From Longimicrobiales bacterium (GTDB lineage Bacteria; Gemmatimonadota; Gemmatimonadetes; Longimicrobiales; RSA9): a stretch of 35,904 nucleotides of DNA. Below, piece by piece: positions 1 through 35,904 of the stretch (its first letter is position 1; every line of letters starts with the position of its first letter). The position numbers and the translations under genes were made by a program. The notes under the pieces were generated by a model. That model saw only the letters and a list, made by a program, of their open reading frames with translations, did not search any database and had not been told where the DNA came from. The stretch is from assembly GCA_035764935.1 (NCBI GenBank), contig DASTYK010000104.1, positions 1 through 35,904 on the forward strand, in the 5' to 3' direction.

Positions 1-213
1 GCGGGGATCCCGCACGTGCTGGAGCCGGGCTGGCTGCCAGACGATGGCGTGGTCGTGGACGGCGGCTATTTCGGCCGGCGCCGCTCTGACGACGTCCTGC
101 GCGCAGCGCTCCCCAGGCTCGCCGCATATGTGCCGGCGCGCGGTGGGGTCGGCCCCGTCACCGTGGATGTCCTGCTGCGCCACACGCTCGTTGCCGCCCG
201 CGCAAATCGTTGA
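1..213 (+). CDS. folD: C-terminal fragment of a FolD-like methylenetetrahydrofolate dehydrogenase/cyclohydrolase (5' end outside window)
   Basis: The frame is open from base 1 to TGA at 211-213, giving about 70 residues with no start needed inside the window. The fragment has the FolD C-terminal signature: a PG-x-x-V-V-D-x-G strand followed by a short insert and then GGVGPVTVDVLLRHTLVAA, which matches the family's P-x-GGVGP-M-T-x-x-x-L-x-x-N-T motif of the Rossmann half that closes over NADP. FolD interconverts methylene-, methenyl- and formyl-tetrahydrofolate in the cytoplasm. The usual DVGIN is DGGYF here, so it may be a divergent paralogue. The catalytic lysine lies upstream of the window, so activity cannot be judged. 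A 167-base gap follows before the next gene on the same strand. Confidence 0.75.
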   Translation, partial: AGIPHVLEPGWLPDDGVVVDGGYFGRRRSDDVLRAALPRLAAYVPARGGVGPVTVDVLLRHTLVAARANR

Positions 214-380
214 GCCCCAACGATTCAGAGCAAGCGCCGTCCCGGGGGCGAAGCACGTGCGCCCCGCGATGCACGCGGCTCGCCATTCGGCGCGTGCAGC
301 GCCTCCCGGAGCCGTGTTATCTTCGGACCGCCGCGCACAGGGCGCGGTTCAGAGCGTTACCCGAACGCAGGATTACCGAT

Positions 381-1121
381 ATGAACCGCGTGATTCGTCG
401 CGCACTCGTCGCACTGCTGTTGCTGGGTGTCGTGGCGCCTGCCAGCGCCCAGATGCCCGAGGCGGATGCGATCATCAAGCGTTTCGAGCAGGAGATCGGC
501 GTCGCAGGCCGCAACCCGTACGAAGGTGTGAGCTCGATTCGCACGGTGATGAACCTGAGCAATCCCGCGATGGGCGTCGCCTTCGACATGCAGATGGATG
601 CCGTGCTGCCGGACAGGTTCGTCACGCGGATGACCATTCCGGGGATGGGCGAGGTGCGCACCGGCTTTGACGGGAAGGTCGCGTGGTCGATCGATCCGAT
701 GCAGGGCGCGCGGCTGCTGCAGGGAGCCGAGCTGGAGCAGGCGCGTGCACAGGCGGCGGAGATCACGGCGCCGGGAATCAGCAGCAAGCTCACGTCGGCG
801 GAGACGATCGGTGAGGACTCGGTCGATGGTCGCAAGTGCTGGCTGGTCAAGATCACGCTGGACCCCGGCATGACGGCGGACTCCTGCTTCGATGCCGAGA
901 CCGGGCTGCTCGTGAAACAGACCGCTTCGCAGGGTGGCATGGAGGTCGAGTCGCTCTTCCAGGAGTACCGCTCGTTCGGCCCCGTGAAGATGGCATCGCG
1001 CATCATCGCGCGGGCGGCGGGCCAGGAGCAGATCATCACGATCGAGAGCGTCGAATACGACGCCGTCGACCCGGCAGCGATCGCGCTGCCGCCGGAGGTC
1101 CAGAAGCTCATCAAGGGTTGA
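381..1121 (+). CDS. Exported LolA/outer-membrane lipoprotein-sorting-like protein
   Basis: A 246-residue protein with a clear signal peptide (basic MNRVIRR, then a Leu/Val-rich core, cleavage after ASA before QMPEAD). The ATG at 381 is preferred over an upstream in-frame start because it places this signal peptide at the N-terminus, with GCAGG about 11 bases ahead. The mature part alternates short beta strands (about residues 45-240) in the order seen in LolA/LolB-like or DUF4292-type periplasmic beta sheets: a V-x-S-I-R-T strand, a D-R-F-V-T-R strand, then a D-G-K-V-A-W-S turn. Such folds bind lipid or lipoprotein acyl chains. No catalytic residues are visible and the exact family is uncertain. 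A strong hairpin follows the stop codon. Confidence 0.6.
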   Translation: MNRVIRRALVALLLLGVVAPASAQMPEADAIIKRFEQEIGVAGRNPYEGVSSIRTVMNLSNPAMGVAFDMQMDAVLPDRFVTRMTIPGMGEVRTGFDGKVAWSIDPMQGARLLQGAELEQARAQAAEITAPGISSKLTSAETIGEDSVDGRKCWLVKITLDPGMTADSCFDAETGLLVKQTASQGGMEVESLFQEYRSFGPVKMASRIIARAAGQEQIITIESVEYDAVDPAAIALPPEVQKLIKG

Positions 1122-1128
1122 GTCCGAC

Positions 1129-1153
1129 GCGGGCGCGTCTGGAGCGCGCCCGC
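1129..1153 (+). terminator. GC-rich hairpin after the LolA-like gene
   Basis: Perfect 9-bp stem GCGGGCGCG (1129-1137) / CGCGCCCGC (1145-1153) with a 7-base loop, 8 bases past the stop at 1121. No T-tract follows, so it may only slow polymerase or protect the upstream 3' end, and the next gene may be partly read through. Confidence 0.4.
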
Positions 1154-1179
1154 ATCCCGGTCAACGTGGGAGGGGATGA

Positions 1180-1680
1180 ATGCAGACGTGGGGACAACGC
1201 GTCATCGGCGCGGCGAAGCTGGACATCAACACGTACGAAGAAGTCGAGGCGGATGAAGGTGCGACACTGCAGGCGGCGGCGGTGGTCGTGCTGGCTGCGC
1301 TGGCTCAGGCAGTTGGCGCTGCCGGTGCGGGGAGTGCCATCGGTGCAGCGATCGGCGGCCTGGTAGGCTGGGCGTTCTGGGCCGGCCTCACCTACCTGAT
1401 CGGCGCGTACGTCTTCAAGGGCACCGCGACGTGGGGTGAGCTGCTGCGCACGCTCGGCTTCGCACAGTCGCCGCGCTTCCTGCTCGTCCTGGGCTTCATC
1501 CCGCTGATCGGCTGGGTCATCGGCGTCGTGGTCTTCATCTGGGTACTGATCACCGGCATCGTCGCGATCCGGCAGGCTCTCGACATCAGCACGGGCAAGG
1601 CAATCGCGGTCGCGCTGATCGGCTGGATCATCATGGCCGTGATCAGCGTCTTCACGGGGCTCCTGTCCGTTGCCGCCTGA
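1180..1680 (+). CDS. YIP1-family integral membrane protein
   Basis: A 166-residue protein beginning at ATG 1180 behind GGGAGGGG, an evident ribosome site. A short cytoplasmic head (MQTWGQRVIGAAKLDINTYEEVEAD) resembles the start of bacterial Yip1-domain proteins. Four or five hydrophobic segments follow at about residues 28-45, 48-73, 90-125 and 135-164, with helix-breaking Gly/Pro pairs such as FIPLIGW. Yip1 proteins are polytopic membrane proteins of unclear function in bacteria. TesB starts 8 bases after this stop, so the two are probably co-transcribed. No enzymatic motif is seen. Confidence 0.7.
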   Translation: MQTWGQRVIGAAKLDINTYEEVEADEGATLQAAAVVVLAALAQAVGAAGAGSAIGAAIGGLVGWAFWAGLTYLIGAYVFKGTATWGELLRTLGFAQSPRFLLVLGFIPLIGWVIGVVVFIWVLITGIVAIRQALDISTGKAIAVALIGWIIMAVISVFTGLLSVAA

Positions 1681-1687
1681 CCGGGCC

Positions 1688-2560
1688 GTGTTGAGCTACA
1701 CGGCCGCCGACCTGATCGGCCTGTTCGACGTGGAGCCGATCGAGCGCAACATCTACCGCGGGCAGAACCGCGACATCGGCACCGGCCGCGTGTTCGGGGG
1801 GCAGGTGCTCGCGCAGGGCCTGGTCGCCGCCCGGCGCACCATCGACGACGCGCGCGACTGCCATTCGCTCCACGGCTACTTCATCCTCCCCGGCGACCTG
1901 GCCGTGCCGATCGTCTACTTCGTCGACCGGCTGCGCGACGGCAGGAGCTTCACGACACGACGCGTCACCGCGATCCAGCACGGCAACGCGATCTTCAACA
2001 TGTCCGCGTCCTTCCACAAGCAGGAGAGCGGGCCCGAGCACCAGGCCGCCATGCCGGACGTGCCGCCGCCCGAGCGGCTGGAGTCGGAGCTGGACGTGCT
2101 GCGCGAAATGGCGGAGCGCATCCCGGAACCGCTGCGCGAGGTGCTGACACAGGACCGGCCGATCGACTTCCGCCCCGTCGAGGTGGTCGACCCGTTCACC
2201 CCCACTGCGCGTGCCGCACGCCGGCATTTCTGGCTGCGCGCCAACGGCCGGCTCTCTGACGACCAGCTCGACCATCAGGCCGTCACGGCCTACGCCTCCG
2301 ATTACGGCCTGCTCGGCACTGCACTCATGCCGCATGCACTGACCATCCGCCAGCCGGACCTGCAGGTCGCGACGCTCGACCACGCCATCTGGTTCCACCG
2401 CGCCTTCCGCGCCGACGAGTGGCTCCTCTATGCGATGGAGGCACCCGTCGCCGCCGGCTCACGCGGCTTCACGCGCGGGCACATCTTCACGCGTGAAGGA
2501 CGGCTGGTGGCTTCGGTGGCACAGGAGGGGCTGATGCGGAAGATCGAGCGGCGCGGCTGA
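1688..2560 (+). CDS. tesB: Acyl-CoA thioesterase II
   Basis: This double-hotdog thioesterase hydrolyses acyl-CoA to free fatty acid and CoA in the cytoplasm. From the GTG at 1688 it is 290 residues, close to the E. coli enzyme. An upstream TTG (1670) would overlap the YIP1 gene and adds only six residues. Family landmarks run in order: YRGQNRD, VFGGQVLAQ, LHGYFILPGD, VDRLRDGRSF, AIQHGNAIF, HFWLRANG, TLDHAIWFHR, RGFTRGHIF and AQEGLMR. The catalytic triad known from E. coli TesB (Asp204, Thr228, Gln278) is present as Asp205, Thr229 and Gln279. Nothing suggests decay. The inverted-repeat element begins about 10 bases after the stop. Confidence 0.93.
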   Translation: MLSYTAADLIGLFDVEPIERNIYRGQNRDIGTGRVFGGQVLAQGLVAARRTIDDARDCHSLHGYFILPGDLAVPIVYFVDRLRDGRSFTTRRVTAIQHGNAIFNMSASFHKQESGPEHQAAMPDVPPPERLESELDVLREMAERIPEPLREVLTQDRPIDFRPVEVVDPFTPTARAARRHFWLRANGRLSDDQLDHQAVTAYASDYGLLGTALMPHALTIRQPDLQVATLDHAIWFHRAFRADEWLLYAMEAPVAAGSRGFTRGHIFTREGRLVASVAQEGLMRKIERRG

Positions 2561-2569
2561 GCACGGACT

Positions 2570-2877
2570 TTTTTCACCGCTGAGGGCGCGGCGCTCGTTT
2601 TTCACACAGAGGTCACAGCGGACACGGAGGACACCGTGTCTGAATCGCTGCCGAGCCGCACGCTCCTCGCCTCGATAATTTGGCGTCGATTTTTTTGTAG
2701 TCTGGTTCGCGGCGCATATCGCGAATCGCGGTCGTCACCTGCGCGGAACCACGAACCAACTACAAGAAAACGGGTCTGTCGTGTTGCAGGAATGTGACGC
2801 CGCACGGTGACCCTGTGTCCTCCGTGTCCGCTGTGACCTCTGTGTGAAAACGACTCCGCGCCTCAGCGGTGAAAAAT
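2570..2877. repeat. MITE-like inverted-repeat element, non-coding
   Basis: This fills the only gene-free stretch longer than 300 bases (2561-2903). Bases 2599-2634 and 2815-2850 are perfect reverse complements over 36 positions; the arm carries the repeated words CACAGAGGTCACAGCGGACACGG. Similarity extends outward, imperfectly, to TTTTCACCGCTGAG (2571-2584) and CTCAGCGGTGAAAA (2862-2875). A second inverted pair is nested inside: GTAGTCTGGTTCG (2697-2709) versus CGAACCAACTAC (2752-2763), each flanked by a T- or A-rich run. No credible ORF lies inside. The architecture resembles a small palindromic mobile or REP-like element; it could also form a large transcript hairpin between tesB and the convergent peptidase gene. 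Confidence 0.75.
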
Positions 2878-2903
2878 CCGTTCTCGAGGTAAACGCCGAA
2901 CGA

Positions 2904-5021
2904 TCAAGGCATAGCCCCCGCGTCGATCTCCGCCACGATCCGGTCCATCTCGTACACATGCTCCAGTGCAGCGCGTACTGCGCGCAGGTCGACCATGACG
3001 TTGCGCCCGCGCTCCGGCAGGAAGATGTAGTCGCGGACCAGCCCTTCGATGTTGCGATCGAAGTTGAGGCCGACGATCTTGAGGTCGGGCGTGACGGCGG
3101 GGCTGCCGCTGTTGCCTCCGTACGTATCCGCGGTCGAGATGAAGTTGAGCGGTGTTGCCAGGTCGAGGCCGGCGGGAGCGGGCACCCACCGGTCGGGCAG
3201 CGCCCAGTCGCCGTCGGGACCGTGCGCATGGTAGCGGTCGTACATGCCGTGGAACGTCGTGAACGGCGGGGCAAAGGTCCCGTTGTACTCGTAGCGCAGC
3301 ACGAGGCCGTCGGTGATGCGCGGCGACGAGGAAGCGTCGGGCGGGACGGAAGTGCCGTACACGGCCAGGCGGGCGTTGCCGAACTGCGCCGCGAGCTGTG
3401 CCTCCTGGCGACCGAGCTGTGACCACTCCTGCTGGTACGCCACGACGGCAGGAAGCAGTGCCGCCCCGAGCGTGACTGCCGGGTCGCTGGCCGGGAGCGC
3501 ACCGGCATCGAGTGCTGCGGCTGCGCGTGCAGAGTCGCCGAGCACGGACCGCATGAGTGCGTCGGCGGCCTGCTCCGGGTTCAGGCCGGCGAGTGCGGCG
3601 CGTGTCACCGGGTGATCGGGACCGAGGAACCGGCGGAAGTCCTCCAGCCGGAGTTCGAGGAACCGGCGTTCGATGCCCGCCGGATGATCCCCGATGCGGC
3701 GGAGCTGCGCCGACATGGCCGCGATCGTGTCTGCCGGGGCGTTGCGTGCCTGCGCATCCGACAGCATCTGCGCGAAGAGCGCGCGTCGGATCGTCGCGGA
3801 CGCGAACGACGGGTTGGTGATGAGCACGAACGCCTGGTGCGGCCCGCCGAGTCCACGCTTCTGCTGCTGCAGCGATTCAATGCTCGAGAACAGCGGCTCG
3901 TACTGCGTGGCGAGCTCCGGATGGGCGCGCAGCGAGTCGCGCAGGATGCGCTCGTTCTCTGCGCGCTTGCGCATCACGTACGGATCGTGCAGCGCCTGCA
4001 GTCGCCCCGTCGACGCCTTGAGCGTGTTGGACAGCGAGAACATGCGGTTGCGCAGGTCGAGCGCCTCGCCCGTGGCGGGATCTTCCCGGTAGAACGCCTG
4101 CAGGGCGGCGAGACGCGTTTCGAAGAAGTGCAGCGTTGCGGGCACTCCGACATCACGCAGGAACTCGAGCTGGGACATCGTCGTCAGGCGAGTGGTCGGG
4201 CCGGGGTTGCCGATCACGAACACGACGTCGCCCTCCTCGATCCCGTCCTGGCTCCATTCGAAGAAGTGCGGCGTCGAGAGCGGCCGGCCGTCGGCACCGT
4301 ACACGCGCATCAGCCCGAAATCGAGCGCGTGGCGCGGATAGGTGAAGTTGTCGGGATCACCGCCGAAGAATCCGACCTGCAGCTCTGCCGCGGCGACGAG
4401 CCGAAGGTCGGTGTAGCGGCGGAAGACATAGGCCGAATGCAGCCCGCCATTGTACAGCGGAATGATCTCGACGCGCAGCGTCGAATCGCCATGCTGAGCC
4501 TGGAGCCGCGATACGATTGCCTCCATCGCGGCATTCTGCTGTGCAACAGGAGCGTCCGCGACCGCATTGACTTCATCACTGACGTCGTGCACGGCGATCA
4601 ACTGGTCGGCCCACATCCCCTCGATCGGCCGTTCCTCCCCGGGCGTGTGCGCGAAGAAACCGTTGTCGAGCAGCTGCTCGCCCTCACGCTGCACCTGCAC
4701 GACGCGCCCGCGGATGCAGTGGTGGTTCGTGACTACCAGGCCACTGGCGGAAACGAAGGATGCCGAGCAGCCGGGGATGCGCAGTGCGGCGAGTCGCGCA
4801 GTCGCGAACCAGGCGCTGTCCGCGTCGAAGCCGTACGTCCGCCTGAAGTACTCGGTCGGCGGATACTCGAACGTCCACATCCGACCCATGTCGAAGCGGC
4901 CGGCCGTGACGGTGTCCAGGCCCGCGACGTCCTGCGCCGCTGCGTGCTGCATCCCGGCGAGTGTCAGCGCGGTGCAAAGGATCGCCGCGAGCGGGACGAG
5001 GCGGCGTGGTGTGTTGCGCAT
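2904..5021 (-). CDS. Exported S46-family dipeptidyl-peptidase (DPP7/DPP11-like serine peptidase)
   Basis: A 705-residue protein, typical of family S46, which removes dipeptides from oligopeptide N-termini in the periplasm. I chose ATG 5021 rather than 5060 because it gives a normal signal peptide (MRNTPRRLVPLAAILCTALT, cleavage after AAA before QDVAG). The chymotrypsin-like catalytic parts are visible: TNHHC (residues 98-102) holding the His, the Asp-containing segment around GGDPDNFTYPRH, and GGNSGSP with nucleophile Ser638. A long helical insertion of about 250 residues between them is the S46 helical domain. The segment LNFDRN places Arg656 where, as I recall, DPP11 enzymes carry Arg (Asp/Glu preference) and DPP7 carries Gly. 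The gene stands alone, convergent with tesB across the inverted-repeat element. Confidence 0.92.
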   Translation of the reverse strand: MRNTPRRLVPLAAILCTALTLAGMQHAAAQDVAGLDTVTAGRFDMGRMWTFEYPPTEYFRRTYGFDADSAWFATARLAALRIPGCSASFVSASGLVVTNHHCIRGRVVQVQREGEQLLDNGFFAHTPGEERPIEGMWADQLIAVHDVSDEVNAVADAPVAQQNAAMEAIVSRLQAQHGDSTLRVEIIPLYNGGLHSAYVFRRYTDLRLVAAAELQVGFFGGDPDNFTYPRHALDFGLMRVYGADGRPLSTPHFFEWSQDGIEEGDVVFVIGNPGPTTRLTTMSQLEFLRDVGVPATLHFFETRLAALQAFYREDPATGEALDLRNRMFSLSNTLKASTGRLQALHDPYVMRKRAENERILRDSLRAHPELATQYEPLFSSIESLQQQKRGLGGPHQAFVLITNPSFASATIRRALFAQMLSDAQARNAPADTIAAMSAQLRRIGDHPAGIERRFLELRLEDFRRFLGPDHPVTRAALAGLNPEQAADALMRSVLGDSARAAAALDAGALPASDPAVTLGAALLPAVVAYQQEWSQLGRQEAQLAAQFGNARLAVYGTSVPPDASSSPRITDGLVLRYEYNGTFAPPFTTFHGMYDRYHAHGPDGDWALPDRWVPAPAGLDLATPLNFISTADTYGGNSGSPAVTPDLKIVGLNFDRNIEGLVRDYIFLPERGRNVMVDLRAVRAALEHVYEMDRIVAEIDAGAMP

Positions 5022-5078
5022 CACGGGTATGCTCCGGTGTGATTGTATTGCTGCGGACATCCGGTTGTGCGGCGCGGA

Positions 5079-6953
5079 TCAGCGCTGACGGTGGTACGTC
5101 AGCCCGCCGGACAGGCTGCCTGCGATGACGTCCAGGCGGCCGTCGCCATCCAGGTCGGCGAATACCGGCGCACTCGTCGGGTGCAGTGGCAGCACGTAGT
5201 CGGCATCCAGGACGAAGCGCGGCTGGGTGGCGCTGCCGTCGTTCCTGTACAGCAGCGCGCCCGGCTCCTCGCGTCCGAAGACGAGGTCGAGGTCGCCGTC
5301 GCCGTCGATGTCGACCAGCGCCGGGTGACTGCGTCGCCCCACGTCGATCCCGTCGAACGCATCGCTCACGAGCGTGAACCTCGGATCGGCGGCACTGCCG
5401 TCGTTCCGGTAGTAGTTCACCTCTCCCGACGCCTCGCCCACGAACAGGTCCAGGTCGCCATCACCGTCGATGTCGCCGAGCGCCGGTGTCGCGTTGCTGC
5501 CGCGCGTCAGCCGCACCGTCCGTGCCGTGTCCTGCTCGAATCGTGGCGCCTCACGCGTCCCCGCGTTCCGGAAGTAGAGCACTCCCTCGTTCCACGTGCC
5601 GAGCAGCATGTCGACCAGGCCGTCGCCGTCGAGGTCGGCCAGCGCGGGGGCGAAATGGTACTCGGCCGGCAGGTCCAGCGTATCGGCCAGCACGAACGAC
5701 GGCATGGTCGTGGTTCCGTCGTTGCGGAACAGGTACAGGCGCGCGGACTGCAGGGTGGCAGGGTCCAGCTTGTTGCCGACGAGCAGGTCCAGGTCGCCGT
5801 CGCCGTCGAGATCGGCGAGAGCGGGAACGCTCTCGCTGCCGACATCGATGCCGTCCAGGAAGCGGCGCGTGCGGAGTGTCAGCGAGCCGTCCGGCTGCTG
5901 CGCGTAGTAGTGGAAGTTCTCGGCCGACGTGCGGTTCGGGTTGAACGCGCCGCCAAGCACACCCAGGAACAGGTCGAGCCGCCCGTCCGCATCGATGTCG
6001 GCGAGGTACGGCGCATTGTAGCCGCTGGTCGCAATCGTGTCGCCATCGGCGAGCAGCGGGGTGGGCACGCTGCGCAACCCGGGGTTCTGACAGGTGCCGG
6101 TGTTCTCGATGAACAGCACACCCGGCTCGAAGAAGTCGCCCCAGTAGAGATCCAGGTCACCGTCGCCGTCGTGATCGGCGAAGAACATGCTGTTCGCGCC
6201 GTGTCGGGCAGAGCCAACGAGCTGCCCGATGATCTCGATCCCCTCGAAGCGGTCGGTCACGAGCTGGAAGCGCGGCGCGCCACGCTCCACACCCGCCTGC
6301 TCGTAGCGCGTGATCGTGCCATCGACGCGGCCGAGGAAGAGGTCGAGCCGGTCGTCGCAGTCGAGCTCGACGGCCTGCGGGATGTTCTGCCGGTCGGAGA
6401 AGACCGGCTCGCCGGCGATGCTGTAGATGGTGTCCGCGGCACTGGTGAAGGCGGGCCGCTCGGCGGTGCCGGTGTTGCGCCAGTACCGGATGTAACTGTA
6501 GCGGCGCTCGCCGAGGATGTCGAAGAGGCCATCGCCGTCCACGTCGACGATGCGGCTCCATTCACCCACGTCCAGGTCGTGAAAGCGATCCGTGCGCCAC
6601 GTGAAGCGCGGCTGCGTCGGTGTGCCCGTATTCTCCAGGAACATCAGCTCGCCCGACCGCTCCTGGACGAACAGGTCGTGATCGCCGTCGGCGTCGATGT
6701 CGATGAACTGCGGGCGCGGCACGTCGAGCCCACCCAGAAAGGGGTGCGCGTATGCAGCCCCGTGCTCGTCGCGCACTGTGAAGGGAGCGATCTCGCGGAT
6801 CCAGTCGCCGGATGCGACGCCCGCGCCGCCGGTGCCCGGCGATCCGACCGGCGTCTGCGGCGCCGCGTTCGGTGCGGCCGTGCACGACGCCAGCAGGAGG
6901 ACTGCTGCGCAGGCGACGCGGGCGCTGCGCAGTGCGGACGCGGCCGCGATCAA
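5079..6953 (-). CDS. FG-GAP/VCBS-repeat lipoprotein (calcium-binding beta-propeller)
   Basis: A 624-residue protein. It starts at TTG 6953, which overlaps the stop of the preceding gene as TTGA; no ATG lies nearby in frame. The N-terminus ends in LASC, a lipobox with Cys24, followed by a Pro/Gly-rich linker, so it is a surface or periplasmic lipoprotein. The rest is about ten repeats carrying Asp-rich loops of the form D-x-D-G-D-G-D-x-D (for example DHDGDGDLDLY, DIDGDGDLDLF), one of them degenerate (DCDDRLDLF). In this family each loop binds Ca2+ and each repeat forms a propeller blade. No catalytic domain is present, so binding or adhesion is the safest reading. It is the second gene of an operon with the YncE-like lipoprotein. 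Confidence 0.88.
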   Translation of the reverse strand: MIAAASALRSARVACAAVLLLASCTAAPNAAPQTPVGSPGTGGAGVASGDWIREIAPFTVRDEHGAAYAHPFLGGLDVPRPQFIDIDADGDHDLFVQERSGELMFLENTGTPTQPRFTWRTDRFHDLDVGEWSRIVDVDGDGLFDILGERRYSYIRYWRNTGTAERPAFTSAADTIYSIAGEPVFSDRQNIPQAVELDCDDRLDLFLGRVDGTITRYEQAGVERGAPRFQLVTDRFEGIEIIGQLVGSARHGANSMFFADHDGDGDLDLYWGDFFEPGVLFIENTGTCQNPGLRSVPTPLLADGDTIATSGYNAPYLADIDADGRLDLFLGVLGGAFNPNRTSAENFHYYAQQPDGSLTLRTRRFLDGIDVGSESVPALADLDGDGDLDLLVGNKLDPATLQSARLYLFRNDGTTTMPSFVLADTLDLPAEYHFAPALADLDGDGLVDMLLGTWNEGVLYFRNAGTREAPRFEQDTARTVRLTRGSNATPALGDIDGDGDLDLFVGEASGEVNYYRNDGSAADPRFTLVSDAFDGIDVGRRSHPALVDIDGDGDLDLVFGREEPGALLYRNDGSATQPRFVLDADYVLPLHPTSAPVFADLDGDGRLDVIAGSLSGGLTYHRQR

Positions 6954-8077
6954 CGGCTCTGACCCTGCGCGATCGCGATTCCGCTGGCGTTGCGCCCGAC
7001 CGTAATCACGTCCACCACCTGCTGCGTCGCCGTGTCGATCACGACGACCGTGCCCAGGCCCGGTTCGCCCTGCGCCCGCGCGCCGGCATGCGCCGCATGG
7101 TCCGCCGACATCATGCGGTGCGCTTCCGCGCCCAGGTTGTTGTTGGAGACGTACACGTACCTGCCATCGGGCGAGATGGCGACACCGTGCGGCTGCCGGA
7201 TCCCCTCGTGCTCGATGGTCTTCGCGACGCTGCGCCGGTTCATGTCGACGACCGACACACGATCCGCGAGCTTGTTGCCGAAGTAGACCCAGCGGCCGTC
7301 CTTCGTGAAGATCGGGTCGAACGGCTGGACGCCCGCGTCGATGCGATCGACGAGCTGCGGCCGCATCGGGTCGCTCACGTCGAACACGAACAGCTCGCCG
7401 GACACCTCGCCCGTGATCACCAGTGTCCGTTCATCGGGTGAGAGAGCGAACTGCATCAGCGCGGCCGGCTGCCCCGGCACGGGCACGAGGTTCACATGCT
7501 CGTCACCGTAGTTCACTGCCGCGAGCTGGTTCACCGCGAGCGACGCCGTGTAGCCGACGTCCGCCGCGGCGTTCAGGGCGATGGCGTGCGGGCGCGGGAA
7601 GAGGACCGGCAGCTCCTCCACCTGCATCGTGGAGCGCGTGATCACCCCGATCCGCTCCGGCGGATTCACCGCCGTCATCGACCGCCCGACCAGCAGCACG
7701 TCGTCCGTGGGGTGCAGCGCGAGCATCCCGGGCACATCGAACTCCGCGACGCCCACGACCCGATTGGAACGGTCCAGCTTGACCACCCGGTTCTCGCCGA
7801 TCAGCGACACGTACCAGTACGACCCGTCCGGCTCCACCACGACATGATGCGGCTTCGCGTTCGGCCCGAACCCGAGCTGCTTCAGGTCCACCGTCTCGAC
7901 CACCTCGTTCGTGCCCGAGTCGATCAGCGAGACCGTCGCATCATCCTGGTTGCACACGTAGACCAGCGGACCCGTGGCAGATGCCGATGCGGGTGCATCC
8001 GGACCACTGGCGGCAGATGTCGCACTGCATCCGGCGAGCAGTACGGCGGCGACGATGAGCAGTGTGGACGATTTCAT
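6950..8077 (-). CDS. YncE/YVTN-type beta-propeller lipoprotein
   Basis: A 375-residue protein. ATG 8077 gives a lipoprotein signal MKSSTLLIVAAVLLAGC with Cys17. Repeats of about 45 residues carry YVTN-like motifs: VYVCNQDDATVSLID near the N-terminus, then VYFGNKLADRVSVVD, and SPDGRYVYVSNNNLG with VVVIDTATQQVVD at the C-terminus. This is a seven-bladed propeller typical of YncE and cytochrome-d1-like domains, but no haem-binding CXXCH is present. The segment HRMMSADHAAHAGA is His/Met-rich and could bind metal, which is a guess. It is the first gene of a two-gene operon, its stop overlapping the FG-GAP gene by four bases. Confidence 0.85.
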   Translation of the reverse strand: MKSSTLLIVAAVLLAGCSATSAASGPDAPASASATGPLVYVCNQDDATVSLIDSGTNEVVETVDLKQLGFGPNAKPHHVVVEPDGSYWYVSLIGENRVVKLDRSNRVVGVAEFDVPGMLALHPTDDVLLVGRSMTAVNPPERIGVITRSTMQVEELPVLFPRPHAIALNAAADVGYTASLAVNQLAAVNYGDEHVNLVPVPGQPAALMQFALSPDERTLVITGEVSGELFVFDVSDPMRPQLVDRIDAGVQPFDPIFTKDGRWVYFGNKLADRVSVVDMNRRSVAKTIEHEGIRQPHGVAISPDGRYVYVSNNNLGAEAHRMMSADHAAHAGARAQGEPGLGTVVVIDTATQQVVDVITVGRNASGIAIAQGQSR

Positions 8078-8171
8078 TGCAGTCTCTTTCTCGAATCAAT
8101 GCATCTCCCGGCACAGCTGTTCCCTCACAGCCGTCGCGGGAAAAGGGCCAGCACAGGGTGAGCAGGGAAAT

Positions 8172-8203
8172 GGCGGGATCCCGCGCACCGCGAGAATCCC
8201 GCC
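8172..8203 (-). terminator. Terminator-like hairpin after the choice-of-anchor-B gene
   Basis: Stem GGCGGGAT (8172-8179) / ATCCCGCC (8196-8203), 8 bp perfect, with additional CGCG/CGCG pairing inside. It lies about 50 bases past the minus-strand stop at 8254 and before the YncE-like gene. On the minus strand only a short ATTT follows, so termination strength is uncertain. Confidence 0.45.
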
Positions 8204-8253
8204 GTTCCACCCGGGCCCAGGCCCAAAGCCCCGGCCCCGGCCCGCCGTCCCCC

Positions 8254-10647
8254 TCACGATACCGGCTGCGAATCCCGCTTCTTCACCAGGAACAGTCCCT
8301 CGCTGCCGCTGGTCACGATGATCGTGCCGCTCTCGAAGTACGGATAATTGCTCCAGGAGCCGCCGAACCCCGCGGTGTTCTCGCCGTACGGCACGGTGTC
8401 GAAGTACCCGATCTCGCGCGGCTCTGTCGGGTTGCTGATGTCGACGATGCGCAGGCCGGCCTGGTAGTGCGACTGGTACATCAGGTTGCCGCGCACGTAC
8501 AGGTTGTGGTCCGAGGCCTCGGTCGTGCCGGCGAACTCCGCTACGAGCTGCGGGTCCTCGAGGTCCGTGATGTCCCAGACGAGGGTGCGCGTCTGCTTGA
8601 CGTTGCCCTGCAGCTCGTCCAGCTCGTCGTTCATGAACAGGTATCGGTGATCCTCAGACGGCCAGGCCTGGTGCGAGTATGCCACGTTGGGGTAGCTCGC
8701 GCGCGAGAGCGCCTTCGGGCTGTCCTTGTCCGTAACATCGGCGATCGAGAGCGCCGTCTCGTTGCTGCCGAAGCAGATCTCGCGGCCCGTGTAATCGCTG
8801 TCGGGGCCGGCATACGTGACACAGACGGCGTCGTGGCTGTAGCCGGTCGCGGCGCGGCCGGTCTGCGGGTCCGCGAAGCACCCGGCGAACGAGGGATTCT
8901 TCGGATCGCGGATGTCGATCATGTGCAGCCCGCCACCGCACGACTCGCCGCCGGAGCTCGCACCGACGGCGTACGCGAAGCCCGTCGCCTCGTTGATCAC
9001 GATGTTGTGCGCGCTGGCGATGCCGTGGTACGTCGTGTCCGGCGTGAATGTCTGCGGCGCGCTCGCGCCGCGCAGCCTGGCCAGGTCGAAGACCTGCACG
9101 CCGTGCTCACCGGATGCGTCCGCGACGATGTAGGCATGGTCGCGGTAGACCTTGATGTCGCGCCATACGGCAGTGGGCGAGCCTTCCGTGCGCGGCAGGA
9201 AGCCAACGAACACCGGGCGCGTCGGGTTGCTGATGTCGACGAAGCTGGTGCCGTCATTGCGCCCGACCAGGGCGTACTCCTTGCCCGTCTGCGCATCGGT
9301 CCACCCCCAGACGTCGTTGACCTCCGTGCCGCGGTCGCCGCCCAGGTCGGTCACGTTCATGAACGCGAGCAGGTCGACACCCGCGCATTCGAAATTCGCA
9401 GCGCTGCCACCGTTGCAGGGCGTCTCGCGACCCATGACCGACGCGATCCGCTCCGGCGGGCTCTTCAGCACGGTGCGCTCCGTCCATTCGCCGTTCACGC
9501 GCTCGTACACGATGACGGAGCCCGCGCCATTGTCGTCACGGCTCATCGCGACCGCGGCGACATCGCCTTCAACGTCGAGCGCGCCACCGAACCCGACGCG
9601 CTCGGTGCCGGCGCGGTTCAGGCGCCGCACGCCGTCGTAGCCGGCGTCGCCGTCGGCCGAGAAGACGTAGGCACTGCCGAAGCCCCGGGCCGCGCGCGGG
9701 GCGCCCACCCAGAGCTCGTCGCCGCTCACGGCGACCGCACCGCCGAAGGCGCTCTGGCGGGGCCCATCGAACGGGAGGTAGCGTGCCTGCTCCCGCCACT
9801 CGCCCGTGTTCGGGTCGGCGGCGAAGCGGTGCACCGAGCCCGTCTGTCCGTTGCTCATGGGAGCCCCGACGAGCAGCTCGGCGCCCGCGACCGTCAGGTC
9901 GGCGCCGAACACGCTGCCCGCGGCCGTGCCGGTCGAGCTGAGGCGGCCTGCGGAGGTGAAGCGGCCGTCCGCGCCGGCGCGGTACACGTAGACTGCACCC
10001 GTGTTCTGCTGCAGCCCGGGCGCGCCGACGAATACGACGTTGCCGATCACCGCGACCGCACTGCCGTACAGCACACGTCCCTCGCCGCCGACCGGGGCGA
10101 GCCGCTGCACCTGGCTCCAGTCGCTGTTCGCGCCCCGCCGGAACACGTACGCCGCGCCCAGCTGCCCGCCGGCGCCCGGCGCGCCGATCACCGCGATGTC
10201 GCCTGCCAGCGCCGTCGCGGAGCCGAACATGTCGCCGTCAGCCGCGCTGTCCGGCGTGATCTTCGCCGCCTGCGACCAGGCGCTGCCGTCGCGCCGGAAC
10301 AGGTACGCGGCGCCACCGGAGCCGCTGGTCATGGCACCGATCAGCAGCGACTCGCCGTCCGCGGCGATCGCGGCGCCGAAGCCGTCCGAGCTGGCGCCGT
10401 CGCTCGCGCGAAGCTGGGCCCGCTCGGTCCATTCGGTGCCCTGCCTGGCGTAAACGTAGACGAGGCCCGTCCGGATCACGTTCAGCGGCTCGCCGACCAG
10501 TATCTCACTGCCCACGATCTCGATGCTGCCGCCAAAGCCTGCCCGGGCCGCGGCCGTGCTGCCACCCGCAAGGGTCTGGGCGCTCGCGGCGCCCGCGCCT
10601 GCGGCCAGCAGCGCCAGCACGGCGAACGACGTTCCTGGTCCTCGCAT
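8254..10647 (-). CDS. Exported FG-GAP plus choice-of-anchor-B (LVIVD) protein
   Basis: A 797-residue protein. ATG 10647 follows AAGGAG at six-base spacing and begins a signal peptide (MRGPGTSFAVLALLAAGAGAASAQ). Residues about 30-390 hold seven integrin-like FG-GAP repeats of the form F-G-x-A-[VI]-A-V-x-G-x-x-x-x-V-G-A-P. From about residue 400 to the end it matches 'choice-of-anchor B' proteins: VDLLAFMNVTDLGG, NDVWGWTDAQTGKEYALVG, FVDISNPTRPVFVG, then further LVIVD blades such as LRIVDISNPTEPREIGYF. Both halves are beta-propellers and no catalytic residues are evident. The paired Cys in the CNGG/FEC and SCGGG regions may form disulfides. Function is unknown; surface display or binding is plausible. 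It is separated from its neighbours by 140-180 bases and may be monocistronic. Confidence 0.85.
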   Translation of the reverse strand: MRGPGTSFAVLALLAAGAGAASAQTLAGGSTAAARAGFGGSIEIVGSEILVGEPLNVIRTGLVYVYARQGTEWTERAQLRASDGASSDGFGAAIAADGESLLIGAMTSGSGGAAYLFRRDGSAWSQAAKITPDSAADGDMFGSATALAGDIAVIGAPGAGGQLGAAYVFRRGANSDWSQVQRLAPVGGEGRVLYGSAVAVIGNVVFVGAPGLQQNTGAVYVYRAGADGRFTSAGRLSSTGTAAGSVFGADLTVAGAELLVGAPMSNGQTGSVHRFAADPNTGEWREQARYLPFDGPRQSAFGGAVAVSGDELWVGAPRAARGFGSAYVFSADGDAGYDGVRRLNRAGTERVGFGGALDVEGDVAAVAMSRDDNGAGSVIVYERVNGEWTERTVLKSPPERIASVMGRETPCNGGSAANFECAGVDLLAFMNVTDLGGDRGTEVNDVWGWTDAQTGKEYALVGRNDGTSFVDISNPTRPVFVGFLPRTEGSPTAVWRDIKVYRDHAYIVADASGEHGVQVFDLARLRGASAPQTFTPDTTYHGIASAHNIVINEATGFAYAVGASSGGESCGGGLHMIDIRDPKNPSFAGCFADPQTGRAATGYSHDAVCVTYAGPDSDYTGREICFGSNETALSIADVTDKDSPKALSRASYPNVAYSHQAWPSEDHRYLFMNDELDELQGNVKQTRTLVWDITDLEDPQLVAEFAGTTEASDHNLYVRGNLMYQSHYQAGLRIVDISNPTEPREIGYFDTVPYGENTAGFGGSWSNYPYFESGTIIVTSGSEGLFLVKKRDSQPVS

Positions 10648-10790
10648 TCGTTGCTCCTTGGATTGTTGCCTGGGCGTCCCGTCCGGGACCGGATCCTCGG
10701 GATTCTACACAGCAGCCGCCGTTTCGACCAAATCACAGGTGCGAGTGGCGCGGGCACACGGACGAACCTGCGGCGCAGCAGGGCCGCGGA

Positions 10791-13268
10791 TCAACCGGGA
10801 CGGACCCGCCGGGTAGCCGTCGCCGTCAGCGGATCGTCCGGCCAGTAGTGTTTCGGGTAGCGGCCCCGCAGGTCCCGCCGCACATCGAAGTAGCCGGTCC
10901 GCCAGAAGCTGGCGAGATCGCGCGTGACCTGGACCGGCCGTCGCGCGGGGGAGAGCAGGTGGATCGTGAGCGGCACCCGCCCGCCCGCGATGCGCGGCGT
11001 CTCGGACCAGCCGAACAGCTCCTGCACCCGCGCTGCCAGCACGGGCGCGGCAGGGTCCGCATAGTCGATGCGCAGCCGCGAGCCGCTCGGCACCTGCAGG
11101 TGGGTGGGCGCCAGGGCGTCGAGCTGCGATTGCAGCCGCGGCTCCACGCGCGCGAGCAGCGCGGTCTCGAGGTCGACGCGCGCCAGGTCGCCGTTGGATC
11201 CGGCCAGGAACGGGACCAGCCAGTCCGATGCGGTTCCCGAGAGCGCCGTGTCACTCACGTCCGGCCACGCGGGAGCGTGCGCACGCAGGAATGCGAGGCG
11301 CGCCTGGAGTGCCCGCGCGGGGTCCGTCCATGGGAGCACGCCCACGCCCTCCCGCTCGATCGCGTCCAGCACCGCATGCGCGACGTCGTCATCGCTGACC
11401 GGTCCGCCCACGACATCGGCCAGCACGATCGCGCCCAGCCGCCGGAGCACGCGAGTGCGCACCCGCGTTCCCTCCAGTGCGACACTCCGCTCTTCAACGA
11501 CATCGTCGCCGAACATGGCGATGACTTCGGCCTCGTCGAGTGCGGCGCCGAGCAGCACGAAACTGTCCGCCCGCTGCGCACCCGCCTGTGCCGCAACGAT
11601 CCATTCGGCCGATGCCAGCGCCGAGTGTGCGGGGACTCGCGCGCCACGGCCATTGCGCAGCACGAACGCGCCCCGTCCACCGCGCGCACGGCCGAGGCGG
11701 TCAGGGTAGGCCAGGCCGAGCAGCGCGCCGGGCGAGAGAGCTTCGGCCGATGCATCCGATCGACGCGTGTCCTGGATGCGACGTCGCAGCTCGTGCGCGG
11801 TGCGCTGCACGCGCGCAGCACCCGCGCGATCCACCTCCGCGCCGATCACGCCGCGGCCCTGCAAGGCGTCCAGGCGCAGCAGCAGGTCCGGGTCCGCCAT
11901 CTCGCCGCTCCCACGGAGGATGTCGCGCTCCTCGATCAGTGCCGCTACCCGGCACGCCGTCTCGACACTGCCGTGCTGCTGCGCGAGCACCAGCATGTGG
12001 GCGAGGCGCGGATGCAGCGGCAATCGCGAGAGCGCCCGGCCGTGCTGCGTGATCCGGCCGGCCTCGTCCAGTGCATCGAGCTCACGAAGCAGCTCGCGCG
12101 CCTGCGCAAAGGCACCGGCCGGGGGCGGGTCCAGCCACTTCAGCTCCGACGGATCGGTCGTTCCCCACGCGGTCAGCTCGAGGGCGAGCGGCGCGAGGTC
12201 CGCCTCGAGGATCTCCGGCGTCGCGTGCGGCAGCAGGGAGGCATCCTCGGCCAACGTCCACAGCCGGTAGCACGCACCCGGTGCGGTGCGTCCCGCGCGC
12301 CCGCGCCGCTGGTCTGCGGACACGCGCGACACGCGTACCGTCGCGAGCTGCGTCATGCCCGTCCGTGCGGAGAAGCGCGGCACGCGCATCAACCCGGAGT
12401 CGACGACCGCGCGCACCCCCTCGATCGTGAGCGACGTCTCCGCGATCGCACTGGCAAGGACGACCTTCCGTTCGCTGGCTGCCGCAGGCGCGAGCGCCGC
12501 ATCCTGCTCGTCCTGTCGCAGCGAGCCGTGCAGCCGGTGCACGCGAACGTTGGAAGGCAGGTCGACGAGATGCTCCTCGACCCGCCGGATCTCGGCCGCG
12601 CCCGGAAGAAAGACCAGGACGTCGCCCTGCTGCTCTGCCAGCGCTCGGCGCACCAGGCGTGCGACAGCGGGCTCCATGCGGTCGCGCAGCAGTGCATCCA
12701 GGTACTGCGTCTCCACCGGATACATGCGCCCCTCGCTGCGTACGACGGGGGCATCGTCGAGCAGCCGGGCGACCGGAGCCGCGTCGAGCGTCGCGGACAT
12801 GACCAGCACACGCAGCTCCGGGCGGAGCAGCTCGCGCGCCTGCAGCGTCAGCGCAAGTCCCGTGTCTGCATGGATGCTGCGCTCGTGGAACTCGTCGAAG
12901 ACGACGATGCCTGTGCCGCTCAGCGTCGGGTCGTCGATCAGGAGTCGCGTGAGCACGCCCTCGGTCACGACCTCGATGCGGGTCTCGCGGGAGACCCTGG
13001 TTTCGTGGCGCACACGATACCCGACCGTGCGACCGACCGGCTCGCCGAGCAGGCGCGCCATGTACGTCGCGGCACCGCGCGCGGCGAGGCGGCGCGGCTC
13101 GAGCATGATGATGCGCTGGTCCTTCAGTCGGGAGGCGTCCAGCAGGGCGAGCGGCACGCGCGTCGTCTTGCCCGCGCCGGGCGGCGCGACCAGCACTGCG
13201 GCACCCTTCTCCTCCAGCACGGCAAGCAGCTGCGGCAGAACCGCGAGCACGGGCAGCGTCGCGTTCAT
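10791..13268 (-). CDS. hrpB: ATP-dependent helicase HrpB (DEAH-box)
   Basis: An 825-residue cytoplasmic DExH helicase, normal length for HrpB. Motifs in order: Walker A GAGKTT (31-36), EPRRLAAR (57-64), TEGVLTR (102-108), DEFHER (125-130) and SAT (158-160), then the second RecA domain with the ASAIAETSLTIEGV and QRRGRAGR arginine-finger motif. HA2/OB regions follow, then the HrpB-specific C-terminus containing RYPKHYWPDDPL. In proteobacteria HrpB has been linked to surface-related processes, but its substrate is not settled. The start is ATG 13268. The upstream gene ends 22 bases away on the same strand, so the two are probably co-transcribed. Confidence 0.95.
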   Translation of the reverse strand: MNATLPVLAVLPQLLAVLEEKGAAVLVAPPGAGKTTRVPLALLDASRLKDQRIIMLEPRRLAARGAATYMARLLGEPVGRTVGYRVRHETRVSRETRIEVVTEGVLTRLLIDDPTLSGTGIVVFDEFHERSIHADTGLALTLQARELLRPELRVLVMSATLDAAPVARLLDDAPVVRSEGRMYPVETQYLDALLRDRMEPAVARLVRRALAEQQGDVLVFLPGAAEIRRVEEHLVDLPSNVRVHRLHGSLRQDEQDAALAPAAASERKVVLASAIAETSLTIEGVRAVVDSGLMRVPRFSARTGMTQLATVRVSRVSADQRRGRAGRTAPGACYRLWTLAEDASLLPHATPEILEADLAPLALELTAWGTTDPSELKWLDPPPAGAFAQARELLRELDALDEAGRITQHGRALSRLPLHPRLAHMLVLAQQHGSVETACRVAALIEERDILRGSGEMADPDLLLRLDALQGRGVIGAEVDRAGAARVQRTAHELRRRIQDTRRSDASAEALSPGALLGLAYPDRLGRARGGRGAFVLRNGRGARVPAHSALASAEWIVAAQAGAQRADSFVLLGAALDEAEVIAMFGDDVVEERSVALEGTRVRTRVLRRLGAIVLADVVGGPVSDDDVAHAVLDAIEREGVGVLPWTDPARALQARLAFLRAHAPAWPDVSDTALSGTASDWLVPFLAGSNGDLARVDLETALLARVEPRLQSQLDALAPTHLQVPSGSRLRIDYADPAAPVLAARVQELFGWSETPRIAGGRVPLTIHLLSPARRPVQVTRDLASFWRTGYFDVRRDLRGRYPKHYWPDDPLTATATRRVRPG

Positions 13269-13290
13269 TGCAGCGTCACGTCATCACGGA

Positions 13291-14217
13291 TCAACCTTCG
13301 ATCGGCGCGTTCAGCATGTGCACGACGACCCACTGGCCGTCGGCACCGACGCGCCAGATCCGGACCCAGTTCCCGGACGGCGCGTCCATCGACGGCAGCG
13401 ACCCGAGCGTGTACTCACCATATGTATACGCGAGGTCGCCCGCCGCGGAGATCCCATCGCCCAGGCGGTGGAATGACACGGGCGCATCGCCCAGCGCGCG
13501 AGCGATGCGAACACCGCCGTCGACGACCGTGCCGCCGTTGTTGAGGCGCGCCGTCGCGTCCAGCATGGGACCGAGCGCCCGGCGCGGACCGCGCCTCTGT
13601 GCGGCCGCCGCGACGAGGTCGTCGAGCTGGAGCAGCGCCGTACGTCGACTGCGCACGTCGGATGGGGGTGCGGCCGGGCGGGATGGCACGTCCACGCCGT
13701 TCGGCGCGGGCGGCATTTCGGCGGTTTTCGTGCCGATGTCGAGCACCGCCTGCCACACGCCCTCCTCGTTACGCTTCCAGACGGAGAGGTACCAGCCATG
13801 GCCGATCACGGGGCCGCTCCCCGTTGCGAGCAGTGTGTACGGGCCCGTCGTGTACCCGACATCGTCCGACGCGGCGCTTTCCGCCCGTGCCGGCGCCCAG
13901 TGCAGCACGGCTTCGGTCGGCGCATCCGCGTAAACAGCCCGCCCGTTCGACGCGCGCGGCATGAACACGACCGCCTGCGGTGCCAGGAACGTGAGAAATG
14001 CGTCACGCACGCCGACCTCCCGCGCGACGGCCGCGAACTCCTGTTCCGCTTCGGCCACGGTCTGCGTCAGCAGCGAGTCGAGCGGCGCGCGCAGGCTGTC
14101 GGTCGCCGCGGAGTCCGGTTCCTGCGCGTGCAGAACAGCGGGTGCAAGGCACAGCACGCACAGCAGCAGCGTCGCGCAGAAGGCGGAGCGAGTGGTGACG
14201 ACCGTGGAGCGTCGCAT
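13291..14217 (-). CDS. Exported protein with two SnoaL/DUF4440-like domains
   Basis: A 308-residue protein with a signal peptide (basic MRRSTVVTTRS, core ATLLLCVLCLAPAVLHA, then QEPDS). Two halves of similar design follow: residues about 45-165 (E-x-E-F-A-x-x-A-R-E-V-G, FLTFLAPQAVVFMP, YTTGPYTL, WYLSVWKRNEEGVWQ) and about 190-305 (AYTYGEYTLGS, NWVRIWRVGADGQWVVVHM). This is the cone-shaped NTF2-like fold, a tandem of DUF4440/SnoaL-type domains. Such proteins bind small ligands or are enzymes of unknown substrate. No catalytic assignment is made. It lies 22 bases upstream of hrpB and is divergent from the receiver gene at 14405. Confidence 0.7.
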   Translation of the reverse strand: MRRSTVVTTRSAFCATLLLCVLCLAPAVLHAQEPDSAATDSLRAPLDSLLTQTVAEAEQEFAAVAREVGVRDAFLTFLAPQAVVFMPRASNGRAVYADAPTEAVLHWAPARAESAASDDVGYTTGPYTLLATGSGPVIGHGWYLSVWKRNEEGVWQAVLDIGTKTAEMPPAPNGVDVPSRPAAPPSDVRSRRTALLQLDDLVAAAAQRRGPRRALGPMLDATARLNNGGTVVDGGVRIARALGDAPVSFHRLGDGISAAGDLAYTYGEYTLGSLPSMDAPSGNWVRIWRVGADGQWVVVHMLNAPIEG

Positions 14218-14342
14218 GGGATCACCGGGTTGTGCAGTGGAATTTTGGCCCAGCCAGAAAAGCTGAACTCGCCCAAGGCCGCCATGGAATAGCCTTGATT
14301 CGCGCCATCATCCAGCATACGTTGGAAAACGCTTCCGAACAA

Positions 14343-14384
14343 ACCCCCGGCCGACGCGTGGCTGTCGACGGGGGTCATTTTTTT
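14343..14384 (+). terminator. Intrinsic terminator in the leader of the receiver gene (possible attenuator)
   Basis: Stem ACCCCCG (14343-14349) / CGGGGGT (14369-14375), with inner CGAC (14352-14355) / GTCG (14364-14367), followed by seven T residues at 14378-14384. The orientation is plus. No plus-strand gene lies upstream within the 187-base divergent gap, and the receiver start codon is only 20 bases downstream. It would therefore stop transcripts entering the receiver gene unless relieved. Confidence 0.6.
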
Positions 14385-14404
14385 CTCCAGTTCGGGAGGT
14401 CCAC

Positions 14405-14830
14405 ATGGAAGCCGGTGAGTCCCTCCTGCTCTTCGTTGCAGACCCGCAGCGTCGGGCGCAGTACGGCGCGGCACTGTGCGGCGCGGGGTTCCGCGTCATG
14501 CAGGCGCCGACCGCCGCGGTTGCGCTGACCCGCTGCAATCGTGAGCACCCGTCGGTGGTCATCACGGACGTGGTCGTGCCGGGGATGCATGGCACTGACA
14601 TCGCCCGTGCGCTCCGCGCGTGTGCTCGACCGCCGGGCCCGTTCATCATCGGACTGATCGAGGGCTGCTTCGACACGGCAACGGAGTCCGCCGAAGCAAT
14701 GCTGTTCGACCGTCTGCTGAACGAGCCTGTTTCCTGTGACGTCCTCGTGCGCGACATCCGCGAAGCGCGCGAACGTCGCAGCAGGCGCCGCCGCTGGACG
14801 CCTCACGACTCGCGACTGCGGCTCGCCTGA
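14405..14830 (+). CDS. Degenerate receiver-domain protein
   Basis: A 141-residue single-domain protein. ATG 14405 follows GGGAGG at suitable spacing. The CheY-like order is recognisable: acidic Asp13 after strand 1, phospho-acceptor candidate Asp55 in VVITDVVVPGMHGTD, and a final helix leading into an Arg-rich tail (ERRSRRRR). Two hallmark residues are missing: the Thr/Ser of strand 4 is Ile/Glu in IIGLIEG, and the invariant Lys before Pro is Glu107 in LLNEPVS. Phosphorylation-driven switching is therefore doubtful; it may act as a constitutive or protein-binding receiver. The basic tail could bind nucleic acid or an acidic partner. A terminator sits in its leader. The gene downstream is convergent. 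Confidence 0.7.
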   Translation: MEAGESLLLFVADPQRRAQYGAALCGAGFRVMQAPTAAVALTRCNREHPSVVITDVVVPGMHGTDIARALRACARPPGPFIIGLIEGCFDTATESAEAMLFDRLLNEPVSCDVLVRDIREARERRSRRRRWTPHDSRLRLA

Positions 14831-14839
14831 CCCTCCCCG

Positions 14840-14868
14840 CGCGCGGCGCTACCTGCCGGCGCCGCGCG
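14840..14868. terminator. Bidirectional hairpin between convergent genes
   Basis: Perfect 10-bp stem CGCGCGGCGC (14840-14849) / GCGCCGCGCG (14859-14868) with a 9-base loop, placed in the 104-base gap between the receiver gene and the convergent GH43 gene. There is no T-tract on either side, so it is a terminator by position and stem strength only. Confidence 0.45.
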
Positions 14869-14934
14869 TGGCGCACGGGCTTCGCACCATCCCTCCACAC
14901 ACGAGTCACTCACCATGCATGCATGCTGCGCGCG

Positions 14935-16734
14935 TCACGGCAGGTGCACCGGCTCGCTCACGTCGGAGACGCCGTTCTCGTTGAAGGCCTCGATCGCGAA
15001 CCAGTACTCCTGGCCGATCGTGAGCGCGCGCACCTCGAGCTGGCTGCCCGCGTCGGCCCACCACTGCCACGTCTGATACAGCCTGTCGGGAGCGATGCCC
15101 CAGAGGACGTTGTAGCCGACGGCTCCCGGGACGGCGTCCCAGCGGACGAATGCGTTGCGCGGGTCGCCGTCGCGTCGAACACGAAGGCGCTGCGGCGTGG
15201 CGGGCGCAGCGCCATCGCCGGCGCCGAACACGCGCAGGTCGCTGATGGCCAGGTTGGGGCTTGCGACATGATCGTGGACGTAGCGAACGAACCGCGTACG
15301 TACCGGGCCCGGCAGCTCGACATACGCATTCGGTCGATCGCGCCGCTGGTCGTACCCGACGTGGGCCAGCGGCTGCCAGGTCATGCCGTCGGGCGAGTGC
15401 TCGAGCCGGAAGGTCGTGTAGACCGTCGAGTCGTTCAGGAAGATACCGGACTCGTGGTCCACGTAGTTGACCTGCACGGCGCGCACCGTGTGCATGCTGC
15501 CGAGATCGACACTCAGCCATTCATTGGCGCTCGCGGTCTGCGCGAGCCAGTAGGTGCGCGGGTTCTCGTCGGTCACGTTGCCGGCGGGAAAGGTGTCCCG
15601 CACGGACGAGGCACTCGCCGGCCTGCGATAGGACAGCAGCATCCAGCCGGTGAACAGGTCGTTGCTGCCCTCCCATTTCGAGGTCGGCACGTGGTGCGGA
15701 AAGTCGCCGAAGCGGGTGTTCGCGTACATCTGCCCGTCTTCATCGAAGCCGGCCGGGTACATCACGATCCGGCGTTCGAAGTTCCAGTTGATTCCGACCC
15801 AGCCGGTCCCGGTGTTCCAGTAGTTTCCGTGATGATCGAGGAACGTGTTGCCGTGACCTGCACCGGTCATGAACCCGCCGGGCTTGTAGCTGATCGGGTT
15901 GTAGGGTGCGTAGACAAAGGGGCCGAGCGGATCGTCAGCGACGTAGGTGCCATTCGCGTACACGTTGTACTCGGTGCCGGGCGCGCCGTACTGCAGGTAG
16001 TAGCGGCCATCGTATTTGGTCATCCATGCGCCCTCGATGTACGGGTCGCGCGGGTCCGTGTGGTCCGGGCCGAAGCGCTCCCAGCCGTGTCGCGCCGGAT
16101 CGAGTCCGAACAGGCGGATGACGGAATCGCGGTACACGGTGCGGGTCGCGGGATCGATCTCCGCGGCAAACAGCGGATAGTAGTTCGACGAGCCCCAGTA
16201 CATGTACCAGCGGCCGGTGTCCGGATCGCGGAACAGGTCCGGGTCCCAGGGGCCGGGCGGAATCGAATCGGGTCCCGGCGTCTGGAGGCCGAAGGGAGTC
16301 TGCGCGCCGGGCGGGGGCGGGAACCAGCGGTGATAGAAGTCGAGCTTTCCGTTCGCGGGTGACGTCGTGTAGTAGAGCGGGCGGGACGTCGTCATCGACT
16401 GCAGCAGGACGATCGTATCTCCGACTGCGCGTGCTGCCGGTGCAACGATATCCTCCGCCGGCCATCTCGTCGGCGTTACGTGCGTCCAGTCCCGCAGGTT
16501 CGTCGAGCGCCAGTAGCCGTCGACCAGGGTGGCGAACAGATAGTACTCACCGGTGCCGTACGGCACGATCACGGGATCCGCGCTGGTGCGGTACGAGATG
16601 CCCTGCCGGGTCTGCTCGAAGTTGTAGCGGTAATCGAGATCGAGCGGGTTGATCCACGTGCGGTTCTGGGCGTGCGCGGGCAGTGTCGCCACGACTGGCA
16701 GGGCGACCACAAGCAGAATCGCTCCGAGCTTCAT
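14935..16734 (-). CDS. Exported glycoside hydrolase family 43-like enzyme with discoidin (F5/8C) and FN3 domains
   Basis: A 599-residue protein with a signal peptide (MKLGAILLVVALPVVATLPAHAQ). Residues about 30-350 form a five-bladed propeller of GH43 type. The three acidic residues expected of the family are visible: Asp53 in SADPVIVPYG (general base), Asp164 in WDPDLFRDPDTGRWYMYWG, and Glu234 in YIEGAWM (general acid). GH43 enzymes cleave alpha-L-arabinosides or beta-xylosides with inversion. Residues about 370-515 resemble a discoidin/F5-8C carbohydrate-binding domain (YWLAQTASANEWLSVDLG, FRLEHSPDGMTWQPL, RTRFVRYV). The last 80 residues are an FN3 domain. It starts 3 bases after the stop of the phosphatase gene and is the last gene of the kinase-phosphatase operon. 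Exact substrate unknown. Confidence 0.85.
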   Translation of the reverse strand: MKLGAILLVVALPVVATLPAHAQNRTWINPLDLDYRYNFEQTRQGISYRTSADPVIVPYGTGEYYLFATLVDGYWRSTNLRDWTHVTPTRWPAEDIVAPAARAVGDTIVLLQSMTTSRPLYYTTSPANGKLDFYHRWFPPPPGAQTPFGLQTPGPDSIPPGPWDPDLFRDPDTGRWYMYWGSSNYYPLFAAEIDPATRTVYRDSVIRLFGLDPARHGWERFGPDHTDPRDPYIEGAWMTKYDGRYYLQYGAPGTEYNVYANGTYVADDPLGPFVYAPYNPISYKPGGFMTGAGHGNTFLDHHGNYWNTGTGWVGINWNFERRIVMYPAGFDEDGQMYANTRFGDFPHHVPTSKWEGSNDLFTGWMLLSYRRPASASSVRDTFPAGNVTDENPRTYWLAQTASANEWLSVDLGSMHTVRAVQVNYVDHESGIFLNDSTVYTTFRLEHSPDGMTWQPLAHVGYDQRRDRPNAYVELPGPVRTRFVRYVHDHVASPNLAISDLRVFGAGDGAAPATPQRLRVRRDGDPRNAFVRWDAVPGAVGYNVLWGIAPDRLYQTWQWWADAGSQLEVRALTIGQEYWFAIEAFNENGVSDVSEPVHLP

Positions 16735-16737
16735 TCG

Positions 16738-17970
16738 TCACTCCGGTGTCGATGCGGGCACGGCAGTCCGAACGCCATCCGTCCCGATGCGGGCCATTGC
16801 CCAGCCATCCTGCGAGCGCGTCAGCACCAGCACCTCGCGGCCGAACGGATACGTGTTCGTCAGCACGAGTCGACCGTCGTAAGCCTGGCGGATGGTGCTG
16901 CCCGGCGTGTGTCCGACCACGAGCATGCGGCTGTCGAAGTGGTCGAGCAGGTCGTCCATCTGGACAGCGAGCGAGTCGGTCTGCGCGAGGTCCCGATACC
17001 AGAAGAGGCTGCTCGCATCCCAGAAGAAATCGTTGCGACGCGCGAGTCCCGCGGAATCCAGCGGGGCGACATAGGTGGTGTCCGCCCAGCGGTAGAACAG
17101 CTCCTCGCCCGCGAATGCTGCGAGCGAATCGTCGATCGCTTCCAGCGATTGCGTGGCGTAGGCCGGCGAAATGCCGCCGTGCGTGAAGAGGACGTCGTCG
17201 ATGCGGATCAGTGCCGGTCGCGAGGCCAGCCAGCGGCCGAGCAGGGAATAGCGGGGATCGAACAGCCGGTCGTAGCGGATCCCGTGCAGCTGTGCGATCG
17301 CCATCTCTTGCGGCGCGACGTAGCGCAGATCGCCGAGCATGACCATGAGCTCGTGGTTGCCGAGCACCAGGTGCACTCGTCCGCCCGCGTCTGCAGCCTC
17401 GCGCTCGAGGCGGTAGAGCAGCCAGAGTGAGCGGGTCGCGCCCGCACCCCGATCGGTCACATCCCCGAGCACGACCAGGTGCGCACCGCCGCCACTCCAC
17501 CGGAGCTGATCGTCGAGCAGCCCTGCAGCGCCCAGGACATGCGTCAGCGTGTCATACTCGCCGTGCGTATCGCCGATCACGATGATCGTGTCCGCACCCT
17601 CGATGTCGACCGCCGGGCGACGCTGGCCGGTGCGCGGGTCGATGACCGTCTGGTGCCGGTCCTCCGTCCGTTCGAGACTGCCGTACCGCAGGGTGAGCGG
17701 GCGATCGCCGTTGCGCGGGAAGGCGACGCTGTGAGCGCTGTCCGCGGATGTCGTAGTATCCAGCTGGACGCGACCCTCGCTGTGCACCTGCAAAAAGCCG
17801 TGCCCGGGCTCCGCGATGATCCAGGCGACGCGCACCGTATCCCCTTCCAGCCGCACGTGCAGGCCACCCTCTCCCGCCAGCCCGGAGCGCTGCGCGTGCG
17901 CGGTGCCCGTGATCGCCGGCGCGGCGATCAGACCAGCCGTAACGAGAGCAGTGCGCGTACGTCGATTCAT
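16738..17970 (-). CDS. Exported PPP-type (calcineurin-like) phosphatase, Shewanella-like
   Basis: A 410-residue protein with a signal peptide (MNRRTRTALVTAGLIAAPAITGTAHA). Residues about 30-110 form an added beta-rich domain. The catalytic domain carries the full dinuclear-metal set of PPP phosphatases: GDTHGE (133-138), GDVTDRG (169-175), GNHE (204-207), THGG (263-266) and GHTPG (353-357). The likely ligands are Asp134, His136, Asp170, Asn205, His264 and His354. The order and the GDVTDRG form match Shewanella-like protein phosphatases, which dephosphorylate phospho-Ser/Thr or phospho-Tyr. The substrate could also be a phospho-sugar or nucleotide. Its ATG shares one base with the kinase stop (TGATG), so the two are translationally coupled. 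It would act outside the cytoplasm. Confidence 0.87.
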   Translation of the reverse strand: MNRRTRTALVTAGLIAAPAITGTAHAQRSGLAGEGGLHVRLEGDTVRVAWIIAEPGHGFLQVHSEGRVQLDTTTSADSAHSVAFPRNGDRPLTLRYGSLERTEDRHQTVIDPRTGQRRPAVDIEGADTIIVIGDTHGEYDTLTHVLGAAGLLDDQLRWSGGGAHLVVLGDVTDRGAGATRSLWLLYRLEREAADAGGRVHLVLGNHELMVMLGDLRYVAPQEMAIAQLHGIRYDRLFDPRYSLLGRWLASRPALIRIDDVLFTHGGISPAYATQSLEAIDDSLAAFAGEELFYRWADTTYVAPLDSAGLARRNDFFWDASSLFWYRDLAQTDSLAVQMDDLLDHFDSRMLVVGHTPGSTIRQAYDGRLVLTNTYPFGREVLVLTRSQDGWAMARIGTDGVRTAVPASTPE

Positions 17971-18923
17971 CAGAAGGTTCGTATCCGGCCGGAGTCGATT
18001 CGCTCGAGCAGCTCGCGCAGGCGCTCGTGCACATCATCGATCTCGCTGCGCGTGAGACCGAGCTGGACGTATTCATCGTTGCGCCGCACGCCCCGCCGTT
18101 CGTCCAGGTTGGGGCTCGGGCCCATCGGGATCAGCATACCCCCGGTGATGCCGAATGTCGCGAGCACGCCGAGCGCGCGATCCAGGTCGTCACGGGTGAT
18201 CGCCCGCAGGCGCGCGACGGTCGCGTGCGGGAGCCGGTCGACCTGGAGGTTGCGCCAGGCGGTGCCGCGGTTGCTCGGATCGCTCCGGAACGCAACACCG
18301 TTGTCCACCGAGAACAGTCGCGGGCGTGCGCTGTCCAGGCCGATGAGGAAGTTCCCGACGTTCTCGTCCGCGTGCCGGATCAGATAGGTGAGCACGTTCA
18401 TGTTGGCGAGGTGACGCGCGTAGACGGAGTCCTGCCGGAACCGGTCCTCGTCCCAGAACTTCTCGTTGGTGACGTTGAAGAGCCAGTACTGCAGCACGAC
18501 GAGCACGGAGCTGGTGCCGTCGAACGTGGCCAGCGCAGTCTCGTCATACTCGCGCAGCCAGTCTCGTGGCACGGCCCTCAGGATGGTGGGCGGCACCACG
18601 TACTCGTCCGGGCCGAGGAAGAGCTTCTGCAGCTCGTACGCAGCAACCTCGTAGCGTGGCTCGTTGTTGAAGGCAGCGGCGCCGGGCGCGGCCCTGGCCC
18701 ATTTCACGGCGAGGATGGTGCTGTCCTCGTACATCAGGACCACGCGCTGTGTGCGGTCGCCTTCCGCTCGTGAGCCGCGCCAGTCGACCACCTGCAGCGG
18801 CCCGTCGCGCAGCCGCGCCTCGAGGTCCGGGATCGGCAGGATGATGTGGCTGTCCTGTGCCGGGACCTGCAGCGGAGCGGCGAGAAGACCCAGTGGCAGC
18901 AGAACCGCACGTGCGTGCTTCAT
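17970..18923 (-). CDS. Exported atypical kinase with PI3/4K- or FAM20-like catalytic motifs
   Basis: A 317-residue protein with a signal peptide (MKHARAVLLPLGLLAAPLQVPAQ). Kinase-fold marks appear in order: Lys74 in LAVKWAR (ATP lysine), Glu92 in PRYEVAAYELQKLF, PP at 111-112, the catalytic loop HADENVGNFLI with Asp186 and Asn191 spaced as D-x4-N, and the metal-binding Asp207 in SVDNGVAF. The D-x-x-x-G-N spacing matches the PI3/PI4-kinase loop (DRHNGN). The YEVAAY-LQKLF-PP stretch and DNG are also like FAM20 secretory kinases. The family assignment is my inference from motifs. FAM20 kinases phosphorylate secreted proteins or glycan xylose. An exported kinase needs nucleotide outside the cytoplasm; a nucleotide-transporter gene lies 48 bases upstream. 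The phosphatase gene follows with a one-base overlap. Confidence 0.65.
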   Translation of the reverse strand: MKHARAVLLPLGLLAAPLQVPAQDSHIILPIPDLEARLRDGPLQVVDWRGSRAEGDRTQRVVLMYEDSTILAVKWARAAPGAAAFNNEPRYEVAAYELQKLFLGPDEYVVPPTILRAVPRDWLREYDETALATFDGTSSVLVVLQYWLFNVTNEKFWDEDRFRQDSVYARHLANMNVLTYLIRHADENVGNFLIGLDSARPRLFSVDNGVAFRSDPSNRGTAWRNLQVDRLPHATVARLRAITRDDLDRALGVLATFGITGGMLIPMGPSPNLDERRGVRRNDEYVQLGLTRSEIDDVHERLRELLERIDSGRIRTF

Positions 18924-18929
18924 GGCCAT

Positions 18930-18935
18930 CTCCTT
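18930..18935 (-). promoter_or_regulatory. Ribosome binding site that fixes the kinase start
   Basis: AAGGAG on the minus strand lies exactly six bases before ATG 18923. A second in-frame ATG (18929) directly abuts it with no spacing, so initiation at 18923 is preferred. Confidence 0.7.
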
Positions 18936-18971
18936 CTCGGTGCGACCGGGGTCGCGTGGAGCGACGACGGT

Positions 18972-19853
18972 TCAGAGCAGGGCATACATCGATGGCTGCG
19001 AGCCGCCAGGCGCGCCGGCGTCGATGGCGAGTGTCCGCAGCCGTGCTCCGATCGCCTGCAGCATGGTGATCGCCAGCTCGGGGTGGTCGGAGAGGAGGTC
19101 GCGAAAATCGTCGCCGCCGATGCGGAGCAGGCGCGCGGGTGACGTCGCAACCGCGTGCACCAGCGACGGCGATGCATCGAGCAGCGCGCCTGCGCCGAAC
19201 GCGTCGTTCGCGCCTGCTACCCGGCTACCGCCGCCACTGGAAACGTCGACCGACCCGCTGATGACGACCCATGCGGCGTCGGCCGGAGCCCCGCGCTGGA
19301 GGAGCACCGTCCCGGTCGCGGCGTCCACCTCGTCCGCGATCGATGCGACCAGCGCGAGGTGCGCGCTCTGCGCACCGCGCAGCAGGTCCATGTGCTGCAG
19401 CAGAAAGACCTTGTCGACGAGATCCATGGACGTGCTCCGTTCGGCGGGAGGGTGCGTCTGGTAGAGGGCGGCGGCTACGCGGCGTGCGCAGCAGGCGAGC
19501 CATGCATCGTCGCCTGCGGCGAGAGCACCGAGGGCGCGCAGCGGATTGCGCCGTCGTGTCTTCCCGTCCATCTCGCCGAGGACCGGTGCGATCACGGTGT
19601 ACAGCTCACGATCGACGGTGTGCTCGAGCCACTCGTGCGCACTGGCGCGACTCCGGGCAGCGCCGCGCGCGAGCGCGTACCAGCAGCGATGCATGGCAGC
19701 GGGATCGTAGATCAGGCCGAGACAGCGGAAGATGTGCTCGCGTCGTTCCTCGCCTGCCTCCCGCAACCCAGCGCGCAGCAGCATTGCCACCGCATCGTCC
19801 ACGGCCGCCCTCGCAAGCGCCGCCTCGGCAGGACAGCGCGGGGTGTCGCGCGC
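18972..19853 (-). pseudogene. Frame-shifted 3' part of the Npt-like transporter gene: HEAT end and CRP-like (cyclic nucleotide-binding fold) domain
   Basis: This is the continuation of the gene at 19606-22008 in the +1 frame. Protein similarity logic joins them: the HEAT-like helices end in VSALSRLRAR in one frame and go on as DTPRCPAEAALARAAVDDAVAMLL in this one. About 130 residues of helices follow, then a CRP-type beta-roll from about 19430 to 18972: KVFLLQHMDLLRG, GTVLLQRGAPADAAWVVISGSVDVSS, DAFGAGALLDASPSLVHAVA, LLRIGGDDFRDLL. The phosphate-binding cassette (F-G-E-x-A-L with a later R) has lost its Glu and Arg, so cAMP binding is unlikely. The piece has no good start of its own. The kinase gene starts 48 bases downstream. 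Confidence 0.75.
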
Positions 19854-22008
19854 GCAGACGACTGAGTGCGCTGACCGCACGGGCGTCCAGCAGCTGGTCG
19901 GTCTCTGCGGCGAGTGCGCCCCGGACCAGGGCAGCGACGGTCTCGTGTGCCGGGATCCGGGCGAGCACATCCGGGATGCTGCGGCGCACTGCGCGGTCTG
20001 CCTGGCTGTCGAGCAGCACCCGGAGCAGCGGCGGGACCACCACGGCGCCCTGCTCTGCGAGCGCATCGCGCGCAGCCTCGCGCGTCGCGGGCGCGCGCAG
20101 TGCCGCAATCAGCCGTGGCAGCGCGGTGAGCGTGCCGGTACGGGCGACGCTTCGCAGCGCCGTTGCCACGACGCGCGGGTCCTCGTCCTGCAGCAGCGGC
20201 TCGATCAGCGCGGCACCCTCGCCGCCCATGCGCAGCGCGCCGACCGCGAGCGCTAGCTCGAGCCGGCCCGCCCCGTCCTCGCGTCCATCCTTCGGCCAGT
20301 GCCGCGCATACGCGCGGCGTGCCGCGGCGAGCGTGTCATCGCTGACACTGCCATGCACCAGGCACTCCAGCGCAGCCAGTCGCACGCGCTCGTGTTCCGA
20401 CGCGAGCAGCTCCTCGAAGAGGCCGGGCGTGCCGCCGACAGCGTACAGCGCCCGGACCGCGGCCTCGCGCACGTGCGCGTCGTCGTCGAGGAGCCGCGAG
20501 CGGACACGCTGGAGGTCGAGGTGGCCGGTTTCGCCGAGCACGTCGAGCGCACGGCGGCGGATGCGCGGCGAGGCGTGCTCGAGCAGCGCATGCAGCTCGT
20601 CGCGGAGCGTGCCCAGCTCGCGCGCCCGGCTTTGCGCCACCAGGTCGAGCGCAAACGAGGCCTGTGCGTCCGTGCCGTGCAGCGCACGGCGTATGACGGC
20701 CGCACTGGTGCTGTCCGCGAGTGACGCAAAGACGCCGTGCAGGCTGGCGAACCCGCTGTCGATGGAGTGGGCGAGAGAGCGCACGTACGCCGCCCGCACC
20801 CGCAGGGCGAGCAGGACCCAGAGTGCCCCCAGCGCCACGGTGACGAGCGCGATCGTGCGTGATCCCGGCAGGGTCAGCAGCACGAAGATGAGGCCGGCCG
20901 CGAGCAGCTTGCCGAGGCCCTTCTCGATCGCGATGTCGATGTACGCCTTGGCGCGCAACTTCACATGGTCGGGGATCGGCACGTACAGGATCTCGCGACC
21001 GGCACGTTCCGCGGAATAACGGAGCGTGGTCTCCGCCGCCTTGGCGACCACCGCGCCCGCGAGCCCCCAGAACACGACCAGCGCTGCGCTCGACAGCAGC
21101 ATCGCGACCGGCAACAGCAGGACGGCCAGGCCGACGCCCCAGCGCCGCAGGAGCGGCTGCAGCAGCACGACCGCGACGAGTGGCAGCCACTGCGTCGCGG
21201 CATTGAAGCGCCCCTGGAACGCACTGATCGCGTCGAGGTCCTGGTAGACGGCTTTGCTGAGCGTGTTGAACTGGTAGTCGATGAGCTGTTTCACCACGAC
21301 CATCAGCAGCACCATGCCCGCGATCAGCCGCACATGCGGATTGGACAGCAGCGCGCGCAGCTCGCGTGCACCCGGGAGGTGCGGGTGGCCGACGTGCCGC
21401 CGCTGTGGTGCGCTCACCGGCTCCCGCCAGACCAGCGGCAGTGCGATGGTGAAGACCAGGATCAGGCCGGCCGCAACGAGCATCAGGTTCGGCGTCCCGA
21501 GCCGCAGCGCGAACAGGGCCGTGATCGCACCGCCCAGCGTGGCGCCGAGCGCACCGCCCGCGATCACGACGGGATAGGCGCGGCGCGCGAGGCGCGCATC
21601 GACGAAGAGCTGCGCGGCCATGAAGAACTGCGCGATCAGCGCGGACGCGAAAAGGTCGTACCAGCCGTAGAACACGAGGCCGAACGCCGTGCTGCCCTCC
21701 ACGTAGAACGCGCGCAGCGCCACCAGCTGGAGCGCGAAGAACAGCGAGATGGCGGGGATCAGCCAGCGCCAGGGCAAGCGGTCCGCCGCACGGTTGTAGA
21801 GCGGCACGAACAGGATGACCACTGCACTGACGACATACACCTTGTAGAAGTCGGTGTCACCCAGGCCGTCCAGTGCGAGTGCGTTCTTGATCGGCCGCAG
21901 GATGCCGACGGCGCACACGGCGAGAAAGAAGAGCGCCATCATCGCGGCCAGCCGGAGATGGTCGGAGTACGCGGCAGCGCGGGCAGGAGGGGACGCGCCG
22001 GAAGGCAT
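19606..22008 (-). CDS. Npt1/Npt2-like nucleotide (ATP/ADP-type) transporter with HEAT repeats; reading frame broken near 19847
   Basis: ATG 22008 (MPSGASPPARAAAYSDHLRLAAMM) is preferred to a TTG 42 bases upstream; neither has a clear ribosome site. Residues about 18-410 contain 11-12 hydrophobic helices of the ATP/ADP-translocase (TLC/Npt) branch of the MFS superfamily. The helix-1 motif ILRPIKNALAL has a lysine in the position conserved in nucleotide translocases. In that family, members exchange ATP for ADP or import NTPs across the inner membrane. HEAT-type helical repeats follow (ASPRIRRRALDVLGE, DDAHVREAAVRALYAVGG, EDPRVVATALRSVAR). From about 19847 to the stop at 19606 this frame is Arg/Gly-rich out-of-frame translation; the true C-terminus continues in the other frame to 18972. 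Whole gene about 1,010 residues. It heads the kinase-phosphatase-GH43 cluster. Confidence 0.75.
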   Translation of the reverse strand: MPSGASPPARAAAYSDHLRLAAMMALFFLAVCAVGILRPIKNALALDGLGDTDFYKVYVVSAVVILFVPLYNRAADRLPWRWLIPAISLFFALQLVALRAFYVEGSTAFGLVFYGWYDLFASALIAQFFMAAQLFVDARLARRAYPVVIAGGALGATLGGAITALFALRLGTPNLMLVAAGLILVFTIALPLVWREPVSAPQRRHVGHPHLPGARELRALLSNPHVRLIAGMVLLMVVVKQLIDYQFNTLSKAVYQDLDAISAFQGRFNAATQWLPLVAVVLLQPLLRRWGVGLAVLLLPVAMLLSSAALVVFWGLAGAVVAKAAETTLRYSAERAGREILYVPIPDHVKLRAKAYIDIAIEKGLGKLLAAGLIFVLLTLPGSRTIALVTVALGALWVLLALRVRAAYVRSLAHSIDSGFASLHGVFASLADSTSAAVIRRALHGTDAQASFALDLVAQSRARELGTLRDELHALLEHASPRIRRRALDVLGETGHLDLQRVRSRLLDDDAHVREAAVRALYAVGGTPGLFEELLASEHERVRLAALECLVHGSVSDDTLAAARRAYARHWPKDGREDGAGRLELALAVGALRMGGEGAALIEPLLQDEDPRVVATALRSVARTGTLTALPRLIAALRAPATREAARDALAEQGAVVVPPLLRVLLDSQADRAVRRSIPDVLARIPAHETVAALVRGALAAETDQLLDARAVSALSRLRARHPALSCRGGACEGGRGRCGGNAAARWVAGGRRGTTRAHLPLSRPDLRSRCHASLLVRARARRCPESRQCARVARAHRRS

Positions 22009-22092
22009 GGGCACGCGGGTCGAGGGGAGCCTGCGAACACCAGCACCCAATTAGCACCGGCGCCGGCAGTGCAGTCAATGGCGCTGCATCCG

Positions 22093-22121
22093 TTGCCCTC
22101 CGGTGCGCTCGACCCCATTAT
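22093..22121 (+). promoter_or_regulatory. Possible sigma-70-type promoter for the VPS10/BNR gene
   Basis: TTGCCC (22093-22098) and CATTAT (22116-22121) are spaced by 17 bases, each matching the consensus hexamer at four positions. It lies 45 bases before the ATG at 22167, in the 158-base divergent region shared with the transporter gene. Confidence 0.3.
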
Positions 22122-22166
22122 GCCCCTGTCTCCCAGCCCGAAACTCCCGACACGCCGAGAGGTCCT

Positions 22167-25100
22167 ATGCGCTCCGCAACTCTCCTCGTTGCCGCGTCCC
22201 TGGTTCTTTTCGCGCCCGCAGGGGCGCAGGAGGTCGCCACACAGCGGCCCGGGCCGGATGCGCCGGAGAACGTCAGCATCGCGCCGTCGCTGTTCCAGGA
22301 CATGCAGTACCGCATGATCGGCCCGACGCGCGGCGGACGTGTCACCGCCGTGCACGGCGTGCCGCAGGAGCCCGGCACCTATTACATGGGTGCGACCGGC
22401 GGCGGGATGTGGAAGACCACCGACTACGGGCAGACGTGGCAGCCGCTCGGCGACGGCGTGTTCGAGACGCCATCGATCGGCGCGATCGACGTCAATGAAT
22501 CGAACCCGGACATCATCTACGTCGGCACCGGCAGCCAGGGCATCCGCAGCAACGTCATCGCGGGCCGCGGCATGTACAGGTCGACAGACGCCGGGGAGAC
22601 CTGGACCTTCCTGGGACTGCGCACGACCGGCCAGATCGGCGCGGTCGAGACCCATCCGCAGAACCCCGATCTCGTGTATGTCGCCGCACTCGGCTCACCA
22701 TCGGGTCCCAATCCGGATCGCGGCGTGTACCGCTCCAGCGACGGCGGCCGCACGTGGGAGCAGATCCTGTTCGTCTCCGATTCCACGGGCTTCGTCGATC
22801 TGGCGCTGAATCCATCGAACCCGGACGAGATCTATGCGGCGTCGTGGCGCGGTGAGCGCAAGCCGTGGACGATCATCAGCGGTGCAGCGGAGGGCGGGCT
22901 CTGGAAGACGACCGACGGCGGCGACAACTGGACGAAGCTGTCGAACGGGCTGCCCACGGGCGTGGTCGGCAAGATCGGCGTCGATATCGCGCGCTCCATG
23001 CCGAACCGGGTGTACGCGCTCGTGGAAGCGCCGGGCGAAGCGGGCGGCATGTATCGCAGCGACGATCACGGCGCGACCTGGCAGATGACGACCAACCAGC
23101 CGAAGAACCTGCTGGACCGGCCGTTCTACTACACGCGCATCACGGTCGACCCGGTCGATCCCGACGTCGTGTACGTGAACAACGTCGCGTTCTGGCGCTC
23201 CACCGATGGCGGCAGGACGTTCCACCGGCGACCCACACCGCACTCGGACAACCACGACATCTGGATCGATCCGAATGACAACCGGGTGATGGTGCAGGGC
23301 AACGACGGGGGCGCGAACGTCTCGCGTGACGGCGGCGACACCTGGAGCACGCAGCTCAACCAGCCCACGGCCGAGCTGTACAACGTCGACGTCGACGATC
23401 GCTTCCCGTACTGGCTCTACTCAGGCCAGCAGGACAACAGCTCGATTGCAGTGCCGTCGCTGCCGCCCACGTCGTGGAACCCGGACGTCATGGCCGCGTG
23501 GTGGGACCAGATCGGCGGCTGCGAAACGGGGCCGGTCGTGCCGAAGCCCGGCGACGACAACGTCGTGTACGCGAACTGCAAGGGGCAGTTCGGGCTGTAC
23601 GACCGCCGCAGCGGGCAGGAGCGCAACTACTGGGTGGGCGCGCAGTACATCTATGGCCACAACCCCAGGGACCTGAAGTTCCGGCTGCAGCGCACCACGC
23701 CGATCGAGGTGTCGCCGCACGATCCCGGCACGGTCTACTACGGCTCGCACTTCCTGCACCGCACGCGCGACGGCGGCGTGAACTGGGAGATCATCTCGCC
23801 GGATCTCACGGCGAACGAGTCGGACAAGCAGGTCGTGAGCGGTGCGCCCATCACGCGCGACGCCACGGGCGAGGAGTTCTATTCGACGATCTACGCGATC
23901 GCGGAGTCGCCGGTGGAGGCCGGCGTGATCTGGGTCGGCGCCAACGACGGGCCGGTGCACGTGACGCGCGACAACGGCCGCACGTGGACGGACGTCACGC
24001 CACCGATGCTGCCGGGTGGGCGCATCCAGAACATCGATCCCTCGCCGCACGACCCGGCAAAGGCGTACGTCGCCGCGTACCGCTACCTGCTGGACGACTG
24101 GCGGCCGTACCTCTTCCGCACCACCGATTACGGCCGCACCTGGACGCTGCTCACCGACGGCACGAATGGCATTCCGGCCGATTATCCGACGCGCGTGGTG
24201 CGCGAGGATACCGAGCGTCCCGGACTGCTCTACGCGGGCACCGAGTTCGGCATGTACGTGTCGTTCGACGACGGGGCACGCTGGCAGACGCTGCAGCTCA
24301 ACCTGCCGCACGTGCCGATCACCGACATGCAGGTGCACCAGGGCGATCTCGCGATCGCGACGATGGGTCGCAGCTTCTGGGTGCTCGACAACCTCGACCC
24401 GCTGCGCCAGGCATCGGCCCAGCTCGCCGCGGCCGCCGATCCGCACCTCTACCAGCCGCAGCCCGCGCATCGCATGCGCTACCGGGGTCGCATGGGCGAT
24501 CTCACGGAGCCGCAGTACATCCAGCCTGGCGCCGTGCTCGACTACGTGCTGCCGCGCAGGCCACAGGCGGCCGCGATCGAAATCGTCAACGGCAGCGGCG
24601 ACGTGCTGCGTCGCATCGAGAGCGCTGCGGCGGGTGACGGTGCTGAGGGGCAGGGCTCGCAGTCGCCATGGATGCGCGCATCCGCGGCGCCGTTCTCCGC
24701 GGAGCAGGGACACAACCGGTTCATCTGGGACCTGACGCTGCCCGGGCCGTCGGATGACGAGGGGCGGCCGGGCCGCAATGGGCCGATGGTGGTGCCCGGT
24801 GACTACCAGGTGCGGCTCGTGGTCGATGGCCGTGTTGCGGATACCAGGCCGCTGCGCGTCGAGATCGACCCGCGCGTGGCAGAAACCGGCGTGACCGTCG
24901 CGCACCTGCAGGAGCAGCTCGATCTTGCCCTGCGCGTGCGCGACATGCTCGGTGAAGCGCGTGCTGTGGCGGCGCGGCTGGACCGGGAGCGTGGACGTCA
25001 GGACGATGGATCCAGCGCCGCCGCGCAGCGGCTGGATGCGCTGCTCGCCCGGCTGCAGACGGAGGGCGGGCTCGTCCGCTACCCGCAACCGATGCTGATC

Positions 25101-25247
25101 GATCAGATCAATTACCTCTACAACATGATCAACAGCGCGGACCAGAAGCCCGGTCGCGACGCACACGAGCGCTATGCAGAATTGCGGGCGGAGCTCGACG
25201 CTCTGCTCGCCGAGGCGCGCGGCGTCACGGCGGACGCACAGGAGTGA
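22167..25247 (+). CDS. Exported VPS10/sortilin-like BNR (Asp-box) beta-propeller protein
   Basis: A 1,026-residue protein. ATG 22167 follows GAGAGG and begins a signal peptide (MRSATLLVAASLVLFAPAGAQ). Residues about 40-770 contain about eleven Asp-box motifs of the form S/T-x-D-x-G-x-T-W (TTDYGQTW, STDAGETW, SSDGGRTW, TTDGGDNW, RDNGRTW and others), giving one or two large propellers as in sortilin and BNR sialidase-like proteins. The catalytic Arg triad and Tyr of true sialidases are not recognisable, so an enzymatic role should not be assumed. The C-terminal 250 residues start with a beta sandwich (GDYQVRLVVDGRVADTRPLRVEIDP) and end in helices. A GerMN lipoprotein gene follows immediately; the two are probably co-transcribed. 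Confidence 0.88.
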   Translation: MRSATLLVAASLVLFAPAGAQEVATQRPGPDAPENVSIAPSLFQDMQYRMIGPTRGGRVTAVHGVPQEPGTYYMGATGGGMWKTTDYGQTWQPLGDGVFETPSIGAIDVNESNPDIIYVGTGSQGIRSNVIAGRGMYRSTDAGETWTFLGLRTTGQIGAVETHPQNPDLVYVAALGSPSGPNPDRGVYRSSDGGRTWEQILFVSDSTGFVDLALNPSNPDEIYAASWRGERKPWTIISGAAEGGLWKTTDGGDNWTKLSNGLPTGVVGKIGVDIARSMPNRVYALVEAPGEAGGMYRSDDHGATWQMTTNQPKNLLDRPFYYTRITVDPVDPDVVYVNNVAFWRSTDGGRTFHRRPTPHSDNHDIWIDPNDNRVMVQGNDGGANVSRDGGDTWSTQLNQPTAELYNVDVDDRFPYWLYSGQQDNSSIAVPSLPPTSWNPDVMAAWWDQIGGCETGPVVPKPGDDNVVYANCKGQFGLYDRRSGQERNYWVGAQYIYGHNPRDLKFRLQRTTPIEVSPHDPGTVYYGSHFLHRTRDGGVNWEIISPDLTANESDKQVVSGAPITRDATGEEFYSTIYAIAESPVEAGVIWVGANDGPVHVTRDNGRTWTDVTPPMLPGGRIQNIDPSPHDPAKAYVAAYRYLLDDWRPYLFRTTDYGRTWTLLTDGTNGIPADYPTRVVREDTERPGLLYAGTEFGMYVSFDDGARWQTLQLNLPHVPITDMQVHQGDLAIATMGRSFWVLDNLDPLRQASAQLAAAADPHLYQPQPAHRMRYRGRMGDLTEPQYIQPGAVLDYVLPRRPQAAAIEIVNGSGDVLRRIESAAAGDGAEGQGSQSPWMRASAAPFSAEQGHNRFIWDLTLPGPSDDEGRPGRNGPMVVPGDYQVRLVVDGRVADTRPLRVEIDPRVAETGVTVAHLQEQLDLALRVRDMLGEARAVAARLDRERGRQDDGSSAAAQRLDALLARLQTEGGLVRYPQPMLIDQINYLYNMINSADQKPGRDAHERYAELRAELDALLAEARGVTADAQE

Positions 25248-25255
25248 GCAGCAGC

Positions 25256-25915
25256 ATGGTCATCTGCAACATGGCTGCGACATGCAGCTGGTTCAGGGCC
25301 CGTGTGCGACGTCCTGGCCGCCCCTTCGCGGCCGGCGTCGCCTGCATGGCGATCATCGGACTCGCTGCGTGTACGCCCGATGGGGCGGAGACCGGGGACA
25401 CGCCGCCCGACGCAGACAGTGTCGCGGTGCCGGATACGACAGCGTCGCATGATACTGCAGGCTTTGCGGGGGCGCGGAATGGCGCGGACGGTCCCGCGCA
25501 GGGCAGCATGGAGGTCCGCGTCTGGTTCGCGCGCGGCGAGGAGGTCGTGCCGGCAACGCGGTGGGTGCCCGCCTCGGCGGATACGCTGAGCGCCGCGCTG
25601 CGTGCGCTGCTCGCAGGGCCGACATCGATCGAGCGGGAACAGGGGCTGACGTCCTGGTTTTCGCCGGAGACCGCCAACGCGCTGCTTTCCGCGCAGCTAC
25701 AGGACAGGGTGGCGATCGTCGATCTGCGCGATCTCCGCGTCGTGATCCCGAATGCATCCTCTTCGCTCGGCAGCACACTGCTGCTGGACGCCCTGAACGG
25801 CACGGTCTTCGACGCTTCGGCCGCGGACAGCGTGGAGTACCGCTTCGACGGGAGCTGCGAGGCCTTCGGCGAGTTTGTCCAGCGCGGCTGCATCCGCTAC
25901 GGCCACAACCGCTGA
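25256..25915 (+). CDS. GerMN-domain lipoprotein
   Basis: About 219 residues. A GTG at 25244 overlaps the previous stop as GTGA but has AGGAG right at the codon; ATG 25256 has AGGAG 11 bases ahead and is chosen here, though either is possible. The N-terminus has an Arg-rich n-region (RARVRRPGRPF), a hydrophobic core and the lipobox LAAC (Cys39). A Thr/Asp-rich linker follows, then a GerMN domain from about residue 85 to 205: MEVRVWFAR, VPATRWVPAS, ALRALLAGPTSIEREQGL, VAIVDLRDL, DSVEYRFDGSCEAF. GerMN domains occur in spore germination protein M but also in envelope lipoproteins of non-sporeformers, probably binding a cell-wall ligand. Two Cys near the C-terminus may pair. Confidence 0.78.
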   Translation: MVICNMAATCSWFRARVRRPGRPFAAGVACMAIIGLAACTPDGAETGDTPPDADSVAVPDTTASHDTAGFAGARNGADGPAQGSMEVRVWFARGEEVVPATRWVPASADTLSAALRALLAGPTSIEREQGLTSWFSPETANALLSAQLQDRVAIVDLRDLRVVIPNASSSLGSTLLLDALNGTVFDASAADSVEYRFDGSCEAFGEFVQRGCIRYGHNR

Positions 25916-26025
25916 GACCCGGCGCTACTGCGCGACGGATGGGGCCATTCTGTCCCGGTGGCCCCACATCTGCATCCACACCTTCACCCTGTCCTCCCAG
26001 ATAGAAAGGTGCCCCGACCCGTTCG

Positions 26026-27216
26026 ATGTCGAGCCCTGCCAGACGCGAAGGTGATACTGCCGAGCGAGCGCGCTCGATCGGCCTGCCCGATGACAGCACC
26101 CTCGAGGGCCTGCTCCGCCTGCTGGTCGAGTCGGTCCGCGATTACGCCATCTTCGTGCTCGATGCGACCGGCCACGTGATCACATGGAACCCGGGCGCCG
26201 CGCGGCTGAAGGGGTACAAGGCCGAGGAGATCATCGGCAGGCACTTCTCGACGTTCTACCCGCAGGAAGATGTTGCGGCAGGCAAGCCCGCCTGGGAGCT
26301 GGAGGTCGCAGAAGAGGAAGGCCGGATCGAGGACGAGGGCTGGCGTGTCCGCAAGGACGGCACGCTGTTCTGGGCGAACGTCGTCATCACCGCACTGCGC
26401 GATCCGGACGGGCGGCTGGTGGGCTTCGCCAAGGTCACCCGTGACCTGACCGAGCGACGCAACGCGGAGCTGCGCGCGATCGAGAACGCGCGCCGGCTGG
26501 CCGAAGTCGAGGCCGCAAACCGCGCCAAGAGCGAGTTCCTCGCCGCGATGTCGCACGAGCTGCGCACTCCGCTGAACGCCATCGGCGGGTACGTCGACCT
26601 GCTCCTGCTCGGTGTGCGCGGGCCGCTCACGGACAACCAGCGCGAGGACCTGCAGCGCGTTCGACGCAGCCAGCAGCACCTGCTCGCGATCATCAACGAT
26701 CTGCTCAACTTCTCGCGGCTGGAGGCCGGCCGTGTGAACTACGACATCGTGCAGACGCCGGTCGCACCGCTCGTCGACGAGGTCTGCACCATGGTCCAGC
26801 CGCAGGCGGCCGGGGCGGGGATCGAGCTGAGATGGGAGCAGTGCAGCGACAGGATCGCCGTGGCGGATCGCGCCAAGGTCGGTCAGATCCTGCTCAACCT
26901 GCTGACCAACGCGATCAAGTTCACGCCGGAAGGTGGTTCCATCACCGTATCGTGTCGGGTGGAGCCGTCGAGCACGGTACAAATCCGCGTGACGGACACC
27001 GGCATCGGCATTGCCGAGGACCAGCTCGAATCGATCTTCGAGCCGTTCGTGCAGGTCGGCCGATCCCTGTCATCGTCGCACGAAGGCACCGGACTGGGCC
27101 TCGCGATCAGCCGTGACCTGGCGCGAGGCATGGACGGCGATCTCACCGTCCGGAGCGTGCCCGGCAAGGGCTCGACGTTCACGATCAGCCTGCCAGCGTA
27201 CCGGCAGCACGACTGA
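26026..27216 (+). CDS. Soluble PAS-domain sensor histidine kinase
   Basis: A 396-residue protein with no membrane segment, so cytoplasmic. A PAS domain spans about residues 28-140 (IFVLDATGHVITWNPGAARLKGY, then the PAC end DGRLVGFAKVTRDLTERR). The HisKA dimerisation domain has His177 in FLAAMSHELRTPLNA. The HATPase domain carries the N box (LLNLLTNAIKFT), G1 (DTGIGI), F box (IFEPFVQ) and G2 (GTGLGLAISRDL). All catalytic residues are present. The PAS sequence GYKAEEIIGRHFSTFYPQEDV is the common form found in bacterial hybrid kinases. No response regulator is adjacent on this strand; two stand-alone receivers lie 1.1-2.1 kb away on the other strand and are candidate partners. Confidence 0.93.
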   Translation: MSSPARREGDTAERARSIGLPDDSTLEGLLRLLVESVRDYAIFVLDATGHVITWNPGAARLKGYKAEEIIGRHFSTFYPQEDVAAGKPAWELEVAEEEGRIEDEGWRVRKDGTLFWANVVITALRDPDGRLVGFAKVTRDLTERRNAELRAIENARRLAEVEAANRAKSEFLAAMSHELRTPLNAIGGYVDLLLLGVRGPLTDNQREDLQRVRRSQQHLLAIINDLLNFSRLEAGRVNYDIVQTPVAPLVDEVCTMVQPQAAGAGIELRWEQCSDRIAVADRAKVGQILLNLLTNAIKFTPEGGSITVSCRVEPSSTVQIRVTDTGIGIAEDQLESIFEPFVQVGRSLSSSHEGTGLGLAISRDLARGMDGDLTVRSVPGKGSTFTISLPAYRQHD

Positions 27217-27291
27217 CGCGTCGCCGGTACGAACGTCGCATCCGGCGCGACCCTTCGGCGTCAGGACCCGGACCCACACAACCAGGTCGAG

Positions 27292-28254
27292 ATGCAGCTC
27301 ACAGGATTCCATCACGTCACCGCGATCTCGGCGCAGATCTCCGAGAATTACCTGTTCTACACGCGCGTCCTCGGGATGCGACTCGTCAAGCGCAGCGTGA
27401 ACCAGGACGACGTCCGCGCCTACCATCTCTTCTATGCCGATGGCGTGGGTTCGCCCGGCACCGACCTCACGTTCTTCGACTGGCCGCTGCCGCAGGAGCG
27501 TCGTGGCACCCGCAGCATCACGCGGACCCACCTGCGCGTCACGGGGCTCGCGTCGCTGCAGTACTGGCAGGAACGGCTGCGCGAGCATGGCATCCAGACC
27601 GAGCGGATCGAGGAGCGGGATGGCCGGGCCGGCTTCGATTTCGAGGACCCGGAAGGCCAGCGACTCGCGTTCATCGACGACGGCGGCGCCGGCGACCCGC
27701 CCGTGCCGTGGGAGGACAGCACCGTCCCCGCAGCACACCAGGTCCGTGGACTCGGACCCGTGATGATCAGCGTGCCGGAGGTCTCCGACACCGCCCTCGT
27801 GCTCACACGGGCGCTCGAGATGCGCGAGGTGCGTACATACACGGATCCGGTGCACGGCCGTGGCAACGTGCACGTCTTCGAGATGGGATCCGGCGGGCCG
27901 CACGCAGAGCTGCACGTTGCCGTGCAGCCCGATCTGCCACCCGCCCGACAGGGCGCCGGCGGCGTGCATCACCTGGCCCTCCGGACGCCGAGCGAGGAGG
28001 AGTACCACGCGTGGACCGAACGCTTGACGCGTCTCGGCATTCCCAACAGCGGCGAGATCGACCGCTACTGGTTCCGCAGTCTCTATTTCAGGGAGCCGAA
28101 CGGCATCCTCTTCGAGATCGCGACAGATGGACCCGGCTTCGCCGTCGATGAGGATCCCGCCACGCTCGGTGAGAAGGTGGTTCTGCCACCGTTCCTCGAG
28201 CCGCAGCGGGAACGGATCGTGGCGGGGCTCAAGCCGATCGAGCCGGCAGACTGA
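27292..28254 (+). CDS. Ring-cleaving dioxygenase of the vicinal oxygen chelate (glyoxalase) superfamily, MhqO-like
   Basis: A 320-residue cytoplasmic protein of two VOC halves. The first begins MQLTGFHHVTAIS, with YTRVLGMRLVKRSVNQDD and YHLFYADGVGSPGTDLTFFDWP, diagnostic of the MhqA/MhqO/LinE-like group that opens hydroquinone-type rings using Fe(II). The second half has GAGGVHHLALR (His ligand) and FREPNGILFEIATDGPGF (Glu ligand), so with His7 or His8 a 2-His-1-carboxylate site can be assembled. In Bacillus, relatives protect against quinones and are induced by them. Here the gene follows the histidine kinase by 75 bases and may share its transcript. The exact aromatic substrate is unknown. 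Confidence 0.87.
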   Translation: MQLTGFHHVTAISAQISENYLFYTRVLGMRLVKRSVNQDDVRAYHLFYADGVGSPGTDLTFFDWPLPQERRGTRSITRTHLRVTGLASLQYWQERLREHGIQTERIEERDGRAGFDFEDPEGQRLAFIDDGGAGDPPVPWEDSTVPAAHQVRGLGPVMISVPEVSDTALVLTRALEMREVRTYTDPVHGRGNVHVFEMGSGGPHAELHVAVQPDLPPARQGAGGVHHLALRTPSEEEYHAWTERLTRLGIPNSGEIDRYWFRSLYFREPNGILFEIATDGPGFAVDEDPATLGEKVVLPPFLEPQRERIVAGLKPIEPAD

Positions 28255-28261
28255 GGCGCGC

Positions 28262-28283
28262 CAGGCCCGCGCGCGAAGGCCTG
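28262..28283. terminator. Short hairpin between convergent genes
   Basis: CAGGCC (28262-28267) / GGCCTG (28278-28283), a 6-bp stem with a 10-base loop, filling the 30-base gap between the dioxygenase stop and the receiver stop. There is no T-tract; the call rests on position. Confidence 0.35.
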
Positions 28284-28284
28284 C

Positions 28285-28737
28285 TCAGCTCGTCAGCAGC
28301 CGTTCCAGCTCGGCCGCGACCGCCAGCGGGCTGGTCGGCTTTTCCATGTAGGTCGTGCAGCCTGCGGCATGCGCGGCCGCACTCACTCGGTTCGCGCGGA
28401 AGCCGCTCAACACGATGACCGGCAGCTCCGCCGTCTCGTGCCAGCGACGCATGTCGAAGCAGAGGTCGAGCCCGGTCTTCGCTCCAGGAAGGCCCAGGTC
28501 CAGCAGCACTGCGTCAGGACGCCGTTCGCGCGCGGCACGCATGCCGCTGTCGTAGTCGTCCGCAAACACGACGTCGAAGCCGCGTCGCTCCAGCACCGTT
28601 CCGTAGATGGATCGGTCATCCGCATTGTCCTCCACCATCAGGACAAGCGGCCGCCCGGCCGGCTGCACGCTGCCGGTGCGATGCCGCTGCCGGTGCACCG
28701 CGCCGTAGCGCTTCCTGGAAATCATCATCCCGGGCAT
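28285..28737 (-). CDS. Single-domain response regulator (receiver only)
   Basis: A 150-residue receiver from ATG 28737, which has GGAGG three bases ahead; an upstream TTG (28764) adds only nine residues. All switch residues are present: Glu/Asp in LMVEDNADD, phospho-acceptor Asp80 in AVLLDLGLPG, Ser111 in VIVLSGFR, and Lys123 in YMEKPTSP. A basic N-terminal extension of about 28 residues precedes the domain, and there is no output domain. It is clearly a paralogue of the receiver 94 bases upstream on the same strand (shared VVFA, LLDLGLP, VLSGFR-N, EKP-SPL), so the pair arose by tandem duplication. It may relay phosphate from the PAS kinase at 26026. Confidence 0.9.
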   Translation of the reverse strand: MPGMMISRKRYGAVHRQRHRTGSVQPAGRPLVLMVEDNADDRSIYGTVLERRGFDVVFADDYDSGMRAARERRPDAVLLDLGLPGAKTGLDLCFDMRRWHETAELPVIVLSGFRANRVSAAAHAAGCTTYMEKPTSPLAVAAELERLLTS

Positions 28738-28830
28738 ACGCCTCCGCACTTCGGGTCTCCGCAACCAGCTTCTTTGAGGTAGACGCCTGGCTCGTGCGGC
28801 AGGTCACGTTCCAGTCGTGGCGGGCGGCGC

Positions 28831-29322
28831 TCAATCCCTGCGGTCGAGCACCGAGGGCAGCTCCCCGTCTCCGGCGAGCGGCGGCTTGCCGATCAGCTCT
28901 TCGATCCGACGCATGACGTCCAGCGGGCTGGCCGGCTTCTCGACGTAGTCCGCGCAACCGTAGCGATCCGCGGTCTCGCCGAGCTCGTTGCGCCGGAAGC
29001 CGCTCAGCACGACCACCGGCACCTTCGGGTTCGCGGAATGCCGGCGCAGCTGGGCGCACAGCTCCAATCCGTTCCCGTCCGGCAGGCCGAGGTCGAGCAG
29101 GACCAGGTCCGGCGCATACTGCATCGCCAGTTCCAGTCCCGCGCCGATCGAGCCGGCAAAAACGACGTCGAAGCCATTGTAGCAGAGCATCATTCCGTAC
29201 ATCTCGCGATCGTGCTCGTCGTCGTCGACAACCAGGATGCGCGGCCGCCTGCGGCTCTCTGCTGGCTCCTTCTCTCTATTGCTGCCACCCCCGGGAGCGG
29301 CAGAAACGAATGCATAGCCCAT
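28831..29322 (-). CDS. Single-domain response regulator (receiver only), paralogue of the downstream gene
   Basis: A 163-residue protein from ATG 29322; AAGGAGGAG lies rather far upstream (about 13-14 bases). Switch residues are intact: acidic cluster in LVVDDDEHDRE, Asp77 in LVLLDLGLPDGNG, Ser107 in VVVLSGFRRNE, and Lys129 in YVEKPASP. A flexible N-terminus (about 26 residues) and a short C-terminal tail (GKPPLAGDGELPSVLDRRD) flank the domain; no DNA-binding or enzymatic output is present. It is the first gene of the two-receiver unit. A dyad-symmetric site lies 46 bases upstream. Such stand-alone receivers act by phosphorelay or by binding partner proteins. Confidence 0.9.
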   Translation of the reverse strand: MGYAFVSAAPGGGSNREKEPAESRRRPRILVVDDDEHDREMYGMMLCYNGFDVVFAGSIGAGLELAMQYAPDLVLLDLGLPDGNGLELCAQLRRHSANPKVPVVVLSGFRRNELGETADRYGCADYVEKPASPLDVMRRIEELIGKPPLAGDGELPSVLDRRD

Positions 29323-29367
29323 AGTTCAGGCGCACTCCTCCTTGCTGAGGGGGCAGATAACGCAAGT

Positions 29368-29388
29368 TTTTGGCCTCCGGAGCCAAAA
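29368..29388. promoter_or_regulatory. Dyad-symmetric site upstream of the receiver pair
   Basis: TTTTGG (29368-29373) - C - CTCCGGAG (29375-29382) - CCAAAA (29383-29388): a 10-bp-per-arm inverted repeat with one extra C. No T-tract lies on the minus-strand side, so it looks more like an operator than a terminator. It sits 46 bases before ATG 29322. Confidence 0.35.
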
Positions 29389-29522
29389 TGGCGACCAGAT
29401 CGTGGCATCTTCGCAACACAGGACGGTCCGGGCTCGGGAGGTGGCGATGCGGCAACCCACCAGGCACTGTCGCGCCGCCCGATCCCAAGCCCCGGTGCGG
29501 AGTTCCGTTCTGCCGCGGCGCG

Positions 29523-31133
29523 TCAGTGCGCGGCCAGGTAGCTGCGCGCGGCCTGCAGCTCCGGCCGGCTGGCCGTCGCCCTGGCCATGACCTCCAGCAG
29601 CGCCCGGTAATGCTGCGCGGCCCGCGCAGCGTCACCCGCCGCGGCGGCGGCGCGTGCTGCACCGGCGTGGGCACGGGCACGACGCGGCTCGACGGTGAGC
29701 GTCGCCTCGTACGCCGCGAGGGCGTCACCGGGCCGGGCCATTTCGAGCAGCAGGTCCCCCTCCAGCTCACGCGCAGGCAGGATCGGCCCCGGCGTGACCG
29801 GGTGCTTCTCGACCGAGCCCTCGAGTGCCGATGCCTCACCGGCGAGCCGAAGCGCCTCTGCACTGTTGCCGCGCGCGTGCTCGATCCACGCGGATGCGGC
29901 GAGGCGCTGGGCATTCACGATCGTGGCCCAGTACGAGTCGTTCGCCGCCTGGAGCTTCGCTGCGAGTGACTCCAGCGCGGCGACCTCCTCCTGCGCCTGC
30001 TCGACGCTGCCGCTCCTTGCCGCACCGACCGCACGGGCAAAACGGGTGATTGCCTCCACGTAGGGCAGTGCACCGACGGGCACGCGCAGCGCGGCTGCCT
30101 CGGCCCAGGCATTTCGCTCCAGAGCGAAACGCGCCGGCATGGCCGTGAAGTTGTACCCGAGCAGCCCGCCATACAGGCGGTCGTCGTTCTGCACCGCACG
30201 ACGGACGACCTCCAGCGCTTCTGCGTCACGTCCCTGCTGCAGGTACGCGTACACCATGTAGTCCATGGGATGTACCGCCGCATCGGGATCGGGCTCCGCC
30301 TGTGCGGAGCGCGTGTTCGTCTCGATGGACTCGTCCCAGTAGCCGAGTCGCGTGAAGATGTGCGATGGCATGTGCAGCGCGTGCGGCGCCGAGGGTGCAA
30401 TGCCCGCATACGCGAACGCTGCCCTGGTGCCCTGCTCCGCGAGGGGTGGCGCGTCGTAGGCGTGGATCAGGTAGTGGGCAAGCCCGGGATGATCCGGGTG
30501 CTGCTCGAAGAGCGGCTGCATCAGCTTCGCGGCAGCGAGCTGTCGCGCGAACGTCCTGTCGTCGGGTGGCGCGTTGGCGACCATCGTGCGCGCATGGAAG
30601 ATCGCGGCCTCCATGTCTTCCGGATGTGCCTCGTGCAGCGCGGCGAACGCAGCCTCCATCGCGCGCATGCGCGTCATGTGGTCGACCGAAGCGTAGTCCG
30701 TGTAGTACGCCAGCGCCGCATCGATGTACATCTGCTCACGGTGCGACGCATTGCCGGCGAGCTCCTTCGCCTGCTGAATCGCCGCGAGTCCGTCCGCCAG
30801 TGCCTCGCCCGAGGGAGCAGCCCGCGTCATCGGATTGCCCATCAGCGCAACTGCGCGGCCCCAGTGCGCCATCGCGCACTGCGGATCGCGGCGGGCGATA
30901 TCGCTGAACGCGCTGTCGGCTGCTGCGAACCAGAACGAGTGCAGCATCGCGACGCCGGTGGCGAAGTCCGCGGCAACCTCGTCGGCGCAGCTCACCGCAA
31001 ACGTCACACTGCCCAGGCGGGTGGGGTCGCCTGCGGGATGATCATGCACCTGCGCGGCGAGCGGTGCCGCGGAAGCGACCGCGGCTGCAATGACCAGGGC
31101 GGTGCGTTCCATGGACCTGCGCGTGTGAAGCAT
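29523..31133 (-). CDS. Exported tetratricopeptide-repeat protein
   Basis: A 536-residue protein. ATG 31133 is chosen because GGAGG lies four bases upstream and a signal peptide follows (MLHTRRSMERTALVIAAAVASAAPLAA, then QVHDHPAG); the open frame further upstream is non-coding in character. Helix-turn-helix pairs with TPR-like spacing run throughout: FATGVAMLHSFWFAAADSAFSDIARRDPQCAMAHWG near the start, then AYLQQGRDAEALEVVRRAV, and at the C-terminus GDLLLEMARPGDALAAYEATLTVEPRRARAHAGAARAA. The segment around PHALHMPSHIFTRLGYWDESIETN is typical of a widespread uncharacterised family of periplasmic TPR proteins. Conserved His in HALHMPSHIF might bind metal. It is divergent from the ATP-grasp gene. 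Function unknown. Confidence 0.82.
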   Translation of the reverse strand: MLHTRRSMERTALVIAAAVASAAPLAAQVHDHPAGDPTRLGSVTFAVSCADEVAADFATGVAMLHSFWFAAADSAFSDIARRDPQCAMAHWGRAVALMGNPMTRAAPSGEALADGLAAIQQAKELAGNASHREQMYIDAALAYYTDYASVDHMTRMRAMEAAFAALHEAHPEDMEAAIFHARTMVANAPPDDRTFARQLAAAKLMQPLFEQHPDHPGLAHYLIHAYDAPPLAEQGTRAAFAYAGIAPSAPHALHMPSHIFTRLGYWDESIETNTRSAQAEPDPDAAVHPMDYMVYAYLQQGRDAEALEVVRRAVQNDDRLYGGLLGYNFTAMPARFALERNAWAEAAALRVPVGALPYVEAITRFARAVGAARSGSVEQAQEEVAALESLAAKLQAANDSYWATIVNAQRLAASAWIEHARGNSAEALRLAGEASALEGSVEKHPVTPGPILPARELEGDLLLEMARPGDALAAYEATLTVEPRRARAHAGAARAAAAAGDAARAAQHYRALLEVMARATASRPELQAARSYLAAH

Positions 31134-31254
31134 GGGGCCTCCGGGGGAACCGGTGAGGACGGGAGGGGCCGGTGGGATACCCGGCACAACAGGACAGAAT
31201 CGAGCGGGAGTAGGGCCTTGCACAATCCCGGTGGCCGTGCCCGCCCCCCGGATT

Positions 31255-31270
31255 GGTACTGAACTGTACC
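31255..31270. promoter_or_regulatory. Small dyad in a divergent intergenic region
   Basis: GGTAC (31255-31259) / GTACC (31266-31270) with a six-base spacer, in the 184-base region between the divergent TPR and ATP-grasp genes. It could be a shared operator; no clear promoter hexamers were identified next to it. Confidence 0.2.
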
Positions 31271-31317
31271 CGGAATCGGCGCTACCGCCCGTGGCGCCGG
31301 TCCGGTAAGCTTCAGGC

Positions 31318-32190
31318 ATGAAAACCTGTGCATTTCTGACAACCGCGGATCTCACCGGCTTCGTCACCGATGACGATCGTGCCGCCGCTCCGCTTGCCGA
31401 GCGTGGCTGGAACGTCGAGCACGTCGCCTGGCGCAGCGACGCCGACTGGGACCGCTTCGACGCAGTGGTCGTGCGCACGACCTGGGACTACCAGGCGTCG
31501 CCTGCCCACTTTCTGGAGGTGCTGGAGCGCATCGATGCGTCCCGTGCACGCCTCGCGAACGATCTCGAGGTCATGCGCTGGAACATGGACAAGCGCTACC
31601 TGCGTGACCTGGAGGGCAACGGCGTCGCGATCCCGCGCAGCCTGTGGCTGCCGAAGCTCAGCGACGACGACATGCCCCGGCTGTTCACCGAGCTGGATAC
31701 CGATGAGATCATCATCAAGCCGGTCGTGAGCGCGAATGCGGATCACACATACCGCGTCCGTCGTGAGGAGCGCGGCTGCAGGCCGGAGGAGATCGTCGAC
31801 GTGTTCGAGGAGCGCGCGTGCATCGTGCAGCCGTTTCTGCCGCGCGTGATCGAGGAAGGGGAGTACTCGGTGATCTTCTTCCTGGGCGAGCTCTCCCACT
31901 CGATCCTGAAGACGCCGCGACACGGTGATTTCCGTGTGCAGGAGGAGCACGGTGGCCGGATCACACGCGTGGATGCGTCGGGTGCGTTGCTCGCTGCAGC
32001 GCAGCGCGCGCGCGGGCCGGTTGCGCCGCTGCCGCTCTATGCGCGGGCGGACTTCGTGCGGGATGACGACCGCTTCCTGCTGATGGAGCTGGAGCTGATC
32101 GAGCCGGCGCTCTACTTCCGGATGGACGACAGGGCGCCCGCCCGTTTTGCGGACGCGCTGGTCACGTGGATGGCAGAGGTCAACGCCTGA
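31318..32190 (+). CDS. ATP-grasp ligase-like protein (RimK/glutathione-synthetase type)
   Basis: A 290-residue cytoplasmic protein. The N-terminal pre-ATP-grasp domain begins MKTCAFLTTADLTGFVTDDD and contains DAVVVRTTWDYQASPAHFLE. The ATP-grasp core follows with the lysine strand DEIIIKPVVSANADHTYRV, the hinge ACIVQPFLPRVIEEGEYSVIFF, and the metal-binding end YARADFVRDDDRFLLMELELIEPALYF, where Glu in ELELIEP fits the Mg-ATP ligand. The same TTWDY and LMELELIEP words occur in DcsG-like and glutathione-synthetase-like ATP-grasp proteins that join a carboxylate to an amine. The substrates are unknown. It is convergent with the transglutaminase-like gene and divergent from the TPR gene, so it is probably transcribed alone. 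Confidence 0.87.
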   Translation: MKTCAFLTTADLTGFVTDDDRAAAPLAERGWNVEHVAWRSDADWDRFDAVVVRTTWDYQASPAHFLEVLERIDASRARLANDLEVMRWNMDKRYLRDLEGNGVAIPRSLWLPKLSDDDMPRLFTELDTDEIIIKPVVSANADHTYRVRREERGCRPEEIVDVFEERACIVQPFLPRVIEEGEYSVIFFLGELSHSILKTPRHGDFRVQEEHGGRITRVDASGALLAAAQRARGPVAPLPLYARADFVRDDDRFLLMELELIEPALYFRMDDRAPARFADALVTWMAEVNA

Positions 32191-32212
32191 GGTCCCGGAG
32201 GCCTCGCAGGGT

Positions 32213-33193
32213 TCAGTTCACGCGGTAGTGCAGCAGCGTCTGGTACTCGTCGCTGCCGCCGCGCTTGCCGACGAGCTGGACCACGTCACCCACGGCCACG
32301 GTTCCGCCGCTGAACGTGTTGCCCTGGCGCTCGAGCTGGGTCCACGCGCCGCCACTCACCACGGCGACCTCCTGCGCGTTGGGCCAGACGATCTCGAAGC
32401 TGACCGGGGCGTCCTCCGGCAGCACGCCGTCGGCCGGCGCCCGCACCACGCGCACACCGCCCTGGATGCTGCCCACGAGCGGGTACGCGGCGTTGCGGCG
32501 CAGGCCGGCCGCACGCAGCTCGGCCGGTGAGAAGCCCGCATCGACCAGCAGGCGGGGCACCGCCGGCATGCGTTCGAACTCGCGCCGGCTCAGTGGCCGC
32601 TCCGCGAGCTGCCACTTCCTGTCCTCGGGGTGATGCGAAAGCTGCAGCACCTCGGGCGCCGTGAAGAGGTACGCCCAGCTGAACTCCGGCCGGAACTCGC
32701 CGTTCACGACGAGGCCCGCCCCCCAGGTCGGGTCGAGCAGCCTCCACCGCCCGTCGATCTCCGCGGCGATCCACGCGTGGTTCGGATCGCCGACGCTCTG
32801 GCCCGGCCGGTAGTCGAAGCCCTTGGCGTAGCCGTTCACGATCTCCGTGCGCAGGCCGACCTCTTCCGCCATGCGCTGGTACAGCTGCACGAAGCCTTCA
32901 CAGACTGCGGCACGACTGTTCCATACGGCCTCCGGCTTCATGCTGGCCACGCGGCCGGTCAGGTAGCCGCGAGCGTCGTAGCGGAGGTTGCGGGCGGTCC
33001 ACTCGTACAGCCGGGCCGCACGCGCACTGTCGCTCGCCGCGCCCTCCACGAGGGAGCGCGCGTGCGCGGCGATGCGGATCGAGTCCTGGATCTGTGCAGG
33101 CGGACGACGGTCTTCCTTCCCGTCCTGGGCCAACGCAGTGCGTGGCCCGAGCACGAGAGCGAGCATGCCGACGGCGGCAGCGAATCGCTTCAT
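32213..33193 (-). CDS. Exported transglutaminase-like (papain-fold) protein
   Basis: A 326-residue protein. ATG 33193 starts a signal peptide (MKRFAAAVGMLALVLGPRTALAQ). The transglutaminase core shows the expected triad: Cys98 in NSRAAVCEGFVQLYQRM, His139 in GDPNHAWIAAEIDG, and Asp154 in WRLLDPTWGAG. This form is common in bacterial exported cysteine peptidase or transglutaminase-like proteins related to kyphoscoliosis peptidase. The C-terminal 150 residues hold a beta-sandwich region (VSFEIVWPNAQEVAVVSGG, then FSGGTVAVGDVVQLVG) of unknown ligand. It would act in the periplasm on proteins or peptidoglycan-linked peptides; which is not shown. A hairpin GCGCGGA/TCCGCGC (33217-33235) lies in its leader. 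Confidence 0.87.
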   Translation of the reverse strand: MKRFAAAVGMLALVLGPRTALAQDGKEDRRPPAQIQDSIRIAAHARSLVEGAASDSARAARLYEWTARNLRYDARGYLTGRVASMKPEAVWNSRAAVCEGFVQLYQRMAEEVGLRTEIVNGYAKGFDYRPGQSVGDPNHAWIAAEIDGRWRLLDPTWGAGLVVNGEFRPEFSWAYLFTAPEVLQLSHHPEDRKWQLAERPLSRREFERMPAVPRLLVDAGFSPAELRAAGLRRNAAYPLVGSIQGGVRVVRAPADGVLPEDAPVSFEIVWPNAQEVAVVSGGAWTQLERQGNTFSGGTVAVGDVVQLVGKRGGSDEYQTLLHYRVN

Positions 33194-33464
33194 TGCGAAC
33201 TGGGGATCTCCGGGGGGCGCGGAAATGGTCCGCGCATGTGGAATATCGCAAAACACGCTGGCGAAGTCCACCGCTTCGGTGAAATCCGCCAACGGAAGCC
33301 GCCAGCGGTGTATCATGGGGACGGCCTTTACTTTGTTGCCGCACACCGGCGGTCGAAGGGCCGGTCGCATTGCCCTTGCATGGGCGCGCACCCGGCCGCG
33401 GCGAGCGGAACCCGGACGCCCTGCGGACAGAGCACCGCATTCGCGAGCCCGACACCTGGCAGCC

Positions 33465-34808
33465 ATGGCATACGACGTCCTGATCATCGGTTCCGGTCCC
33501 GGCGGCGCGTCCGTCGCACGAGAGCTCGCGCGGGCGGGACGTCGCGTGCTCATCCTCGAGCGCGGCCGCGACTGGCGCACCCACCGATTGTACGGCACGT
33601 ATCCGGGCGCGCTCCTGTACGCGGACCGGCATGCCCTGCTCTTCACGCGCCAGGGGCTGAACGTGATCCGGCCGATCATGGTCGGCGGCGCCACGTCCAT
33701 GTATGCGGCCTGCGCGTCGCGCCCCGGCGACTGGTGGCTGAACGACTACGGAATCGATCTGACGGCAGACGCCGATGCGATCATGCGCGAGCTGCAGATC
33801 GCACCCCTGCCACCGGAGCTGCGGGGGGTCGCATCGACGCGGCTCGCCGAGGCGGGCTCATCGCTTGGAATGGAGTGGGCACCCCAGGACAAGTTCATGC
33901 TGCCGGCACGCGGCGACGCGTTTCGCTGTGGTGCGCACTGCATGCTCGGCTGCCGCTGCGGCGCCAAGTGGAACGCCGCGGAGTGGATCGACGATGCGAT
34001 GGCCGCGGGCGCGGTGCTCCAGACCGGGACGCATGTGACGGCCCTGGACGTCGAGGGCGGCGCAGTGCGTCGCATCCGCGGCAGCCGCAACGGCCGGCCG
34101 TGGCAGGCAGAAGCGCACACGGTCGTCGTCGCCGCGGGCGGGCTCGGCACGCCACTGCTGCTGCGCACCGCCGGCCTGGACGAGGCGGGCCGTGGCATGG
34201 CGATGGACACGACCGTGATGGTGTACGGCGCACTGCCGAACGCGCAGGAGCGCGTCCCGCCGCAGGGCGACGATCCGCCGATGACCTGGAGCAGCACCGA
34301 CGACGAGCTCGGCGTCATGTATTCCACCCTCATCGATCCATGGCTGATGTATCCGATCATCATGGCGGTGAAGGGCGCGCGCTGGCCGCTCACCTGGCCA
34401 CGCTGGAAGCGCACGCTCGGCGTCATGATCAAGCTCACCGACGAGCTGAGCGGCGAGATCGACGCGCGCGGTGGCATCGACAAGGGACTCACAGAAACGG
34501 ATCGCGTGCGGCTCGAACGGGCCCAGGATGTCGCACGAAATATTCTGCGGCGAGCCGGCTGCGAGGAGCACTCCCTCGTGACGACGCCGCTCCGCGGGAC
34601 ACACCCGTCCGCAACAGCGCGCATCGGCAGCGTCGTGGACGACCATCTCGCGACGGAGGTGCGCGGGCTGTACGTCTGCGATGCCAGCGTATTCCCGCGC
34701 GCACTCGGACGGCCGACCGTGCTCACGATCCTGGCGCTCGGCAGGCGCCTCGCGCGTGAGCTGGCTGCAGGCCATGCAGCACGTCATGCATCCAGCGTCG
34801 AGCCGTAG
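33465..34808 (+). CDS. GMC-family FAD-dependent oxidoreductase
   Basis: A 447-residue protein. ATG 33465 is chosen because the Rossmann motif IIGSGPGG (7-14) must sit at the N-terminus; the frame extends upstream but without coding character. Further FAD marks: LERG (31-34), MVGGATSMYAA (the GG-S/T motif), and the C-terminal GLYVCDASVFPRALGRPTVLTILALG typical of glucose-methanol-choline oxidoreductases. The catalytic-His region appears as GTHPSATARIG. Residues 155-165 contain four cysteines (C-x3-C-x3-C-x-C) followed by GAK, as seen in the fatty-alcohol-oxidase-like branch. Substrate is probably an alcohol or sterol-like compound (inference). There is no signal peptide. It is divergent from the transglutaminase-like gene across 271 bases. 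Confidence 0.85.
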   Translation: MAYDVLIIGSGPGGASVARELARAGRRVLILERGRDWRTHRLYGTYPGALLYADRHALLFTRQGLNVIRPIMVGGATSMYAACASRPGDWWLNDYGIDLTADADAIMRELQIAPLPPELRGVASTRLAEAGSSLGMEWAPQDKFMLPARGDAFRCGAHCMLGCRCGAKWNAAEWIDDAMAAGAVLQTGTHVTALDVEGGAVRRIRGSRNGRPWQAEAHTVVVAAGGLGTPLLLRTAGLDEAGRGMAMDTTVMVYGALPNAQERVPPQGDDPPMTWSSTDDELGVMYSTLIDPWLMYPIIMAVKGARWPLTWPRWKRTLGVMIKLTDELSGEIDARGGIDKGLTETDRVRLERAQDVARNILRRAGCEEHSLVTTPLRGTHPSATARIGSVVDDHLATEVRGLYVCDASVFPRALGRPTVLTILALGRRLARELAAGHAARHASSVEP

Positions 34809-34921
34809 CGCTACCCCTCGCGCAAACCGTTCGCACCTGTCAGATTGCCGCCATCCCGATTACATCGATCGCATGCGCGGCGCCCTGCGTCGCCTGCCGT
34901 ACGTATGAGGTAAGAGGAGTC

Positions 34922-35710
34922 ATGCCGCAGAAGCGTCGGACCGGAAGCACCAGGGGCAGCAACGGCACACGCAAGCGCACAACGACCGGGCGCAATGCAG
35001 GCAAGGCCGCAGCGAAGAAGCGCACGGCGACCAAGCGTTCGGCAACGAAGCGTTCGGCGACCAAGCGTACGGCGACCAAGCGTACGGCGACCAAGCGTAC
35101 GGCAACGAAGCGTACGGCGGCGAAGCGTACGGCGACCAAGCGTTCGGCAACGAAGCGTACGGCGGCGAAGCGTACGGCAACGAAGTCGGCCAGCAATAAC
35201 GGCGCGGCGAAACGTGCCAGCGCCACGAAGAAGACTTCCGCACCGAAGAGCACTGCGACGCGTCGTACCCAGCCGTACGAGGTCCGCCGCTCACCGATCC
35301 AGGGCAAGGGCGCCTTCGCCACGCGCGACATCCGGCGCGGCGAGCGGATCGGTGAGTACCGTGGTGAGCGCATCTCCTGGGAGGAGGCGGACCGCCGCTA
35401 CGACGACGAGTCCCAGGAACGCCATCACACGTTCCTGTTCGAGGTCGACGACGAGACGGTGATCGACGCGGGCGTGCGCGGCAGCGGCGTCAAGTACATC
35501 AACCACTCGTGCGACCCGAACTGCGAGGCGCTGATCGAGGATGGCCGCGTGTTCATCGAGGCGCTCAAGCCGATCCGCAAGGGGCAGGAGCTCTTCTACG
35601 ATTACAGCTATGTCCTCGACGAGCCGCACACCCCGGCCGTGAAGAAGCGCTATCCCTGCTGGTGCGGTTCCAAAAACTGTCGCGGGACGATCCTGGCCAG
35701 GAAGCGGTAG
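34922..35710 (+). CDS. SET-domain protein-lysine methyltransferase with a histone H1-like KRTAT-repeat N-terminal tail
   Basis: A 262-residue cytoplasmic protein; ATG 34922 follows AAGAGGAG. Residues 1-115 are a low-complexity basic tail with almost no hydrophobic residues: eleven tandem five-residue units KR(T/S)A(T/A) at 33-87, resembling the C-terminal tails of histone H1 and AlgP-type bacterial DNA-binding proteins. Residues 118-262 form a SET domain: GKGAFA (128-133) at the AdoMet site, YINHSCDPNC (192-201), and ELFYDYSY (223-230) with the catalytic Tyr. The post-SET motif CWCGSKNCRGT (246-256) is present; its three Cys plus Cys197 can bind zinc. SET enzymes transfer methyl groups from AdoMet to lysine. 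The lysine-rich tail may be a DNA anchor, an internal substrate, or both (inference). Terminator 55 bases after the stop. Confidence 0.92.
   Translation: MPQKRRTGSTRGSNGTRKRTTTGRNAGKAAAKKRTATKRSATKRSATKRTATKRTATKRTATKRTAAKRTATKRSATKRTAAKRTATKSASNNGAAKRASATKKTSAPKSTATRRTQPYEVRRSPIQGKGAFATRDIRRGERIGEYRGERISWEEADRRYDDESQERHHTFLFEVDDETVIDAGVRGSGVKYINHSCDPNCEALIEDGRVFIEALKPIRKGQELFYDYSYVLDEPHTPAVKKRYPCWCGSKNCRGTILARKR
35018..35182 (+). repeat. Tandem 15-bp repeat encoding the KRTAT array
   Basis: Eleven head-to-tail 15-base units of the type AAGCGTACGGCGACC, differing mainly at synonymous or T/S and T/A positions, inside the SET-protein gene. Copies share near-identical bases, so the array can expand or contract in frame. 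Confidence 0.92.
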
Positions 35711-35765
35711 CGCGACGCGCAGCTCTGCGGCGCGGCCCGGGCGGCCAGCGCACTGAAGGACAAGC

Positions 35766-35797
35766 AAACGGGACCGCTGCTCCAGGCGGTACCGTTT
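35766..35797 (+). terminator. Rho-independent-type terminator after the SET gene
   Basis: AAACGG (35766-35771) / CCGTTT (35792-35797) and ACCGC (35773-35777) / GCGGT (35786-35790) form an 11-bp stem with one G-A mismatch and an 8-base loop, ending in TTTCTGTT. It lies 55 bases beyond the stop at 35710. Confidence 0.6.
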
Positions 35798-35823
35798 CTG
35801 TTCGCGATGCCTCGGTTGCTAGA

Positions 35824-35902
35824 CAACGTTGCGCTTATCGAGCGGGGCGGAAACTCGATAAACGTTGCATTTGATTATTCAAGGCAACGTTGCGCGTATC
35901 GA
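35824..35902. repeat. Cluster of repeated and inverted CAACGTTGCGC-TATCGA motifs at the window edge
   Basis: CAACGTTGCGCTTATCGA (35824-35841) recurs directly as CAACGTTGCGCGTATCGA (35885-35902), 61 bases on, with one difference. Between them an inverted, shortened copy TCGATAAACGTTG (35855-35867) pairs with the first through TTATCGAG (35835-35842) / CTCGATAA (35854-35861). The patch is AT-richer than its surroundings. It could be a recombination site, an operator array or the edge of a repeat element; the window ends within it. The stretch 35711-35904 has no credible gene. Confidence 0.65.
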
Positions 35903-35904
35903 AT

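Follow-up and report, generated by a model that had tools for sequence, protein, structure and literature searches.

A SET-domain gene of a Longimicrobiales bacterium encodes an intact SET domain fused to a long polycationic N-terminal tail, and this fusion is obligatory. We lean towards the explanation that the product is an active protein-lysine methyltransferase, which is kept on the nucleoid by its tail as a polycationic DNA tether and acts on DNA-bound proteins, with methylation of the tail itself being secondary. The larger finding, judged from the sequences of related proteins, is that bacterial SET methyltransferases repeatedly carry tails of such a DNA-tether type, at either end. Bacterial SET proteins have so far mostly been studied as effectors that target the histones of a host; many free-living bacteria encode them as well. 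The features of the gene are listed in Table 1, where positions refer to the window, meaning the whole stretch of 35,904 nucleotides that was analyzed.

Table 1. Features of the tailed SET gene within the window.
Feature	Position	Strand	Basis or remark
Whole gene, N-terminally tailed SET protein	34922..35710	+	262 aa plus stop; ORF, coordinates and translation as in the sequence-only reading
Shine-Dalgarno-like purine-rich stretch GGTAAGAGGAG	34909..34919	+	directly 5' of the ATG; read from sequence
Tail, residues 1-115	34922..35266	+	35% K+R, D/E absent, no internal start codon
15-bp tandem repeat coding for eleven KR[TS]A[TA] units, residues 33-87	35012..35185	+	TRF: 11.6 copies, 85% matches
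SET domain (PF00856, model positions 1-105 of 105)	35303..35608	+	Pfam match
NHSC motif, residues 194-197	35501..35512	+	sequence, homologue alignment
YDY: residue 226, F/Y-switch position (Tyr); residue 228, catalytic Tyr	35597..35605	+	roles by analogy with known SET enzymes
Post-SET cysteines CWCGSKNC, residues 246-253	35657..35680	+	sequence, homologue alignment

The possibility that the tail is an artefact of a mis-called start was ruled out, given that there are zero in-frame start codons inside it. Indeed, no in-frame ATG, GTG, TTG, CTG or ATH codon occurs within residues 2–125 and no in-frame ATG, GTG or TTG lies upstream, while GAGGAG precedes the ATG of the ORF. Since the tail lacks an internal start codon, the SET domain cannot be produced without it, and the sequence-only reading had thus correctly placed the histone-like sequence within the enzyme itself (one ORF). 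This gene was also the sole SET gene detected in its own genome, which is placed among the Gemmatimonadota by its named neighbours.

The SET and post-SET sequences span from about residue 118 to the C-terminal end of the protein. Pfam family PF00856 matched over its full model length (E 6.9e-25; 87.9 bits, with the cut-off at 22.4), and all motifs of the complete SET/post-SET domain that had been proposed earlier (NHSC, YDY and CxCx4C) are present. Loss of catalytic residues in homologues, which had been named as a sign against that proposal, was looked for and the residues turned out to be kept: across 214 homologues, little or no variation was seen in the GxG AdoMet motif, in NH.C, in Tyr228 (the catalytic tyrosine) or in the cysteines of the post-SET part, with the reservation that the invariance of NHSC is partly a selection artefact, because the set was partly collected with a pattern that contained NHSC. 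The residue at the F/Y switch is a tyrosine in 210 of the 214 homologues. In studied SET enzymes, a tyrosine at this position goes along with mono- or dimethylation and, by analogy, this suggests the same outcome here. The nearest solved structures by sequence (phmmer) were the SET domains of MLL1/KMT2A, MLL3 and other KMT2/COMPASS proteins (E 1.3e-25). A Foldseek search with the AlphaFold2 model (md6bdcb18a202), whose SET part has pLDDT values of mostly about 90–98, returned the same order (MLL1 2w5z, E 6.7e-14; MLL3 5f6k, TM 0.75 by target). Based on sequence and predicted fold, the domain is therefore closest to the MLL/COMPASS H3K4 methyltransferases, with which it also shares the F/Y-switch tyrosine. 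In contrast to these eukaryotic enzymes, however, the protein has a different N-terminal architecture, there are no nucleosomes to act on, and partners of the WDR5/RBBP5/ASH2L type are not expected.

The tail differs sharply from this domain, with a net charge of +40 compared to a neutral SET part. Its 115 residues comprise 27 T, 24 A, 20 K, 20 R, 10 S, 6 G, 4 N and 2 P, and counting KR[TS]A[TA] units returned exactly the eleven KRTAT-type units described before for this Lys/Arg/Ala/Thr tail. No second 60-residue stretch of tail-like composition was found in the six frames of the whole window, which sets the tail apart from a chance occurrence. In the AlphaFold2 model, pLDDT is 47–61 over most of the tail's length, with a long low-confidence helix across the repeat. 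The tail shows the features by which lysine-repeat DNA-tether tails such as those of TopA and Ku are recognized, namely low-complexity K-rich repeats joined to an enzyme. The earlier label of a histone H1-like tail holds by composition but not by family membership: the Pfam family HC2 (PF07382) scored 27.8–30.4 bits against a curated cut-off of 40, and the Burkholderia-type histone H1-like model (NF038053) scored 34.6 bits against a cut-off of 80. As the HC2 score lies under the curated cut-off, ‘H1-like’ refers here to composition and style of repeat rather than to homology. What the tail has in common with HC2/AlgP-type H1-like proteins is thus their composition and short-period repeats, whereas it differs in staying under the family cut-off and in being a fused tail rather than a stand-alone protein.

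The sequence-only reading had suggested a search for the SET-plus-tail architecture. Such a search showed that the fusion is not singular, that tailed SET proteins are common and that the C-terminal end is favoured. In a set of 216 distinct SET cores, most of them from Gemmatimonadota and the rest from Burkholderiales, Myxococcota and further groups, a basic tail is present at the C-terminal end in 60, at the N-terminal end in 13 and at both ends in 1, which leaves 142 without a tail. Under an equal or looser rule, neighbouring genes matched at the C-terminal end in 21 of 458 cases, most of which are ordinary globular segments and three of which come from loci fetched for their tails, and at the N-terminal end in 0 of 458; as the surveyed rows are related to each other, these enrichment figures are not independent counts. 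The SET family itself was present in 181 of 395 sampled Gemmatimonadota genomes (E ≤ 0.001), some of these being weak, distant matches. The nearest orthologue, from a genome of the same family (G007; 68% identity), has no N-terminal tail but a 205-residue C-terminal tail rich in K/R/A/T/S, while the orthologues in three other genomes of this family (G008, G009 and G011) are tail-less. The N-tail of the window protein is the longest N-tail in the survey, and the C-tail of G007 is the longest real-looking C-tail. Furthermore, in 14 of the 17 two-SET Gemmatimonadota genomes that were checked, one SET protein is tailed and the other tail-less (L180, L220, L225, L250, L279, L263, L269 and others), which fits a division between a tethered and a free enzyme. 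One candidate, G000:C115 (L012), was rejected as a lysine tail, as it has a TVRTG-type repeat instead and looks like a wrong frame. We found no published account of tailed SET proteins in the open-access papers searched, a corpus that has most subscription papers outside its reach.

On a 215-row tree, tail presence changed (by gain or loss) at least 26 times; the tail state was clustered, but nowhere near a single origin. A 53-row tree placed the window protein and G007 at the base of an otherwise tail-less Gemmatimonadota SET clade (99/98), and many C-tails were found in the clade on the opposite side. For pairs of C-tailed proteins with a core identity of 70–97% (mean 78%), the identity of the tails averaged only 47%, and the K+R content over all SET C-tails had a mean of 41%. 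Such fast drift of the tail sequence with retained charge fits selection on charge instead of on sequence. The tails of the window protein and G007 have a DNA similarity of 74% over 116 nt, which was not read as homology by descent, since low-complexity codons common to both would be expected to produce it.

These patterns also bear on whether the tail might be nearly neutral, that is, a low-complexity sequence grown by slippage that has no specific role, on an enzyme whose substrate would be unrelated and cytosolic, for instance a ribosomal protein. The 15-bp tandem repeat is indeed prone to slippage, and the gain and loss of tails, their variable length and sequence and the lack of synteny would all be in line with this idea. 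We nonetheless consider it unlikely, given that the composition is kept despite the sequence drift, that the enrichment relative to neighbouring genes is strong, that tailed and tail-less paralogues occur side by side in the same genomes, and that zero acidic residues over 115 residues are not expected under neutral drift.

Similar tails occur on DNA enzymes of the same phylum. The TopA of the window's own genome (L281, G000:C177; identity confirmed by Pfam) ends in a K/R/S/A tail that scores 35.4 bits against HC2, and both TopA and Ku of G008 (L011 and L015) have lysine-rich, HC2-like C-terminal tails, with the Pfam-confirmed Ku scoring 30.2 bits. The lysine repeats of Streptomyces TopA resemble histone H1 and stabilize the enzyme–DNA complex (PMC7398561). 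Such lysine-rich tails, seen here on TopA and Ku of Gemmatimonadota, have been described for actinobacterial TopA. The tails of TopA and Ku share with the window tail the HC2-like low-complexity K/R/A/S/T sequence and similar HC2 scores, but they form the C-terminal ends of DNA enzymes, whereas the window tail forms the N-terminal part of a protein methyltransferase.

Because the same type of tail is found on TopA and Ku and because SET proteins have gained tails recurrently, we interpret the tail as a tether to DNA. Nucleoid tethering, as put forward earlier, is by this analogy the best reading of the tail, and it stands as such an interpretation rather than as an observation. RNA, ribosomes or acidic proteins could be equally good binding partners. 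In the explanation that we favour, the gene product would be a cytoplasmic protein-lysine methyltransferase of a bacterial MLL/KMT2-like SET family, and its disordered 115-residue N-terminal tail would serve as a non-specific tether to DNA (or to another polyanion), by which the enzyme would be retained on the nucleoid. The tethered enzyme would then methylate lysines on DNA-bound proteins, probably yielding mono- or dimethylation, and lysines of the tail may receive methyl groups incidentally or as a form of feedback. The recurrence of the tails suggests enzymes that work on the bacterial chromosome and, together with the frequent presence of a tail-less paralogue, points to a role at the chromosome of the bacterium itself. 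We tentatively raise the broader idea, which we regard as possible but not probable, that the recurrently built tethered SET proteins, with H1-like tails gained at either end, are located on the nucleoid and methylate chromosome-bound proteins as well as their own tails, so that free-living phyla would have a bacterial equivalent of histone methylation.

In one alternative, the main substrate would be a separate nucleoid protein of the H1/HC2-like type, methylated in trans, and the tail would serve only to co-localize the enzyme with it on DNA. The window's own genome does encode an HC2-like protein of approximately 490 residues (G000:C108; L286:26-1501), which scored 43.2 bits in the genome search and 40.3 bits by hmmscan, i.e., over the cut-off of 40. 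Its long N-terminal region is HC2-like and rich in KKxxA/ARKS, while its C-terminal region contains CxxC and resembles a zinc ribbon. Based on its sequence, it is a possible nucleoid protein of this genome and a natural candidate for a trans substrate. Several HC2-like stretches were also present in G008 and G009, whose SET proteins are tail-less. On the other hand, the SET and HC2-like genes are unlinked, and none of eleven genomes of a related family (f3) with a strong SET match had an HC2-like match; since these genomes have the SET gene, the possibility that SET proteins always require an H1-like partner was ruled out. The comparison with chlamydial enzymes is divided. The SET protein of Chlamydia pneumoniae, cpnSET, was reported to methylate Hc1 (PMC3980110), whereas NUE of C. 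trachomatis did not methylate Hc1 but host histones and NUE itself (PMC2904774); the earlier statement that NUE acts on separate histone-like proteins was therefore inexact. Taken together, we hold the main action on an H1/HC2-like protein to be improbable.

Another alternative, closest to the sequence-only reading, is that of a self-modifying chromatin protein, in which the tail would be both DNA binder and main substrate of its own enzyme, and methylation of the KRTAT units would tune DNA binding. The substrate-like array lies in cis, the closest relatives of the SET domain are H3K4 methylases, and the TKR[TS]A context that recurs in the tail is similar to TKQTA at H3K4, with 8 such sites compared to 0.33 on average after shuffling of the tail; this count is effectively a single, post hoc observation, because the motif is one repeated unit. 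Lysine methylation leaves the charge unchanged, so DNA binding would not be expected to change much. The looser TKRTA context applied to just 2 of the 28 lysines in the G007 tail and to 6 of 745 in other SET C-tails, the context was nearly absent from the genome's own TopA tail, and its strict form was nearly absent from the genome's own H1-like protein. Given that TKR[TS]A is nearly absent from the G007, other SET and TopA tails, there is no conservation of a specific recognition array, and TKRTA as an H3K4-like recognition site is a lead only. Moreover, most family members, including the tail-less orthologues in the same genome family, are without such a substrate in cis. Self-methylation as such has a precedent, since NUE automethylates at K209/K210, located outside its SET domain in a basic C-terminal cluster (PMC2904774). 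The claim that the tail is its own methylation substrate has no conservation behind it, though the NUE precedent makes it possible, and we view the self-modifying protein as quite doubtful.

A secreted nucleomodulin, i.e., an effector against eukaryotic histones like NUE, RomA and BtSET with the basic tail as nuclear localization signal (NLS), would suit the MLL-like SET domain, the ability of basic tails to act as NLS and the fact that known bacterial SET proteins have mostly been studied as effectors, but it is very improbable, as the family is widespread among environmental bacteria, an NLS needs far fewer than 115 residues, and the 96% complete own genome gave no match to FHIPEP (T3SS/flagellum), VipB (T6SS) or a VirB4-type ATPase (CagE/TrbE/VirB; T4SS). 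Because none of these T3SS, T6SS or T4SS markers was found, a host-directed effector is unlikely. The window protein has the SET plus post-SET type and the catalytic motifs in common with known bacterial SET methyltransferases (NUE, cpnSET, Burkholderia BtSET and unnamed SET proteins), and it differs from them by its 115-residue repetitive polycationic N-terminal tail, by the lack of these secretion markers and by belonging to a phylum of free-living type.

The genomic neighbourhood is not shared between relatives. Compared with the called genes in the window's last 11 kb, the loci of G007, G009, G011 and G348 had no genes in common beyond SET, so that no conserved operon or partner gene was found in these four related loci, and no conserved neighbour that would indicate a chromatin substrate. 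The window also had zero matches to Rfam families. At the contig end, the window contains two copies of the 21-nt sequence AGACAACGTTGCGCTTATCGA (positions 35821-35902; 90% alike, spaced 61 bp), and three more near-copies, spaced 121 and 61 bp apart, cluster in G000:C74:6537-6736; this short repeat may have broken the assembly. Elsewhere in the window, two adjacent stand-alone response-regulator receiver proteins of 159 and 163 aa are encoded on the same strand (28285-29322, minus), near a PAS histidine kinase (26026-27216, plus). Lastly, 35 viral contigs of IMG/VR (L125–L159), many of them 100–500 kb long, encode SET domains that are 27–43% identical to that of the window.
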